Positions 1-64,000 of a stretch of 64,000 nucleotides of DNA are shown here, piece by piece; position 1 is the first letter of the stretch; every line of letters begins with the position of its first letter. The notes beneath the pieces were generated by a model that had not been told where the DNA came from, searched no databases, and was given only the letters and a program-made list of their open reading frames with translations. Source of the DNA: Bradyrhizobium sp. CCGB12 (GTDB taxonomy: Bacteria > Pseudomonadota > Alphaproteobacteria > Rhizobiales > Xanthobacteraceae); contig NZ_JANADO010000001.1 in the NCBI RefSeq assembly GCF_024199845.1, forward strand, positions 1,116,001-1,180,000. The letters are read 5' to 3'. The position numbers and the translations under genes are program-made.

Positions 1-1413
1 CACGCCCAGGTAGTTGTCCCGGAACGTCCCGTTCTGCTCGGGGTCGAGCACCTCCAGCATCGCGGCGGAGGGGTCGCCCTGCACGCCGCGGCCCATCTTG
101 TCGATCTCGTCCAGCATCATGACGCAGTTCCTCGCGCCAGCCTTCTTGATGCCCTGGATGATGTTGCCGGGCAGGGCGCCGATATAGGTACGCCGGTGAC
201 CGCGGATCTCGGCCTCGTCATGCACCCCGCCCAGGCTCACGCGCACGAAGGGGCGATCCATCGCGCGTGCGATGGACTGGCCGAGCGAGGTTTTGCCGAC
301 GCCGGGCGGGCCGACGAAGCACAGGATCGGGGCCTTGCCCTGCGGGGCGAGCTTGCGCACCGCCAGATATTCGATGATCCGGCCCTTGATCTTCTCCAGG
401 CCGAAATGATCGGCATCGAGGATACGGCGCGCCTCCTTGATGTCGATCGGCTTCTCCGCGGGCAGCGCCCAGGGCAGCTCGATCAGCCAGTCGAGATAGG
501 TGCGGACCATGCCGGCTTCTCCGGCGGCCTCGGGCATGCGTTCGTAGCGGCGCAGCTCCTTCTTGGCGTGCGCGTCCGCCTCGGGCGGCATGTTGGCCTT
601 GGCGATCGCAGCCGTCAGCTCGGCGACCTCGGCCGCCTTGCCGTCGCCTTCGCCGAGCTGGCGCTGAATGGTCGCCATCTGCTCGCGCAGGATCGCCTCG
701 CGCTGCCGCTCGTCGAAAGAGGCCTTGGTCTTCTGGCCGATTTCGTTGGAGATGCGCAGCACCTCCAGCCGTTCGGCCAGGTGCTTCGACACCTTCTCGA
801 CGCGCAAGGCGAGGTCGATGGTCTCCAGCACCTCCTGCTTGTCCTGCGGCTTGATGTCCATGAACGAGGTCGCGAGGTCAGCCAGCGCGCCGGGCGCGCT
901 GGTGCTCTGGAACATCGCCACCAGCTCGGGCGGTGCCTGCGGCAGCAGCTCGATCGCCTCGATGGCCTGGCGCTGCAGGTTCAGCGCGCGGGCCTCGATT
1001 TCGGGCGAGGTCGTGGTCGGCTCAGGAATCTGCTGGAAGCGCGCGGCCAGGAACGGCGTCCCCGGCAGGAAGTCGAGGATGCGCGCACGCTGCACGCCCT
1101 GGCAGACGATGTGATGGGTGCCGTCGGGTGCCGTGATGTAGCGCACGATATTGGCGATGGTCGCAACACGATAGAGGTCGTCCGGCCCGGGCTCCTCGAT
1201 CTCGGGGCTGCGCTGCAGGACGATGCCGACCGGCCGCTGCTCGCGCAGCGCCTGCTGTGCCGCGGCGATGGACTTCGCCCGGCCGATCGCGATCGGCGCG
1301 ATGGCGCCGGGAAACAGCACCATCTCGCGCACGGGGATGATGATCAGTGCGTCTTCGGGGATCTTCACGTCGGACTCTGTAGAATTGGTCTGTGCGTTCT
1401 GTTCGGTGGCCAT
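1..1413 (-). CDS. lon: ATP-dependent protease Lon, N-terminal part (cut by window edge)
   Basis: ATP-dependent cytoplasmic serine protease that degrades misfolded and short-lived regulatory proteins. The 471 codons visible from the ATG at 1413 hold the Lon substrate-binding domain (about residues 20-220), a helical linker, and the first half of the AAA+ module. Walker A (GPPGVGKTS) is at about residue 367 and Walker B (MMLDEIDK) at about residue 430. The reading frame is open at base 1, so the sensor regions and the Ser-Lys protease domain lie outside the window. The start codon is 8 bp after the stop of the upstream Hsp20 gene, so the two are probably co-transcribed. Family assignment is firm; whether this is the only Lon of the genome cannot be seen. 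Confidence 0.96.
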   Translation of the reverse strand, partial: MATEQNAQTNSTESDVKIPEDALIIIPVREMVLFPGAIAPIAIGRAKSIAAAQQALREQRPVGIVLQRSPEIEEPGPDDLYRVATIANIVRYITAPDGTHHIVCQGVQRARILDFLPGTPFLAARFQQIPEPTTTSPEIEARALNLQRQAIEAIELLPQAPPELVAMFQSTSAPGALADLATSFMDIKPQDKQEVLETIDLALRVEKVSKHLAERLEVLRISNEIGQKTKASFDERQREAILREQMATIQRQLGEGDGKAAEVAELTAAIAKANMPPEADAHAKKELRRYERMPEAAGEAGMVRTYLDWLIELPWALPAEKPIDIKEARRILDADHFGLEKIKGRIIEYLAVRKLAPQGKAPILCFVGPPGVGKTSLGQSIARAMDRPFVRVSLGGVHDEAEIRGHRRTYIGALPGNIIQGIKKAGARNCVMMLDEIDKMGRGVQGDPSAAMLEVLDPEQNGTFRDNYLGV

Positions 1414-1421
1414 GATCGACC

Positions 1422-1805
1422 TCAGGATTTGGCGAGGCGCAGTGCGACGCAGCCGTCCATCACGAAGCGGCTGATGGCGTAGCGGCCAATGGGCAATGCA
1501 ATGCGGCGCTCAAAACGCCCCTGCGGCAGCTCGAGCCGGTGGATGCGGGCGTTGCGAAGCTCCGGCGGAAGGGTGCGCTGGCCGGAGATGACGAGCACGC
1601 CGTCATGGATCACCGTCTCGACATTGTCAGGATTGACGCCGGGGAGCGCGACCAGGATCAGGAGCTCATGCTCGGTCTCGAGCACGTCGATCGGCGGCTC
1701 CCAGCAGGCTTCCTGGCGGCCGAACTGCTGGCGCAGCCGTTCGGCGCGGGTCAGCTGGTCCAGGGCTTCGGACAGCATCCAGTCGAGGGGATTTTTGGGT
1801 TGCAT
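1422..1805 (-). CDS. Hsp20/alpha-crystallin family small heat-shock protein
   Basis: Holdase chaperone that binds unfolding proteins in the cytoplasm. The 127-residue product has a short helical N-terminus and an alpha-crystallin beta-sandwich from about residue 35, with the usual block LVALPGVNPDNVE and the LPIGRY region near the end. It is short for the family, and I see no clear C-terminal I-x-I anchoring motif, so oligomerisation may differ from classical sHsps. It is the first gene of a probable two-gene unit with lon, 8 bp apart, pairing a holdase with a protease for the same damaged substrates. Start is the ATG at 1805. Confidence 0.88.
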   Translation of the reverse strand: MQPKNPLDWMLSEALDQLTRAERLRQQFGRQEACWEPPIDVLETEHELLILVALPGVNPDNVETVIHDGVLVISGQRTLPPELRNARIHRLELPQGRFERRIALPIGRYAISRFVMDGCVALRLAKS

Positions 1806-1928
1806 GGCAAGACTCGGGCAAGGCGCTGCGGTTGGAAAGCGAGGATATGGGGGCGGTTCCCCGGAAATCCAGCGTACATCCAGGACATGCCTGCCTCAAC
1901 CGGAGCAGGCCTTGCAGCCCAACGCATC

Positions 1929-1955
1929 GGCGCCGCGGACATGTTCCGCGGCGCC
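1929..1955. terminator. GC-rich perfect stem-loop between hsp20 and the DUF892 gene
   Basis: Perfect 11-bp inverted repeat (GGCGCCGCGGA with its complement) around a 5-nt loop, 30 bp after the stop of the minus-strand DUF892 gene. It could end that transcript, but no T-run follows in the minus direction, so it is either a weak terminator or an RNA-stabilising hairpin. The rest of the 179-bp gap should hold the hsp20 promoter; I saw no clear heat-shock promoter or CIRCE element. Confidence 0.45.
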
Positions 1956-1984
1956 GCCAGCAACAATTCACCTCACGCACGGCA

Positions 1985-2551
1985 TCAGGCCGCGGCGCGG
2001 TACTCGTCTTCCGCTTCGAGGTTGATCACGGAGGTCGCGAGCTCAGTCAGCGCGTGATCGGTCGCCTCTTCCTCGTCCAGCGTCTCCTGAAGCAGCCTTG
2101 CGGCGTCCTCCATGCCGAGCTCCTCGGCCCAGGTGCGCAGCGTGCCGTAGCGGGATATCTCGTAGTGCTCGACCGCCTGCGCCGCGGCGAGCAGGCCGGC
2201 GTCGAGGGCAGGCGCGTTCTTGAACTCCTTCATGATCTCGGCGCCCTCGTCGGTGATACCGTTGATCGCCTCACAGGGCTTGCCGCGCGCGGGCTTGCCC
2301 AGCATCCTGAAGATCTGGTCAAGCCGTTTGACCTGGCCCTGCGTCTCGCGCAGATGCTTGTTGAAGGCCGCTGCTAGATCCTTCGAGTGTGCGGCCTTGG
2401 CCATCTTGGGCAGCGTCTTGATGATCTTGTTCTCGGCGAAATAGATGTCCTTCAGCGTTTCCAGAAACAGGTCGCTGAGCATCTTCGGCGCCTGACGCGG
2501 GCGGCGCGCCGCGGTCTTCTTGGTTGTGCGTTTCTTCGCTCGTTTAGCCAT
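1985..2551 (-). CDS. DUF892 (YciE/YciF-type) ferritin-like protein
   Basis: 188 residues. A Lys/Arg-rich N-terminal tail (about 22 residues with three KK/RR clusters) precedes a four-helix ferritin-like domain. Motifs seen are LFLETLKDIYFAENKI, HLRETQGQVKRL, AVEHYEISRYG and LDEEEATDHALTELA. The Glu/His residues in these helices match the di-metal ligands of the YciF family, which is linked to stress responses in enterobacteria; the reaction is unknown. The basic tail resembles those of nucleic-acid-binding proteins, which is an inference only. Start is the ATG at 2551. It stands alone, with a hairpin after its stop. Confidence 0.88.
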   Translation of the reverse strand: MAKRAKKRTTKKTAARRPRQAPKMLSDLFLETLKDIYFAENKIIKTLPKMAKAAHSKDLAAAFNKHLRETQGQVKRLDQIFRMLGKPARGKPCEAINGITDEGAEIMKEFKNAPALDAGLLAAAQAVEHYEISRYGTLRTWAEELGMEDAARLLQETLDEEEATDHALTELATSVINLEAEDEYRAAA

Positions 2552-2663
2552 ACATCCTCCTCTTGAGGCGACACGGGAAGGCGTCTCCTTCCTCGATCCT
2601 CAGGCGATCAAAGCGGCTTGGAGAACGAAAGTTCCAAACTACCATTGGCGCTCGCAGCGACGC

Positions 2664-2870
2664 TCAGGTCGGACGCTTGTAGGGATCTTCCTGGCGTTGC
2701 CGCGCCTCGGTGTTGCGGTCGAGCTGCGCACGTTCGGCGCGCCGCAGGTGCCCGGCCTTCATCACGCCATAGGCGAGGGCCGCGCCGAGCAGGAAAGCGC
2801 CGATGAACCAGAGCCAGAGCAGGTTGGCCGAGAGCTGGCCGAGCAGCATTCCGATTCCACTGTCGCTCAT
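2664..2870 (-). CDS. Small single-pass membrane protein, unknown function
   Basis: 68 residues with one hydrophobic segment (about residues 13-38, LLWLWFIGAFLLGAALAYGVM) followed by a charged tail rich in Arg, Glu and Gln (RRAERAQLDRNTEARQRQED). The charge pattern suggests the tail stays in the cytoplasm. I recognise no family. It is divergently oriented to the MarC gene 89 bp away and may share its control region. Real-gene status rests on the clean TM-plus-tail pattern and its position between convincing genes. Confidence 0.6.
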   Translation of the reverse strand: MSDSGIGMLLGQLSANLLWLWFIGAFLLGAALAYGVMKAGHLRRAERAQLDRNTEARQRQEDPYKRPT

Positions 2871-2959
2871 TGATCGTCTCCGATGATTTGCAAAACGGCT
2901 CTGCCGGGCTAAGTCAGTCCGCCAGCCATCGTTCCTGCGTCCAAGGAGCCCACCGAGAC

Positions 2960-3586
2960 ATGATCGACTTCACACTGTCGGCCTTCGTGACGCTGCTGCT
3001 GGTGGTCGATCCCGTCGGCCTCGCGCCGGCCTTCCTGGCCGCCACCGGCGGCATGCCCGACAAGGTCAAGCGGACGATCGCGTTGCGGGCGCCGCTGATC
3101 GCCGCCTCGATCCTGGTCGTGATCGCGCTGGTCGGAAACTGGCTGCTCCGCCAGCTCGGGATCGGCATCCCCGCCTTCCAGATCGCCGGCGGGCTGCTGC
3201 TGTTCGGCGTCTCGTACCAGATGATCTTCGGCGACCGTCCGCATCGCGAGGCTCGGGAGGCCGACAAGGCCACATCGGAGCACGCCTCCGATGTCGCGGT
3301 GTTTCCACTGGCCATTCCCATGATGGCTGGCCCCGGCGCGATCGCGACCACGCTGCTGCTGGCGGGCGATGCCGGCTATGGGGCGAGGCTCGCGATCATC
3401 ATCGCGGTGGTGATCTCGGTGTGCCTGCTCTGCATGCTGTGCTTCGTCTCAGCTCACCTGATCGCCCGCACCCTCGGACGCACCGGAAATGCCGTACTCT
3501 CGCGCGTGCTCGGCATGCTACTCGCCGCCTATTCGGTGCAGTTCGTGATCAACGGATTTGCGGCCGTCCGGGCGAGCCTGTCGTAA
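2960..3586 (+). CDS. MarC family integral membrane protein
   Basis: 208 residues, six predicted hydrophobic segments. MarC features are the N-terminal LLLVVDPVGLAPAFLA, the mid-protein FGVSYQMIFGD and AIPMMAGPGAIATTLLL, where the P-x-MAGPGAI block is diagnostic. The biochemical role is unsettled; the early link to multiple antibiotic resistance has not held up. The reading frame is open 90 nt further upstream, but the ATG at 2960 is chosen because hydrophobic MarC sequence begins immediately there. No partner gene is evident. Confidence 0.87.
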   Translation: MIDFTLSAFVTLLLVVDPVGLAPAFLAATGGMPDKVKRTIALRAPLIAASILVVIALVGNWLLRQLGIGIPAFQIAGGLLLFGVSYQMIFGDRPHREAREADKATSEHASDVAVFPLAIPMMAGPGAIATTLLLAGDAGYGARLAIIIAVVISVCLLCMLCFVSAHLIARTLGRTGNAVLSRVLGMLLAAYSVQFVINGFAAVRASLS

Positions 3587-3754
3587 GAGTGCGACAATCT
3601 GGTAATTTATTGATTCTACGGTCTATTTCGAGGAATCGCGGATCTGTCAGCAAGACGGCACATGATCGGGTCGCTTTCGCTTGCACTGCGGCATTGCTTT
3701 GACGTACTCCCCCCTGACAAACGTCCATCGCCAAGAAGCCGAGAAAAAATCAAG

Positions 3755-3937
3755 ATGTCGATGACAGCGGACGAGCTCGACAAGAGACAGGCGATCATCG
3801 ACGCCTGCCGCCGCACGAACGCGCTCGGCGTCAACCAGGGCACCTCCGGCAAGATCAGTGTCCCGCCGCTGCTCTCCGGCGCCGAGATCGAGCGGGTCTC
3901 CCGGCGCATGGCCGGCTACGGCCTGGCGGAAGGGTAG
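3755..3937 (+). pseudogene. Class II aldolase remnant: N- and C-terminal ends joined, middle deleted
   Basis: The 60-residue frame opens with the typical start of class II aldolase/adducin proteins (ACRRTNALGVNQGTSGKIS), the beginning of the fold that binds phosphate and metal. After about residue 36 it jumps to ERVSRRMAGYGLAEG, which resembles the extreme C-terminus of the same family. About 150 residues, including all metal-binding histidines, are missing, so the product cannot be an aldolase. The reading frame is kept across the junction and an ATG is present, so a short peptide could be made. Family identity is moderately sure; the deletion is inferred from family length. Confidence 0.6.
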
Positions 3938-4000
3938 GGCGGGCAGAAGGTGTTCGTACGGATCAGACGTCTCGTCGATCGCAAGGGGACGAACCGCACC

Positions 4001-5737
4001 ATGGTTCGGCTGCGCGCCCTGCTGCGCAGCAACGAGTTCTACCTGATCCCTCTCGCGCTCGTGATCGGCACGCTCGCGGGCGCGGTGGTGACGCTGATGG
4101 CCCACATCGCCCAAATCGCGCATGTGGTGATTTACGGAATTCCCGTTGATGTCCACTTGTCGGCTCACGCGTATGTCAGCCCCTGGGCGGCGCTGATCGC
4201 GCCTGCGCTTGGCGGGCTCGCGCTCGGCATCATGGAATGGTCGCGGCGGCGCATGAAGATCTCGAACGCCGTCGACCCGATCGAGGCGAACGCGTTGCGC
4301 GGCGGCAATCTGTCGATGCGGGACAGCGTGGTGGTGTCGAGCCAGACCCTGATCTCCAACGGCTGCGGCGCCTCGGTCGGCCTCGAGGCCGGCTATACCC
4401 AGATCGGCTCGGGTATCGCCTCGCTGCTCGGCAAGTTCTTCAATCTGCGCCGCAACGATCTGCGCCTGATGGTCGGCTGCGGCGCTGCCGCCGCGATCGC
4501 GGCGGCGTTCGGCGCGCCGATCACGGGCGCCTTCTACGCCTGCGAGCTCATCGTCGGCGTCTATTCGGTCGGCAGCGCCGCGCCGATCCTGGCGGCCTCG
4601 CTCGCGGGCGCCCTGACCGCGCAATGGCTCGGCGGCGCGCCGTACTCGCTGGAGATACCGAAGGTCAGCGCCGTCGGCGTCGAGCAATACCTGGCCCTGA
4701 TCGGGCTCGCCCTCGTCACCAGCGGCGTCGGCATCGCCGTGATGCGCTCCTCGTCGATGTTCGAGCGCCTGTTCGCATGGATGCCGGTCTGGCTGCGTCC
4801 GGTGATCGGCGGCCTCATCGTCGGCAGTTTCGCCATCGTCACGCCGCAGGTACTGGCAGCCGGCCACGGCGCCATGGTGCTCGATCTCTTCCACGAGATG
4901 ACGATCGGCCTGATCGCGCTGATCATCGCCCTGAAGGTGACGGCCTGCCTGATCTCGCTGGCCTCGGGCTTTCGCGGCGGCCTGTTCTTCGCCTCGCTGT
5001 TCGTCGGCAGCCTGATCGGAAAGTTCTTCGCCGCGGTGCTGCTTCTGATCAGTCCGAATTTCGTGATCGATCCGCTGGTGGCGATGCTGACGGGCATGGC
5101 GACGCTCGGTGTCGCCGTCGTCGGCGGTCCCCTCACCATGTCGTTCCTCGTGCTCGAGATGACCCGCAATGTCGACGTTACCGCCGTGGTGCTGGCTGGC
5201 TGCATCGTCACCTCGATCTGCGTCCGCTTCATGTTCGGCCACTCCTTCTCGACCTGGCGCCTGCATCTGCGCGGCGAGACCATTCGCAGCGCCAACGACG
5301 TCGGCTGGCTGCGCAATCTCACCGTCGAACGCTTGATGCGCTCCGACGTCGGTAAGGTGCCGTCGACCACGACGATCGCCGCGGTCCGCCGCGAATTCGC
5401 GCTGGGCTCGCGGCCGGGCGTCGTCATCGTCAACAATGCCGACGAATATGTCGGTCTCGTCCTGCTGCCCGATTTGTTCTCCAGCGACCTCGACACCATC
5501 GCCGACGATATCCAGGTGATCGAGCTTGCCCGCCTGATCGACATCGTGCTGATCCCGGAAATGAACGTGAAGTCGGCGATGGCGGTGTTCGACGAGGCCG
5601 AAGCCGAGATGCTGGCGGTGGTCGATTCCACCGACAGCCGCAAGGTGGTCGGCTTCCTCACCGAGAACTTCGTCCGCCGCCGCTATGTCGAGGAAATCGA
5701 CAAGGCGACGCGCGGCGTGTTGGGCGCGCTGTCTTAA
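4001..5737 (+). CDS. ClC-type chloride channel/antiporter with C-terminal CBS region
   Basis: 578 residues. The ClC membrane domain covers about residues 1-430 and a cytosolic CBS-pair region about 445-575. The gating glutamate segment is present as SVGLEAGYTQ, and GAAAAIAAAFGAPITGAFYACE is the conserved helix after it. The usual selectivity motif GSGIP is replaced by a stretch around AVDPIEAN, and the GxFxP block by SGFRGGLFFAS, so the protein belongs to a non-canonical ClC branch and ion preference cannot be assigned. The frame also opens at a GTG at 3950; the ATG at 4001 is preferred because it follows AAGGGGAC and begins close to the first membrane helix. It lies just after the aldolase remnant. 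Confidence 0.9.
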   Translation: MVRLRALLRSNEFYLIPLALVIGTLAGAVVTLMAHIAQIAHVVIYGIPVDVHLSAHAYVSPWAALIAPALGGLALGIMEWSRRRMKISNAVDPIEANALRGGNLSMRDSVVVSSQTLISNGCGASVGLEAGYTQIGSGIASLLGKFFNLRRNDLRLMVGCGAAAAIAAAFGAPITGAFYACELIVGVYSVGSAAPILAASLAGALTAQWLGGAPYSLEIPKVSAVGVEQYLALIGLALVTSGVGIAVMRSSSMFERLFAWMPVWLRPVIGGLIVGSFAIVTPQVLAAGHGAMVLDLFHEMTIGLIALIIALKVTACLISLASGFRGGLFFASLFVGSLIGKFFAAVLLLISPNFVIDPLVAMLTGMATLGVAVVGGPLTMSFLVLEMTRNVDVTAVVLAGCIVTSICVRFMFGHSFSTWRLHLRGETIRSANDVGWLRNLTVERLMRSDVGKVPSTTTIAAVRREFALGSRPGVVIVNNADEYVGLVLLPDLFSSDLDTIADDIQVIELARLIDIVLIPEMNVKSAMAVFDEAEAEMLAVVDSTDSRKVVGFLTENFVRRRYVEEIDKATRGVLGALS

Positions 5738-6976
5738 TCACTCCAGCTGATCGACCTCGCGCAGCGCCGGGAACAGCTTCATCCAGAGCAGCGCGATCGC
5801 GATGGTGCCGATCCCGCCGAGTGCCGCCGCCGGCATCGCGCCGAGCAGGGCCGCCGCCATGCCGCTCTCGAATTCGCCAAGCTGATTCGAGGCGTTGATG
5901 AAGAGGAAGTTGACGGCGCCGACGCGGCCGCGCATCGCATCCGGTGTCGAAAGCTGTACCAGCGCGACGCGGACCACGACGCTGATCGTGTCGGCTGCGC
6001 CCATCGCGGCAAGCGCGACGATCGAGATCCAGATGTTTTTCGACTGCGCGAACACGATGGTCGCGAGCCCGAAGGCGATCACCGCCTGGAACATTCGCAG
6101 GCCCGCGCGCCGTGTGATCGGATGGCGCGCGATCACAGCGGTCATCAAGAGCGCGCCGACCGCAGGCGCGGCACGCATCACGCCGAGCGCCCACGGCCCG
6201 GCCTGCAAGATATCCTTAGCATAGATCGGCAGCAGCGCGGTGGCACCGCCGAGCAGGACCGCGAACAGATCGAGTGAGATCGTGCCGAGGATCGCGGGAT
6301 TGCTGCGGACGAAATGCAGGCCGGCGAACAGGCCGTCGACACCTTCGTGTTCGGAAGGCGCGGCGCGTTCGACCCGGATCAGGCCGCTGAGGCCGCACGC
6401 GATCAGCGACAGCACGGCCATCAAAACGAACGGCGCGCCTGGTGAGATGGCGTAAGCGAGCCCGCCAACGGCCGGACCGCCAATGGCCGCGACCTGCCAG
6501 GTGCCGGTCGATAGCGCGGTCGCTCGTTGCAGCATGCCTTCCGGTGCGACGGCCGGCAGCAGCGCCGACGAGGCGGGACTCTCGAAGGCGCCGCAGAGAC
6601 CGAACACGCTGAGCACGATGAATATCTCGGGCGCGGTGAGTGTCCCCATCAGCAGTCGCACCGCGAGATAACCGGCGGCGAGGCCTTGCGTCAGCTCGCA
6701 GAGCTGGACGATGCGCCTGCGGTCGTGGCGGTCGGCCGCATGTCCGGCGACAAAGACGAGCAGCGCGCTCGGAATGAACTGCACGAGACCGGCAAGGCCG
6801 AGATAGAGGGCGCTGCCGGTCAGCGCGTAGATCTGCCAGCCCACAGCGACGGTAGCGACCTGATAGGAGAATTCCGACAGGGTTCGCGAGGCGATGTAGA
6901 GCAGCAGCGGAGGATGTCGCGACAGCGAGACGGGAGAGGTGAGAAGTGTGGAAGCCTGGTCCAAGGTGGTGAGCAA
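5738..6976 (-). CDS. Major facilitator superfamily exporter (EntS/DHA3-like)
   Basis: 412 residues with about 12 hydrophobic segments. The loop 2-3 motif is seen as GHAADRHDRRRIV, typical of the DHA3 drug/siderophore exporter branch, and the central block CGAFESPASSALLPAV also fits it. The substrate is unknown. The frame has no ATG or GTG near its start: the first usable codon after an in-frame stop is TTG at 6976, and the first helix follows at about residue 22, so TTG is accepted with reserve. It is convergent with the ClC gene, directly abutting its stop codon. Confidence 0.87.
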   Translation of the reverse strand: MLTTLDQASTLLTSPVSLSRHPPLLLYIASRTLSEFSYQVATVAVGWQIYALTGSALYLGLAGLVQFIPSALLVFVAGHAADRHDRRRIVQLCELTQGLAAGYLAVRLLMGTLTAPEIFIVLSVFGLCGAFESPASSALLPAVAPEGMLQRATALSTGTWQVAAIGGPAVGGLAYAISPGAPFVLMAVLSLIACGLSGLIRVERAAPSEHEGVDGLFAGLHFVRSNPAILGTISLDLFAVLLGGATALLPIYAKDILQAGPWALGVMRAAPAVGALLMTAVIARHPITRRAGLRMFQAVIAFGLATIVFAQSKNIWISIVALAAMGAADTISVVVRVALVQLSTPDAMRGRVGAVNFLFINASNQLGEFESGMAAALLGAMPAAALGGIGTIAIALLWMKLFPALREVDQLE

Positions 6977-7022
6977 TCATGGAAGCGGGACGGCGCGCGT
7001 CATGCGCCGCCGTCCGCGCCGG

Positions 7023-7280
7023 CTAGCGGCCTGGTTGAGGAGGAGACGCGACGAGGCAGGCCACGATCCGTCGGACCAGTGGCAGCACCAACAGCAGTGT
7101 GGGGAAGGCGACGAGCCATGACAGCGCCCAGGCGCCCGGCCATGTCGCCAGGAACGCCGGCGTGGCGCCGAGGCTCCGCAGCGTCGAAATGACCGACACT
7201 ACGGCCATCATGAGGATGGACAGCACGTACGGCATCACGATCGGCGCGTAGCGCGCCGGCAGTTTGCGAACCGCAATCAT
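7023..7280 (-). CDS. DUF2798 family small membrane protein
   Basis: 85 residues with two hydrophobic helices (MPYVLSILMMAVVSVISTL and WALSWLVAFPTLLLVLPLV) separated by a short loop containing W-P-G-A-W. This two-helix pattern ending in PLVRRIV is that of DUF2798 proteins, whose function is unknown. The frame is open further upstream to 7337, but that part is charged and unlike the family, so the ATG at 7280 is chosen. It lies upstream of the MFS gene in the same direction, 46 bp away, and may be co-transcribed. Confidence 0.72.
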   Translation of the reverse strand: MIAVRKLPARYAPIVMPYVLSILMMAVVSVISTLRSLGATPAFLATWPGAWALSWLVAFPTLLLVLPLVRRIVACLVASPPQPGR

Positions 7281-7576
7281 TTGATTTCTCTTGACGAAAA
7301 GGACGCGTCGATCACGGTGAACCCTGGAAAATGGCATCGATCCCGACGGCGTCGGTTGATGCGTTGGTTCACGTGAAACGCTTACGGCGACCGAAAAACG
7401 GCGCGGCTGTTCATTAACCGCTCAGGTTGGATGGTTCAAGCTGGATCTGGTCGTTCGGTTTACAATCGTTCAAGGCGTGGCAGATTGCCGCGAGCAGAAA
7501 CCATTTCGGCGTTTTGGCATTGTAGGTGGTTTGCTTATGTCGCTTTGGGCGAGAACAGAGGAAGGTCAAGATCAAG

Positions 7577-7975
7577 ATGAGTGATGGACCGATGATTTCC
7601 GCAGCCGGCCGCAACGCTGTACTGGCCGCGTTCGCAAGCCTCGCCCTGATTGCGGCCTCCGCTTCGCCGTCGGCCGCGGCGTCCTCGGTGCTGGCTGAGG
7701 CGGTATCCGGAAAGGCTGTTGCAGCTGGCCAATCCAATGTCACCGATTTCAGCGCAGCCCGACGTCGCCACTACTCTCGACGAGGGTCGAATGCCGCAGG
7801 CCTCGCCTTCATGGGCGCTGCGGCGGGCATCATTGGAGGGGTGATCGCCGAGCAGCGGCGCCAGGAGTACTACGAGAACCGCTATTATTACGGCCCGCGT
7901 CCTTACTACGGCGGCCCGGGCTATTATGGTGGCGATCCCTATTACGGCCCGCGCCAATATTACCAGCCCTATTAA
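7577..7975 (+). CDS. Secreted Tyr/Gly-rich small protein
   Basis: 132 residues. An N-terminal signal peptide (hydrophobic AVLAAFASLALIAASA, then a PSAAAS cleavage region), a second hydrophobic glycine/alanine stretch (AAGLAFMGAAAGIIGGVIA), and a low-complexity tail of about 45 residues built from YYGPRPYYGG-like units. Many alphaproteobacteria encode such exported Tyr/Gly tails; their role is unknown and may be envelope- or surface-related. The ATG at 7577 is preferred because a GAGGAAGG stretch lies about 13 nt upstream and the signal peptide follows it. A strong terminator follows the stop codon. Confidence 0.75.
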   Translation: MSDGPMISAAGRNAVLAAFASLALIAASASPSAAASSVLAEAVSGKAVAAGQSNVTDFSAARRRHYSRRGSNAAGLAFMGAAAGIIGGVIAEQRRQEYYENRYYYGPRPYYGGPGYYGGDPYYGPRQYYQPY

Positions 7976-7994
7976 ACGGGCCGTTTTCACCAGG

Positions 7995-8022
7995 AAGGGC
8001 GGTGCTCTGCACCGCCCTTTTT
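7995..8022 (+). terminator. Rho-independent terminator after the Tyr/Gly-rich gene
   Basis: Perfect 9-bp stem GGGCGGTGC/GCACCGCCC with a 3-nt loop, followed by five T residues, 19 nt after the stop codon at 7975. A textbook intrinsic terminator on the plus strand. Confidence 0.9.
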
Positions 8023-8039
8023 GTTGCTCCTGAACGCCC

Positions 8040-8126
8040 GTAGCCCGGATGGAGCGAAGCGTAGTCCGGGGCCTCTCCTTCGGAGCGCCACCTTTCCCGG
8101 ATTGTGCTGCGCTCCATCCGGGCTAC
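8040..8126. repeat. Palindromic intergenic repeat 1 (GTAGCCCGGATGGAGCG arms)
   Basis: Two perfect 17-bp inverted arms (8040-8056 and 8110-8126) around a GC-rich centre that continues as an imperfect inverted repeat (AGTCCGGG against CCCGGATT). From memory, sequences of this type recur in intergenic regions of Bradyrhizobium and Rhodopseudomonas. It is the first unit of a mosaic of different palindromes that fills the space up to the insertion sequence. Confidence 0.8.
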
Positions 8127-8603
8127 AGGTTTTCGCCCTGTGTCGCCCTCTGTCAATCTCATTACGCAAAAACATTCCACTTTACCGAAATTCGGAAATG
8201 GCGTATGTGTTTCCCATCCCGGCTCACTCTTGAGGGGCGATCTTGTGGTCGTCATGTTCGCGAGCCGGGCTTGCGGTGGACGCGGCAGCGTCGGGCGCGG
8301 AAAGCCAAGGGCAGGGCGGATTGCTCTCCGTGAGCCCCATGGCTTCGCGCGGACGGACGACGCTGTCAGGTTCGTCTCGCCCGTAAGTTTCCGGCTCCGT
8401 CGACGGGGCTGGGAAAACTGCGGCGAAATGGCGAGCCGTGCGTACGGCAAAACCGTGTGGTCCTGGCCGTCGTTGCTACGGTCAAGCTCTTGCGGATGCG
8501 GCAGTCGCGTCAACCGGCGCGGTTCCGGTGAATTCCGTGAGGGTGAGGGAGGCCAGAAGGAACTCGGCTCCCGGGAGAGCACGGCATAAGCCGTCCGACC
8601 ATC
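8127..8603. other. Gene-free stretch, part of a composite intergenic repeat
   Basis: No convincing coding region: frames on both strands are interrupted, give Arg/Ser-rich translations and lack ribosome binding sites. From memory, the sequence resembles a long non-coding repeat spread through Bradyrhizobium genomes (segments around CTTGAGGGGCGATC at 8231 and TACGGCAAAACCGTGTGGTC at 8445). A CCGAAATTCGG palindrome lies at 8185-8195. Function unknown. Confidence 0.5.
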
Positions 8604-8717
8604 GCGCAGGGAAGGCCGAGTGATTGGCTACACCTGTATGCTGCTGTGCGGTTTCTCTGCGTGTGCTTTTCGCGCAGCGGACCGCGGGTGCGAGCTGGCA
8701 CCCGGCCTTCCCTGCGC
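8604..8717. repeat. Large stem-loop with GCGCAGGGAAGGCCG arms
   Basis: Perfect 15-bp inverted arms at 8604-8618 and 8703-8717 enclose 84 nt that can fold further (for example GGGTGC-GAGCTG-GCACCC near 8682-8699). I remember the same arm sequences bracketing variable loops in other Bradyrhizobium repeats, so this is likely a conserved structured element, either a transcribed RNA or a DNA-level palindrome. No open frame here is convincing. Confidence 0.65.
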
Positions 8718-8804
8718 CCTCTTGGCTTTTAGAGGGAGAGCGACGAAGCAAAGCTCGGGCGAAATCAGTCGCGAGGATGTGGAGCCGTGTCTGCGACCAC
8801 ACTC

Positions 8805-8934
8805 GCTGTCATCGCCCGCGAAACAGAAGGCGGGCGATCCAGTACTCCGAGACGGCAGTGATTGCATCGAGACGCCGCAGCGTACTGGATTCCCCGCTCC
8901 AGTGCGCAATTGCGCACAAGGCGGGAATGACAGC
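8805..8934. repeat. Palindromic intergenic repeat 2 (GCTGTCATCGCCCGC arms)
   Basis: Inverted repeat with outer arms beginning GCTGTCATCGCCCGC and ending GCGGGAATGACAGC, plus inner complementary blocks (CCAGTAC near 8839 with GTACTGG near 8883). Typical of dispersed Bradyrhizobium intergenic palindromes. Non-coding. Confidence 0.7.
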
Positions 8935-8970
8935 ATCATTTGGAGAACCAACGCTGCCACCTCACACTCC

Positions 8971-9054
8971 GTCATTGCGAGGAGCGAAGCGACGAAGCAA
9001 TCCAGAATCCTTCCACGGAAAGACTCTGGATTGCTTCGCTGCGCTCGCAATGAC
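8971..9054. repeat. Palindromic intergenic repeat 3 (GTCATTGCGAG arms)
   Basis: Arms GTCATTGCGAG and CTCGCAATGAC with a second complementary layer (GAAGCAATCCAGA with TCTGGATTGCTTC) make one long hairpin of 84 bp. From memory, the same unit occurs in many copies in Bradyrhizobium genomes. The end of a related unit (GCTGCGCTCGCAATGAC) is what the insertion sequence at 9252 has split. Confidence 0.8.
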
Positions 9055-9083
9055 GAGGAAGAGAGAGCGTGCGCCACACTCCG

Positions 9084-9226
9084 CCCTCGTGCCCCGGACG
9101 CAGCGCAGCGTCCCTTCGACGATGCGCTGCAGTGCCGGGGCCCATCTCTCCGCATGTATCGTGCCGCCCTGGGTCCGGCTCTGCGCCGCAACGCTGGCGC
9201 GTCGCAGCTTGTCCGGGACACGAGGG
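9084..9226. repeat. Palindromic intergenic repeat 4 (CCCTCGTGCCCCGGAC arms)
   Basis: 16-bp inverted arms at 9084-9099 and 9211-9226 with one mismatch, enclosing GC-rich sequence with its own short inverted repeats (GCAGCGCAGCG near 9100 with CGCTGC near 9131). It runs into the CTGCGCTCGCAAT sequence that is interrupted by the insertion element. Confidence 0.65.
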
Positions 9227-9246
9227 CGCGAGCTTTCGCTGCGCTC

Positions 9247-9251
9247 GCAAT
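9247..9251. repeat. Target site duplication, left copy (GCAAT)
   Basis: GCAAT directly abuts the left inverted repeat of the insertion element and is repeated at 10304-10308 after the right one. Removing the element and one copy restores CGCTCGCAATGAC, the common end of the palindromic repeats here. Confidence 0.88.
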
Positions 9252-9304
9252 TGTGCAAGTTCACTAATTCGCTGATCGAATCCGTTCCCAGCGTGGAGGA
9301 TCCG

Positions 9305-10270
9305 ATGCGCGACAACAGCTTCGACCGGACGATTGAGCGGAATTATCTTCAGAAGTGGCGGTTCCTGATCGCCGAGTATGAGGAGGTGAAGGCCGGGCGG
9401 TCGGCGACGTTCCGCCGGGTGGGAGACTTCTACAAGCACCACGGCACCTGCTCGCAGACCTTCCGGAAGTACTACAACCGCTACCTGCGGAGCGGCGCGG
9501 AGGCTGACCTGTTGCCGCAACGCCGCGGACCGAAGTGGCGCGAGCGCCGCGAGCCGCAAGGCATCGAGGCGGAGATCGTTGCTTGCCGAACGCGCGGCAT
9601 GAACCGGTACGAGGTCCACGCTGCCTTGCGCGAACGGCGAGATACGGTACCGTCGCTCTCGACCATCTACCGGGTCTTCAAACGCAATCAGCTCAACCGC
9701 CGCACCCCGACGATGCGCGAGGAGAAACGTCGTATTATCAAGGACAAGATCGGCGAGCTCGGCCATGTCGACCTGCACCAGCTGTCCCGCGACATGTTCC
9801 TGGCGCCCCCCTCAAGCCCCGCCTTTATCGTCAGCCTGGTCGACAGTTGCTCGCGCCTGGCCTGGGCCGAGGTGCTGACTTCAAAAAAGGCCCTGCCGGT
9901 CATGTTTAAGACCTTGAAGATGATCAACACGCTCAACGTCACCTATGGGATCCAGTTTGCCGAGATCCTGTCCGACAACGGCGCGGAGTTCGCATCCCGC
10001 AACACGCCTGAAGAGCATCCCTTCGAGGCCATGCTGATCGAGCTCGGCATCAAGCATCGCTACACCAGACCCTACCGGCCGCAGACCAACGGCAAGGTCG
10101 AACGCTTCTGGCGAACCCTGGACGACGACGTCATCGAAGGCGCAACCTTCGATAACCTAGACCACTTCGCCAACGAGCTGTTCGAGTACGTGATCTACTA
10201 CAATAACTTCAGGCCCCATCAGGCCCTCGGCGGCAAGACACCGAAGGAATTTGCCGAGGCCCAGACCTAA
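9305..10270 (+). CDS. IS481-family-like transposase (DDE integrase core)
   Basis: 321 residues. The N-terminal third has a helix-turn-helix region (VGDFYKHHGTCSQTFRKYY, then LLPQRRGPKW and a second HTH around MNRYEVHAALRER). The rve core follows with the catalytic triad visible as GHVDLHQL (first Asp), ILSDNGAEFAS (second Asp) and NGKVERFWRTL (Glu). The end, YYNNFRPHQALGGKTPKEF, is the usual IS481/IS3 C-terminus. The frame extends upstream into the flanking repeats, but the ATG at 9305 lies inside the element, after TGGAGGA. It catalyses cut and transfer of the element ends. Confidence 0.93.
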   Translation: MRDNSFDRTIERNYLQKWRFLIAEYEEVKAGRSATFRRVGDFYKHHGTCSQTFRKYYNRYLRSGAEADLLPQRRGPKWRERREPQGIEAEIVACRTRGMNRYEVHAALRERRDTVPSLSTIYRVFKRNQLNRRTPTMREEKRRIIKDKIGELGHVDLHQLSRDMFLAPPSSPAFIVSLVDSCSRLAWAEVLTSKKALPVMFKTLKMINTLNVTYGIQFAEILSDNGAEFASRNTPEEHPFEAMLIELGIKHRYTRPYRPQTNGKVERFWRTLDDDVIEGATFDNLDHFANELFEYVIYYNNFRPHQALGGKTPKEFAEAQT

Positions 10271-10273
10271 ACC

Positions 10274-10303
10274 ATTCGATCAGCGAATTAGTGAACTTGC
10301 ACA
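10274..10303. repeat. Right terminal inverted repeat of the insertion sequence
   Basis: 30-bp perfect reverse complement of 9252-9281. It starts 3 bp after the transposase stop codon and is followed directly by the right target duplication GCAAT (10304-10308). Confidence 0.93.
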
Positions 10304-10418
10304 GCAATGACAACCCGGCGGCGCCCGGCCAAATAATCGGCAACCCCGCCCGTGGGGCCGATGGACTTGCCCGCCGCAATCCGGTTCAATGGGCCAATTG
10401 AGTTTCCAGGCGACAACG

Positions 10419-10556
10419 ATGTCGAGATATCCGCTGGCCCTGCTGCTGATCGCCTCGCAGGCGGCCGCGCAAATCAAGATGACCACGGCCGGGCATCCTG
10501 ACCCCGCCGGTGACGGGCCGCGCCCCTTGCGCGAAGCTGTCGGGAGTGCTCTTTGA
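10419..10556 (+). CDS. Possible 45-residue signal-peptide-bearing ORF
   Basis: ATG frame giving a short basic start, a hydrophobic segment (YPLALLLIASQAAAQ) with a plausible cleavage site after AAA, and a 27-residue tail without known motifs. It lies between the insertion sequence and the DUF3830 gene in the same direction, and ends 42 bp before that gene. It could be a small exported protein or the truncated start of a larger one. No clear ribosome binding site, so support is weak. The rest of the 10309-10598 interval shows nothing else recognisable. Confidence 0.3.
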   Translation: MSRYPLALLLIASQAAAQIKMTTAGHPDPAGDGPRPLREAVGSAL

Positions 10557-10598
10557 CTGTTCCCTGTGGGGCCATCGCCCCCGACCCAGAGAGATGAG

Positions 10599-11012
10599 AT
10601 GAGCAAACTCGTTATCCGCGCCGGCGATTTCACCTTCGATGCCCGTTTCGAGGAGCAGCTGGCGCCCAAGACAGTCGCCGCGTTCCGCAAGGCGCTGCCG
10701 TTCGAAAGCCACATCATCCATGTGCGCTGGAGTGGCGAAGGGGTGTGGATGCCGCTCGGCGATCTCGATTTCGGCGTCGGCTACGAGAACCACACGAGCT
10801 ATCCCGCGCCCGGCCAGATCATCCTCTATCCCGGTGGCATCAGCGAGACCGAGATCCTGCTCGCCTATGGCGGCGTGCACTTCGCGAGCAAGATGGGCCA
10901 ACTCGCCGGCAACCATTTCATCACGCTGATCTCGGGCCTGGAGAATCTGGCGACGCTTGGTAAGAGCGTGCTGTGGAAGGGCGCTCTGCCGATTCGCTTC
11001 GAGGAAGTCTGA
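10599..11012 (+). CDS. DUF3830 family protein (cyclophilin-like fold)
   Basis: 137 residues, all of family length. The block HVRWSGEGVWMPLG, the segment PAPGQIILYPGGISETEILLAYG and the ending FASKMGQLAGNHF match DUF3830 proteins, which have a cyclophilin-like fold and are common in amidohydrolase and purine or pyrimidine operons; the reaction is unknown. Start is the ATG at 10599, 7 nt after AGAGAGATG-type purine-rich sequence. The stop codon is immediately followed by the GTG of the allantoinase gene, so the two are probably translated together, and a role in the ureide pathway is likely by context. Confidence 0.85.
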   Translation: MSKLVIRAGDFTFDARFEEQLAPKTVAAFRKALPFESHIIHVRWSGEGVWMPLGDLDFGVGYENHTSYPAPGQIILYPGGISETEILLAYGGVHFASKMGQLAGNHFITLISGLENLATLGKSVLWKGALPIRFEEV

Positions 11013-11948
11013 GTGACTGACACAAGCTACCCGCGCGATCTCCGCGGCTACGGCCGCAATCCGCCGCATCCGCAATGGCCCGGCGATGCGCGGATCGCGG
11101 TTCAGTTCGTCGTCAATTTCGAGGAGGGCGGCGAGAACAACATCCTGCACGGCGACCGCGCCTCGGAAGCCTTCCTGTCCGACGTGCTCGGCGCGCAGCC
11201 CTGGCCGGGCCAACGCCATGCCAACATCGAATCCATGTTCGAATATGGCTCGCGCGCCGGGTTCTGGCGGCTGTGCCGGATGTTCACCGCGCGCAACTGG
11301 CCGACCACCGTGTTCGGCGTCGCTACGGCGCTAAAGCGCAACCCGGAAATCGTCGCTGCCATGAAGGAAGCGGGCTGGGACATCGCCAGCCACAGTCTGA
11401 AGTGGATCGAGCACAGGGACATGACCGAGGCGCAGGAGCGCGCCGAGATCGCCGAAGCAATCCGCGTCCACACCGAGGCGACGGGATCGCGGCCGCTCGG
11501 GTGGTACACCGGGCGCTCCTCGATCAACACCAACCGTCTCCTGATGGAGGAGGGTGGCTTCCTCTATCTCTGCGATTCCTACGCCGACGATCTGCCCTAC
11601 TGGGTGAAGGGCGCAGGCGGCAAGCAGCTCGTCATTCCCTATACGTTGGACGCCAACGACATGCGCTTCATCAACCCGCAAGGGTTTGCCGAAGGCGAGC
11701 AGTTCTTCACCTATCTGAAGGACGCCTTCGACGTGCTTTATGCCGAGGGCGAGAGCGCGCCGAAGATGATGTCGGTGGGCCTGCACTGCCGCCTCGCCGG
11801 CCGGCCCGGCCGTGCTGCGGGGTTGATCCGCTTCCTGGATTATATCGGCGGGCACGAGCGCGTCTGGGTGCCGACGCGATTGCAGATCGCACAGCACTGG
11901 CACGACAAGCACGCGCATCTTGCCGCCGACGCCTTCGAGATCGGGTGA
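11013..11948 (+). CDS. puuE: Allantoinase PuuE (polysaccharide-deacetylase-type)
   Basis: 311 residues. The carbohydrate-esterase-4 fold used by metal-independent PuuE allantoinases: family hallmarks are NFEEGGENNILHGD near residue 30, WDIASHSLKWIEHRDM in mid-protein and GLHCRLAGRPGRAAGL near the end. It hydrolyses allantoin to allantoate, and here it sits between DUF3830 and the UraD-HIUH fusion, which makes the ureide role solid. The start is the GTG at 11013 directly after the previous stop (TGA-GTG); the next gene begins 7 bp after its stop. The next step, allantoate hydrolysis, is encoded at 29266 as allC. Confidence 0.92.
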   Translation: MTDTSYPRDLRGYGRNPPHPQWPGDARIAVQFVVNFEEGGENNILHGDRASEAFLSDVLGAQPWPGQRHANIESMFEYGSRAGFWRLCRMFTARNWPTTVFGVATALKRNPEIVAAMKEAGWDIASHSLKWIEHRDMTEAQERAEIAEAIRVHTEATGSRPLGWYTGRSSINTNRLLMEEGGFLYLCDSYADDLPYWVKGAGGKQLVIPYTLDANDMRFINPQGFAEGEQFFTYLKDAFDVLYAEGESAPKMMSVGLHCRLAGRPGRAAGLIRFLDYIGGHERVWVPTRLQIAQHWHDKHAHLAADAFEIG

Positions 11949-11955
11949 GGGGGCG

Positions 11956-12839
11956 ATGTCGCAGATCTCTCTTTCCGATCTCAACGCCGCAAGTAAAGCC
12001 GATTTCGTTGCGGCGCTCGCCAACGTCGTCGAATACTCGCCGTGGATCGCCGAGCAGCTCGCCGGCAAGCGGCCATTCGGCGGCATCAACCAATTGCATG
12101 CCGCGCTGATGGCGGCGATCCAGAGCGCCGAGCCTGACGTTCAGATGGCGCTGATCCGGGCGCATCCTGATCTCGCCAACAAAACGCAGCGCGCCGCCGG
12201 CCTCACGACGGAATCGACCGACGAGCAGAACAGCGCCGGACTCGACAGATTGTCGGACGCCGAATACGCCGCGTTCGAGCGCGCCAACAACGCCTACCGC
12301 GACAAGTTCGGCTTCCCCTATATCGTCTGCGTGCGCCGTCACACCAGAGATTCCATCCTGCGTGACTTCGAGGTGCGGCTGCTCAACATCGTCAAGACCG
12401 AGATAAGGCGCGCGATCGAGGAGATCGGCCGCATTTCCGCGCTGCGGCTCGATCAGCTCGTCATTGCCGACGACAGGCTGAGGGTGCACGGCCGGCTGTC
12501 GACGCATGTGCTCGACAATCACACGGGCAAGCCTGGATCAGGCATCCCAGTTGAGCTGGTGGAGCTCGCGAGCCTCGGCGAGAGCCGCGTCATTGCGCGC
12601 GCCGTGATCAACGCCGACGGCCGCACCGACCAGCCGCTAATCGGCGGTCGCCCGCTGCCGATCGGCCGCTACGAGCTTCGTTTCAGCGTCGCCAAATATT
12701 ACGCCGAGCGCAACGTACCGTTATCCGACCCGCCGTTCCTCGACGAGATCCCGCTGCGCTTCGCGTTCAGCGAGCCGGAGGGACACTATCACGTGCCGCT
12801 ATTGGTCACGCCATGGAGCTATTCGACCTACCGCGGCAG

Positions 12840-12843
<4 letters not shown>
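11956..12843 (+). CDS. Bifunctional OHCU decarboxylase / 5-hydroxyisourate hydrolase (UraD-HIUH fusion)
   Basis: 295 residues with two enzymes in one chain, in reverse order of reaction. Residues about 1-165 are 2-oxo-4-hydroxy-4-carboxy-5-ureidoimidazoline decarboxylase (RAHPDLANKTQ signature, FGFPYIVCVR). Residues about 180-295 are the transthyretin-like 5-hydroxyisourate hydrolase (LSTHVLDNHTGKPGSG; C-terminal YRGS tetrapeptide). Together they turn the product of uricase into S-allantoin. The ATG at 11956 is chosen over an upstream frame opening because it follows GAGGGGGCG and starts the UraD domain. The stop overlaps the convergent xanthine dehydrogenase stop by 4 bp. Confidence 0.94.
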
Positions 12844-15562
<2,719 letters not shown>

Positions 15563-15566
<4 letters not shown>

Positions 15567-16390
15567 GACGGCGCTCCGGCAGAGAGTTCGCCGCGGATCT
15601 GCTCGGCGAGCCGCAGCGTCATGTGCTTGCGCCAGAGCGGCTTACCGTGGATGTCGGTGTGGTACAGGTCATCCGTGATGCGCTGCGTGATCGCCTCTAG
15701 AAGCGCGCCGGCGTCCGGGGCCTTGCGAAGGGTCAGCTGGATCGGCCGCACCGTCGACGCTGTAACTGTCAGCGTCAGCGTACCATCAGCATCGAGACTG
15801 CCGATCAGCAGCGCCGCCGAGCGGCCGACTGGCGCCAGCGAGATCTGGCGAAAGGCCGTGCGGCGCCTTAATGCAGCAATCGGGATATCGATCTGTCGGA
15901 TCAGGTCGCCCGGCGTCAGGCGGTTGCGCTGGTTGCCGGTGACGAAGTCGACGACCGGAATCTTCTGCTCTCCACCGCGCACCTTCCAGATGGTGCAGAC
16001 GCCGTCGAGCGCTGATGTGAGCGAGATCATCGGTCCTGCCGGCAGGGACATGCAGACATTGCCGCCGACGGTCGCGGTCTTCCAGATCTTGAACGAAGCA
16101 AGAAAAGCCCGGCAGCACTGGCCGATCAGCGGCGCCGCGAGCCAGTCAGACGGGCAGGCGAGACCATCGAGCTCTGCGATGGTGCAGGTGGCGGCGATGC
16201 TGAGATGGCTTTCGGTGATCGTCAGCGCCGGCCATTTCAGGTCGGTCAGATCGATCAGCCGCCTCAAATGGACCTGCGGCTCCGAGAACAGCCAGGTGCC
16301 GCCTGCAAGCCAAGCATCACCTGCCGTCCAGACGGGTAGTTGCGCGCGCGTTTGCGGATGGGCGACTGCTGTGATGGTATTCAAATCCAT
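15563..16390 (-). CDS. Xanthine dehydrogenase family FAD-binding subunit
   Basis: 275 residues. A CO-dehydrogenase-type FAD domain with AGGTWLFSEPQV near residue 28 and the ATVGGNVCMSLPAGPM flavin-binding loop near residue 100, then the C-terminal CutM/CO-deh-flavin domain. It passes electrons from the 2Fe-2S clusters of the downstream subunit to NAD+ or another acceptor. It is the first gene of this two-gene minus-strand unit and overlaps the next start by 4 nt. The frame extends upstream, but the ATG at 16390 starts the conserved sequence. It is divergent from the deaminase gene at 16540. Confidence 0.9.
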
Positions 16391-16430
16391 GGCTGTGCCA
16401 AAGCTTCCGCCCGGTGAATCGTACGGACGA

Positions 16431-16442
16431 GTCTTGCAAGAC
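16431..16442. promoter_or_regulatory. Perfect palindrome GTCTTGCAAGAC in the divergent xdh/deaminase region
   Basis: A 12-bp perfect palindrome in the 149-bp gap between two divergent purine genes. Its position suits an operator acting on both promoters. No regulator is linked to it by the sequence; the TetR gene at 32263 is one local candidate. Confidence 0.35.
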
Positions 16443-16539
16443 CGGAGCCAAGTCGCAAGAAACAAGTCGTAGCATGACGGCGTTCGGGCACTTGGCCGCA
16501 TTGAATGCTCGTCGCGCGAATGTGAGGGGAAGTGGGATC

Positions 16540-17889
16540 ATGAGCGACATACAGCCGATCTGGATCAGGGATCCCCTCGCCATCCTCGCAGACGGCGCCG
16601 AGCGTGGAATCGTGGTGAAGGGCGGCCGGATCGTCGAACTCGTGCCGGCCGGCGGGACGCCTGCGACGGCGGATGTCGCGGTGTTCGATGCGGGCCAACA
16701 CGTCGTGCTGCCGGGCCTGATCAACACCCACCATCATTTCTACCAGACCCTGACGCGGGCGTTGCCGGCGGCGATGGACCGGGAGCTGTTTCCCTGGCTT
16801 CAGGCACTCTATCCGGTGTGGGCGAAGCTGAAGCCCGAAGCGCTGGAGCTCGGCGTCACCGTGGCGATGTCCGAGCTGCTGTTGTCGGGTTGCACCACGA
16901 CGACCGATCACCATTACGTATTCCCGGCAGGACTCGAGGACGCCGTGGATATCGAAGTCGCGGTGGCAAAGCGGCTCGGCGTGCGCGTGCTGCTGACGCG
17001 CGGATCGATGAACCTGTCGCAGCGCGACGGCGGCTTGCCGCCCGACAGCGTCGTCCAGGACGAGGACACCATCCTTGCCGACAGCGCGCTCGCGGTGGCA
17101 AAGCATCACGAGCGCGGTGCGGATGCGATGGTGCAGATCGCACTCGCGCCGTGTTCGCCCTTCTCGGTGACGACGTCTCTGATGCGCGCCACGGCCGATC
17201 TCGCCGGCAAGCTCGACGTACGCCTGCACACTCATCTCGCCGAGACCGAGGACGAGAACAGGTTCTGCGAGCAGATGTACGGCTGCCGCCCGCTCGACTA
17301 TCTCGAGCAATGCGGCTGGCTCAATGCGCGGACCTGGCTCGCCCACGGAATCTTTTTCAACGACGACGAGATCAAGCGGCTCGGCAAGGCCAAGACGACC
17401 ATCAGCCATTGCGCGTGCAGCAACCAGATTCTGGCGTCTGGCTGCTGCCCCGTCTGCGAGATGGAAGAGGCCGGTGTCGGCATCGGTATCGGCGTCGACG
17501 GCTCGGCCTCGAATGATGGCTCAAATCTCATGCAGGAGGTTCGTGCCGCGTTCCTGCTGCAACGCGCGCGCTATGGCGTGACGAAGGTCAGCCACAAGGA
17601 TGCCCTGCGCTGGGCCACCAAGGGCTCAGCGGCGTGTGTCGGCCGACCGGAACTCGGTGAGATCGCCGTCGGCAAGGCGGCCGATCTCGCGCTGTTCAGG
17701 CTCGACGAACTGCGCTTCTCCGGCCATGGCGATCCCCTGGCCGCGCTGGTGCTGTGTGGCGCGCATCGCGCCGATCGGGTGATGGTGGCGGGCAAATGGG
17801 CCGTGATCGACGGCGCGATCCCGGGACTGGATGTCGCCGACCTCATCCGCCGTCACAGCACGGCGGCGCGGGCGATGCAGGTGGGCTAG
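16540..17889 (+). CDS. 8-oxoguanine deaminase-like amidohydrolase (AtzB/TrzN relatives)
   Basis: 449 residues of the amidohydrolase superfamily. The metal-binding motif is NTHHHFYQTL (residues about 65-74), followed by HTHLAETEDEN, then SHCACSN and the late Asp motif GIGVDGSASNDG. The length, the Cys-rich ISHCACSNQILASGCCPVC segment and the surrounding purine genes fit 8-oxoguanine deaminase; hydroxyatrazine hydrolases such as AtzB are close relatives, so a substituted purine or triazine substrate cannot be excluded. It hydrolyses an exocyclic amine in the cytoplasm. Start is the ATG at 16540 after GAGGGGAAGTGGG; upstream in-frame codons are non-family. Confidence 0.86.
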   Translation: MSDIQPIWIRDPLAILADGAERGIVVKGGRIVELVPAGGTPATADVAVFDAGQHVVLPGLINTHHHFYQTLTRALPAAMDRELFPWLQALYPVWAKLKPEALELGVTVAMSELLLSGCTTTTDHHYVFPAGLEDAVDIEVAVAKRLGVRVLLTRGSMNLSQRDGGLPPDSVVQDEDTILADSALAVAKHHERGADAMVQIALAPCSPFSVTTSLMRATADLAGKLDVRLHTHLAETEDENRFCEQMYGCRPLDYLEQCGWLNARTWLAHGIFFNDDEIKRLGKAKTTISHCACSNQILASGCCPVCEMEEAGVGIGIGVDGSASNDGSNLMQEVRAAFLLQRARYGVTKVSHKDALRWATKGSAACVGRPELGEIAVGKAADLALFRLDELRFSGHGDPLAALVLCGAHRADRVMVAGKWAVIDGAIPGLDVADLIRRHSTAARAMQVG

Positions 17890-18000
17890 TTCCTAGGCAA
17901 AATAGAAAGAGGGGGCGACCACAAGTGCCGGGTGCTTCTGGCCACCCCCTCCGAACCTCCTCCGGGAGGAGCAGGTGATTTAGTCGATGCAAGAAACGTG

Positions 18001-19080
18001 CTACTTGCCCGGAAGCTTGTCGTCGATGCCTTTGACGTAGAAATTCATGCCGAGGATCTGGCCGTCATCGAGGTGATCGCCGCCCTTGCACTCGACCGGC
18101 TTGCCGTCCTGCCCAACGATCGGGCATTTGAACGGATGCAGCTTGCCCGCGGTGATCGCAGCCTGGGCATCCTCGGCCATCTTTTTCACGTCGTCAGGCA
18201 TGTTGGTGTAGGGCGCCATCGCGAACATGTGGCTGTCGAGGCCGCCCCAGGTGTCCCCGGACTTCCAGGTGCCGGCGAGCTCGGCCTTGACGCGCTCGAT
18301 GTAATAGGGGCCCCAGGTGTCGAGGATCGAGGTGAGCTGGGTCTTGGGCCCGAACTTGATCATCTCGGAATCCTGGCCGAAGGCCAGCTTGCCGCGTTCG
18401 CTGGCGATCTGCATTGCCGCTGGCGAATCCGTGTGCTGCATGATGACGTCGGCGCCCTGGTCAATCAGCGCCTTGGCGGCGTCGGCCTCCTTGCCCGGAT
18501 CGAACCAGGTGTTGGCCCAGATGATCTTGACCTTGATGTTCGGGTTGATGGTCTGCGCCGCCAGGATCGTCGCGTTGATGCCGGACACGACCTCCGGAAT
18601 CGGGAACGAACCGATATAGCCGAGCACGCCTGATTTCGACATCTTGGCCGCGATCAGGCCCTGGATGTAGCGGCCCTGGTACCATTTGGCCGAATAGGTC
18701 GACATGTTCGGGTTGCGCTTGTAGCCGGTGGCGTGCTCGAAATGCACGTTCGGATATTTCTTGGCGACCTTCAGCGTCGGATCCATGTAGCCGAATGATG
18801 TCGTGAAGATGAGCTTGTTGCCGGCGCGGACGAGCTGCTCGATGGAGCGCTCGGCGTCGGGACCTTCGGGTACGTTCTCCAGATAGGTGGTTTCGATCTT
18901 GTCGCCCAATTCCTTGACCAGCGCCTGGCGCGCGAGGTCGTGCTGATAGGTCCAGCCGAGGTCTCCGATCGGACCCAGATAGATGAAGCCGACCTTCAGC
19001 TTGTCGGCGGCGGTGGCTGCGCTGACGCTCCCGGCAAGCAAGAGCCCGGCAGCCAGCGCAAGAAGTGATTTCCTCATCAT
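18001..19080 (-). CDS. BMP-family ABC transporter substrate-binding protein (system 1)
   Basis: 359 residues. Signal peptide with hydrophobic SLLALAAGLLLAGSVSA, then the periplasmic BMP/PnrA-type domain (KVGFIYLGPIGDLGWTYQHD near the start; later DVIMQHTDSPAAMQ). BMP receptors bind nucleosides or purine-related ligands. It is the last gene of the ATPase-permease-permease-BMP series running 22704 to 18001. Two consecutive ATG codons at the start; the first (19080) is 6 nt after GGAGATCG. A second, clearly different receptor is encoded at 27749. Confidence 0.92.
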   Translation of the reverse strand: MMRKSLLALAAGLLLAGSVSAATAADKLKVGFIYLGPIGDLGWTYQHDLARQALVKELGDKIETTYLENVPEGPDAERSIEQLVRAGNKLIFTTSFGYMDPTLKVAKKYPNVHFEHATGYKRNPNMSTYSAKWYQGRYIQGLIAAKMSKSGVLGYIGSFPIPEVVSGINATILAAQTINPNIKVKIIWANTWFDPGKEADAAKALIDQGADVIMQHTDSPAAMQIASERGKLAFGQDSEMIKFGPKTQLTSILDTWGPYYIERVKAELAGTWKSGDTWGGLDSHMFAMAPYTNMPDDVKKMAEDAQAAITAGKLHPFKCPIVGQDGKPVECKGGDHLDDGQILGMNFYVKGIDDKLPGK

Positions 19081-19153
19081 CGATCTCCAAACATCAGGGG
19101 AAAGCCAAGATTCGCAGCGAGCGCGCCCCATCGCGCACGCCTTGGAATGAAAC

Positions 19154-20071
19154 TCAGCGGTCAGGCACGAACACGGTGCCGAGCGCCGCCGGCGCTGTCG
19201 AGCCGCCGGTGCGCGCGCGGGAGAGCAGGACCAGCACGATGACGGTCGCGAGGTAAGGCAGCGCCGACATGAACTGCGAGGGGATACCGACGCCCCAGCC
19301 TTGGGCGTGCAATTGCAGGATCGTCACTGCGCCGAAGAGATAGGCGCCAACGACGAGCCGGCCGGGCCGCCAGGACGAGAACACCACCAACGCCAGCGCG
19401 ATCCAGCCGCGACCTGCGGTCATGCCGGGAATGAAGAACGGGGTATAGGCAAGCGGCAGATAAGCGCCGGCGAGTCCGGCGCAGGCGCCGCCGAACATCA
19501 CGGCGAAGGTGCGGATGCGCAGCACGGGATAGCCGAGCGCATGGGCAGAGACATGATTGTCGCCGCAGGCGCGCAGGATCAACCCCGCGCGCGTGCGGTA
19601 CAGGAACCACCAGACGCCGACGATGAGTGCAATGGAGAAATAGACGAAGCCGTCCTCGCCGAACAGCACGCGGCCGATCAGGGGGATGTCAGTGAGGCCA
19701 GGAATGGCGAGGTGCACGGCCGGCGTGATGCGCTCACCGACGAAGCCGGCGCCGATCAGGCCGGAGAGTCCGATGCCGAGGATGGTCAGCGCGAGACCCG
19801 TGGCGACCTGGTTGACGGCGAGCGCGAGCGTCATCAGCGCAAAGACCAGTGACATCAGCGTGCCCGCGACAATGCCGAACAGCGCGCCAATGAAGATGGA
19901 TCCGGTCAGCCAGGCGCCGGCAAAGCCGCAGGCGGCGCCGACGATCATCATGCCCTCGACCCCGAGATTGAGAACGCCGGAGCGTTCGGTCACGAGCTCG
20001 CCGGTCGCCGCAATCAAGAGCGGCGTCGACGCGGCAAGCACCGCGAGGATGATGGCCTCAACCAGTTCCAC
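19154..20071 (-). CDS. ABC transporter permease (system 1, RbsC-like)
   Basis: 305 residues with about eight to nine hydrophobic segments and the branched-chain/ribose permease family block near the start (ITGELVTERSGVLNLGVEGMM-type pattern, seen as TERSGVLNLGVEGM). It forms half of the membrane pore together with the 363-residue permease, whose stop codon it overlaps by 14 nt. It is followed 73 bp later by its receptor gene. Confidence 0.92.
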   Translation of the reverse strand: MELVEAIILAVLAASTPLLIAATGELVTERSGVLNLGVEGMMIVGAACGFAGAWLTGSIFIGALFGIVAGTLMSLVFALMTLALAVNQVATGLALTILGIGLSGLIGAGFVGERITPAVHLAIPGLTDIPLIGRVLFGEDGFVYFSIALIVGVWWFLYRTRAGLILRACGDNHVSAHALGYPVLRIRTFAVMFGGACAGLAGAYLPLAYTPFFIPGMTAGRGWIALALVVFSSWRPGRLVVGAYLFGAVTILQLHAQGWGVGIPSQFMSALPYLATVIVLVLLSRARTGGSTAPAALGTVFVPDR

Positions 20072-21132
20072 GGGCCACCTGTCGGTTCGGGAAAACCAGC
20101 TTGAAGCGGTACAGGATCAGGGAATCGCAGGCTAGCACGTAGAATAACAGAACGCCCTGAAAGACCTTGGTGACGTCCAACGGGATCTTCATCGCGATCT
20201 GCGCCTGCTCACCGCCGATAAAGGTCAATGCGAGGAAGAGGCCTGCAACGAGTATTCCAACCGGGTTCAGCCGGCCGAGGAAGGCAACGATGATCGCGGT
20301 AAAACCATAACCAGGCGAGATGCCGGGCTGGAGATGCCCGACGGGGCCCGCGACCTCGATGATTCCGGCGAGGCCCGCGAGCGCGCCCGAGACGGCGAAA
20401 GTCAGGACGATGAGCTGATTGGCATTGAAGCCGCCGAAGCGCGCGGCGCGGGGTGCAGCACCGACGACGCGGATTTCAAAGCCCTTGATGGTGCGCCCGA
20501 GCAGGATCGCCGCTGCTGCGACGACGAGCAGGGAGATGATCGCGCCGAGATGCAGCCGGCCGCCCTCGATCAACAGCGGCACCGTCGCCACCGGATCGAA
20601 CTCGGCCGTGGTCGGGAAGTTGAAACCGTGCGGATCGCGCCAGGGGCCGCGCACGAGATAGTCCAGGAGAAGGTCGGCGACATAGACCAGCATCAGGCTG
20701 GTCAGAATCTCGCTGGCGCCGAACTTCACCCTGCAGATTGCGGGGATCAGCGCATAGAGCGCGCCTGCGGTCGCGGCGAGCACGAGCATGACGGGCAGCA
20801 CCCAGGCCCCGGCATCGGTGCCCTGTGTCTTCACCGCGATCCAGCTCCCGGCGACGGCACCTATCAGGAACTGGCCCTCGGCGCCGATATTCCAGGCGTT
20901 GGCGAGATAGCAGAGGGAGAGCCCGATCGCGATCATCACCAGCGGCGTCGCTTTCACCGCGATTTCCTGGAGCGAATAGCCGTCGGTCAAGGGCGCGATG
21001 AAATAGGCATGCAAGGCGAGCAGCGGATTCTTGCCGAGGATCGCGAACAGGATGACCATGGTCGCGATCGTGAGGCCGATCGCGATCAGCGGCGAGACCA
21101 GCGCGATCGTAGTGGAGCGCTCGGCGCGCCTC

Positions 21133-21149
<17 letters not shown>
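20058..21149 (-). CDS. ABC transporter permease (system 1, second pore subunit)
   Basis: 363 residues. An N-terminal cytoplasmic stretch with two or more early helices, then YLANAWNIGAEGQFLIGAVA, the motif of the larger permease partner in BMP-type importers. It overlaps the upstream ATPase gene by 17 nt and the downstream permease by 14 nt, so the three are translationally coupled. Together they import the ligand delivered by the receptor at 18001. Confidence 0.92.
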
Positions 21150-22704
<1,555 letters not shown>

Positions 22705-22990
22705 TCGCTGATGCGCTTGGATGGATGAAGTGCCTCAATTGTGGGCTAGTTTGAGCCGTCGCGTAAGGTGGGAAAAAGCGTCGTCCCGTGCTCAATGCGG
22801 CGGCAGCGCGGTGGTGCCGACGAGTCGTGCGATCGGTTTCGAACGACGATTGCCACCAACCGAGAGTAGCAGCAGCAATCGTGTCTGCGGGCGGCGCCTG
22901 TTGCAAATTTGTGACGGTTTAGGCCAAATCGGAACCTGTGGATGGCACCCGCGCTCTTTGCCCATCCTGAAGTTCCAGTTATCGGAATTC
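22705..22990. other. Intergenic region between system 1 ATPase and the CDA deaminase
   Basis: 286 bp without a supported gene; frames through it on both strands are shadows. It is the only long gap in the otherwise tightly packed minus-strand block 28861-18001, so a separate promoter for system 1 is likely here. I saw no clear -35/-10 pair or operator. Confidence 0.4.
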
Positions 22991-23476
22991 CTACTTCGTC
23001 CACACGCCGTCGTGCAGCGCTTCGGCCTCCTCTTCGAGCAGTGGGCCGATGACTTCGGTCGGCCGCTGCCCGCTGGCAAAGACCTTGCGACAGGGCAGGT
23101 CGAGCGTCGGGTTCTCCGGATGGTTGCCGGTGACACCCCGCAGGCGGTGCTCGCTGAGGCCGTAGACCACGCGGCCGATGCCGGCCCAGTAGATCGCGCC
23201 GGCGCACATCGCGCAGGGTTCGGCGGAGGAGTAGAGCGTTGCCTTCGCCAGCACCTCGCGGCTGAGCGTGCGAGAGGCCTGCGTGGCCGCGAGGCGCTCG
23301 GCATGCGCGGTGCCGTCATGGTCCGGCATGTAGCCGTTCTCCGACTCGATCAGTACCTTGCCTTCCGTATCGACGACGATGCAGCCGAAGGGATGATTGC
23401 CATGGGTGAGGGAGCGGCGGGCGACCGCGAAGGACAGACGCAGAAAGTGCTCGTCACGTTCGGCTGCGCCGTGCAT
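22991..23476 (-). CDS. Nucleoside/guanine deaminase-like CDA-fold enzyme
   Basis: 161 residues. Zinc-dependent deaminase: His58-Ala-Glu60 and Pro87-Cys88-x-x-Cys91 are the metal-binding and catalytic motifs (TAHAERLAA, AEPCAMCAGAI). The motif HAE/PCxxC and the end of the chain suit bacterial guanine deaminase (GuaD) or a related purine deaminase, giving xanthine for the XDH at 12840. The frame is open for 25 more codons, but the ATG at 23476 is chosen because GGAGGAG lies right before it. It follows the system 2 ATPase gene by 13 bp. Confidence 0.85.
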   Translation of the reverse strand: MHGAAERDEHFLRLSFAVARRSLTHGNHPFGCIVVDTEGKVLIESENGYMPDHDGTAHAERLAATQASRTLSREVLAKATLYSSAEPCAMCAGAIYWAGIGRVVYGLSEHRLRGVTGNHPENPTLDLPCRKVFASGQRPTEVIGPLLEEEAEALHDGVWTK

Positions 23477-23489
23477 CGCTCCTCCGAGG

Positions 23490-25022
23490 TCAGTGCCCTG
23501 CCATGTGACGGCCGACCACGGTGAGGTCGGCCTCGCTGGTCCGTGCTTCATACACCAATTCGCCGTGGAACATCACCACCAGCCGATCGGAGAGTTCGAG
23601 CAATTCGTCGAGATCCTCGCTGACCAGCAGCACCGCCGCACCGCGATTGCGCGCCGCCATGATCTCGGCGTGAATCTGCGCCACCGCGGCGAAGTCGAGA
23701 CCGAAGCAGGGATTGGCCGCGATCAACACCTCGACGTCGCCGCCGAGTTCGCGGGCGAGCACGGCGCGTTGAACGTTGCCGCCCGACAGTGCCGAGATCG
23801 GGGTATCAGGCGTGCGGGTCTTGACCTGGTACTGCGCAATCTTTTTCCTTGCATCGTCACGAAAGGCGCTGCGGTTGAGCCACCAGCCGCCGCTGGCAAA
23901 GGGGGCGCGATCGAACTCGCGGAAGGCGATGTTGTCGGCAACGCTCATGCTGCCGACGCAGGCGTTCTTCAGCGGCTCCTCGGGCAGGAGAGACATCTTG
24001 TGGCGCCGCATTTCCTCGCGGCTGGCGCGGTAGCGATCACCGGCAACATGGATCTCGCCGCTTTCGGCCTCGCGTTGGCCGGCCAGCACCTCGACCAGCT
24101 GGCGCTGGCCGTTGCCGGAGACACCGGCGATGCCGACGATCTCGCCGGCGCGCACGGTGAGCGAGACGTCATGGACGGCAATGGCGCCGGCATCGTCGAG
24201 CGCGCGGACCTGTTTCAGCTCCAGCCGCGCCTGACCAGCCTTGCCGGTGCGCGGCGGCTGCACCGTCAATTCCTCGGCACCGATCATGGTGCGTGCCATC
24301 GCGTCAGGCGTGAGGTCGGCGACCTTGCCGTGACCGGCAAGCTTGCCGCGGCGCAGGATGGTGACCTCGTCCGCGAAGGCCATGACCTCGCGGAACTTGT
24401 GCGTGATCATCAGGATCGTCAGTTCGCCCCTGACGACCATGTCTCGGAGCATGCCGAGAACTTCGTCCGCTTCCGCCGGTGTCAGCACCGAGGTCGGCTC
24501 GTCCAGGATCAGGAAGCGGCGCTTCAGATAGAGCTGCTTGAGGATCTCGCATTTCTGCCGCTCGCCGGCGGAGATGTCGGAGACCTTGGCGCCGAGCGGC
24601 ACCTTGAAGGGCATCCGCGCCAGGAAGGACTCAAGCTCCTTCAATTCCTTCGGCCAGTTCACGACGGCCGGCACGTCGTCGCGCGCCAGCACAAGATTCT
24701 CCGCGACAGTCATCGCGGGCACCAGGGTAAAGTGCTGATAGACCATGCCGAGGCCGAGCGCATGGGCATCCTTCGGATTGGCGATGGTCTGCTCGCGGCC
24801 GCCGACGAGGATGTCGCCCTCGGTCGCGTGGTAATAACCCATGATGCATTTGACGAGGGTCGACTTGCCGGCCCCGTTCTCGCCGAGCAGCGCGTGGAAC
24901 GAGCCCGGCCGCACCTTCAGCTCGACATTGTCGAGCGCCAGGAAATCGCCGAAGCGCATCGTCATGGCGATGGCGTCGATGCCGAAGGCGCCGGCAGGCG
25001 GCGGCGTTTCGCCGATGATCAC
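23490..25022 (-). CDS. ABC transporter ATP-binding protein with two ATPase domains (system 2)
   Basis: 510 residues. Domain 1: Walker [10 protein letters not shown], signature [12 protein letters not shown], Walker [14 protein letters not shown]. Domain 2: degenerate Walker [13 protein letters not shown], signature [11 protein letters not shown] and [13 protein letters not shown]. It powers the second BMP-type importer. The start is the GTG at 25022, overlapping the TGA of the biuret-hydrolase-like gene (GTGA), which argues for coupled translation; an upstream in-frame ATG would lie inside that gene. Confidence 0.93.
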
Positions 25023-25702
25023 GAAATCGCTCCGATGACGGCGTCGGAAGTCGAGACCGCGCCGAACACGCCACCCTGCATCTTGATCATCTTCAGCGCG
25101 TGGTCGTGGTTGCTCTTGTCGGTCGCGCCGCAGCAATTGTGCAGCAGCACGCATTCGAAACCGCGGTCATTGGCCTCGCGCATGGTGGTGTGAACGCAGA
25201 CGTCGGTCGTGATGCCGGTCAACAAGATATTCTCGATGCCGCGCACGCGCAGGATCAGCTCCAGGTCGGTGGCGCAGAACGAACCCTTCCCGGGCTTGTC
25301 GATGATGGGCTCGTCCGGCAGCGGCGCCAGCTCCGGGATAATGTCCCAGCCGGGCTCGCCGCGCACCAGGATGCGGCCGCAGGGTCCGGGATCGCCGATG
25401 CCGGCGCCGATCTGGCGCGAGCGCCAGCGCTTGTTGGCGGGAAGGTCGGAGAGATCCGGGCGGTGGCCTTCACGGGTATGGATGATGTGGAAGTTTTGGC
25501 TGCGCATCACTGCGAGCAGCTTCCTGATCGGTTCGATCGGTGCCCGCGTCAGCGAGAGGTCGTAGCCCATCTTGTCGACATAGCCGCCGACGCCGCAGAA
25601 ATCGGTCTGCATGTCGATGATGATGAGCGCGGTGTTTTCGGGACGGAGGTCGCCGTTATAGGGCCAGGCGTAGGGCTCGGACTTGATGTAGCGCACAGGC
25701 AT
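25019..25702 (-). CDS. biuH: Biuret amidohydrolase-like cysteine hydrolase (isochorismatase fold)
   Basis: 227 residues. Catalytic triad Asp30 ([12 protein letters not shown]), Lys136 ([14 protein letters not shown]) and Cys169 ([16 protein letters not shown]). From memory the characterised Rhizobium biuret hydrolase has its triad at 36/142/175, exactly six residues later, and shares long stretches such as NKRWRS and [14 protein letters not shown]. It would hydrolyse biuret (or a close ureide) to allophanate and ammonia. It lies inside the system 2 transporter operon, 11 bp after the permease gene and overlapping the ATPase start, so the importer may bring in its substrate. Other isochorismatase-like amidases are the alternative. 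Confidence 0.82.
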
Positions 25703-25713
25703 GACTTTGCTCT

Positions 25714-26640
25714 CTAGCGGGTGATCGACAATTCGGCCGGGGCTCCGGTCAGCGTGCGTTTGGGCGAGCAGGTGATGATCATGATCGCCAGCGTCAGGAT
25801 GTAGGGCGCCGCGTTGAAGAGGTGATAGCCGGCGGTGACGCCGACCGACTGCAGCGCAGGCCCCAGCGCCGCGGCGCCGCCAAAGGCGAGCGAGGCCCAC
25901 AGGCAGAGCAGGGGATCCCAGCGCGCGAAGATCACGAGCGCGACCGCCGTGATGCCCTGGCCCGAGGAAAGACCCTCGTTCCAGCTCCCGGGATAGAACA
26001 GCGACAGGAATGAGCCGCCGATCCCGGCGAGGAAGCCGCCGACCATGGTGGCGCGCAGGCGGATCAGCAACACGGAATGGCCCATCGCACGCGCGGCATC
26101 CGAGCTCTCGCCGGCCGTGCGAATAAGCAGGCCCCAGCGCGTGGTCCGGAACGCCCAGTACAGGATCGGCGCGAGCGTGATGCCGATCAGGAAGAGCACG
26201 TTGATGCGCAGCGCCGCGCGCACCTGCGGAACGTCGCTCCACCAGCCGAAATCGATCGCAGGCAGGCGTGGTGCGGTGGGTTCGATCAGCGGCTTGCCGA
26301 GATAGAAGGCAAGGCCGGTGCCGAGCAGCATCAAGGCGATGCCGACGGCGATGTCGTTGACGCGCGGCAGCGAGCAGATGCCGGCGTGCAGCGCGCCCAG
26401 GAGCGCGCCGGTGATGCCGGCGGCGAGCACGCCCAGCCACGGAGAGCCCGAAAGGTACGAGATGCCATAGGCGCTCATCGCGCCCATCACCAGCGTACCT
26501 TCGAGGCCGAGATTGATGCGGCCGGAGCGCTCGGTGATGCATTCCCCCAGGCTCACGAACAGGAATGGCGTCGAGACGCGAATGGCGCCGCCGAGCACGG
26601 CGAGCGGAACGGTCCAGAGGCCGATTGATCCGTCTGCCAT
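25714..26640 (-). CDS. ABC transporter permease (system 2, RbsC-like)
   Basis: 308 residues with eight or nine hydrophobic segments and the family block [20 protein letters not shown] near the start. Its ATG shares one base with the stop of the preceding permease (TGATG). It forms the pore with the 370-residue permease for the ligand of the receptor encoded at 27749. Confidence 0.92.
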
Positions 26641-27752
26641 CAGGATCTTCCCTTCAGGAAACCGATGCGCCCGTAGAGCGCGTCGCTGGCGAGCACGAAG
26701 ACGAAGATGATGCCTTGAAGCACCAGCACGGAGGCATCGGGCAACCCAAGGCGACGTTGCAGCAGGCCGCCGCTGGCGCTGATGCCGCCGAGCAGGATCG
26801 CGACCGGAATGATCGCAAGCGGATTTTGCCGCGCCAGAAAGGCAACGAGAATGCCGGTGAAGCCGTAGCCCGCCGCGAGATTGGCATTGGTGCGTCCCTG
26901 CACGGCGGCGACCTCGATCATGCCGGCAAGGCCTGCAGCGCCGCCGGCAAGGAAGCAAATGGTCAGGATCAGCTTGTTGACGCCGAGGCCGACGATCTTC
27001 GCGGCGCGGATGTTGCCGCCGGCGACCCGCGCGGCGAAGCCGAACACGGTGTGATAGATCAGGATGTAGGCGGCGATCGCGGCGATCAGGCCGAAGACGA
27101 GGCCCCAATGCACGTCGGTGCCGGGAATGGTGCCGATCATGTTGGCGGCGCCGATCTCGCGGGTCGAGGGCTTGTTGAGGCTGGCGGGATCGCGCATCAC
27201 GCCTTCGACGAGATGGTTGAGGATCGCGAGCGCGATGTAGACGAGCAGCAGGCTCGCGATCGTCTCGTTGACACCGCGATACTGCCGCAAGCCGCCCGAC
27301 AGCATGATCCACAAGCCGCCACCGACCACGCCGGCAATGACCATGGCGATCTGCACGATGAACGGGGGCATGCCTTGAAGCGCCAGCGCGGCGCTGGTTG
27401 CCGACAGCGCGCCGATCAAGAGCGCGCCTTCGCCGCCGATGATGACCATGCCAAGCTGTGCGGGCAACGCGGTGCAGAGTGCAGTCAGGATCAAAGGAGC
27501 AGCGCGCGTGAGTGTGTTCTGCCAGGAGAACCAGGTGCCGAACGCGCCGTAGTACATATAGAAATAGAGATCGAGCGGATTCTTGCCTGATATCGCGACG
27601 AAGATGCCGAAGACCACGAGCGCGCCGACGAGCGCGGCGCCCGGGATCAGGATGTACTCGATTGTCGCGCCGTGACGCTGGGGAAAGCCGAAATCCGCGG
27701 CCGGGGCAATCGTCCCGGCCGCATCAGCGGGATCCGCAGCTTCCGTCGTCAC
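26640..27752 (-). CDS. ABC transporter permease (system 2, second pore subunit)
   Basis: 370 residues. A 35-residue Ala/Asp-rich cytoplasmic N-terminus, then membrane helices with [20 protein letters not shown], the equivalent of the larger permease of system 1. It overlaps the upstream receptor gene by 4 nt (ATGA) and the downstream permease by 1 nt. Confidence 0.92.
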
Positions 27753-28861
27753 GAAGTCGCTCCGAGCACGCCTTCGACGAGGTAGTCCATCTTTTCCAGC
27801 TCGGGATCCTTCTGGCCCCGATCAGTGCCGGCCGCAATCACCGTCTTGCCCTTGTTGTCGACCAGCCCTCCCTTGAAGATGGCGTAACCTTCGGCCGAAA
27901 GGAATTTGGCCTTGACGTCGTCGGCGTGTTTGCGTGCTTCGGCGGAAACCGCTTCGCCAAAAGGCGAGGTCTTGACGATCTCCTCCTTGATGCCGCCGCG
28001 ATAAAAGTTCGGGATGCTCTCGCCGCCAGCGATCATCTTCACGAACTTCGGATACAGCGCTTCCCAATTCCACTCCGCGCCGGTGAGATAGGCCTTCGGC
28101 GCGAGCGGCGACTGGTTGGTGTGGTAGCCGCAGACGAAGGCGCCACGGCGCGCTGCGTTCTCGACCATGGTCTTCGGGCCGTCGACATGGCAGGTGAGCA
28201 CGTCCACGCCCTGGTCGATCAGGCTGTTGGTAGCCTCGGCCTCCTTGACCGGCATCGACCAATCGCCGGTGAAGATGACTTGCGTGGTGGCCTTGGGGTT
28301 GGCGAGCCTGGCGCCGAGGGTGAAGGCGTTGATGTTGCGCAGCACCTGTGGGATCGGCTTTGCCGCAACGAAGCCGAGCTTGCCGCTCTTGGAGGTGTAG
28401 CCGGCGACGATGCCCGAGATGTATTGAGCCTCGTCGATGTAGCCGAAATAGCTGCCGGCGTTCTTTGGATCCTTGTCGCTCCACAGGCCGCCGCAGTGCT
28501 CGAAGCGCAGCTTCGGGTACTTGTTGGCCATCTTGACCACGTGCGGATTGTAGTAGCCGAACGAGGTCGGGAAGAGCAGGCTGGCGCCGTCGAGGTTGAT
28601 CATAGATTCGATTGTCTTCTCGACCGCGTCGGTCTCCGGCACCTTCTCTTCCTCGACAACCTTGAGGCCCGGAATCTTCTTCAGCGCCGCTGCGCCCTGC
28701 GCATGGGCCTGGTTATAGCCATAGTCGTCACGCGAGCCGACATAGATGAAGCCGATGGTCGTCTCGGCGGCGAAGGCCGGGCGGATGCCAGATGCGGCGC
28801 CGAGGGTCAGGGCCGCACCGCCTTGCAACAAATGACGTCGTGAAATCCTGCCAAAATCCAT
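27749..28861 (-). CDS. BMP-family substrate-binding protein with Tat signal (system 2)
   Basis: 370 residues. The N-terminus carries a twin-arginine motif (ISRRHLLQGG, Arg8-Arg9) and a hydrophobic stretch ending at AFAAE, so it is exported folded, unlike the Sec-type receptor of system 1. The mature part is a BMP domain (IGFIYVGSRDDYGYNQAH; FPTSFGYYNP). It is the first gene of the minus-strand operon BMP-permease-permease-biuH-ATPase-deaminase. The ATG at 28861 is chosen because it starts the signal sequence and follows AAGGGGAGCAAGC. The likely ligand is a purine or ureide. Confidence 0.92.
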   Translation of the reverse strand: MDFGRISRRHLLQGGAALTLGAASGIRPAFAAETTIGFIYVGSRDDYGYNQAHAQGAAALKKIPGLKVVEEEKVPETDAVEKTIESMINLDGASLLFPTSFGYYNPHVVKMANKYPKLRFEHCGGLWSDKDPKNAGSYFGYIDEAQYISGIVAGYTSKSGKLGFVAAKPIPQVLRNINAFTLGARLANPKATTQVIFTGDWSMPVKEAEATNSLIDQGVDVLTCHVDGPKTMVENAARRGAFVCGYHTNQSPLAPKAYLTGAEWNWEALYPKFVKMIAGGESIPNFYRGGIKEEIVKTSPFGEAVSAEARKHADDVKAKFLSAEGYAIFKGGLVDNKGKTVIAAGTDRGQKDPELEKMDYLVEGVLGATS

Positions 28862-29265
28862 TGCTTGCTCCCCTTGGCGGATGCCCCGCCTTGATCTCGC
28901 GGCGACCGCCGGTCTGGCGGAGCCCGGGATGAAGTGTTCGCAAGCTTCGTGCCACAGGCCGCGGAGCACGCATTCCAGATTAAGCCATTGATAAAAAATC
29001 AATTTTTACTCTGCTCGAATCCTGGTCAGGAAATCGGCAGATTAATTTATGGGCAATTATTCCCCGTTGTATGCAATGGAGTTAAGCAGTTCTAAGCTTG
29101 CGCGCGTGTGCACGGCGGGCGGGGACGTCGGCCGGCTGCTCGTATTCATGGTAACCACGCAGATAGGCACGGCGCTGGATGCGGTGATTTCCGCTGGCAC
29201 CGACCTTGTATCGATTGTCATCAGGACCAGCTGCTCCGGTCCCGCGAGATGGAAAGCCCGCCGAG
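28862..29265. promoter_or_regulatory. Divergent control region between system 2 operon and allC
   Basis: 404 bp without a supported gene, holding the most AT-rich stretch of the locus around 28980-29060. At 28989-29003 there is a perfect palindrome TTGAT-N5-ATCAA, a good operator candidate between the two divergent units. Confidence 0.5.
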
Positions 29266-30540
<1,275 letters not shown>

Positions 30541-30636
30541 CGGTCTGGAGCTCGCCTGTCATCGGGGCGAGATACGAATCAGTCATCCTGAGAGTGGTGA
30601 CCGGCCATCGCCGGAGCCACGAGACACCAGGCGCGA

Positions 30637-32010
30637 ATGAATAGCGATATCTCCTTGCCATCACATCGTGGAAATCGGTTCTACCAGGGCTTCGCGGCGA
30701 CCTTCGTCGCCAACGCTCTGCAGGCGGTCAATTTCCTGGGCGATAGATTTCTGAGAAAATCGCTTCATTCGCTCTCGGCGATCGAGGACCTTTACCGGCA
30801 CTCGATGGACAGCGCCTTTTCGGTAACCGAGGCTTTCCTCGTCACGGGCGCGCCGCACGCCTCCGCTTACTACCCGCGCGACTTCGCCTGGTTCTATCCT
30901 GACGTTCTCGACCCCGAGACCATCATGGATTCGCAGGATGCGGTGCGGCGGGCGCGACTGCTGGAAAAGAGCGTTCGCCTGCTGCTGGAGGCGGTTCGCG
31001 CCGACGTCGTCACGACCACCATCGTGCCGGCGGGACGCGGCCGCTATCTCGGCGTGAACTATTTCTCGCGCCCGTCCGATACGCTGCTTGGCATTATCGC
31101 CGGCCTCCAGCAGATGCTCTCGGCCGAGGAGCGGGCGTCGTCCTATCTGGCGATGTCGCAATGCGCGCATGCCGGCCGCCTGTTGCTGGCCGAATACGGC
31201 GTTGACCTCAAGCGCGCGATTCTGAAGCTCGCAGGCGAGCTCGAGCCGTTCGAAGCCGACGGCGTCAGGTATTTGCTGTGCGATGCCGGCGGGCCTCGTT
31301 CCGCAGCGACGGATACGCGTGCCGAGCGTCGGCGTTTCGTCACCAATGCCTGCGTGTACACGACCTTCGTGTGGGGTGTGCAGCTTTCCGTGGTCGACGA
31401 GAACGAGCTGAAGCGGCTGCTCGGGCGCGACCTCGCGCAATACAAGCAGGATCTGCTGCGTCTGTTCGGCAAGGACGGCTATATCAGGCACTCGCTGGAT
31501 GGCCCGTCGGGCTTGCCGGTGTCCATGGTCGCGCTGGATTTCGTCAGCGTGCATCGCGGCTTCTGGGATATGAACGACGCCAGCGAGCGTGCGCTGTTTG
31601 CGGCCACGACGGATCTGGTCATCGCCGAACCACGGTTTCGCATACCCAGCACGTTCCACTTCTTCGTCTCGACGGATAATCCACGCAACAAGATGATCCA
31701 CAAGATCGCGGCGCCCGCTTATCAGGGGCGCTCGTCCTGGCCCACGTTCAACGTCGAGTTCGCGGACCGCATGCTGGACTTTGATGAGGCCTCCGGCAGC
31801 GATACCTACCGCGCTTATGCGCAGGGGATATTGAAAGACATCCGCACCGCGACCGAAGTCCATGGCGGGTATCAGGAGCTGATCTCGGAGCAAGGCCTCA
31901 AATATCGCACCTGGGCCTACAAGGGAGCGGTGGCGCACTCCTGGTTTCCCCGCTTCCTGTCCGTCTGGAGGAGGGCATTTGGGACGCCGCTCCTCCGGTG
32001 GGGCGACTGA
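30637..32010 (+). CDS. Conserved hypothetical protein, 457 residues
   Basis: I do not recognise a family. The product is soluble, without a signal peptide. Aromatic-rich segments such as ASAYYPRDFAWFYPDV near residue 75, RGRYLGVNYFSRPSDT near residue 130 and FVSVHRGFWDMND near residue 305 alternate with helical stretches; this pattern recalls (alpha/alpha)6-barrel glycoside hydrolases, but that is only an impression. It follows allC by 96 bp in the same direction and precedes the TetR/adenine deaminase/permease set. Codon use matches the neighbours. Start is the ATG at 30637. Confidence 0.7.
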   Translation: MNSDISLPSHRGNRFYQGFAATFVANALQAVNFLGDRFLRKSLHSLSAIEDLYRHSMDSAFSVTEAFLVTGAPHASAYYPRDFAWFYPDVLDPETIMDSQDAVRRARLLEKSVRLLLEAVRADVVTTTIVPAGRGRYLGVNYFSRPSDTLLGIIAGLQQMLSAEERASSYLAMSQCAHAGRLLLAEYGVDLKRAILKLAGELEPFEADGVRYLLCDAGGPRSAATDTRAERRRFVTNACVYTTFVWGVQLSVVDENELKRLLGRDLAQYKQDLLRLFGKDGYIRHSLDGPSGLPVSMVALDFVSVHRGFWDMNDASERALFAATTDLVIAEPRFRIPSTFHFFVSTDNPRNKMIHKIAAPAYQGRSSWPTFNVEFADRMLDFDEASGSDTYRAYAQGILKDIRTATEVHGGYQELISEQGLKYRTWAYKGAVAHSWFPRFLSVWRRAFGTPLLRWGD

Positions 32011-32262
32011 TCCGCGCTTCCGCGGTCACGTCGATCAATTCGCCGCCTTCGAGCACCTTGGCCGCGCCATTGCGCGCGATCAGTTCTCGGCAGAGCAAAT
32101 CCGATTTTGGCGACCGGCAAAAGTCCATTTTTCAGGCGGCGGGCGAAGTCGTGCCCGTCAGGGCGGCCAGCCGCCCCGGAGCATGCCGACGCCCATTGTT
32201 GCGGCGTGGCGTGCCTTAAGTCTCGGCTTGACCCCCCAACCCGCTGGTGTCAGGCTTATGAC

Positions 32263-32931
32263 ATGAGTGCAGCAAAGCGACATATCGCCAGCCTTCGCGA
32301 CGAATATGCCGAGATGACACGGCAGCGCATCGTTGCGGCGTTTGTCGAGACGCTGGAAGATGAGGCGGCTGACGATATTTCCATGGCCGCGGTGGCCAAG
32401 CGCGCGAAGGTCGCCGAGCGAACCATCTATCGGCATTTCAAGACCCGCGCGGAACTGTTCGCGGCGGCCGGCGAGTGGATCGAGGACAACGTCTTCAGCT
32501 ACATTCCCTTCACCTCGCCCGACGAGCTGCCGGATATCTTCCGCAAGCTGTGCAAGCGGTTCGACCGCCATCCGCATCTGGCGCGCGCCATTGCGATGAC
32601 GCGGGCCGGCCGTCGGGTACGCGCCGGGTTCCGGCGACACCTGATCGACCAGCATCACAAGGCAATGGCACCGCTGGTGCGGCATCTCCCCGCGAAGGAG
32701 ATTCGTCAGGCGGAGGCGCTCGCATCCTATCTCAACAACGTGCTGGCATGGAATGCGATGCGCGAGGACTTCGGCATGTCCAGCGCCGAGATCGCCGACG
32801 CGATCGAGTGGGCGCTCACGACGCTTTTGAAAGATGTCCGTCAGCGCGATGCAGCTGCAGCGCGCGGCGGCAAGGCCAGCAAATCGCCGCGAAAGCGAAC
32901 CACAGCGCGCGAAAGTACCGGCGTGGAGTGA
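32263..32931 (+). CDS. TetR/AcrR family transcriptional regulator
   Basis: 222 residues. The N-terminal TetR HTH is clear (QRIVAAFVETLEDEAADDIS, then VAKRAKVAERTIYRHFKTR, residues about 20-65), followed by a helical ligand-binding domain and a basic Lys/Arg/Ser tail. It is 8 bp upstream of the adenine deaminase gene and probably controls that gene and the permease after it, with a purine as a likely ligand; this is inferred from position. The ATG at 32263 starts the recognisable domain; the frame is open upstream without family sequence. The 252-bp gap before it shows no supported gene. Confidence 0.88.
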   Translation: MSAAKRHIASLRDEYAEMTRQRIVAAFVETLEDEAADDISMAAVAKRAKVAERTIYRHFKTRAELFAAAGEWIEDNVFSYIPFTSPDELPDIFRKLCKRFDRHPHLARAIAMTRAGRRVRAGFRRHLIDQHHKAMAPLVRHLPAKEIRQAEALASYLNNVLAWNAMREDFGMSSAEIADAIEWALTTLLKDVRQRDAAAARGGKASKSPRKRTTARESTGVE

Positions 32932-32939
32932 GGCAGGCC

Positions 32940-34805
32940 ATGAATGCGATCCCCGACGACCTCCTGATCAACGCGCGCGACGAGGTTCGCATCCGCCAGG
33001 ACCTGGTGCTGACGGCGCTCGGCCGACGTCCGGCCGATCGCTCCTTGCGGGTCGGCAGGTTGCTCGATGTGCACAGCCGCACCTGGAGCCAGGATCAGGA
33101 GATCGTTTTCAAGGGCCGGCGTATTGCGTGGGTCGGGCCGGCCGGCGCCTATGCCGGCGAGGTCCGGGAGCGCGTGCATCGGCCGGATCTTGCCGCGGTG
33201 CCCGGCTTCGGCGAGGTACACAAACATATCGAAAGCTCGCATCTGACGCCGGAATGGGAGGCGGCGCTGGTGCTGCCGCACGGCAATACCTGGACCTGCG
33301 AGGCGAGCCATGAATTTTCCAACGTCAACGGCGCGCGCAATCTCGAATTCTGGTTCGAGGCGCGCCGCCGCGGTTCGCCGCTCAAGATCTTTCCGCAACC
33401 CGGTTCAGCCGTGCCGCCGACGGCTTACGAATGGGGCGGCGGCTGGTATGGCCACGACGAGCAAGCGCGCTTCATGACCGAGAGCCTGATGGTCACCGGG
33501 CTCGACGAAGTGATGGACTGGCCGGCCGTTTGGAATCCCGACAATCCCTCCTACAAGCGGCTCTGGGGCATGATCGAGGCGACGTTTGCCGCGCGCGGCG
33601 TCGTCGAAGGCCACGCGTCGGGTTTGCGCGATCTGCCTTCCATCAATGCCTTTGCCGCGGCCGGGCTCGCTTCCGACCACGAAGTGCAGACGCCAGAGGA
33701 AACCTGGGACAAGCTCACCCGCGGCTTGTTCGTCGAGCTGCGCGTGTATGCAATGGACGAGATCGTCAAATGGCTGCTCGCGAAGGGCTTGCAGGACTGG
33801 TCGCAGATCGCGTTCACCACGGATGATCGCAGCGCCAGCCACACGCTCGAGCTCGGCGCCAGCGATCACAATGCGCGGGTCGCGATCGAGGCCGGTCTTG
33901 CGCCTGAGATCGCGATCCAGTGTCTCACCATCAATCCGGCGCGGCACATGCGCCTCACGCCGTTCGTCGGCAGCCTGGCTCCCGGGCGTTTTGGCGACGT
34001 CGTGCTGCTCTCGGATGTCGCCAAGCTCACGATCGCCGAAGTGTGGGCCGATGGCGCCCAGGTATCCGAGGGAAAGCGCCATCTCGGCAAGGTGCCTGAG
34101 ATCCAGTGGCCGGATTGGGCAACGAAGACAGTCAACATCAAGCGCACGATCAAGCCTCAGGATTTCGAGCTTCCGGCCGCACCCGGCCGTACCACGATGA
34201 AGGCGGCTGTGATCCGCCCCTTCCATTGGCATCCCGAATTCTACACGCTCGAATTGCCCGTGCGTGACGGTGCCGTGCAGCGCGACGAGAGCGAGGCCAT
34301 CACCAAATTCGCCATCGTCGACCGTTTTTCCGGCGACGGGCGGGTTGCCAAGATGTTCTGGCGCGGCTGTGGGCCGCGCACGCCGGATACGGCCGTGGCC
34401 TGTTCGGTCGCGCACGACAAGCACAATATCTGGGTGGTCGGTTCGTCCGACGCGGCGATGGCGAAGGCGGTGAACGCGCTGGTCGAACTTCAGGGCGGCT
34501 GGGCGCTGGTGCGCGAGGGTAAGCTCGTCGCCACCGTACGCTTCGAGGTCGGCGGGCTGATGAGCTGTCGCTCGGCGCAGGCGCTCGATGCCGAGATGCA
34601 GGCGCTTTACGCAGAGGGCCGCAAGGTCGACTGGATGTACGAGCCGACGTTCCGGCCGCGCTGGTATCCGGGATTTCCGGAGCGGCTCATGTTCGCAACG
34701 CTGACCTGTGCGCCCTGGAGCTGGGTCCTGGTGGCGCCGTGCGAGCAGGCGCCGCTCGGCTTCATCAACGTGCAGACCGGTGAAGCGCACCCGGTGGTCT
34801 GGTAG
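32940..34805 (+). CDS. ade: Adenine deaminase-like amidohydrolase
   Basis: 621 residues. The metal-binding motif is GFGEVHKHIESSHLTPEW (residues about 89-106); adenine deaminases have the H-x-H-I-E-S-S pattern here. Further motifs are VEGHASGLRDLPSINA, AAGLASDHE and AFTTDDRSASHTL, then a C-terminal adenine deaminase domain with GGWALVREGKLVATV. It converts adenine to hypoxanthine and ammonia, feeding the XDH. It lies between the TetR gene and a purine permease, 13 bp before the latter. Confidence 0.88.
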   Translation: MNAIPDDLLINARDEVRIRQDLVLTALGRRPADRSLRVGRLLDVHSRTWSQDQEIVFKGRRIAWVGPAGAYAGEVRERVHRPDLAAVPGFGEVHKHIESSHLTPEWEAALVLPHGNTWTCEASHEFSNVNGARNLEFWFEARRRGSPLKIFPQPGSAVPPTAYEWGGGWYGHDEQARFMTESLMVTGLDEVMDWPAVWNPDNPSYKRLWGMIEATFAARGVVEGHASGLRDLPSINAFAAAGLASDHEVQTPEETWDKLTRGLFVELRVYAMDEIVKWLLAKGLQDWSQIAFTTDDRSASHTLELGASDHNARVAIEAGLAPEIAIQCLTINPARHMRLTPFVGSLAPGRFGDVVLLSDVAKLTIAEVWADGAQVSEGKRHLGKVPEIQWPDWATKTVNIKRTIKPQDFELPAAPGRTTMKAAVIRPFHWHPEFYTLELPVRDGAVQRDESEAITKFAIVDRFSGDGRVAKMFWRGCGPRTPDTAVACSVAHDKHNIWVVGSSDAAMAKAVNALVELQGGWALVREGKLVATVRFEVGGLMSCRSAQALDAEMQALYAEGRKVDWMYEPTFRPRWYPGFPERLMFATLTCAPWSWVLVAPCEQAPLGFINVQTGEAHPVVW

Positions 34806-34818
34806 GGGGAAGACTGGC

Positions 34819-36207
34819 ATGAACGAGATGACGAAGCCGCAACTCGCTCCCAAGCCGGCACCGCACGCAGCTTCGGGATTGCTGGATCGCACCTTTGGCC
34901 TCACCGAACGTGGCACGAGCGTTGGTCGGGAGGTGACGGCCGGCGCGACCACCTTCGCGGCTATGGCTTACATCATCGCCGTGAATCCCGCGATCATGTC
35001 CAACGCCGGGATGGATCGTGCCGATCTCGTCAGCGCGACGGCGCTTGCTGCGATCTTCGGCTCGGTGATGATGGGGCTGTGGGCCAACCTGCCGCTCGCA
35101 GTTGCGCCCGCGATGGGCTCTAATGTCATCTTCACCTATGTTATCGTCAAGCAGATGGGCATGCCCTGGCAAGGCGCCCTCGCCATGGTCGCTCTCACCG
35201 GCGTGCTGTTCCTGATCCTCAGCTTGTCGAAGCTGCGCGAGAAAGTCGCGAAGGACGTGCCGGAGGCGCTGAAAATCGGCATCCAGGCGGCGGTCGGTAC
35301 CCTGATCGTCTTCATTGCGTTACGGGGCGCCGGCTTCGTGGTCCAGAACTCGTCGACCTACATCGCCATGGGATCCTTGCGCAGCCCGCCGGTTCTGCTG
35401 ACGCTGTTCGGCCTCCTGCTCACGCCGGTGCTGGTGGCGCGCCGGGTGCCGGCCGCGCTGATCCTGTCGATCGCGGTGCTCACCCTGATCGGATTCTTCG
35501 TCCCAGGCGCCAACGGAAAGATGGTGACGTCGGTGCCATCAGCCATCATGGCTTGGCCGCGCTGGCCGACCGGCACCTTCTTGGCACTCGATATTGGCTA
35601 TCTCTTCAGCCACTTCGTCGTGGCGCTGCCGCTGCTGTTCTATTTCCTGTGTGCCGAATTCTTTTCGACGCTGGGCACGCTGATCGGCGTGACCGGCGCT
35701 GCCAATTTGCGCAAGCCCGACGGCTCGATCCCGAATGCCACCGCCGCATTTGCGACCGACGCGACCGCTTCGATCGTGGGGCCGTTGCTCGGTACCTCCG
35801 TCGTCACCGCCTACATCGAATCCATCACCGGCGTGCAGGCCGGCGGTCGCACCGGTCTGACCTCGCTGACGGTTGCAGGCTTCTTCTTCCTCGCGCTGTT
35901 CTTCTGGCCGATCTTCGTCATCATCCCGCCGCAAGCGACCGCGCCCGCACTGGTGCTCGTCGGCGTGCTGATGATGCAGGGCCTCGCCCGCATTGACATG
36001 ACCGATCTCGTCAATGCGGTTCCGATCGTGCTGACGTTGCTGGTCACCGTGTTGACCAATAACCTCATCAACGGAATGGCCCTGGGCACGCTGAGCTACA
36101 TCGCCCTGGAAGTGACGGTCGGCCGGCGGTCGCAGATTCCGGCGATGGTGTGGGGACTCGGGTGCGTGTTCATCGCTTACGCGATCGTGATCGCACAGAT
36201 CTTTTGA
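34819..36207 (+). CDS. NCS2 family purine permease (AzgA-like)
   Basis: 462 residues, about 12 or more hydrophobic segments. The AzgA-type N-terminal block (EVTAGATTFAAMAYIIAVNP) and the conserved stretch FATDATASIVGPLLGTS followed by VTAYIESITGVQAGGRTG identify a proton-coupled adenine/hypoxanthine/guanine transporter of the inner membrane. It is 13 bp downstream of the adenine deaminase gene and thus likely supplies its substrate. The ATG at 34819 follows GGGGGAAGACTGGC. Confidence 0.94.
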   Translation: MNEMTKPQLAPKPAPHAASGLLDRTFGLTERGTSVGREVTAGATTFAAMAYIIAVNPAIMSNAGMDRADLVSATALAAIFGSVMMGLWANLPLAVAPAMGSNVIFTYVIVKQMGMPWQGALAMVALTGVLFLILSLSKLREKVAKDVPEALKIGIQAAVGTLIVFIALRGAGFVVQNSSTYIAMGSLRSPPVLLTLFGLLLTPVLVARRVPAALILSIAVLTLIGFFVPGANGKMVTSVPSAIMAWPRWPTGTFLALDIGYLFSHFVVALPLLFYFLCAEFFSTLGTLIGVTGAANLRKPDGSIPNATAAFATDATASIVGPLLGTSVVTAYIESITGVQAGGRTGLTSLTVAGFFFLALFFWPIFVIIPPQATAPALVLVGVLMMQGLARIDMTDLVNAVPIVLTLLVTVLTNNLINGMALGTLSYIALEVTVGRRSQIPAMVWGLGCVFIAYAIVIAQIF

Positions 36208-36215
36208 CGCACGTG

Positions 36216-36437
36216 TCAGGCCGCAAGGTCCAGCAACCTGCACGACCCCCGCACGAGTACCTTGCGTCCGCCAGGTGTCATTTCAGGCACGCCGTCATTG
36301 ACAACAACGAGGCCGAGCTTGACGAGGCTTTCCACGAGATAGACCCTCGATAGGCGGCCGTTCGACGCCGGATTGCGAAGTGTGCGTAACGCTTCCCATT
36401 GATCCGGAGAAAGATCGAAGTCGACGTCGTTGCTCAT
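36216..36437 (-). CDS. Small hypothetical protein, 73 residues
   Basis: Sequence DLSPDQWEALRTLRNP followed by SRVYLVESLVKLGLVVVND looks like a compact helical/winged-helix fold, ending with a short basic segment. No signal peptide and no known family that I recall. It is convergent with the permease gene, 8 bp away. Real-gene status is supported by balanced composition and the clean ATG at 36437. Confidence 0.55.
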   Translation of the reverse strand: MSNDVDFDLSPDQWEALRTLRNPASNGRLSRVYLVESLVKLGLVVVNDGVPEMTPGGRKVLVRGSCRLLDLAA

Positions 36438-36806
36438 GTTGCCTCAAGCGATAGTGCCGTTCGCGCGCCTCTGTTAGCGACGCTGCATGAACACCATGCG
36501 ACGACAATGAGTCGGGAATTCGGTGAGTTGTTTAGAATGCCTCTTCACAAATTGCCGCACTTCGTTGCGCCACAAGAGTTAAGATCGTCCGACCACGAAA
36601 ATCGTCCCGGACTCCGATCACATATTGATGATTTAGGCTTGGATGCTGCGACGCAGAACTACTGCGCTGCACGGGAAGCGCTACTGTCCCATTTCGCGTC
36701 GCAATATGCAGAGAGTCGCAATATGCACAGAAATGATGAGACTGAGTATTCAGGACTCTGTTAGGTTGATTCACGGCGAATGGCTTCACAGGCAGGAGTG
36801 GAGTGC
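36438..36806. other. Intergenic region, lower GC, with a 17-bp-period direct repeat
   Basis: 369 bp without a convincing gene. It contains two copies of GTCGCAATATGCA (36698-36710 and 36715-36727) and is visibly less GC-rich than its surroundings. A plus-strand frame from about 36509 and a minus-strand frame over 36532-36789 both give family-less translations. Confidence 0.4.
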
Positions 36807-36983
36807 ATGAACAGGCTGGTCGAAATTCGCAGTCAGGAGTCGCTGTGCCGGGAGCGCGCTGCGCTCGATTTTGAGCGACGGGTTTTCTGGCTCGCGCAAG
36901 CCGAGGAATGGGAGCAGCGCGCGCTCGACGAAATTGCGTATCACTTTCGGGAATGCAATCTTGCCCAGGCCGAGGCCGCCTGA
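36807..36983 (+). CDS. Small hypothetical protein, 58 residues
   Basis: A short, highly charged helical protein (RSQESLCRERAALDFERRVFW, then AEEWEQRALDEIAYHF; a likely coiled coil). The ATG at 36807 has AGGAGTGGAG directly upstream. No known family; similar short Glu/Arg-rich proteins are common orphans in Bradyrhizobium. Confidence 0.55.
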   Translation: MNRLVEIRSQESLCRERAALDFERRVFWLAQAEEWEQRALDEIAYHFRECNLAQAEAA

Positions 36984-37008
36984 CCTCAAGGGCGGGCCTG
37001 ATCGCCGA

Positions 37009-38385
37009 TCACTGATAGGTAGCGACGATATCGGACACTGCGCGCTCAAGCTGTTGCGCGGTGGCGCATTGGCGCACGACGCTGCAAAAGGTCGCGTAGC
37101 GCGGCATCTCGGAATCGCCAAAGCCCCAGGCGAGCCGTCCTTCGGGATTGAGCCAAACCAGTCGCTTCGAACGTTCGGAGATGCGGCGCAGGATGTCGGC
37201 GCGGGGATCCAGATTGTTGCTGCGGGCGTCGCCGAGCACGATCACCGTGGTCTGCGGCGTCAGCGTGCTCATGAACTCTTTCTCGAAATCGACCAACGAG
37301 GAGCCGTAGTCGGAGGAGCCGAAGCCGACCTTGGACATGATCTCGGCCATCGCCTCTTCCGGCGCGTTCTTCTCCAAGATCTCGCTGACCTCGATCAGAT
37401 GCGATGAGAAGGCAAACGAGTGGACGTCGTCGACCACCTCGTGCAGCGAGTGGATCAGGAGCAGGAAGAAGTCGGAGACCTGAGCGACCGAGCCGGAGAC
37501 GTCGCAGAGCGCCACGATCTTGGGCCGGTCGCGATGCTTGCGCTTCCATGCGGTGAGGAAAGGCACGCCGCCCCAGGCCGCGTTACGGCGAAGCGTACGG
37601 CGAACGTCGAGATGGCCGCGGCGCTGGCGTTTGCGCGGCTTCGAATAGCGCTCGCGCAGCCGGCGTGCGATCTGGCGGATGAGGGCGCGCATCTCGGCGA
37701 CCTGTCGGCGCTCGATGCGCGCGAGCGGTGCGTTGCGCAGGATTTCGTTGCGGAGGTTTTCGGCTTCCTCGCGGGCGTAGAGAGCAAGCCCCTGGGAGAC
37801 CGTGTCACGCACCGCTTCGCGCAGGGCATCGAGCGCGGCGCGAAGACGTTCGGCCAGCGACGGGTTGGTCGCGGTCAATTCGTCCAGATCGTCCCGCAGG
37901 CGCTGCAGACCCATGGCGTCGAGGATGCGGCTGGAGAAGATGCCGCGCTGGGTGGAGTAACGGATATCGGAGAGTGAGGCGGCACCGGAGGCAGTGGCGA
38001 TCGCGGCCGCAATCGCATTGCGATCCTGCGACAGCAGCATCTGCGCAAGCGGGCCCAACTCCTGGCGAGGCTGACCTTCACCCGTTTCGCTGGCCGCGCC
38101 GGACGAGGGCGACTGATCTGGGCCCTGCTGAGCGTCCTCGCTGCTGGTCTCAGGCTGATCCTGCCGCGGTTCCGGCTGACTGAAGAAGAGATCGAAACAG
38201 TCGGCGAGTGCGAGCTTCTCGTCCTGCGACTTGGCGAGCGTCAGCAGCAGCGCATCGCGCAGGATGGCCCGGTCGGAGAAGCCGACCTGCTTGACCGCGC
38301 GCATCGCATCGATGCTTTCGGCAGGCGAGACGTGGACGCCGACGCCCCGGGCTGCCCGAAAGAAACGATGGAGATTCTCGCGCAT
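37009..38385 (-). CDS. VWA domain protein (CoxE-like)
   Basis: 458 residues. A helical N-terminal domain, an acidic/Gln/Ser-rich linker (about residues 85-125), and a C-terminal von Willebrand factor A domain with the MIDAS motif DVSGSVAQVS and later TVIVLGDARSNNL. CoxE-like proteins act together with MoxR-type AAA+ ATPases as chaperones that insert metals or remodel complexes. The partner ATPase gene lies 5 bp upstream in the same direction. The target is unknown; no CO-dehydrogenase genes are adjacent. The ATG at 38385 begins family sequence. Confidence 0.9.
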   Translation of the reverse strand: MRENLHRFFRAARGVGVHVSPAESIDAMRAVKQVGFSDRAILRDALLLTLAKSQDEKLALADCFDLFFSQPEPRQDQPETSSEDAQQGPDQSPSSGAASETGEGQPRQELGPLAQMLLSQDRNAIAAAIATASGAASLSDIRYSTQRGIFSSRILDAMGLQRLRDDLDELTATNPSLAERLRAALDALREAVRDTVSQGLALYAREEAENLRNEILRNAPLARIERRQVAEMRALIRQIARRLRERYSKPRKRQRRGHLDVRRTLRRNAAWGGVPFLTAWKRKHRDRPKIVALCDVSGSVAQVSDFFLLLIHSLHEVVDDVHSFAFSSHLIEVSEILEKNAPEEAMAEIMSKVGFGSSDYGSSLVDFEKEFMSTLTPQTTVIVLGDARSNNLDPRADILRRISERSKRLVWLNPEGRLAWGFGDSEMPRYATFCSVVRQCATAQQLERAVSDIVATYQ

Positions 38386-38390
38386 CGGAG

Positions 38391-39338
38391 TCAACCGAAG
38401 ACGTTGGACCGTGCCGCCTTGGCAATGAAGGTCGTAACCTGCGGCGATGCTGCCTCGATGTCGGCTTCGTATTTCAGGAGCACGTTGAGCGTGTCTTTGA
38501 CGATCTCGGTATCGAGCTCCGCAGCCTGAAGCAGCACCAGTACGCGCGCCCAATCGATGGTCTCGCTGACCGAGGGCAGCTTCTTCAGATCGAGCGAGCG
38601 GATCTCGTGGATGAAACCGACCATCTGCCGGCGCAGCGTCTGCGAGATGCCGGGCACGCGGCTCTCGACGATGCGTTCCTCCAGCCTCTGCTCGGGAAAG
38701 CCGATGTGCAGATGCAGGCAGCGCCGCTTCAGGGCGTCGCCAAGATCGCGCTCGCTGTTGGAGGTGAGGATCACCGTCGGCGGCGTGATCGCGGAGACGG
38801 TGCCGAGCTCGGGGATCGTGACCTGGAAGTCGGACAGGATTTCCAACAGAAGCGACTCGAATTCCGCATCCGACTTATCGATCTCGTCGATCAGGAGCAC
38901 GCAGCCGCCGGGCTGCTCCAGCGCCTGGAGCAGGGGACGCGGCTCGACGAATTCCTTGGAGAAGAACACGTCACCGAAATCGTGGAGCTGGTCGAGCGCG
39001 GCATGCAGCGTCTGCGCGCCGCCGAGCACTTCGCCGAGCTTGTCCTTCAGGATCTGGGTGTAGAGAAGCTGCTTGGCGTATTTCCACTCATAGAGTGCCT
39101 TGGCCTCGTCGAGGCCTTCGTAGCATTGCAGGCGGATCATCTTCATGCCGCGCCAAGCGGCAATGGCCTTGGCAAGCTCGGTCTTGCCGACGCCCGCGGG
39201 ACCCTCGACCAGGATCGGCTTCTCGATCTGCTGCGACAAATAGACGGCGGTCGCGATCTGCCGGCTCGCGATATAGCCTTGTGCGGCGAGGCCGCTCTCC
39301 ACTGCCTCGATCGACGTCGAGGCCTTCTGATCAGCCAC
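38391..39338 (-). CDS. MoxR-family AAA+ ATPase (CoxD-like)
   Basis: 315 residues. Walker A is VEGPAGVGKTELAK, Walker B is CVLLIDEIDKS, and sensor-1 LTSNSERDLGDALKRRC follows. It forms a functional pair with the VWA protein encoded 5 bp downstream. The start is set to the GTG at 39338, which has GGGAG eight bases upstream; a TTG at 39353 is a possible alternative adding five residues. A likely role in assembling or activating a metalloenzyme is from family knowledge; the XDH of this window is one possible client, but nothing in the sequence ties them. Confidence 0.9.
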   Translation of the reverse strand: MADQKASTSIEAVESGLAAQGYIASRQIATAVYLSQQIEKPILVEGPAGVGKTELAKAIAAWRGMKMIRLQCYEGLDEAKALYEWKYAKQLLYTQILKDKLGEVLGGAQTLHAALDQLHDFGDVFFSKEFVEPRPLLQALEQPGGCVLLIDEIDKSDAEFESLLLEILSDFQVTIPELGTVSAITPPTVILTSNSERDLGDALKRRCLHLHIGFPEQRLEERIVESRVPGISQTLRRQMVGFIHEIRSLDLKKLPSVSETIDWARVLVLLQAAELDTEIVKDTLNVLLKYEADIEAASPQVTTFIAKAARSNVFG

Positions 39339-39480
39339 GAAGGGCGCTCCCAAAGGTCTTGCTTGAGGCTTGTTCTGCCTGCGTTCCCGGCAAAGAACAA
39401 GTCTCGTTTGGGAGGCATCAGACCCGCGTGACCGGCGTTTTTTTTCCGCTCAACGCAAATAGTTGCGCGCTGGCGCCCGA

Positions 39481-39681
39481 TCAGTGCCGCAGCAACTCCG
39501 GCTTGCGGATGGTCTGTCTGAGCTCGGCGCCGCAATCGGCGCATTCATAGACAAAGTCTATCTTGGCAAGGCTCCAATGCGGTTCTACCTCGCGCACATA
39601 CATCGGCAGGAACCCCATACAGGTGGGGCAGTTCACTGGCGCGATCTCGACCTCCTGATGATGCTGAACATAAGCTGGCAT
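39481..39681 (-). CDS. Small zinc-ribbon-like protein, 66 residues
   Basis: Two CxxC pairs (NCPTCMG and ECADCGAE) separated by about 30 residues suggest a zinc-ribbon fold. An N-terminal HHQEVE segment adds possible ligands. No family recognised. The ATG at 39681 has AAGGAGAGCC upstream, a strong ribosome binding site. It stands alone between the MoxR gene and the quinone reductase gene. Confidence 0.65.
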   Translation of the reverse strand: MPAYVQHHQEVEIAPVNCPTCMGFLPMYVREVEPHWSLAKIDFVYECADCGAELRQTIRKPELLRH

Positions 39682-39905
39682 CTCGGCTCTCCTTCGCAGG
39701 CGACTACAAACCCCGCGTGAAGGCTACTGCCACCGGCTGCAGGCTCGTCATCAACTCTTTCGAACAGAGGCGGAACGGAGGGCGTTTGTGGTTCGCTGTG
39801 ACATTCTTGTTACGCCTCTGTACTGTAACCGGCGGACTAAATGCCTATTTCACAGGCCCGATCAGGTTCTCTGAGCCTCACTGCAACGACAAGGGAGTAA
39901 CGCCC

Positions 39906-40880
39906 ATGACGCACGCCATTCGTTTTCACAAGCCCGGCGGCCCGGAAGTTCTGGTTTGGGAGGAGGTCAACGTCGGCAAGCCCGGCCCGGGCGAGGCACG
40001 CATCCGCCACACTGCCGTCGGCCTCAATTTCGTCGACATCTACAACCGCTCGGGTCTGTATCCGGCGCAACTGCCGAGCGGGCTCGGCAGCGAGGCGGCC
40101 GGCGTGATCGAGGAGGTCGGCCCAGGTGTCACCGATCTGAAGCCGGGCGATCGCGTCGCCTACGGCGCTTCGCCGCTCGGCGCTTATTCCGAAGCCCGGC
40201 TGATCCCCGCCGATCGCTTGTTGAAACTGCCTGACGGCGTCGACGACAAGACCGCAGCGGCGATGATGCTCAAGGGGCTGACGACGCAGTACCTGATCCG
40301 GCAGACTTATCGGGTAAAAGCCGGGGACACCATCCTGCTGCATGCCGCGGCCGGCGGCGTCGGTCTGATCCTGAGCCAATGGGCCAAGCATCTCGGCGCA
40401 ACCGTGATCGGCACCGTCAGCAACGACGAGAAGGCCAAGCTCGCCAAAGCGCATGGCTGCGACCACGTCATCATCTACACGCGCGAGGATTTCGTGAAGC
40501 GCGTCGACGAGATCACCGGCGGCAAGAAGGTGCCGGTCGTTTATGATTCCGTCGGCAAGGACACGTTCCTGAAATCGCTGGATTGCCTCGCGCCGCTCGG
40601 CGTTGTCGCGCTGTTCGGCCAGTCCTCGGGTGCGGTGGAGCCGTTCAATCTCGGCCTGCTGGCGCAAAAAGGCTCGCTCTACGTCACCCGGCCGACGCTA
40701 TTCACCTACGCTGCCAAGCGTGAAAGTTTGGTCGCGATGGCAGGCGAGCTGTTCGACGTCGTCAAGTCCGGCGCAGTCAAGATCGAGGTGCACCAAACCT
40801 ATCCACTGAAGGATGCCGCCAAGGCGCATGCCGATCTCGCCGCGCGCAAGACCACGGGGTCGACCGTGCTTATGGTGTGA
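39906..40880 (+). CDS. qor: NADPH:quinone oxidoreductase (zinc-independent MDR family)
   Basis: 324 residues. A GroES-like N-terminal domain (VGLNFVDIYNRSGLYP) and a Rossmann domain with the AAAGGVGLILSQWA nucleotide-binding loop are those of quinone oxidoreductase 1. The structural-zinc cysteines of alcohol dehydrogenases are absent. YVTRPTLFTYAAKR near residue 260 is typical for QorA. It reduces quinones with NADPH in the cytoplasm. The ATG at 39906 follows AAGGGAGTAACGCC. Confidence 0.93.
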   Translation: MTHAIRFHKPGGPEVLVWEEVNVGKPGPGEARIRHTAVGLNFVDIYNRSGLYPAQLPSGLGSEAAGVIEEVGPGVTDLKPGDRVAYGASPLGAYSEARLIPADRLLKLPDGVDDKTAAAMMLKGLTTQYLIRQTYRVKAGDTILLHAAAGGVGLILSQWAKHLGATVIGTVSNDEKAKLAKAHGCDHVIIYTREDFVKRVDEITGGKKVPVVYDSVGKDTFLKSLDCLAPLGVVALFGQSSGAVEPFNLGLLAQKGSLYVTRPTLFTYAAKRESLVAMAGELFDVVKSGAVKIEVHQTYPLKDAAKAHADLAARKTTGSTVLMV

Positions 40881-40920
40881 TGTCCGCCCGGGCGGGCGTG
40901 GCGCAGGCTGCCGGCTTCCG

Positions 40921-41196
40921 TCATGTCCGCTCGTGCTTGCGCAGATCGCGGGCGTGATCGCGGTTGGCTGCCTGGAGGTCGATGTCCTCGGGCGGAATCT
41001 GGGGCAGGGCGGCCTCGGTCAGGATGGCCTCGGTCACGTCCTCGACCGAGTTCTCGGCGATTTCGTGGATGAACGAGACATTCTGGTATTCGCCGGAAGC
41101 GATGCGGGAGATGACCTCGCGTCTTGTGATCTCGGGATCGACGACCGCCTCGCGGCCGCGCCGCCCATAGTCGATCATCACGACGAAATATTGCAT
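40921..41196 (-). CDS. Hypothetical 91-residue protein under S24-type operator control
   Basis: A small acidic protein: beta-rich start (MQYFVVMIDYGRRGREAVV) followed by ITRREVISRIASGEYQNVSF and a helical part, with a charged C-terminus (RDHARDLRKHE). It has no family that I know. What makes it notable is its promoter: TTGACT-N17-AATAAT at 41236-41264 with the motif TTCT-N7-GGAA inside the spacer, and a second motif just upstream. It is therefore a likely target of the repressor encoded 98 bp upstream. Confidence 0.68.
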   Translation of the reverse strand: MQYFVVMIDYGRRGREAVVDPEITRREVISRIASGEYQNVSFIHEIAENSVEDVTEAILTEAALPQIPPEDIDLQAANRDHARDLRKHERT

Positions 41197-41235
41197 GGAA
41201 CGAACCTGCCGCACGCCTGGTCGGGAGTGCGGCAG

Positions 41236-41264
41236 ATTATTTCTGAAAAACGGAACTAAGTCAA
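41236..41264 (-). promoter_or_regulatory. Strong sigma-70-type promoter of the 91-residue gene
   Basis: On the minus strand TTGACT (41264-41259), a 17-bp spacer, then AATAAT (41241-41236), 40 bp before the ATG at 41196. The spacer contains the operator-like motif at 41241-41255. Confidence 0.7.
41241..41255. promoter_or_regulatory. Operator-like motif TTCT-N7-GGAA (site 1)
   Basis: TTCTGAAAAACGGAA overlaps the -10 end and spacer of the promoter at 41236-41264. It matches three further sites near the S24 repressor gene (41272, 41940, 41997), so a repressor bound here would block RNA polymerase. Confidence 0.6.
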
Positions 41265-41271
41265 GCGCGAT

Positions 41272-41286
41272 TTCCAAAAATCGGAA
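41272..41286. promoter_or_regulatory. Operator-like motif TTCC-N7-GGAA (site 2)
   Basis: TTCCAAAAATCGGAA is the best-matched palindromic copy, with extended arms CGATTTCC and GGAAATCG (41268-41275, 41283-41290). It lies just upstream of the -35 box of the 91-residue gene, 31 bp from site 1 (about three helical turns), which would allow cooperative binding. Confidence 0.6.
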
Positions 41287-41294
41287 ATCGATAC

Positions 41295-41903
41295 CTACTT
41301 GCTCTTCTTGCGGGGGCGGGCCGACTTGGCGCGCAGCCGCTCGAGCTGTCCCTTGGGCATGGAGAGACAGATCTCTCCGACCCAGTCGAGCTTCACGCCG
41401 ACGATTGGCTTGGCGTTGAAGCTGTTGAGATTAACGACGGACGGGCTTTTCCCGCGTTCGATGGTCTTCAAATAGCGCTCGCCGGTCTTGAGCCGGACCA
41501 CGGCCTCTTCGCCGTAGAAGCTCGACAGCGGATGACGCTGGTCCTTGTAGACCACGATCACGTCGCCGCTCTCGTATTTGGGCAGCATCGAATCTCCCAC
41601 GATCTCGAATGCAATCGTCTCTTCCATGATGGGGAAGGGCAGCGCGATGTCGCCGAGCCCCTCCGGCGGAACCTGCTCATAGTCCGGTTCGATCACCGCA
41701 CCGGCGCCGACGCGGCCCATGATCGGCGCGAGATTGAGCTCGAGATATTCCATGATCGGAATGATCTCCGAGGCCTTCACGAGGCGCTCGCCGCCCAGAA
41801 TCTCCGAGACCGCACCGGGCCGCACGCCCATGGCCGCCGCCAGGCCGCCCTTGCTCTTGCCCGTCTTTTCCAGGCCCCGCTCGATCATTGCAACGTCCAA
41901 CAT
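41295..41903 (-). CDS. S24 family repressor (HTH plus LexA/CI-like peptidase domain)
   Basis: 202 residues. The N-terminal helix-turn-helix lies at about residues 15-40 (KSKGGLAAAMGVRPGAVSEI), then a LexA/CI-type S24 domain with catalytic Ser105 (EIVGDSMLPKYESGD) and Lys146 (GERYLKTIE). The segment GRVGAGAV near residue 64 is where self-cleavage sites lie in this family, but I cannot assign a scissile bond. It may be a phage-type or SOS-linked regulator. Its own promoter (minus strand TTGCAT-N17-TTACAA) carries an operator-like site in the spacer, so autoregulation is likely. The ATG at 41903 has GAGGGA upstream. Confidence 0.88.
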   Translation of the reverse strand: MLDVAMIERGLEKTGKSKGGLAAAMGVRPGAVSEILGGERLVKASEIIPIMEYLELNLAPIMGRVGAGAVIEPDYEQVPPEGLGDIALPFPIMEETIAFEIVGDSMLPKYESGDVIVVYKDQRHPLSSFYGEEAVVRLKTGERYLKTIERGKSPSVVNLNSFNAKPIVGVKLDWVGEICLSMPKGQLERLRAKSARPRKKSK

Positions 41904-41934
41904 GGTGATTCCCTCGATTGCGCACCGTCTGCTC

Positions 41935-41963
41935 TTGTAATCCGAAATTCGGAATTGATGCAA
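41935..41963 (-). promoter_or_regulatory. Probable autoregulated promoter of the S24 repressor gene
   Basis: Minus strand TTGCAT (41963-41958), exactly 17 bp, then TTACAA (41940-41935), with the operator-like motif at 41940-41954 filling the spacer. The predicted leader is about 26 nt. Confidence 0.5.
41940..41954. promoter_or_regulatory. Operator-like motif ATCC-N7-GGAA (site 3)
   Basis: ATCCGAAATTCGGAA contains the palindrome TCCGAAATTCGGA and lies between the -35 and -10 boxes of the repressor's own promoter. Confidence 0.6.
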
Positions 41964-41985
41964 TTATGAATATCAGAATTATCGC

Positions 41986-42014
41986 TTGACTTTCGATTCG
42001 GAATACCGGAATGT
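41986..42014 (+). promoter_or_regulatory. Probable promoter of the GcrA-like gene with operator-like motif (site 4)
   Basis: TTGACT (41986-41991), 17 bp, then a weak GAATGT -10 box. The motif TTCGGAATACCGGAA (41997-42011) lies in the spacer. This makes three promoters around the repressor gene with the same motif in the same place. Confidence 0.5.
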
Positions 42015-42068
42015 GCCTTTCGCCTTCCTGATCGTGCGATCGGAGGAGGCGCATCACAGGACAGCAGC

Positions 42069-42602
42069 ATGGAACCGGGCCATTGGCCGTCGGAGCACTC
42101 CGACGCGCTTCGCGACTATTTTCTCAGAGGAATGACTTATGCAGCGATCGGAAGGGAGATTAACGCAAGGTTTGGAACGGCTTACACGCGCAACGCGGTG
42201 GCTGGCCGCGCCAAGCGGCTGGGGCTTGCCGCATTGACGCGGATGACGAGCCCGCCGATCGCGCCGTCCATGCCGGGGGAGGCCTGTCTGCTTTCGCCGT
42301 ACCGTCCGACGTTACCGAACCTGAACCTGCCGCCAAAGTCCGCGATGAGGCGGGCGGCACCGGTCAAGTTGCGCTGCGTCGGCGTCCGGCCGCGCCTGAT
42401 CCCGCTGCTCGAACTCGCGCGCAGCGACTGTCGCTATCCCTATGGCGGCGACAAGGACGGGGAGGCGATCGCGTTCTGCGGTCATCCGCGTCAGCAAGGC
42501 TCCAGCTATTGCGCGCCGCATGCGCGCTTGACGCGGCCATGCGGGCTTGCGTCTGCCCGTAACGTCGGTCCCGTCGTCCTGCGGCTGGTCTCGGCCGGCT
42601 GA
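42069..42602 (+). CDS. GcrA-like cell cycle regulator paralogue
   Basis: 177 residues. The N-terminal GcrA domain is clear: HWPSEHSDALRDYFLRGM, TYAAIGREINARFGTAYTR and NAVAGRAKRLGL (residues 4-53). The C-terminus has the family's Cys/His motif (SDCRYPYGGD, FCGHPRQQGSSYCAPHARL). GcrA binds RNA polymerase and m6A-marked promoters. Because the middle part is short and the gene lies beside an S24 repressor and a DUF6456 gene with operator-like sites, it is probably a second, phage-like GcrA and not the housekeeping copy. It diverges from the repressor gene; the promoter is at 41986. Confidence 0.85.
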   Translation: MEPGHWPSEHSDALRDYFLRGMTYAAIGREINARFGTAYTRNAVAGRAKRLGLAALTRMTSPPIAPSMPGEACLLSPYRPTLPNLNLPPKSAMRRAAPVKLRCVGVRPRLIPLLELARSDCRYPYGGDKDGEAIAFCGHPRQQGSSYCAPHARLTRPCGLASARNVGPVVLRLVSAG

Positions 42603-42660
42603 GGAAGCCACCCGTTCGATCGTCGATTTTGCAATCGCCAACTTTGCAGGGAGGATCCGA

Positions 42661-43236
42661 GTGGCACGTGCTCGACGCAACAAATCTTACAAGCTGACTG
42701 GAATCTCCGACCGGCGATCCCGTGACGTGCCGTTCAATGCCGAGGTGGCGGACGTCGAGGTCGACAACCCGCTGGCGCTCGATCCGGGCGAGAAGATTGT
42801 GGCCGTCCGGTCGGTCCGCAGCGATCCGCTCGGCCGGCTGCACGCGCACCATCAGATCGACGAGGCGCAATATCGCGGCGGGCGCGCCTTTCAGAGCGAC
42901 TGGGAGAGCGCGGAACGAGGGCCTCAGGCGATGGACCCGACCCGCGAATATGTCGACGGCGCGCGCACGCGCGAGCCGGTCACGGAGAGCCAGCGCCAGG
43001 CGGTGCTGCGGCTGAACCGGGTCGAACGCGAACTCGGCACCGACGGCGTCGCACTGGTGTACGACGTGCTCGTGCTGGGCTTGACGATGGATCAGATCGG
43101 GCAGCGTCGTGCCGTTCGTACGCAGCGCTGGAACGACTATTTTGCGCGGCGTTTTCGTGAATGCCTGGACCGGCTGGCGCTGATCTACGGCTTCGCCACG
43201 GAAGCGGGGATACGTCGAGCAGAGCAGCGCAAATGA
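42661..43236 (+). CDS. DUF6456-type protein with HTH-like C-terminal domain
   Basis: 191 residues. The N-terminal half is charged (SYKLTGISDRRSRDVPFNAE and a region rich in Asp, Arg and Gly); the C-terminal half (residues about 95-190) is helical: QRQAVLRLNRVERELGTDG, VYDVLVLGLTMDQIGQRR and RFRECLDRLALIYGF. This matches DUF6456-like proteins, often next to phage or replication regulators; a sigma/HTH-like function is likely but unproven. The start is the GTG at 42661 with GGGAGGATCC upstream. It follows the GcrA-like gene by 58 bp, probably the same transcript. Confidence 0.75.
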   Translation: MARARRNKSYKLTGISDRRSRDVPFNAEVADVEVDNPLALDPGEKIVAVRSVRSDPLGRLHAHHQIDEAQYRGGRAFQSDWESAERGPQAMDPTREYVDGARTREPVTESQRQAVLRLNRVERELGTDGVALVYDVLVLGLTMDQIGQRRAVRTQRWNDYFARRFRECLDRLALIYGFATEAGIRRAEQRK

Positions 43237-43281
43237 CGATGGCAAGCCCGCGGCTTCGGCCACGGGCCTGCCGCGCGCTGC

Positions 43282-43638
43282 TCACGGATGCGGTACGATC
43301 TGGTAGGGCGTCGAATAGGGCTCGACGCGGAGGGAGGCGTTGGCCAAGAGCCCGATCTTGGCGGTCGGCGCCTGCTGCAATTCGCCGTTCGGCCCGCGAT
43401 GCACGTTGTACTGCCACACGGTGAGATCGCCTTTCTGCGCCAGCGCATGCGCAATCGCGCTCGCATCGTTGCCGCCGAGTGCCTGAAGCTCGTCTGCCGA
43501 CAATCCGACGACGATTTCATCCTTGATGGTGACGATCTTGAACAAGTTCATCTTGGTCTCCTGCGCCCATGCGCCTTGTGTCGAGAGGGTGAGAAGCGCG
43601 ACCGCGGCGCCCTTGATGAGATCGCAGCGAGAAAGCAT
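43282..43638 (-). CDS. Exported hypothetical protein, 118 residues
   Basis: Signal peptide (KGAAVALLTLSTQGAWAQE) followed by a small domain with TIKDEIVVGLSADELQALGG and VWQYNVHRGPNGELQQAP, ending in PYQIVPHP. Similar exported small proteins exist in Bradyrhizobium; the function is unknown. The ATG at 43638 has AAGGACGACGAC upstream. It is convergent with the DUF6456 gene. Confidence 0.7.
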   Translation of the reverse strand: MLSRCDLIKGAAVALLTLSTQGAWAQETKMNLFKIVTIKDEIVVGLSADELQALGGNDASAIAHALAQKGDLTVWQYNVHRGPNGELQQAPTAKIGLLANASLRVEPYSTPYQIVPHP

Positions 43639-44090
43639 GTCGTCGTCCTTTGGTGGTGACACGCGCCCAGATCGTGAGTCTATCAGCCATGGCGCGGTGA
43701 TCTGCGTGGCCGTTCCGCAACCGCTTTGTCGTTCGCTCCTGACCAACGGTTCACGAGCGGAGAACCAATCGGGACCGACGAACCTCGCTGGAAGCCGTCC
43801 GCTGGACGCATTCCGACGACATGAGGAAGCCGGCCGATCCCAAGGCGCTTGCGGCTCGGTCGGTGCGCCGGCGTCCCGATCGGCGCCCCGGAGACAGGCG
43901 TTCATGTCGTGGGTGATACAACCGCTGAGACGCGACTCAACAATTACGTGTAGGCGCCGCCGATTGCCGGTGCGTGTCTGCAGATGCCTGTTCACGTCGG
44001 AAACAAAGGCGAAACGCAGTGCCGATTGACGGCGATCAAGGCTGTGTGCCGCTTCTTGACGCAGGTGGGTGACGGCGGTCGATAATCCTG
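43639..44090. other. Intergenic region without a supported gene
   Basis: About 450 bp; frames on both strands give Arg/Ser-rich shadow translations. Near its right end TTGACG (44056-44061) and a GATAAT box are too far apart (19 bp) for a confident promoter. Confidence 0.4.
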
Positions 44091-44165
44091 TTATCCGGAA
44101 TTGTCGTGGCGCGATGCGGACCAAGCATCGCGGTTGGGCTTGCCGGATGGGTTGTTCTTTGGCAT
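44091..44165 (-). CDS. Tiny 24-residue ORF with strong Shine-Dalgarno
   Basis: The ATG at 44165 is preceded on the minus strand by GAGGAGGTTGCAACT, a near-perfect ribosome binding site at good distance. The peptide is hydrophilic and Asn/Ser-rich (PKNNPSGKPNRDAWSAS), ending in HDNSG. It could be a real micro-protein. No function can be inferred. Confidence 0.4.
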   Translation of the reverse strand: MPKNNPSGKPNRDAWSASRHDNSG

Positions 44166-44330
44166 AGTTGCAACCTCCTCGGTTGAGCCCATCCGTTCGG
44201 ATATGAAGCTCGGCCTGCCGCCCGCCGGGCCGAGAGTTGGTTGCCGCCATTGTATTCGGTTGGGGCATCCGGTTCTTGGGTGCGACTTCGACGCCGGAAC
44301 TTGAAGGCCGATGCTTTTCATAGGTGCGAG

Positions 44331-44516
44331 ATGAAGAACCTCAATTTCGCGGCTGAGCTGCACCTCAAGCTCGGCGCGCCTGCGAGCGGCACCGTCGAAA
44401 GCCTGCGCCTGCTTCGCGCGTTCCTGAAGCTCGAGCCACGGCAGCGTTTCGAGGTCATCAAGCTCGTCGAAGACCTCGCCACCGAGGAAACCCTTCCCGA
44501 ACTCCCCCTGTCCTGA
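44331..44516 (+). CDS. Small hypothetical protein, 61 residues
   Basis: A compact helical protein (FAAELHLKLGAPASGTVES, LRLLRAFLKLEPRQRFEVI). No signal or membrane segment, no known family. It lies 140 bp upstream of the phasin gene on the same strand. The ATG at 44331 has a weak GGTGCGAG upstream. Confidence 0.55.
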   Translation: MKNLNFAAELHLKLGAPASGTVESLRLLRAFLKLEPRQRFEVIKLVEDLATEETLPELPLS

Positions 44517-44656
44517 GCCAGGCCGCGCCGGCCGCCGCCTTGTCCTTCGTTTTCCTGTCAGATTCGGCCCGCCGGGCGACTTTTGCTCTGGGGCTGGCCG
44601 CTGGAAGGCGATCGGGCAAGTGTGGTATTCAGTAAGAAAAAGGGAGGAGTACGACC

Positions 44657-44998
44657 ATGATCGAACCGAAACTTGAAGTTCCGGCCGAACTGCGCGACTT
44701 GGCCGAGAAGACGATTGACCAGGCGGAAAAGGCCTTCGGCATGTTTTTCGAAGCCGCCACCAAATCGATGTCGTCCGTTCCGGGCGCCGGGACGGACGTG
44801 TCGAAGCAGGCGCTCGCTTTCACCGAGCAGAACATGAAATCGGCGTTCGAGCACGCTCGCAAGCTCGTTCACGCCACAGATCTTCAGGAAGCGATGCGAA
44901 TTCAGTCCGACTTCCTGCGCAGTCAGTTTACCAGCGCCGGGGACCACATGCGCCAGATGAGCGGCAGTTTCATGCAACCGGGCAAGGGCAAATCCTGA
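44657..44998 (+). CDS. Phasin family protein
   Basis: 113 residues. Amphipathic helices with the phasin pattern (VPAELRDLAEKTIDQAEKA, ALAFTEQNMKSAFEHARKL, LQEAMRIQSDFLRSQF). Phasins coat polyhydroxybutyrate granules and control their size. The ATG at 44657 has AGGGAGGAG upstream, a strong site. It is monocistronic; a hairpin follows 130 bp later. Confidence 0.9.
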   Translation: MIEPKLEVPAELRDLAEKTIDQAEKAFGMFFEAATKSMSSVPGAGTDVSKQALAFTEQNMKSAFEHARKLVHATDLQEAMRIQSDFLRSQFTSAGDHMRQMSGSFMQPGKGKS

Positions 44999-45128
44999 TT
45001 CCGTTGGTGCCGCGCTGCATGCCCACAAATTGATCCTGCGGGGCGGCGTGATGCGCATTCTGGTCCCGGTGCAGGTCCATGATGGGCGCCGAATGATACT
45101 CATTTGCCGTCCACCATCCTTTCTGCTG

Positions 45129-45158
45129 ATCCCTGTCGGCCGTCCGGCAGGGATTTGC
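45129..45158 (+). terminator. Possible terminator downstream of the phasin gene
   Basis: 11-bp stem (ATCCCTGTCGG with CCGGCAGGGAT, one G-U pair) and a 4-nt loop, followed by TT and, after four bases, TTTT. The T-run is broken, so this is a moderate candidate. The 294-bp gap 44999-45292 holds no convincing gene. Confidence 0.45.
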
Positions 45159-45292
45159 AGTTTTGGGCAGGCTCGCGATTGGCTGGCGCGCTACCGGCGC
45201 ATAGTGCGACCCGTGCCTCTCCGGGGTGGCGAAGGCCCTTCCTATCGTGACCGGCCCGGAATTGCCTTGGTCTGCCGCAAACGGGTTTCCGG

Positions 45293-46123
45293 CTAATAGT
45301 CACCGGGGTTCATGATCATCGGGCTTTTCGTATCGGCCGGCGCGAGCGCGCTGCTGGCGCTGTCACGCAGGAAGCGGTCGAGCGTCGCCTGGATCTTCTC
45401 CTTGACCGCGTCGGGGCCGCGATCGCTCATCTCGGTGTGCTGCGCGCCGGTATTGATGATGTCGATACCGCGTGCCTTCGCCTCCTCCGGCGTCGGCAGC
45501 ACGCCCGGGTCGGTCTGGAAATGTGGGTCCTTCGAGCGGAACGACAGGATCTTCAAGTTATCGCTGAGCACGAACGGCACCCGCAGATTGTCGAGCGTGA
45601 TCACCTTCGACACCAGCTCCGGGTGCTGATGGGCCACATACATCGAGACATCGCCGCCGTTGGAATGGCCAACGAGGGTGATGTGGTCGTAATCGACGTT
45701 CTCCTGCCGCCTCTTCAGTTCGCCCAGCGCAAAGAGAATGTTGGCCTCGCATCGGATATAGACTTGATGGCGGCCGACATATTGCTCGCCGACATGGGTC
45801 ATCAGTGGCGGATCGCTCGGCAGGTCCTGTTGGATGCTGGCAACCAGATAGCCGCGTGCAGCGAGCACGTTGGCGAGGAAGGAATATTCCGTAGCCTTGA
45901 CCGTGTTGCCGTTGCTGATGATGGCGAGCGGCAGCTTCCAGAGGCCAAGATTGGCCTTGGTCTCGTAGTCGCGGCGCACCGCGACCTCGACCGAGATCGG
46001 CCGTTGGCGCGAAGCGTCGAACAGAGTCAAAGTCTCATGGCGGATCGCGAACCGGCTGACAACGAAGTATTCGCCGACGCCGAGGACACAGAGAAACGCC
46101 AGGATTGCAAACACCCTCTTCAT
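45293..46123 (-). CDS. Alpha/beta hydrolase, membrane-anchored or exported
   Basis: 276 residues. An N-terminal hydrophobic segment (FAILAFLCVLGVGEYFVV) acts as signal or anchor. The alpha/beta-hydrolase nucleophile elbow is GHSNGG (Ser in the motif TLVGHSNGGDVS), with ASIQQDLPSDPP and the C-terminal GAQHTEMSDRGPD giving the Asp/His region. It resembles dienelactone-hydrolase or lipase/acetylhydrolase-like enzymes; the substrate is unknown. It is monocistronic. Confidence 0.85.
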   Translation of the reverse strand: MKRVFAILAFLCVLGVGEYFVVSRFAIRHETLTLFDASRQRPISVEVAVRRDYETKANLGLWKLPLAIISNGNTVKATEYSFLANVLAARGYLVASIQQDLPSDPPLMTHVGEQYVGRHQVYIRCEANILFALGELKRRQENVDYDHITLVGHSNGGDVSMYVAHQHPELVSKVITLDNLRVPFVLSDNLKILSFRSKDPHFQTDPGVLPTPEEAKARGIDIINTGAQHTEMSDRGPDAVKEKIQATLDRFLRDSASSALAPADTKSPMIMNPGDY

Positions 46124-46267
46124 GGTTTCCGTCTCAAATCACTTTTGACTGAATATGATCATTGGGAGCTCCCGGATCGAGCGATCGTGAGCACGTTACG
46201 GGATTAAATTTAGGCAACTCTGTGGAGCAAGCCGCAATAGCGCCGCGTGTCCTGCCACTTTGAACGA

Positions 46268-46726
46268 CTAGAGACAACCGGCCTTGCCGCCCTCGGGGCA
46301 GAGCCGCAGCGCGCTGGACGGTGTGAGCAGGAAGCGCGGGCTCCGGCGCTCGTTGTCCGGCGCCCGGTAGCTCAAGGGGACGGCCACCGCGAGGTCGGCC
46401 TGGAGATCGTCCGACAGGAAGAATCGCACGCCAGCTCCGGCCGATGTCGGCGCCAGGCCGTCACTCAAGCGGTGACCGTCGTTCCAGACTGCGCCGGCGT
46501 CGCCAAAAACGTAGAGCTGATAACCGGTCCAGTCGCGGAAATTCAGCTTTTGGTCGAGGCGCAGTTCGGTCTCACGGACGTGGCTGAAGGGATAGAGAAC
46601 CGCGCCACGGGCCGACTTGCTGGTGAGGATGGGATGCGAGGAAGGGCAAGGATATTTCTTCGGCAGTCCGATGCCGGTGGAAGTATTCGATCGGCAATCC
46701 CTGACGGTCGAGTGCCCCGCCGTCAC
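46268..46726 (-). pseudogene. C-terminal remnant of a ShlB/FhaC-type (TpsB) outer-membrane transporter
   Basis: Residues from about 45 on (TELRLDQKLNFRDWTGYQL, YVFGDAGAVWND, SAGAGVRFFLSDDLQADLA, then LSYRAP) are the last strands of a two-partner secretion beta-barrel, which normally totals about 550-600 residues. The POTRA domains and the first three quarters of the barrel are missing, and the first 45 codons are unlike the family. No TpsA exoprotein gene is nearby. It is most likely a decayed gene left by a deletion. Confidence 0.6.
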
Positions 46727-46753
46727 TGCTGCCTGAACGGGGCGGCCTCGATT

Positions 46754-47029
46754 TTAGCGCCGACGCGCAATCGCAACGCCGAACAGGAAAGCAACGAACA
46801 AGCTGGTCAGCGGCGCTTCGCGCGTGATCGCGGCAACCGTCGCGAGCGGGCGGCCCGGCTTTCGCGCTTCCTCGATCGAAGAGGTAAGACGGTCGACCGC
46901 TGCATGCAGACCTCCGGCGACTTCACCGATGGTGCGGGATACGTCCGTCGCTGCATCGATGGCACGTTCGGCCATGCCGGGTGGGGGATTGGACTGCGGT
47001 ATCTCCGTGCTCAACTGCGCGACCTCCAA
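46754..47029 (-). CDS. Small protein with C-terminal membrane segment
   Basis: 91 residues at most; an Ala/Thr/Ser-rich helical part (DAATDVSRTIGEVAGGLHAA, VDRLTSSIEEARK) and a C-terminal hydrophobic end (PLTSLFVAFLFGVAIARRR). This pattern recalls ElaB/YqjD (DUF883) ribosome-associated tail-anchored proteins; the assignment is tentative. The first codon is TTG (47029); an ATG at 46975 is a credible alternative start. Confidence 0.55.
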   Translation of the reverse strand: MEVAQLSTEIPQSNPPPGMAERAIDAATDVSRTIGEVAGGLHAAVDRLTSSIEEARKPGRPLATVAAITREAPLTSLFVAFLFGVAIARRR

Positions 47030-47278
47030 GTCCGATGTTGGAGGCCGGCACCTTTGGCTATCCTCGCGAGCGCTCGTTCTGAACAGCGGGTCTTGCGACC
47101 TTTGGCTATCCGCGACAGGCGCCGTGGTTTTTACGGCGGGTGCCGGCCTTGGATGGGCAATTCGGCGCCCGGGGTTTTGTTCCGGAATGACACGCCCCCG
47201 CGCTCGACTTCTCCGGGAAACGACGGATACGAATCTCTGTTAGGCTGGCGGGAGCTTTGCTGACGTCAGGAGACAGCC

Positions 47279-48256
47279 GTGACCGATCGAATCGTGACGG
47301 ATCGAACCCGGCGCATCGCCTTGCTCGGCGCTCCCATCGACATGGGCGCTTCGCAGCGCGGCACCTTGATGGGCCCGGCGGCGCTGCGCACGGCAGGCCT
47401 CGCGACCGTGCTGGAGAGCCTCGATTTCGAGGTCGTCGACTATGGCGATCTTTCCGTGGCCGAGGTCCGGGACCTCGCTGACAGCGCGCCCGAGAAGGCC
47501 AATCACTACCGCGAAATCCAGCGCTGGACGCGTTTGTTGAGCCGCAGAGGCCATGAGATCGCGGAAACCGGCGCGCTGCCGATCTTCCTCGGCGGCGATC
47601 ACACGCTGTCGATGGGCTCGGTCAACGCAATGGCACGCCATTGGCAGGAGCGCGGCCGCGAGCTGTTCGTGCTTTGGCTTGATGCGCATGCCGACTACAA
47701 CACGCCGGAAACGACGATCACGGCCAATATGCATGGCATGTCGGCCGCGTTCCTGTGCGGCGAGCCCGGCCTCGACGGTCTGTTGGGTGATGATCCGCGC
47801 GCCTCGATCGCTCCTGATAGGCTCGATCTGTTCGGCGCGCGGTCGATCGACAAGCTCGAAAAGGAATTGATGCGGGCGCGTCGGATCAGGGTTGTCGACA
47901 TGCGCCAGATCGACGAATTCGGCGTCGCTGTCTTGATCCGGCGCGTCATCGAGCGGGTCAAGGCAAGCAATGGCGTGTTGCATGTCAGCTTCGATGTCGA
48001 TTTTCTCGACCCGTGCGTGGCGCCGGGCGTGGGCACCACGGTGCCGGGTGGGGCGACCTATCGCGAGGCGCATCTGATCATGGAGCTGTTGCACGATTCC
48101 GGCGTGGTCGGGTCGGTCGATGTCGTCGAGCTCAATCCGTTCCTGGACGAGCGCGGCCGCACCGCGCGTACGGCTGTCGAGCTGATCGGCAGCCTGTTCG
48201 GTCAGCAGATCACCGACCGGCCTACGCCGAGCAATGCTATCGCACCGGGCGAGTGA
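47279..48256 (+). CDS. rocF: Arginase
   Basis: 325 residues. Ureohydrolase manganese-binding motifs are complete: GGDHTLSMGS, LDAHADYNTPETTI, SFDVDFLDP and the C-terminal VVELNPFLDERGRTA. The pattern PSVAPGVGT-like (PCVAPGVGTTVPGGATYRE) and AHLIMELLHD favour true arginase over agmatinase. It hydrolyses arginine to ornithine and urea. The start is the GTG at 47279, eight bases after AGGAGA. It may complement nitrogen recycling from the purine locus; urease genes are not in the window. Confidence 0.93.
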   Translation: MTDRIVTDRTRRIALLGAPIDMGASQRGTLMGPAALRTAGLATVLESLDFEVVDYGDLSVAEVRDLADSAPEKANHYREIQRWTRLLSRRGHEIAETGALPIFLGGDHTLSMGSVNAMARHWQERGRELFVLWLDAHADYNTPETTITANMHGMSAAFLCGEPGLDGLLGDDPRASIAPDRLDLFGARSIDKLEKELMRARRIRVVDMRQIDEFGVAVLIRRVIERVKASNGVLHVSFDVDFLDPCVAPGVGTTVPGGATYREAHLIMELLHDSGVVGSVDVVELNPFLDERGRTARTAVELIGSLFGQQITDRPTPSNAIAPGE

Positions 48257-48374
48257 ATTCGGTTGAACGATGAAAGACATGTCCCTCGCCTGGGCCAGGA
48301 ACCACTGGAACCCAGCGGGAACCAGGACGGCGCTATTGAATTAACCTGGGACAGGACAATAGCGGACCCTTCTG

Positions 48375-48659
48375 ATGACGACTGATCGTTTCGCGAACTC
48401 CATCTCTACGGCGCTTCGTCACCCCGGCGTGATCGCGCTTATCGTTGCCGGGTTGACGATTGCGGCGATGCTGATCGTCGACCACGGACCGTGGAATCGC
48501 GCCAAGACTCAGCCGGCCCATGTCGCGATGTACGCAACCACTGGCGAGGCTGCGCACGCCGCGGGCGCCAAGGTACTTCCGACCGAGCCGAAATCGCCCG
48601 TCGAGCCCGAGCGGCCGGGGCCGAAGACCTCCCCGACCGTCAATCCCGTGACGCCGTAG
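48375..48659 (+). CDS. Single-pass membrane protein with proline-rich tail, 94 residues
   Basis: One hydrophobic helix (VIALIVAGLTIAAMLIV, residues about 19-35) and a Pro/Glu/Lys-rich periplasmic tail (LPTEPKSPVEPERPGPKT). Family unknown. It is convergent with the enolase-superfamily gene, 6 bp away. Confidence 0.6.
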   Translation: MTTDRFANSISTALRHPGVIALIVAGLTIAAMLIVDHGPWNRAKTQPAHVAMYATTGEAAHAAGAKVLPTEPKSPVEPERPGPKTSPTVNPVTP

Positions 48660-48665
48660 CTCTCG

Positions 48666-49880
48666 TCAGCTCTTGCGACCGTAGCTGAGCAATCCGCCGC
48701 TGGCCTTCGGTGGATACGCGCGCAATGCCTCCTCATTTGGTTCGGTGCCCCAGCCCGGGCGATCAGGGACGACCAGATGACCATTCTGGATCTCCGGCGC
48801 GTGCGTGAAGAGCTCGTGGTCCCAAGCGAGACGGTCGATATCGATCTCCATGATGCGCAGGTTCGGCACAGCGGCGCAGAAATGAGCGTTCATCATCGAG
48901 CAGAGATGGCCGTAAAAATTATGCGGCGCGACGTTGACCTCGAACGCCTCGGCGGCGGTGGCGATCTTCATCGACTGCCAGACGCCGTTCCAGGGCGTGT
49001 CGATGATCGCCACGTCCATTGCTTGCTGGTGGAAGTAGGGCAGGAATTCGCGCAGGCCCAATAGCGTCTCGCAGGACGAGATCGGATGCGGGCTCTGCCG
49101 GCGGAGATAGCCCAGCGCTTCCGGATTGAAGCTGTCGATCTCGATCCAGAACATGTCGAGGTCAGCGATGGTGCGCAGGATCTTCAGATAGCCTTCGGTC
49201 TTGGCGTTGAAATTGCAGTCAAGGAGGATGTCGACGTCGGGGCCGGCGCCGTCACGGATCGCTTCCAGATGCGTGCGCAAGTCACGGAGGATCTTGCGAT
49301 CGACGTTGATCTCGGGCGCGAAAGGCGAGCCGAAGCCCGGTCGCCAGCCGGTCGGCTTGCCGTCGTCGTAGGAGAAGATGTTGGTCTTGAGCGCGGTGAA
49401 CTTCTTCTCGCGTACCTCGCGGCCCATCGCCTTGACGCCGTCGAGGCTGTCGATCGGCGGCTTGTACCAGGAGGGATGATTGATCCGCCACGTCGCGCAA
49501 TGCGACCAGTAGACCCTGACGCGATCGCGAATCTTGCCGCCGAGCAGTTCATAGCAGGGCACACCGAGACACTTTGCCTTGGCGTCGAGCAGTGCATTCT
49601 CGATCGCGCCGAGCGCCTGCGCCACAACGCCGCCGGCAGCGGGCCGCGTCGCTGCGAACAGCTCGGCGTAGATGCGTTCGTGCTGGAAAACGTTCTGGCC
49701 GATGACGCGGGCGGATAGACGCTGGATCGCGGCGCCGACGCCGGGCGAGCCGAACCCCTCGTCGAACTCGCTCCAGCCGACGATGCCGTCCTCCGTCGTC
49801 AGCTTGACGAAATGATAGTTTCGCCAGCCCGCATCGCAGGCGAGGATTTCGAGACTTGTTGTTTTTGATGATTTGGTCAT
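48666..49880 (-). CDS. Mandelate racemase/muconate-lactonizing enzyme-like (enolase superfamily)
   Basis: 404 residues. N-terminal capping domain (LTTEDGIVGWSEFDEGFG) and TIM barrel with GGVVAQALGAIENALLDAKAK, the metal ligand Asp in ILLDCNFNAK, the next acid in FWIEIDSFNPE and SSCETLLGLREF. It probably abstracts a proton alpha to a carboxylate, as acid-sugar dehydratases and racemases do; the substrate cannot be predicted. The ATG at 49880 has AAGGGAGCGAC upstream. Monocistronic. Confidence 0.88.
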   Translation of the reverse strand: MTKSSKTTSLEILACDAGWRNYHFVKLTTEDGIVGWSEFDEGFGSPGVGAAIQRLSARVIGQNVFQHERIYAELFAATRPAAGGVVAQALGAIENALLDAKAKCLGVPCYELLGGKIRDRVRVYWSHCATWRINHPSWYKPPIDSLDGVKAMGREVREKKFTALKTNIFSYDDGKPTGWRPGFGSPFAPEINVDRKILRDLRTHLEAIRDGAGPDVDILLDCNFNAKTEGYLKILRTIADLDMFWIEIDSFNPEALGYLRRQSPHPISSCETLLGLREFLPYFHQQAMDVAIIDTPWNGVWQSMKIATAAEAFEVNVAPHNFYGHLCSMMNAHFCAAVPNLRIMEIDIDRLAWDHELFTHAPEIQNGHLVVPDRPGWGTEPNEEALRAYPPKASGGLLSYGRKS

Positions 49881-50092
49881 GTCGCTCCCTTGACCCCGGC
49901 GGGGCACTGTTTTTCTTGTGGTCCGGCCGCAAGCCCGCTCCAGCCGCAATGTCGGGCCAGTGACACGCCGCCGGGAAGCCCGGCGAGGGGGGCCCGGAAA
50001 GCACCGTTGCTGCGAAAACCCCGTAGTTTTCGGTGGGGACAGCATGACGGTTCCCACGTCTTTTGGCCACAATCGGAATCGACGATCCAGCC

Positions 50093-50203
50093 ATGAAATT
50101 TCTCGCCATGATCTCGATACTGGCGCTGCTTACCATGAGTGGGGCCGCGATTTCCGATCAGATCCTGACGGCTGATCAGCACGCCGCGCGAGGGGTGGAG
50201 TAG
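50093..50203 (+). CDS. Possible 36-residue exported peptide
   Basis: ATG frame giving KFLAMISILALLTMSGAAI, a complete Sec signal-like segment, then SDQILTADQHAARGVE. It is divergent from the enolase-superfamily gene and convergent with the NRAMP-like gene. No good ribosome binding site is visible (GACGATCCAGCC precedes it). Weak but plausible. Confidence 0.35.
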   Translation: MKFLAMISILALLTMSGAAISDQILTADQHAARGVE

Positions 50204-50238
50204 CGCGGCGGGTGAAGGTGATGTCGCCGTCGTTCTCG

Positions 50239-51480
50239 TCAGCCGATCACGGACGAGCCGAGCAGGGCGAGGACGGCCAGCGCCATCAGCGCGGTGCCGA
50301 GCCAGCCCAGCGCGATCAGCCATGAACGGGCCCTGAAGCGACCCATGATCGCCCAGCTCGAGACGATCAGCATCATCATCGCCATGATGGGGACGGCGAC
50401 GATTCCGTTGAGCACGGCGCTCCACACCAGCATGTGAATCGAATCGATCCCGGTGAAGCCGAGGCCAAAGCCGATGATGGTTGCGGCGGCGATGATGGTA
50501 TAGAAGCCGACCGCCTTCTCGGGCTTCGCCTCGAGCGTGGCACGCCAGCCGAAGATCTCGGCGACGCCGTAAGCCGCCGAGCCCGCCAGCACCGGGATCG
50601 CCAAGAGGCCCGTGCCGATGATGCCGAGCGCGAACAGCGCGAAGGTGAAGTCGCCGGCGAGCGGCCGCAGCGCTTCGGCGGCTTCCGTCGCCGAATTGAT
50701 CTTGGTCACCCCGTTGGCATTCAGCACCGAAGCGGTGGTCAGGATGATGAAGAAGGCGATGCCGTTGGATAGCAACATGCCGGAGATGGTCTCGATCCTG
50801 ATGCGCGCCAGTTCCGGATCGCCGCCGCTCGGCAGATCGCGCAGCGGCTTGTCGCGCTTGCCCTGGTTCATCTCCTCGACTTCCTGCGAGGCCTGCCAGA
50901 AGAACAGGTAAGGGCTGATTGTGGTGCCGAGCATGGCGACAACCATCATGAAATAGTCGGCGCTGACATTCGCCTTGGGCCACACCGCGGCCAGCAGCGC
51001 CGTGCTCCACGGGATCTCGACGGTGAAGGCGGTCGCGACATAGGCGAACAGCGCCAGCGTGAGAAATTTCAGCACCGGCGAATAGCGGCGATAGGGCAGG
51101 AAGACCTGGAGCAGGGTCGAGCCGGCCGCGAAGATCAGCGCGTGTTCGTGATGGAGCCCGCCGATCACGAGCCCGAGCGCCTCCGCCATTGCGGCGATGT
51201 CGGCCGCGATGTTGAACGTGTTCGCCGCGACGAGCATGGACACGAGCGCGAGCACGGCCCAGCGCGGCGCAAGCTGCATGATGTTGGCGGCGAGCCCCTT
51301 GCCGGTGACCCGGCCGATCCGCGCGCTCACGAGTTGGATCGCGATCATGAACGGCGTGGTCAGAAACACCGTCCAGAGCAGCCCGAAGCCGAATTGCGCG
51401 CCGGCTTGCGAATAGGTGGCGATGCCTGATGGATCGTCGTCGGCCGCCCCGGTGATCAGGCCCGGCCCCAGCCGCTTCAA
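50239..51480 (-). CDS. NRAMP-related divalent metal transporter
   Basis: 413 residues, about 11 hydrophobic segments. The first helix has ADDDPSGIATYSQAG where Mn/Fe NRAMPs have D-P-G-N, and the sixth-helix region reads MVVAMLGTTISPYLFFWQAS. The D-P-S-G variant belongs to a branch of NRAMP-related proteins whose ion preference (Mg or Mn) is not settled. No ATG or GTG is available: the frame begins after a stop with a TTG at 51480, while family-like sequence continues upstream of it (SRLGLLKRLG). Either a rare start or a small frameshift near 51560 is likely. Confidence 0.85.
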   Translation of the reverse strand: MKRLGPGLITGAADDDPSGIATYSQAGAQFGFGLLWTVFLTTPFMIAIQLVSARIGRVTGKGLAANIMQLAPRWAVLALVSMLVAANTFNIAADIAAMAEALGLVIGGLHHEHALIFAAGSTLLQVFLPYRRYSPVLKFLTLALFAYVATAFTVEIPWSTALLAAVWPKANVSADYFMMVVAMLGTTISPYLFFWQASQEVEEMNQGKRDKPLRDLPSGGDPELARIRIETISGMLLSNGIAFFIILTTASVLNANGVTKINSATEAAEALRPLAGDFTFALFALGIIGTGLLAIPVLAGSAAYGVAEIFGWRATLEAKPEKAVGFYTIIAAATIIGFGLGFTGIDSIHMLVWSAVLNGIVAVPIMAMMMLIVSSWAIMGRFRARSWLIALGWLGTALMALAVLALLGSSVIG

Positions 51481-51891
51481 CAGCCCCAGCCGGGACGTCG
51501 TTGGTGCGTCGCCGCTGTCGTGCTTGGCGGGGCGGTGTTTTGATCGGCTCGACAGGGCAGGCCTTCCGTAATTTCGAATTCAACGATTAAGCGCGATCAT
51601 TGCCGGAAGTTCCTACAGCGGCCGCGTTGCAACCCACGTTTCGCTGCTTGGGGCTTTGGTCGAGAAGGAAATGGGCTCGTCGCGAGCACGCGCGAGTCCC
51701 GGCACGCGAGCGTGTTGTTGGCGAGCGCCCAAGCCTTCGCCGACCACGACCCGGCCTGTCGAACGTGGCGAGCGTTCGAGCCGTTCATGCTCTCCGGGCA
51801 AGCCGAATGGAAAAGGTTCCCGAGGCAAATTCAAAAATAAAGTAGCCGCCGGCTGCGTTGCCGTGCGTGCGGTTAATGGCTACCGTGCCGT
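51481..51891. other. Region upstream of the NRAMP and kinase genes
   Basis: About 410 bp. The first 80 bp may code for the N-terminus of the NRAMP-like protein; the rest has only shadow frames rich in Arg/Ser. Promoters of both divergent genes should lie here; I could not define boxes. Confidence 0.35.
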
Positions 51892-53325
51892 ATGTCCCTC
51901 CTGAAATTCGACCTCCCGGTCCCGACGCCGGCGCTGTTCGCTTCGTTTTTGGCGCTCGACCAGGCCATACTCGATGCGCTTCCGATCGGCGTCTACGCGT
52001 GCGACGTCGAGGGGCGGATCGTTCGTGTCAATCATCGGGCGGTCCAGCTCTGGGGCAGGGCGCCGAAGCTGCTCGATCCCGCGCAGAGATTCTGCGGTTC
52101 ATTTCGGTTCGAAAGCCTGGAAGGCGATTTCATCCCGCCCGACGCCACGCCGATGGCGCATGCCGTGCAGACCGGCCAAAGCTTTGAGGGCGTGGAGGCG
52201 GTCGTCCACAATCCCGACGGACGACGATGGGTGGCGCGCATCAATGTCGGCCCTCTGCGCGACGACGACGGCGCGGTGGTGGGCGGCATCAATTGTTTCC
52301 AGGACGTCACCCAGGAACACGAGATGCGGGTTGCGCTCGAGCGGCAGCAGCGCACCTTCGACCTCGCCATGATCGCCTCCAAGATGGGGACGTGGCGTTA
52401 CACCATGGCCGACAACATCTGCATCTATGATCACAACGCCCAGCGGCTCTATGGCCTGACCGAGGCACGCTTTCTCCACGACAAGGACGGCGTCGAGGCC
52501 AAGTTTCACCCTGACGACATGGACCTGATGTGGGCGCGCGTTGCCAAGGCGCTCGATCCCGCGAGTGATGGCCGCTACGATGTCGAGTATCGCGTCAAGC
52601 AGCTCGATGGCAGTTGGCGGTGGCTGAGCGCCTGGGGCCTCGTGGAGTTCGAAGGTGAGGGTGTCGAGCGCAAGCCGGTCGCGATCGCCGGCGCGAGCCG
52701 GGATCTCTCCGAACTGAAGCAGGCGGAGGAGCTGCAGCGCCTGCTCACCAATGAGCTCAACCATCGGGTGAAGAATACGCTTGCCACGGTGCAGTCGATC
52801 GTCAATCAGACGCTTCGCGGCGCGGCCGATGTCGAGATGGCGCGCAAGACGGTCAATGCGCGCTTGCTTGCCCTGGCCGGAGCGCATGATCTCCTGACCG
52901 CGCGGGCCTGGGTGGGCGCCGATCTGTCGGATCTCGTGGCACGCGCCATCGCGCCATTCCCGGTGAGCCAGATCGTGCTCCGCGGTCCTTCGCTGGTCGT
53001 GCTGCCGACACAGGCGCTGGCGCTCTCGCTGGCCCTGCACGAGCTTGCCACCAATGCGGCGAAGTACGGCGCATTGTCCAGCCCGGAGGGCCGGGTCGAG
53101 ATCTGCTGGGACGCGCGCGATGACGAGGTCGATCTCAGCTGGCGCGAAAGCGGCGGCCCGCTCGTTGCTCCGCCGAGCCGCCGTGGCTTCGGCAGCCGCC
53201 TCATCGAGCATGCAAGCCGCGACCTCGCCGGGCGCTTCCGCCTGGAATTCGATCCGGCCGGCGTTCGCTGCTGGATATCGGCTTCCCTCGCCAAAAGCGA
53301 CGAGGGGGCGGAGACGGTCGCCTGA
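51892..53325 (+). CDS. HWE-family sensor histidine kinase with PAS domains
   Basis: 477 residues, no membrane helix, so a cytoplasmic sensor. Two PAS-like domains (about residues 20-150 and 155-275; second with FHPDDMDLMW and DGSWRWLSAWG). The phospho-acceptor is His291 in LTNELNHRVKNTLATVQ, and the HWE signature W417-R-E419 (VDLSWRESGGP) and HELATNAAKYGALS lie in the ATPase domain. It probably senses light, redox or a small ligand through PAS and phosphorylates an unlinked response regulator (none adjacent). The family is often tied to the general stress response in Alphaproteobacteria. ATG at 51892. Confidence 0.93.
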   Translation: MSLLKFDLPVPTPALFASFLALDQAILDALPIGVYACDVEGRIVRVNHRAVQLWGRAPKLLDPAQRFCGSFRFESLEGDFIPPDATPMAHAVQTGQSFEGVEAVVHNPDGRRWVARINVGPLRDDDGAVVGGINCFQDVTQEHEMRVALERQQRTFDLAMIASKMGTWRYTMADNICIYDHNAQRLYGLTEARFLHDKDGVEAKFHPDDMDLMWARVAKALDPASDGRYDVEYRVKQLDGSWRWLSAWGLVEFEGEGVERKPVAIAGASRDLSELKQAEELQRLLTNELNHRVKNTLATVQSIVNQTLRGAADVEMARKTVNARLLALAGAHDLLTARAWVGADLSDLVARAIAPFPVSQIVLRGPSLVVLPTQALALSLALHELATNAAKYGALSSPEGRVEICWDARDDEVDLSWRESGGPLVAPPSRRGFGSRLIEHASRDLAGRFRLEFDPAGVRCWISASLAKSDEGAETVA

Positions 53326-53393
53326 GCTTCATCGGAGCTCTTGATCGCGCGCACCGCGGATAACCGACGCTTATTTCGGATTATGTGAAATAA

Positions 53394-53445
53394 AGTTGAC
53401 CCGTCGGGCAAAACACCTGTATAAGTAGATCATCGCAAGACGCGT
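53394..53445. repeat. Divergent copy A of the CGTCGGGCAAAACAC repeat, with promoter-like boxes
   Basis: GTTGACCCGTCGGGCAAAACACC followed by TGTATAAGTAGATCATCG matches the start of the three repeats at 60419, 61598 and 63516 (TTGACACGTCGGGCAAAACACTGG...GGCATCATCG). Here TTGACC and TATAAG are 18 bp apart and look like a plus-strand promoter, yet no gene follows in that direction and no terminator hairpin is present. Confidence 0.55.
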
Positions 53446-53499
53446 CGATGCACTCGACCGCCCCGCGGAGGCTCCTCACGCGATGGGTGCGAGCCGGCG

Positions 53500-53685
53500 C
53501 TACTTGACGCTGACGAACATGCCCCAGGCCGCGGCCAGTGCCGCGCCTGTGAAAACGAGCACCGGATTGTCGCAGAACGGGCCGCCGTAGCGGCACACGT
53601 CCGCGCCGAGCTGGCCGAGCTCGTGATGGCCGGCGGAATAGAACAGTCCCGACAGCACCAGCAATGCAGCGGCGACGTAGTACAT
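53500..53685 (-). CDS. Small two-helix membrane protein, 61 residues
   Basis: Two hydrophobic segments (YYVAAALLVLSGLFYSAG and PVLVFTGAALAAAWGMFV) with a loop holding two cysteines (ADVCRYGGPFCDNP) that could form a disulfide in the periplasm. The ATG at 53685 has GGAGAG upstream; the frame is open further up without membrane sequence. No family recognised. Confidence 0.65.
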   Translation of the reverse strand: MYYVAAALLVLSGLFYSAGHHELGQLGADVCRYGGPFCDNPVLVFTGAALAAAWGMFVSVK

Positions 53686-53821
53686 CGGTGGTCTCTCCGA
53701 AGCGGTCCCGATCGCGTCTTGCGCTAGCGGGAGCAAAGCGACATGTCCCAGCATGGCGCGAAGAGATTTCATTCCGCCGAATTCGATGCGGTGTTTTTAG
53801 ATAAAGTTTGACTTGACCGCG

Positions 53822-54022
53822 TCACCCCGGGGGATGGGCGGCGGGAAAACTCGGTAGTCTGCGCACCTTTCCTTGCCTTGCTGCTCCAGTTCGCCCCATC
53901 ATCGCCTGCTCGGCCATACGAACCCGCATTTGCAGTTCTTCCAGCTCCTCAAGCTGGGAAACGAGCGCCTCGAGTTGTTCGCGAAGAACCGCTACATCAT
54001 ACGTCCGGCTGAAAAGATGCAT
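53822..54022 (-). CDS. Small coiled-coil protein, 66 residues
   Basis: A short N-terminus followed by VLREQLEALVSQLEELEEL and MRVRMAEQAMMGR, a strong heptad pattern, and a basic tail. Unknown function. The ATG at 54022; ribosome binding site not evident. Composition supports coding, so a modest call. Confidence 0.45.
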   Translation of the reverse strand: MHLFSRTYDVAVLREQLEALVSQLEELEELQMRVRMAEQAMMGRTGAARQGKVRRLPSFPAAHPPG

Positions 54023-54374
54023 TGCCAGTCCCTACCTGTTGGCCGTTTCCTGAGGCCGCCCCGTGGACCACCGGGAAATACTGGCAAAGGTCCGCCAAGT
54101 TGCGCACTTACATTTAGCAAGGTGCATCGCATTATTTTGGGTCCTGCCTGTTCCCGCTCAGGAACGGTAAGCCCGCGAAGATACGCTGGTCATGCTGGCC
54201 AGATCGCGCGAGTAATTCGCAGATTCCGAAAAGCTTTTTGCGGGATTCGGAGCCTCCGAGGACATGGCCTCGTCCGCTGGCGCACGGCACTTCGTGATCG
54301 CCCCATTAACATGGTTAAATTTATATAATTTAGTTGAGGCATTTAATGCATGGCGCGTCCAGGAGGGAATCGCC
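54023..54374. other. Intergenic region ending in an AT-rich promoter-like stretch
   Basis: 352 bp without a convincing gene. The segment 54306-54346 is strikingly AT-rich for this genome, with TATAAT at 54324-54329, and probably holds the promoter of the Tat-exported small protein gene 46 bp downstream; no good -35 box is seen. Confidence 0.45.
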
Positions 54375-54563
54375 ATGTCAACGACATCCGACGACGACCG
54401 TCGCCAATTTCTGAAGACCTGCGGAAAGTTCGCTGTGGTGACACCTCCAACCCTCGCCCTGCTGCTGTCGACCTCCCTCACGTCCGATGCGATTGCGCAT
54501 TCCGGCGGAGGCGGGGTTTATCGTCATCATGGCGGCGGGAACAGGGGCAACGACGACTGCTGA
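54375..54563 (+). CDS. Small Tat-signal protein, 62 residues
   Basis: A twin-arginine motif (DDRRQFLKTCGKFA) precedes a hydrophobic segment (PPTLALLLSTSLTSDAIA) and a His/Gly-rich 20-residue mature part (HSGGGGVYRHHGGGNRGND) ending in Cys. It could bind metal. AGGAGGGAA lies 5 nt before the ATG at 54375, an excellent ribosome binding site. Similar short Tat proteins occur in Bradyrhizobium; their function is unknown to me. Confidence 0.7.
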   Translation: MSTTSDDDRRQFLKTCGKFAVVTPPTLALLLSTSLTSDAIAHSGGGGVYRHHGGGNRGNDDC

Positions 54564-54596
54564 GGCGTCGACCGACGGCCCACGAACGGAGAAAGA

Positions 54597-54713
54597 ATGC
54601 ACTCCAGGCGCCGCGACGTAGATTGGCACTTTGCCTCCTTCACCATTTCGATGGTTTGGCTGGCGATCATCGTTGCGGCCCTCATCGCTCTGCTTCTCGG
54701 ATGGGAGCCCTGA
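54597..54713 (+). CDS. Single-pass membrane micro-protein, 38 residues
   Basis: MHSRRRDVDWHF followed by a hydrophobic helix (SMVWLAIIVAALIALLLGW) and EP-stop. ACGGAGAAAGA precedes the ATG at 54597. It lies 33 bp after the Tat-signal gene and is probably co-transcribed with it; the terminator at 54842 would end the unit. Confidence 0.55.
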   Translation: MHSRRRDVDWHFASFTISMVWLAIIVAALIALLLGWEP

Positions 54714-54841
54714 CCGAATGGCGTGTCCGGGCAAGCGTGAATTCTGCGGTCGACGGTGGAACGGTTTACCGATTGCCGAGTTTTCCCGAGCCCTTCCCCA
54801 AAGGGGGTGACGGCTGCTTCCCCCCATTAGCAGCCTGAACA

Positions 54842-54879
54842 GGCCCCAGCTTCACCGCCCTGAAGCTGGGGCCTTTTTT
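54842..54879 (+). terminator. Strong rho-independent terminator
   Basis: 12-bp perfect stem GGCCCCAGCTTC/GAAGCTGGGGCC with an 8-nt loop and six T residues. On the plus strand it ends the small-protein unit 54375-54713; it also lies after the stop of the convergent stress-protein gene (54912). Confidence 0.92.
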
Positions 54880-54911
54880 CTTGACGATGTCGGTGTTGGG
54901 TCCAACGGCAC

Positions 54912-55538
54912 CTATCGCCGCGTGCCCACGCCGTAAAGCTCGCGCTGACGGCCGACATCCTCCGGCGACAGCGGCGGGCTTGCCGCATCGAAGTCGGTCC
55001 ATCCCGCCTTCTGCCAGGCGGAGCTGCGCTCCCCAAGGTTCACGGACCTCTCATGCAGCAGCGCATCCAGGCGTGCGCGATCGTTGTCGGGCACCTTCGC
55101 GGAGACGAGCGTGCCGCCACGGCGGATGCCTTCGGCATAGCGCGATGCGTCTTCCTTGGAGACGCCGGCCTGGGTCAGCGCGCCGACGATGCCGCCGGTG
55201 GCTGCGCCTGCAGCCGCGCCGACGGCGGTCGAGGCGAGCCATCCCGCCGCCACCACCGGCCCGAGGCCGGGAATGGCGAGCAGGCCGAGGCCGGCGAGAA
55301 GGCCTGCCGCGCCGCCGACACCGGCGCCGATGCCGGCACCCGCACCGGCGCCTTCGGCGCGATCGTCGACGCCGTCGCGGTCACGGTCGACCTTGCCGCT
55401 CTTTGAGCCGTACCAATTGTCCGAATTGTTGGCGACGATGCTGATGTCGGAGTGCGGCACGCCGGCGCTTTCGAGTCGGCTGACGGCCTGCTCGGCATCG
55501 GAATAATTGTCGTACAGGCGAGAGATGGTGATCGTCAT
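54912..55538 (-). CDS. General-stress-protein-like protein with glycine-zipper centre
   Basis: 208 residues. The N-terminal domain (SRLYDNYSDAEQAVSRLESA, then GVPHSDISIVAN) is the YflT/GsiB-like 'general stress protein 17M' type. The centre is an Ala/Gly-rich hydrophobic segment (GAGVGGAAGLLAGLGLLAIP, GPVVAAGWLAS) with glycine-zipper spacing, likely membrane-interacting, and the C-terminus has a repeat-like GVSKEDASRYAEGIRRGG domain. Probably stress-induced; the molecular role is unknown. It precedes the exported PepSY-like small protein gene in reverse order (17 bp apart). Confidence 0.8.
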   Translation of the reverse strand: MTITISRLYDNYSDAEQAVSRLESAGVPHSDISIVANNSDNWYGSKSGKVDRDRDGVDDRAEGAGAGAGIGAGVGGAAGLLAGLGLLAIPGLGPVVAAGWLASTAVGAAAGAATGGIVGALTQAGVSKEDASRYAEGIRRGGTLVSAKVPDNDRARLDALLHERSVNLGERSSAWQKAGWTDFDAASPPLSPEDVGRQRELYGVGTRR

Positions 55539-55554
55539 CTGGAAGGTCTCCTCG

Positions 55555-55875
55555 TTACTTGGTGGGGTTCACGTTGCCCTGGAAGTCGACGCTGACGTCG
55601 GACTTGGTGCCGGCCTTGTCGGCTTTGCCGCGCCAGACGCCCTGGTCGTCCTTCTGCAGGCCGGAGACGTTGGAATAGCCGGCATCCTCGATCCGCGATT
55701 TCGCCTGGCCCTCGGTGAAGCTGTTGCGGCCGGCGACCGGCTTGTTCGCGTTGTTCTGGTCCGAGCTGTTGACGGCGTTGTTGCCCGGCCCGCTCTGCGC
55801 GGGCTGCGACTGGGCGCCCGCGGGCGCAGAGGCGAGCAGCAAGAAGGCTGCGGCCAGCAAACTTAGACGTGACAT
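55555..55875 (-). CDS. Exported small protein (PepSY/BON-like C-terminus), 106 residues
   Basis: Signal peptide (LLAAAFLLLASAPAGAQ), an Asn/Gln/Ser-rich linker, then EGQAKSRIEDAGYSNVSGL and KDDQGVWRGKADKAG, the pattern of PepSY-like domains in small periplasmic proteins. ATG at 55875 has AGGAGACAACA upstream. It lies 17 bp upstream of the stress-protein gene on the same strand; probably one operon with a stress or envelope role. Confidence 0.78.
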   Translation of the reverse strand: MSRLSLLAAAFLLLASAPAGAQSQPAQSGPGNNAVNSSDQNNANKPVAGRNSFTEGQAKSRIEDAGYSNVSGLQKDDQGVWRGKADKAGTKSDVSVDFQGNVNPTK

Positions 55876-56102
55876 GTTGTTGTCTCCTGTAAGTGATTGT
55901 GCGGGCGACAACGAGTGAGATTCGAATTGGTTGCTCGGTTCGATGATGCGGAGTGCCGCAGCACGCGCTCTCGCTTCGATCGAGCGTGAATTACGAGGCG
56001 TTGGGAACGATTGCCATCATGTCCCGTTTCTTTCGCCTTGCCTCGCATCCGGGTCGAGCCGGCGATCTGACGGGATTGCCGCAGAGTTGAATCGGGACGC
56101 AG

Positions 56103-56429
56103 CTAGTTCGAGGGACCGCACATGTGCGAGGCGATTAGCCCCCTCGCGTTGAAGGTCAGGCTCGCGCTCACGACGGCGCCGCGCGCGATGTATGAGATGA
56201 CCGTCGCATTCCCTGACGGCTGGAGGTTCTCCAGGCGCGAGGCGGGATAAGCCTTGAGACGATCGACCCAGTAGGCGCGCCGGCCGTCTTTGCCTGAGCT
56301 GGCTTTCATGCGGCCGCAGCCGCAGTGGATCACCGCGTCGTCGGCATACATTCCCAGAATGGTCTCGATATCGCCGGCGCGGTAGGCATCAAGCCAATCG
56401 ACCACCGCGGCCATCGGGTCAAAGGACAT
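56103..56429 (-). CDS. SnoaL-like / NTF2-fold protein
   Basis: 108 residues. The NTF2-like opening (VVDWLDAYRAGDIETILGMYADDAVIHCGCG split across helices and strand) and the closing strands (TVISYIARGAVVSASLTF) are typical of SnoaL-like proteins, which act as small-molecule isomerases or binding domains. The substrate is unknown. The ATG at 56429 begins the domain. It is monocistronic. Confidence 0.8.
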   Translation of the reverse strand: MSFDPMAAVVDWLDAYRAGDIETILGMYADDAVIHCGCGRMKASSGKDGRRAYWVDRLKAYPASRLENLQPSGNATVISYIARGAVVSASLTFNARGLIASHMCGPSN

Positions 56430-56658
56430 GGTCCTACCTACATGCCGTTTCGTCCGCGCGGGGTTTAGAACCGGGATCATGAAGGTGACCTGAAGGTGGG
56501 CGCGGGTCGCCGTTCACCTATCTGTCTGAAGGGTGAACAGAGGCTTGCCGTGAGTCGGTCGCGGCATGACGGGAGGCGTGGAGTCGGAAGGCACCAATAG
56601 TGCAAAAATGTACACAACGCGGCTGGAAGGGGGCCTCGTTCCGGAATACATTGTCGGC

Positions 56659-56847
56659 ATGGACCGCGCGGACATCGCAAAACGATACCGGTATCAGGCC
56701 GAAGAACTGCGGGCGAAGGCCGATATCATGGCCGACGCAGACACCCGCGACCATTACGTGAAAGTGGCCGAAGCGTACGAGCAGTTGGCGGAGAGCGAGG
56801 AGATTGTGTCGCTTCGGCCGACAGCTCCGCCGGGGACCGAAGCGTGA
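56659..56847 (+). CDS. Small hypothetical protein, 62 residues
   Basis: A helical, charged protein (KRYRYQAEELRAKADIMAD, then DHYVKVAEAYEQLAESEEI). This 'A-x-x-Y-x-x-L-A' pattern is frequent in Bradyrhizobium orphan proteins of 60-70 residues. The ATG at 56659 is the natural domain start; the frame opens earlier at 56566. No function assigned. Confidence 0.6.
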   Translation: MDRADIAKRYRYQAEELRAKADIMADADTRDHYVKVAEAYEQLAESEEIVSLRPTAPPGTEA

Positions 56848-56949
56848 CCGTCTCGGCGGCGAAACACGGCTGAAACAATCCTGAAACCCGATTGTCCTGA
56901 ACTCCTTCGCTCGCGATCTCGACCAATCGAGCGAAAAGGAGAAACAATC

Positions 56950-57054
56950 ATGATCCAGGTCGGTTCGAAGGAAGAAGTCGCGTTGCTCTTGGCGCTGTTC
57001 GGCACCCACACCCAGCCCGTCAGGACGCCGAAGCCGAAATCCCCACGCGGATGA
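56950..57054 (+). CDS. Short ORF, 34 residues, coupled to the next gene
   Basis: MIQVGSKEEVALLLALFG followed by a Pro/Lys/Arg tail (TPKPKSPRG). AAAAGGAGAAACAATC precedes the ATG, a good ribosome binding site, and the stop codon overlaps the start of the next gene (ATGA at 57051-57054). Likely a leader peptide or micro-protein translated together with it. Confidence 0.5.
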   Translation: MIQVGSKEEVALLLALFGTHTQPVRTPKPKSPRG

Positions 57055-57314
57055 GGCACGCTCCCATGCCGGGTTTGGCCGATTGCCAGAGCTTCCTGCG
57101 GCTCCTGATCGCGAGGGGCGATCCGCAGGCGATCCCGCTCGCCGAGACCGCCATCGATCAATATCTGGCCGTCACGCCGGCCGGCGCGCGTGGGCGGGGG
57201 CTGTGCGTGCTCCAGCTCGACGCACGCGACCAGCACGTGGCCGCGGTCGGCGTGCAGCGCTCGTTCGCAGAGACGGTGGACGCCTACATTGCGCGCAAGC
57301 TGGCGGAGGAGTGA
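57051..57314 (+). CDS. Small hypothetical protein, 87 residues
   Basis: Helical start (DCQSFLRLLIARGDPQAIPL) and a middle part with the segment RGLCVLQLDARDQHVAAVG, ending AYIARKLAEE. No family recognised. It starts inside the stop of the preceding 34-residue frame (ATGA), so translation is coupled. Codon use is like that of the neighbours. Confidence 0.55.
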   Translation: MRHAPMPGLADCQSFLRLLIARGDPQAIPLAETAIDQYLAVTPAGARGRGLCVLQLDARDQHVAAVGVQRSFAETVDAYIARKLAEE

Positions 57315-57437
57315 GCGGGCGCTCCCCCCGCAGCATCGGCGCCGTTCCCGGAACTCGCTGATCCCAAGACAAATTTTTGCATCCCGCAAGAAACCTTTGC
57401 CTGCGCCAAAATTAACATAGGTAAAAGGACTGCGAAG

Positions 57438-57707
57438 ATGCCCAGATACTACTTCGACCTTCGCGACGAAAGCGGATTAGCGCTCGATGAGGAAGGGCTG
57501 GAATTGGCCAGTCCACGCGCCGTCCAGGCCGAAGCCGCCAAGTCGCTCGCCGACATGGCGCGCGATGCCATGCTCTCCGCCCTGCCAGCCGGCGGCAGGC
57601 AGACGATGGCGATCGAGGTTCGCGACGACGGCGGTCCCTTGATGCAGGTGACATTCTCGTTCGAGATCGAGAATTTCAAGTCGCGGTCGCACACGCGCGA
57701 TCATTGA
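57438..57707 (+). CDS. DUF6894-like small protein, 89 residues
   Basis: Begins MPRYYFDLRDESGLALDEEG, the very typical start of this orphan family in rhizobia, followed by SPRAVQAEAAKSLADMARDA and a beta-hairpin (IEVRDDGGPLMQVTFSFEI). Function unknown. AAAAGGACTGCGAAG precedes the ATG at 57438. It overlaps the convergent gene at 57701 by 7 bp. Confidence 0.8.
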   Translation: MPRYYFDLRDESGLALDEEGLELASPRAVQAEAAKSLADMARDAMLSALPAGGRQTMAIEVRDDGGPLMQVTFSFEIENFKSRSHTRDH

Positions 57708-57904
57708 CGCGAGAGCTGCTTCGGCTGCTGCTCGGGCTCCAGCACCGCGATCTTGCGGCCGAGCTGCCAGACCTCGACCTTGCCGTGGCGCGTGAACTGC
57801 CGCGCGAAGGTGAGGGCGGAGGCGTCGGACATGGCCTCGAAAGCCTCGGCGGAGCGGAAAACGCCGTTGTCGCCGACGAGATAGGCGCGGTATTGCTGCA
57901 TCAT
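57701..57904 (-). CDS. Small hypothetical protein, 67 residues
   Basis: MMQQYRAYLVGDNGVFRSAEAF-type start continuing to SDASALTFARQFTRHGKVEV and VWQLGRKIAVLEP. This compact alpha/beta pattern recurs in rhizobial orphan proteins. The ATG overlaps the stop of the upstream small gene by 4 nt, so the two form a coupled pair. Confidence 0.65.
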   Translation of the reverse strand: MMQQYRAYLVGDNGVFRSAEAFEAMSDASALTFARQFTRHGKVEVWQLGRKIAVLEPEQQPKQLSRQ

Positions 57905-58101
57905 GTCGGCGCCCTCAGGCCGGGCGATCGCAACCAGTCCTCGATCTGCACGGCCATCTCGTCCTGCCGCGCCCGGCGCAGCAGCATCTCGCGGCGGCGC
58001 CCCGGCGCCAGCGCTCGGGCTTCCTCGCGACAGCGTGCGGCTTCGTCCGCGAGACGTTCGGAAAGCGATTTGGTTTGTTTGATGCGACGCCGTGTGTTCA
58101 T
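57901..58101 (-). CDS. Small hypothetical protein, 66 residues
   Basis: A basic helical protein (SLSERLADEAARCREEARAL, PGRRREMLLRRARQDEMAV) ending LRSPGLRAPT. The opening (LADEAxxxREEAxxLxPGxxRExLLRxAR) is a pattern repeated in many rhizobial small proteins. First gene of the pair with the 67-residue gene. ATG at 58101 follows AAGGGAGACGCGCC. Confidence 0.65.
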   Translation of the reverse strand: MNTRRRIKQTKSLSERLADEAARCREEARALAPGRRREMLLRRARQDEMAVQIEDWLRSPGLRAPT

Positions 58102-58448
58102 GGCGCGTCTCCCTTGTTCGAGCAGGGCGGGAGCGCAATCTGGCGATCTCATCACCGGTAAATGCCACGAGCCTTGCGGTGATGGGACAAAGCCTAATGC
58201 ATCGGAAAGCGATGTGTCAGTATCATTTGATGGTTTGTCCGCATTAAATTTGCCAAGTGAATTCAGCGCTTTGAGCGACTTACTCACCTTGATGCAAAGT
58301 TCACTTTTGAACACAGGCACAGGTCACTTTTGAACAAAGGCAGGCTCAGATCGTTGATCTCCATCACCGGCCAAGGCTCTGTCCGTGGGCGTCGGTGGCT
58401 GAGAGACCGAGCGTGCTCCCGCCTGCAAAGCGCAAGGGGAGCACGGCC
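58102..58448. other. Intergenic region, partly AT-rich
   Basis: About 350 bp without a supported gene. A direct repeat of CAAAGTTCACTTTTGAACA-like sequence (58293-58311) and GGTCACTTTTGAACAAAGG (58321-58339) is visible: the core TCACTTTTGAACA occurs twice. The stretch 58200-58340 is low in GC and may hold promoters for the divergent small genes. Confidence 0.4.
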
Positions 58449-58646
58449 ATGCCGGAAGACCGCGCGCGTCGACGCATTCACGACGAGGTAGCCGCGATCG
58501 CGGAGCAGAACGCGTATACACTCGAGATCCTGGCGCGATCGCTCGAGATCCTGAAGCAGGCGTTGCCGGATACGTTTCTGGGCCGCAAGACCTATGAGCC
58601 GTTCCCCAGCGAGCCTAGCGCTCCGCTGCAGGACGACGAGCGCTGA
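58449..58646 (+). CDS. Small hypothetical protein, 65 residues
   Basis: Charged start (PEDRARRRIHDEVAAIAEQN) and a helical part (AYTLEILARSLEILKQALP) with an acidic end. No known family. It overlaps the convergent frame at 58615-58827 by 32 bp. The ATG at 58449 is preferred as the family-like start; the ribosome binding site is weak. Confidence 0.5.
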   Translation: MPEDRARRRIHDEVAAIAEQNAYTLEILARSLEILKQALPDTFLGRKTYEPFPSEPSAPLQDDER

Positions 58647-58827
58647 CGGTCAGGGCGATCGCGACTGCCGGCAGCAGGCCGGTTTGCAGCGTGCGGGTTT
58701 GGCTGGCATGGGCGCAAATGGCCTCGGCGATCGCGCGCTTGCGCATCAAGGCGAGGTTAAGCCGTTCGGCCTCGAGGAGGACGGCGTCGGCGCGCGCCAA
58801 CAGGGGATCGGGCATGAATCCATGCAT
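58615..58827 (-). CDS. Possible small protein, 70 residues
   Basis: MHGFMPDPLLARADAVLLE followed by an amphipathic helix and a hydrophobic C-terminal part (TLQTGLLPAVAIALTVSA). The translation looks protein-like, but the 3' end overlaps the convergent gene by 32 bp and no strong ribosome binding site is seen. Tentative. Confidence 0.4.
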   Translation of the reverse strand: MHGFMPDPLLARADAVLLEAERLNLALMRKRAIAEAICAHASQTRTLQTGLLPAVAIALTVSARRPAAER

Positions 58828-58998
58828 GGTGATGCAACGCCGCGTCCTGCCGCTCGTTCCCGGCCGCGGCTGTTGCCGGGGTGCGCCCACGAGGTCGTGA
58901 AGGCATCGTGACGAAAGCGGACGTAACGGACCTGAAGCTTGCCGCGTATCACCGGCAACCCGCGAGACGCGCGGAGCAGCCAGGGGAAAACACGTCCA

Positions 58999-59490
58999 AT
59001 GAGAACGACCTTCAATGTCGCCGAGCACGGCACCGGATCCTACCGGCCGCTCGCCATCCTGCGCTGGGTCATGGTGATCATCTTCATCTCGTTCGGCATG
59101 CAGAAATTCACGCCGCAATCGGCGCAAGGCATCGCGCAGTTCATCACCAACAGCCCGTTCATCTCCTGGCTCCAGGTGTTCGGCCTGCGCGGCGAGGCCT
59201 ACTTCCTGGGCGTCACCGAATTCGCCATCGCCGCGCTGCTGATCGCCGGCGCCTTCAACCCGTTGCTCTCGGCAATCGGCGCCTTCATGGGCGTCGTCAC
59301 CTTCGCCGTCACGTTCTCGTTCTTCTTCACCACGCCCGGCGTGGTGAAGTGGTCGCTCTCGACCGATCCGATGGCTTGGAATCTCGCCGGAGAATTCCTG
59401 TTCAAGGACATCGTGCTGCTGGCGGTGTGCGTCGTGTTGCTGCTGGCGTCGCTGCCGGAGGCGGTGGGGCGGGTGCGAAACGTCGATTGA
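58999..59490 (+). CDS. DUF417 (YkgB-like) membrane protein
   Basis: 163 residues with four hydrophobic segments. Family features are the LRWVMVIIFISFGMQKFTP first helix, then FGLRGEAYFLGVTEFAIAAL and FTTPGVVKWSLSTDPMAWN. DUF417 proteins are DoxX-like inner-membrane proteins of unknown function, sometimes linked to oxidant response. The ATG at 58999 has CAGGGGAAAAC upstream. Confidence 0.87.
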   Translation: MRTTFNVAEHGTGSYRPLAILRWVMVIIFISFGMQKFTPQSAQGIAQFITNSPFISWLQVFGLRGEAYFLGVTEFAIAALLIAGAFNPLLSAIGAFMGVVTFAVTFSFFFTTPGVVKWSLSTDPMAWNLAGEFLFKDIVLLAVCVVLLLASLPEAVGRVRNVD

Positions 59491-59579
59491 CATTGTTCCC
59501 TTTTTGTTCTAGGCGACCGGACGGGTTCAACCTTTGGGCGAGACGCGGATCTCGTGCCAAACTTTCCGCGGGGCAGTCC

Positions 59580-60368
59580 ATGAGTAACGCGCTTCTCGCT
59601 TTGGTCTTGTTGGACCGTCCGGCCACGCCCGATATGTCCGCCGTTGCCAGGATCCTTCGCGAGCGGCATCCGGATTTGGCAACTGGGCCGAATGAAGATG
59701 GCGGCGTGCGACAGGCTAAGGCCAACTCGCCGCTGATTCACTGCGGCAATGAGCTTGTTGCGGTCATGTCGATGCCGGCTCCCATTCCGGAGGATACTGG
59801 CCTGTGGGCGCGCGCTGCCAGGACGTGGCCGGAGAGCAAGGCGGCAGCCACCCGGCATCGAGGTCACCTGATCGTCTCGATGGTGGGAAAGAACGAGCGG
59901 CCGCTCGTCGCCGCGCGCGTCACCACCGCAGTGATCGGCGCGTTGATCGCCGCAATGCCGGAATGCTGCGGCGTGGTGTGGGCTGGCCAGGTCGCGCGGC
60001 CCTCTGATCTCTGGCGGGACATGTCCAGCCGATCGTTTGCGCCGTTCCCCGACTATCCCTTCACGCTGTGGGTCGACATTCTTCCCTTCCAGTCGGATGG
60101 GAAGATCGGCGCAATCACGGTGGGATTGTCCTCCTTCGTCGGACGCGAGATCGAGTTCAGGACTGGAAAGCTGACGTTGCCGGCCCTGATCGACAAGGTG
60201 GCCGGACTCTCCGTCTATCTGATCGAGCATGGAAACGTGGTGAAGGATGGCGATACGATCGGCGCAAATGAGGACGAGCGTATCGCTGTTCGATATAGGA
60301 ATTCCGAGGTTTTTGGCGAGTTGCCTGTGTTCTCTTGTACTGATGACTTCGCACGCTCGTCTCAATGA
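59580..60368 (+). CDS. DUF4261 domain protein
   Basis: 262 residues, soluble. The chain starts with a strand LLALVLLDRPATPDMS and continues as an alpha/beta domain (ELVAVMSMPAPIPEDTGLW; VTTAVIGALIAAMPECCGVVW; FPDYPFTLWVDIL), with the typical DUF4261 C-terminal part. The biochemical role is unknown. ATG at 59580 after GGGGCAGTCC. It is the first gene of the repeat-punctuated array; its 3' end exists a second time, decayed, at 60600-60780, and the first repeat (60419) follows its stop by 50 bp. Confidence 0.78.
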   Translation: MSNALLALVLLDRPATPDMSAVARILRERHPDLATGPNEDGGVRQAKANSPLIHCGNELVAVMSMPAPIPEDTGLWARAARTWPESKAAATRHRGHLIVSMVGKNERPLVAARVTTAVIGALIAAMPECCGVVWAGQVARPSDLWRDMSSRSFAPFPDYPFTLWVDILPFQSDGKIGAITVGLSSFVGREIEFRTGKLTLPALIDKVAGLSVYLIEHGNVVKDGDTIGANEDERIAVRYRNSEVFGELPVFSCTDDFARSSQ

Positions 60369-60418
60369 GCTGCGTCCCACTCGTCGATATCGTGAGGTGC
60401 GGTGCTTGGACCGATCGT

Positions 60419-60502
60419 TTGACACGTCGGGCAAAACACTGGCAGAGTGGCATCATCGAAAGAATCCGGATCAAGCCCGCGGGATGCCGCGGGCTTTTTT
60501 GT
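60419..60502 (+). repeat. Array repeat B ending in a terminator hairpin
   Basis: Begins TTGACACGTCGGGCAAAACA, continues CTGGCAGAGTGGCATCATCG and ends in a perfect hairpin GCCCGCGG-GATG-CCGCGGGC (60475-60494) plus six T residues, an efficient intrinsic terminator. Closely similar copies follow the next two genes (61598, 63516) and a partial one lies at 53394. Confidence 0.85.
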
Positions 60503-60564
60503 TGGGCAGTATCGTCGTCTCCGCCGGGTGGCGTTGCAGGCACGATGTTCAATAAGGCTCAGTC

Positions 60565-60787
60565 ATGAGTGACGAACATCAAAGCCGTCTGTGGCCAGCT
60601 AAGCTCACGCTTCTGGCACTGATTGACAAGGTGGCTGGACTCTCCGTCTGTCTGATAGAGCACGGAAACGTGGTGAAGGATGGCGACATTATCGGGGCAA
60701 ATGCAGGACGAGCGCATCGCGGATCGTTACAAGAAGTCTGATGTTTTTGGAGGGCCCGGTGCTTTTCAGTACTGATGACTTCGCGTA
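60565..60787 (+). pseudogene. Decayed duplicate of the 3' end of the DUF4261 gene
   Basis: From about 60600 to 60780 the sequence aligns to 60168-60350 of the intact gene at roughly 80% identity (LIDKVAGLSVCLIEHGNVV against LIDKVAGLSVYLIEHGNVV). An extra C at about 60703 shifts the frame, and translation from an ATG at 60565 stops after 58 residues at 60741. The shared sequence ends at TGATGACTTCGC in both. It is a 3' remnant left by a tandem duplication or a lost second cassette. Confidence 0.8.
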
Positions 60788-60838
60788 GGGGGGTATCGTC
60801 AGCACATCATAGGCCCGTGTGTAAACGAGAGAAAACGG

Positions 60839-61462
60839 ATGGTTCATTCCTTTCCAGAGAAGCGCCATGGCAAGGCAAAGGCTCGAAGATTCTATGTCGT
60901 AGGTTTGGACTTCAGGCTTCAAACGGCGCCGGGATGGGAGATGGAAAATCTCGAGGTTGTCGCCGGCGTGCGCAAAATACTCATTGCACCACCGGGGCGG
61001 GGCTTCGTGCCTTTTCCTGAACCACCGCGGCTCGTGATCGACAAGTCTCTCGGTCGCGCTCCCAGGGACTGGGAGCTCTTTCACGACTACTGGCTCGCTT
61101 CCGACCGGATGAAGATCCTTCTTGAGACGTTAGATTTGGAGGGAGTTCGTTTTGTCAGATGCGAGACACGATATCGAGACGGTCGCGCAGCGCCTACGTA
61201 TTGGCTTTGCGACGTCATCCGGGTTCTCGATGTCGTCGACGAAGAGAGGTCGGTTCTCAAGATCGATTATCCCACACCCGATCGTAAGGTTTACGATCTG
61301 AGTGCAAGAAGCTGTCTCCTCTTCAAAGAGGATAGTGTCGGAGCGGCCCATATCTTCAGGCTTCGCTTTTATCCAATGATAGTCTGCGACGAGGTCGTCA
61401 AGGATGCTTGCAAGGAAGCGGGCATGAGGGGCATCGGATTCACCGATGCGACCAAGTATTGA
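60839..61462 (+). CDS. DUF1629/Imm11-type immunity-like protein
   Basis: 207 residues, soluble. Residues about 45-190 show the DUF1629 pattern: LIAPPGRGFVPFPEPPRLVI, LGRAPRDWELFHDYWLASDR, then MKILLETLDLEGVRFVRCET and a WLCDVIRVLDVVDEERS strand-helix block. DUF1629 is classed as immunity family Imm11 in polymorphic toxin systems, where it neutralises a neighbouring nuclease toxin. The AHH nuclease-like gene lies 448 bp downstream on the same strand with repeat C between them, so an immunity role is plausible, though the immunity-first order is atypical. No strong ribosome binding site at the ATG (60839). Confidence 0.75.
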   Translation: MVHSFPEKRHGKAKARRFYVVGLDFRLQTAPGWEMENLEVVAGVRKILIAPPGRGFVPFPEPPRLVIDKSLGRAPRDWELFHDYWLASDRMKILLETLDLEGVRFVRCETRYRDGRAAPTYWLCDVIRVLDVVDEERSVLKIDYPTPDRKVYDLSARSCLLFKEDSVGAAHIFRLRFYPMIVCDEVVKDACKEAGMRGIGFTDATKY

Positions 61463-61597
61463 GCTTACGCGCAGCTGCCGCCGATGGTGAGATTCCATGG
61501 CTGAGAATCCAGCCTATGGAAATGGAAAAGCCTTGCTCTTGAGGCGTGGCTCATCGAGCGTTACGAACGGAAGGCGTTGTGGCTCCAGGTTTGCTCG

Positions 61598-61683
61598 TTG
61601 ACACGTCGGACAAACACCGGCGGAGTGCGATAATCCAGAAGATCTTGGGTGACGCTCGCGAGGATTTCGCGGGCTTTTTTGTT
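61598..61683 (+). repeat. Array repeat C ending in a terminator hairpin
   Basis: TTGACACGTCGGACAAACACCGG... then a hairpin GCTCGCGA/TCGCGGGC (61654-61674, one G-U pair) followed by six T residues. It is the most divergent of the three array copies. It lies 135 bp after the immunity-like gene and 227 bp before the AHH gene, so the two genes are probably transcribed separately. Confidence 0.78.
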
Positions 61684-61910
61684 GGCTCTTCTTCGCAGCA
61701 GGCAGGCGTTTCTTGGCGGTGGCCTCCTGCGAGAATGCTTGCCTTAGGCAATTGCATGGAGCGGCGTTCATGAGTCTCGACGCCGCTATGGGTTACTAGC
61801 TGCCGCTTCACCTACGGCAAAGATAAGCGATCAAAATCTCCACTCGCATGCGGGCACCAAACGGCTTGGGGCCACGCACACTGATGCCTTGCGTAAGGCA
61901 AGAGGATAGC

Positions 61911-63473
61911 ATGCTTCAGATCCATCACATCTTGCCACAGAGCCTTGCGCGCCACTTCACACTCAAGGTCTTGGGCAATCGTTTCAGCCTCAATGGCATC
62001 AAGAATTTGATAGCTCTGCCATCAGATGTACAAGCAGCTCGCGAGCTAGGATCAAGTCCTCATTCAGGAGGTCATCTCGGGAACTATAGCAAGATTTTTT
62101 GCAAGTTTCTTGGTCAACTCCAGTCGCACCCGTCCTTCGCCGCTGCTCAGGAAGGCGATACCGCTGCCATTGATCAACTTGATGCCGAGATGAGCAGCTT
62201 TCTCGCCGCTGCGAAGTATGCTCTCGCGAAGGGACACTTGCTCACCAATACACCCTCGGGAATGACACAGGAGGACGCGAACAGGCGTATCGAAGACTGG
62301 TACGCAAATTGGCGAACGTATGCCAAAGAGAATCGAGACAACATTCAGCAGATGCTGGATACCGTCGACCAACTCCATGGCGCTAACCAATGGGAAGCCG
62401 CTCTGCGCGGTCCTATCCTCCTTCCGGACGACACTCTCAGTCTCGCGGACAGGATAGCGATCTTGGCGCGATACCACTCCAGTTCGCATATTTCTCAGCA
62501 CTTCGCGCCTGTTGGACCTGTTCCCGATCTGCCTGGCCTCGTTGCCCCCGTTATCGATACGCGTCTGCCCGGCTTTACTCCGTCTCTACCTGGAGATTTG
62601 GATCGACCGGAGGGATTCACGCCAAGTCCGCTTCAAACCTATGGACCGCCCGGCTTCCCGGTGGTCGATCCGCGAGGCTTTGGGCAATTACCTCCAACAA
62701 GGGCTGCTCCATCGGAGCCGCAAGTCTTGCAATTCCATTCCGAGACAAGCCAACCGCTGATGTTCACTGATGGCTCACCTGTGTTAGGGCCGCCGATACC
62801 TCCTGATGGAGGCTCCGCCTTGTTGATGGGAGCGGGTGTGCTTGGTGCGGGCGCCCTGATGATACCTGGATTGCAGGGGCTCGGTGCTAGGTTACTCGCA
62901 GGTGCGACTGCGGCCGCTCTCACCCGACCTGCTTTTTCAGCGAGTGTCTCAGGTGATGCCAACGTTGCAGATGGAAGTGTTTTCTCCAAAGGGGCGGCTC
63001 CTTACAATCCGTTCGACTTCGGCCGTCCGGCACACGACGCGCAGGCGGTTCAGGCCAGCCCCTTTGCTGATCGCTTCGGACGTTGGACCGACATCTCGGC
63101 AGGCACTCCGCTCGCGCAGCCCTCGAACGTACAGGAAGTGCTCGACACTCCTACCGCGGAAGCTGTCGCGCCCGAAGATGTGCGGCGTCTCACCCGTGTT
63201 AACGCGTCGAATGCGGGCAGCGTGTTCTCGTCTGGCACTGCGCCGCTCCCATATCTGCCCTCTACCGAATTCAATGAGCGGTTTGGCCGTTGGACCGTGC
63301 CGACCGCTGACGGCCGGCAACCGCAGACGAGCAAGCCGATAGGTATATTCGCGGATGAGCCAAGCTACCTCATTCCACCGCCGATCTTCGGAGTGGATGG
63401 TCCGGGCAATCCGCACAACGACGCTGAGGAGTGGTTCTCGCGCTGGATACGGCCACTGCTTCGCCCGGAGTGA
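61911..63473 (+). CDS. Protein with N-terminal AHH nuclease-like domain
   Basis: 520 residues. The AHH-type HNH-fold nuclease motif begins at residue 4: His5-His6 in LQIHHILPQSLARH, then IKNLIALPSD and the second histidine set His51 and His55 with Tyr59 (SPHSGGHLGNYS). A helical part reaches residue 160, then a Pro-rich region (about 205-290), a hydrophobic Gly/Ala segment (LLMGAGVLGAGALMIPGLQG, about 303-340) and a C-terminal part with repeated SVFS...RFGRWT units at about 388 and 456 and EEWFSRW at 507. In polymorphic toxins AHH is normally C-terminal, so this order is reversed. The ATG at 61911 is chosen over one at 61848 because AGAGGATAGC precedes it. Activity is unproven. Confidence 0.72.
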   Translation: MLQIHHILPQSLARHFTLKVLGNRFSLNGIKNLIALPSDVQAARELGSSPHSGGHLGNYSKIFCKFLGQLQSHPSFAAAQEGDTAAIDQLDAEMSSFLAAAKYALAKGHLLTNTPSGMTQEDANRRIEDWYANWRTYAKENRDNIQQMLDTVDQLHGANQWEAALRGPILLPDDTLSLADRIAILARYHSSSHISQHFAPVGPVPDLPGLVAPVIDTRLPGFTPSLPGDLDRPEGFTPSPLQTYGPPGFPVVDPRGFGQLPPTRAAPSEPQVLQFHSETSQPLMFTDGSPVLGPPIPPDGGSALLMGAGVLGAGALMIPGLQGLGARLLAGATAAALTRPAFSASVSGDANVADGSVFSKGAAPYNPFDFGRPAHDAQAVQASPFADRFGRWTDISAGTPLAQPSNVQEVLDTPTAEAVAPEDVRRLTRVNASNAGSVFSSGTAPLPYLPSTEFNERFGRWTVPTADGRQPQTSKPIGIFADEPSYLIPPPIFGVDGPGNPHNDAEEWFSRWIRPLLRPE

Positions 63474-63515
63474 AGACTGACTACGCAGCCGCGTAATGTC
63501 TTCGAGCTCAATCGT

Positions 63516-63600
63516 TTGACACGTCGGGCAAAAACACTGGCAGAATGGCATCATCGAAATAGTTCAGACAAGGCCCGCGGGATACCGCGGGCCTTGTGTT
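63516..63600 (+). repeat. Array repeat D ending in a hairpin
   Basis: TTGACACGTCGGGCAAAAACA, then CTGGCAGAATGGCATCATCG and a perfect hairpin GGCCCGCGG-GATA-CCGCGGGCC (63572-63593), followed by TTGTGTTT. Nearly identical to copy B over the first 45 bp. It lies 42 bp after the AHH gene. As in B, the hairpin acts as the end of the upstream gene and also faces the convergent monooxygenase gene. Confidence 0.82.
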
Positions 63601-63625
63601 TAGACGGCAGCGAGACCTTCATGCG

Positions 63626-64000
63626 CTACGTCGCTGCCGCTGCTCCGAACCATCTCGCCAACGCTTCCGCAAGTCCGCGCTGGCCTTCGTCTCCCACCCA
63701 GGCCACATGGCCGTCGGGCCGCACGAGCACTGCGTCTGGCGCTGCGACCGGTCCAAGGGCTGGAAGCTCCCATGGGCCGTCGTAGTCGGCATTGATGACA
63801 CCGATGCGATCGGCCCAGGGCGTGATGTCAATGCCACCGGGCTTGCCGAAACCAAGCAGCACGCCGCGCGCGCCGTGCAGCAGCGTGAACAATCTCAGCT
63901 TCTGTCCTTCGACCGTCAGATCGAGGTCGGGCATGCGGCGGCCGAGCAGCGCGTGTCCCTCGCCAAGATCATAGTGAATGTCGAGACCGCTCATCATCGC
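63626..64000 (-). CDS. FAD-dependent aromatic monooxygenase, C-terminal part (cut by window edge)
   Basis: 124 codons, open at the right edge. The segment (YDLGEGHALLGRRMPDLDL, then LFTLLHGARGVLLGFGK and ALGPVAAPDAVLVRPDGHVAW) is the thioredoxin-like C-terminal domain of PheA/TfdB-type flavin monooxygenases, which hydroxylate phenolic or polyketide-like compounds using NAD(P)H. VRPDGHVAWVG is the family's characteristic last strand. The FAD and catalytic domains lie outside the window. It ends 26 bp from repeat D and is unrelated to the toxin-like array. Confidence 0.85.
   Translation of the reverse strand, partial: AMMSGLDIHYDLGEGHALLGRRMPDLDLTVEGQKLRLFTLLHGARGVLLGFGKPGGIDITPWADRIGVINADYDGPWELPALGPVAAPDAVLVRPDGHVAWVGDEGQRGLAEALARWFGAAAAT

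Follow-up and report, generated by a model that had tools for sequence, protein, structure and literature searches.

A candidate mirror-image toxin-immunity locus of Bradyrhizobium with an exchangeable N-terminal AHH-like tip and terminator-like repeats

AHH-Imm11 pairs of Myxococcus xanthus function in kin discrimination through T6SS and outer-membrane exchange, according to the available text of PMC12077181. The locus described here, found in a 64,000-nucleotide stretch of Bradyrhizobium sp. CCGB12 (the window), uses the same two protein families, and in both systems extra Imm11 genes lie beside the toxin gene. The immunity gene of M. xanthus DK1622 is placed downstream of the toxin gene in that text (PMC12077181), whereas here it lies upstream; in addition, the nuclease occupies the N-terminus of its protein, the module opens with a DUF4261 gene and repeats, termed R, stand behind. 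Polymorphic toxins with toxin-immunity order and polyimmunity loci, as set out in the part of Zhang et al. 2012 available (PMC3482391), share with this locus a constant body, a swappable tip with its immunity gene, and leftover immunity genes. The template in that text has a C-terminal toxin and a 3' immunity gene (PMC3482391); both are reversed here, and only two tip types were seen. The locus has the constant body, exchangeable tip and cognate immunity gene of a polymorphic toxin without its C-terminal toxin domain and downstream immunity gene, and this mirror-image toxin departs from the usual layout.

Chromosomal integron arrays likewise have variable genes separated by repeats that all point one way, but here several genes occupy an interval, the order of three genes is fixed and the repeat holds a terminator-like hairpin. 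Units of one gene plus one attC in variable order were not found; resemblance between R and attC was assessed only visually. REP, MITE and similar bacterial dispersed repeats occur as tens of short intergenic copies. R does too, unlike them in having positions common to several species, a near-invariant core and a partner motif, M, that is directed at the replication origin.

We consider it probable that these genes form a polymorphic toxin-immunity locus of Bradyrhizobium that has two alleles and mirrors the textbook layout. DUF4261, with an R repeat behind it in part of the loci, would form a constant left anchor, and the AHH C-terminal body with its R a constant right anchor. The variable block between them, at least one Imm11 gene and the N-terminal AHH nuclease tip, would be replaced by homologous recombination through the anchors, so that each incoming tip would be accompanied upstream by the Imm11 that fits it; tip fragments and Imm11 copies farther out would be remnants of earlier replacements. 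The repeats would be mainly 3' transcription terminators and, as repeated homology, would also set some block edges and permit tandem addition of [Imm11-AHH-R] units. Having two tip types, fewer than typical polymorphic toxins, is a point against this explanation, as are the window protein's AHH score below the Pfam cut-off and the lack of a PDB match for the tip. The comparisons between loci use gene calls and gene clusters made with a codon-usage script. If it holds, the reversed tip and immunity gene show that linked exchange in one event needs no toxin-then-immunity order.

Table 1. Features of the locus in the window.
Feature	Position	Strand	Basis or remark
R core copy, left part of locus	53396-53443	+	Core scan of window; 0 mismatches in 20-bp core
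DUF4261 protein, 262 aa	59580-60368	+	ORF; Pfam DUF4261 43.6 bits (cut-off 27)
R-T copy 1: 48-bp R core plus terminator-like hairpin, GCCCGCGGGATGCCGCGGGCTTTTTT	60419-60503	+	
Relics: type-II-Imm11-like leader, then decayed DUF4261 3' end	60540-60790	+	Sequence comparison
Imm11 (type I) immunity protein, 207 aa	60839-61462	+	ORF; Pfam Imm11 166.1 bits (cut-off 22.1)
R-T copy 2, most diverged of the three	61598-61682	+	4 mismatches in 20-bp core
AHH-like protein, whole gene	61911-63473	+	ORF; alternative longer start 61848 possible
AHH-like toxin tip (type 0), residues 1-200	61911-62510	+	HH at 5-6, N32, H51, H55, Y59
Rest of AHH gene: linker and constant C-terminal body	62511-63473	+	Residues ~381-520 best conserved
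R-T copy 3, immediately 3' of AHH gene	63516-63600	+	
FAD-dependent aromatic-ring hydroxylase, 3' part, convergent neighbour	63626-64000	-	Extends beyond window (L001:11627-13162)

ORFs, Pfam matches and alignment bear out what the earlier note had described, namely three same-strand genes (DUF4261, Imm11 and AHH-like), each with a copy of an ~85-bp repeat behind it (Table 1). The decayed second DUF4261 3' end that it had recognised is also real: at ~60601-60784, pieces of 86%, 80% and 79% identity remain, preceded (to ~60590) by a leader that by eye resembles that of a type-II Imm11 gene. The array extends past the window end, with eight repeat copies within G000:C1:1169395-1183036 (G000 being the genome that holds the window), four of them just outside the window at 1181284, 1182147, 1182252 and 1183036. 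These four and the copy at 53396 had been missed earlier.

The AHH protein carries one of two exchangeable tip types, about the first 200 codons of the gene, on one constant C-terminal body. Across 26 proteins, identity over residues 1-190 is 25% between and 51% within tip types, whereas over body residues 381-520 it is 60% between and 61% within. The tip is N-terminal in all 26. The window protein scores 20.5 bits with Pfam AHH (PF14412), just under the cut-off of 22.3; among seven relatives scanned, four lie above it (25.7-36.8 bits) and three below (15.2-16.9). The available text of PMC3482391 lists the Tox-AHH motif residues as [AG]HH, N, H, H and Y. Here, the HH pair is kept in 25/26 proteins (one row is gapped) and N32, H51, H55 and Y59 in 26/26, although the position before HH usually holds I or D instead of A or G. 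These residues suggest that the tip is a nuclease. PDB structure and sequence searches with the tip, for which an HNH/EndoVII fold would be expected, gave no match and no clear structural neighbour. The predicted structure is confident over residues 1-170 (pLDDT block means 88-98); model confidence is low for the C-terminal body, which is probably disordered. Among 161 relatives, only two tip types occur when defined by one clustering threshold, comprising 91 and 67 protein clusters, and three lack a tip. That the two types are this evenly represented in Bradyrhizobium, which has legume symbionts among its members, makes inter-strain exclusion directly testable.

Imm11 genes lie upstream of all 26 AHH genes, one of them as a fragment. 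Both the window copy and the type-II copy (150.6 bits) pass the Imm11 cut-off (PF07791), and the Imm11 profile matches M. xanthus MXAN_0049 (6a4c, E 2.5e-5), named immunity 1 in the available text of PMC12077181. The adjacent upstream Imm11 fits the tip type in 25/26 genes (13/13 type-0, 12/13 type-1); in the exception, the type-1 locus L078, it is a fragment without a type call. This pairing suggests that Imm11 neutralises the tip, and the toxin may be delivered to rival cells. Pfam scans of the locus proteins name no secretion or delivery domain. Instead of acting as a weapon between strains, the pair could serve intracellular defence, as a toxin-antitoxin or abortive-infection system. In favour of this, the pair has no delivery module known from these scans, and its immunity gene lies upstream, as the antitoxin gene does in many antitoxin-toxin operons. 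We regard this as unlikely: two similarly frequent tip types, matched immunity and a conserved body fit inter-strain competition, and Myxococcus AHH-Imm11 pairs serve kin discrimination in the text cited (PMC12077181).

The array repeat consists of the 48-bp R core plus, in most copies, an intrinsic terminator (together R-T). The three cores in Table 1 begin 51, 136 and 43 nt past stop codons, respectively. Pairwise, the three ~85-bp copies share 75/83, 68/82 and 61/79 aligned bases, with alignment scores of 29.5-59 against a maximum of 7.5 in 1000 single-base shuffles. An R core lies 6-76 nt past the stop of the AHH gene in 31/31 module-position genes. A strong hairpin with a T run is present in 117/183 array copies (the other 66 fail the terminator criterion) versus 4/94 dispersed copies. 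Of 98 non-redundant array copies, 46 were chosen beforehand for having a T run, and in these one stem pair has 5 GC-to-AU double changes. Judged from these features, R-T may terminate transcription at array genes; the repeats look like transcription stop signals, half of whose sequence is also that of a chromosome-wide element.

That element is seen in R cores dispersed over the chromosome, of which 33 were retrieved in G000. Dispersed R is mostly without a terminator and placed behind the second motif, M; the M-R pair stands mostly just 3' of genes, and M is mostly directed at the replication origin in three genomes; one M copy lies within the parS cluster in three genomes. R might be a recently mobile MITE/REP-type element that accumulated here by chance, since all 33 copies are intergenic by the codon-usage gene calls. 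This is very improbable: 26 of the 33 lie at places whose orthologues hold one of the 36 copies compared in G002 or the 25 in G008, G000, G002 and G008 together yield 55 such cross-genome pairs (28 with both flanks, 26 with the upstream flank alone, 1 with the downstream alone), and the core is nearly invariant despite diverged flanks. More tentatively, M and R may together make up a two-part chromosome element, M-R, that is specific to Bradyrhizobium and acts as a polarity or landmark system. Array R-T would then be the R half minus M, joined to a terminator and co-opted to punctuate a toxin locus with swapping tips. No description of such an element was found in the literature searched. If true, the fixed R orientation would restrict exchange to in-register replacement. 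Following the repeat has brought up M, a chromosomal motif oriented to the origin and open to standard protein-DNA and Hi-C methods.

The earlier note had proposed a toxin/immunity-type island where every gene moves together with a 3' repeat of its own. Module turnover stands: loci vary in toxin tip, Imm11 gene number and neighbouring blocks, and several moved or duplicated blocks are flanked by R copies. Its single-gene cassettes do not. The order DUF4261-Imm11-AHH is identical in 23/23 loci where the three genes were all called, so no single gene forms a cassette by itself; R follows DUF4261 in 15/26 loci and is absent in 11/26, and it lies between Imm11 and AHH in four loci only (G000, L061, L062 and L064). 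Because the array repeats look like terminators sharing half with a chromosome-wide element, the genes do not each carry their own travelling repeat. Genome-wide scatter of the repeat and invariant gene order, which the note had set against its own idea, both hold in part, for the core and for the three genes.

A cassette array of a new principle, in which a gene or block with its 3' R-T is moved by integron-like site-specific recombination at R, would explain why 182/183 R copies in 31 loci share one orientation and why homology blocks between loci start or stop at R in many pairs. For example, the [R-cl4] unit adjoins AHH in G018 (where it is doubled) and G014 but cl19 in G000. Likewise, the FAD hydroxylase is on the module's left side in 4 loci and on its right side in 20, and G002 has a 4.4-kb cargo between R and a degenerate R', while the G000 counterpart lacks the cargo and shows R with what looks by eye like a remnant of R'. 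We nevertheless consider such an array improbable given the fixed order, the many junctions without R and the dispersed R positions common to several species. Breakpoints at R are, moreover, indistinguishable from homologous recombination because R itself is shared. A search of the genome for integron integrases found none above the family cut-off (best TIGR02249 match 77 bits versus 265). A recombinase or per-gene cassette mechanism at the locus has no support.

The exchanged unit of the two-allele locus is Imm11 plus the first ~200 codons of the AHH gene; homologous recombination is the probable mechanism. On the left, exchange edges lie close to the 3' end of DUF4261 or to an outer Imm11, and on the right within the AHH gene. 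DUF4261 does not vary with tip type. In sister loci L069 (type 0) and L081 (type 1), DNA homology runs through DUF4261 and R-T to 8924, breaks, and restarts at AHH codon ~229. Five more mixed-type pairs have left edges near the DUF4261 stop or past an outer Imm11, and right edges at about codons 226-403.

R-T marks some of these edges, which raises the alternative that the repeats are homologous-recombination handles actively delimiting exchanged blocks, with termination secondary. The L069/L081 left edge is the R-T end, and tandem units occur in L065 ([Imm11-AHH-R]) and G017. In genome comparisons that include shared ancestry, 39% of adjacencies with R between are broken versus 21% without (32% versus 19% for gaps of 120-700 nt), so R-T may exceed a terminator role. 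Left edges lie away from R in L064/G005, L068/L079 and L071/L078, and among pairs with a conserved upstream side, that side alone is kept in 11/25 dispersed-R versus 4/21 M-only pairs, a difference that is not significant (Fisher p = 0.11). Handles as the main role are a doubtful reading, if somewhat less so than intracellular defence.

Tip type has no phylogenetic signal on the body tree, where it takes 10 changes (shuffled mean 8.9; 438/500 shuffles as low). On the tree of the neighbouring FAD hydroxylase, it takes 6 changes against a shuffled mean of 6.2. The CoA-transferase tree requires 4 against 5.6-5.7 (54-78/500 as low), so some tip-type signal is possible there.

The locus had been read as a cassette array in which each gene moves with its own 3' repeat. 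The three genes, the DUF4261 relic and the same-strand repeats on which that reading drew are all present, and the repeat copies resemble one another well above chance. We compared arrays from the window's own genome (G000, in which the window spans C1:1116001-1180000), eight relatives of the same genus and 25 loci from genomes labelled Bradyrhizobium or Bradyrhizobiaceae, 31 loci in all once three duplicates were taken out. Most are framed on the left by an Nramp-type transporter and on the right by a CoA transferase, an acyl-CoA dehydrogenase and one further gene, which we take to be flavin reductase-like. The order DUF4261, Imm11, AHH is constant in all 23 loci in which the three genes are called, and two relatives, G008 and G009, lack this module. 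Their arrays (L054 and L055) carry the 48-bp repeat core (R) at the same locus, with other variable genes instead. Within the genus, 23 of the 98 genomes searched carry the AHH family. Two protein searches gave 161 AHH relatives, clustered at 90% identity; among the matches listed, every named organism is Bradyrhizobium, with the sole exception of one MAG labelled Acidobacteria. The DUF417 gene also precedes DUF4261 in B. cajani, the only such case among the 25 named loci.

Features of the locus and of related stretches (bare positions are window positions; L numbers are fetched loci or stretches)
Feature	Position	Strand or orientation
DUF417 gene, immediately before DUF4261	final 5 kb of window (58999-59490)	+
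DUF4261 gene	final 5 kb of window	+
Decayed DUF4261 3' end	final 5 kb of window	+
Imm11 gene	final 5 kb of window	+
AHH-like gene	final 5 kb of window	+
FAD-dependent hydroxylase 3' end	final 5 kb of window	convergent to module genes
Array repeat copies	60419, 61598, 63516	same strand
Earlier R core in window	53396	same strand
Eight R cores, including the copy at 53396	G000:C1:1169395-1183036	same strand
DUF417 before DUF4261, B. cajani	L064:7490
DDE_5 transposase gene, G017	L056:14912-16396
Additional AHH-body-like ORFs	L074:16631-17476; L084:20411-21415
4.4-kb cargo, G002	L148:1501-5927	reverse
Counterpart of cargo site, G000	L155:2002-2228
One G000 copy of motif M	G000:C1:7382417 (L166)

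By their first 190 residues, 26 AHH proteins fall into two tip types, 0 and 1 (51% identity within types, 25% between), and the last 140 residues are independent of tip type, at 60% and 61% identity. HH, N, H, H and Y are retained in both types; these residues and family membership point to a putative nuclease and immunity function for the locus. The Imm11 gene directly upstream, itself of type I or II, agrees with the tip in 13/13 type-0 and 12/13 type-1 genes, the remaining Imm11 being a fragment with no assigned type. DUF4261 is not tip-specific; the view that fits it best is that of a constant partner in the module. Opposite-type Imm11 copies persist further out in several loci (L063, L077, L080 and L082), G017 retains a 63-aa frame that clusters with AHH tips, and in the window a likeness to the type-II Imm11 leader, judged by eye, is followed by the DUF4261 relic. 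Among the 161 relatives, 91 tips are type 0 and 67 type 1, and three proteins have no tip. The DDE_5 transposase gene of G017 sits amid the Imm11 genes of a tandem module, and the additional AHH-body-like ORFs of L074 and L084 fall beyond the module, and the stretches fetched around them contain no R after either ORF.

A tree built from the constant C-terminal AHH body requires 10 changes of tip type, the same as random labels, and that of the neighbouring hydroxylase six, likewise as random. The CoA-transferase tree requires four, against 5.6-5.7 for shuffled labels, with 54-78 of 500 shuffles equally low. Between the sister loci L069 and L081, which carry opposite tips, DNA homology spans DUF4261 and its terminator-bearing repeat (R-T), breaks, and restarts at about AHH codon 229. 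In five further mixed-type pairs the exchange edges are alike but not identical, and several do not lie at R. Type matching, tree changes, homology edges and leftover copies thus indicate that the tip and its immunity gene are swapped as one block between constant anchors. The movement of each gene as its own cassette, as the earlier note proposed, is not supported, since the module order is fixed.

In the polymorphic-toxin template of PMC3482391, the toxin is C-terminal and the immunity gene follows it, so that both pieces can be acquired in one recombination event. The Bradyrhizobium locus reverses both the tip end and the immunity position, and the one-event logic applies from the mirrored side. 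The AHH-Imm11 pairs of Myxococcus kin discrimination (PMC12077181) have the immunity gene downstream of the toxin, whereas here Imm11 lies upstream. The Imm11 profile finds a match in MXAN_0049, an M. xanthus protein of solved structure. Judged from sequence, the locus is a putative polymorphic toxin-immunity system with two alleles, built in reverse order and accompanied by terminator-bearing repeats.

The R core starts 6-76 nt past the stop codon in 31/31 module-position AHH genes and 38-70 nt past DUF4261 in 15/26 loci, and 182 of 183 array copies share one orientation. A strong hairpin with a T run is found in 117 of the 183, while 66 fail that criterion; the stem shows some compensatory change among 46 array copies that had been chosen for carrying a T run. 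The simplest reading of the array repeat is a predicted terminator module. Adjacencies with R between them are broken in 39% of comparisons versus 21% without R (kinship ignored), the hydroxylase is found to the left of the module in four loci and to its right in 20, and tandem [Imm11-AHH-R] units occur in L065 and G017. This presence of R where blocks differ supports recombination in or near R-T. A dedicated recombinase at R-T is not supported: a profile search of this genome, which among recombinases covered the integron integrase family alone, gave no match over the cut-off.

Scattering of the repeats through the genome had been named as evidence against the cassette idea. Dispersed R cores do exist, most of them without the terminator (present in 4/94). 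The exact core was found in 4/5 genomes of the genus and in none of 114 genomes from 46 other genera of the family; with one mismatch allowed, it was found in 17/19 genomes of the genus and in none of 12 from other families. All 33 dispersed G000 copies are intergenic, and 26 have a counterpart at the orthologous place in G002 or G008. A second motif, M (exact ACAACCCCATGCACAGTAG), accompanies 89/94 dispersed copies and was found within 250 nt upstream of 0/182 array copies. The R-T core is common to the array and a chromosome-wide element.

Motif M occurs 62 times in G000, 66 in G002 and 64 in G008, and 47, 51 and 46 of these copies are directed at the origin; the parS cluster served as the origin, and the point opposite it as the terminus. 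In the origin-proximal half the counts are 29/32, 32/36 and 29/35, and in each genome one copy sits between parS sites. The three genomes are not independent in this respect, because M positions are common by descent. No copy of M was found in three of the 10 genus members tested, nor in any of the 59 genomes searched from 46 further genera of the family. The case for origin-directed M is weakened by this common descent, by G009 (49 exact copies, none listed beside its parS), by six genomes in which M is scarce or missing (G004, 15 copies; G010, 8; G001, 2; G003, G015 and G012, 0), and by spacing that is even in G008 but not in G000.

Among the combined M-R elements (L003-L034, L086-L145), 68/88 lie just 3' of same-strand genes. 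The upstream flank of M-R places is kept between species far oftener than the downstream flank, and it is likewise the better conserved side at M-only sites. The G000 counterpart of one G002 site has no cargo and holds R plus what looks by eye like an R remnant. In G002, R and a degenerate second R enclose the 4.4-kb cargo, which carries SDR, AraC, methyltransferase-like and DUF2147 genes.
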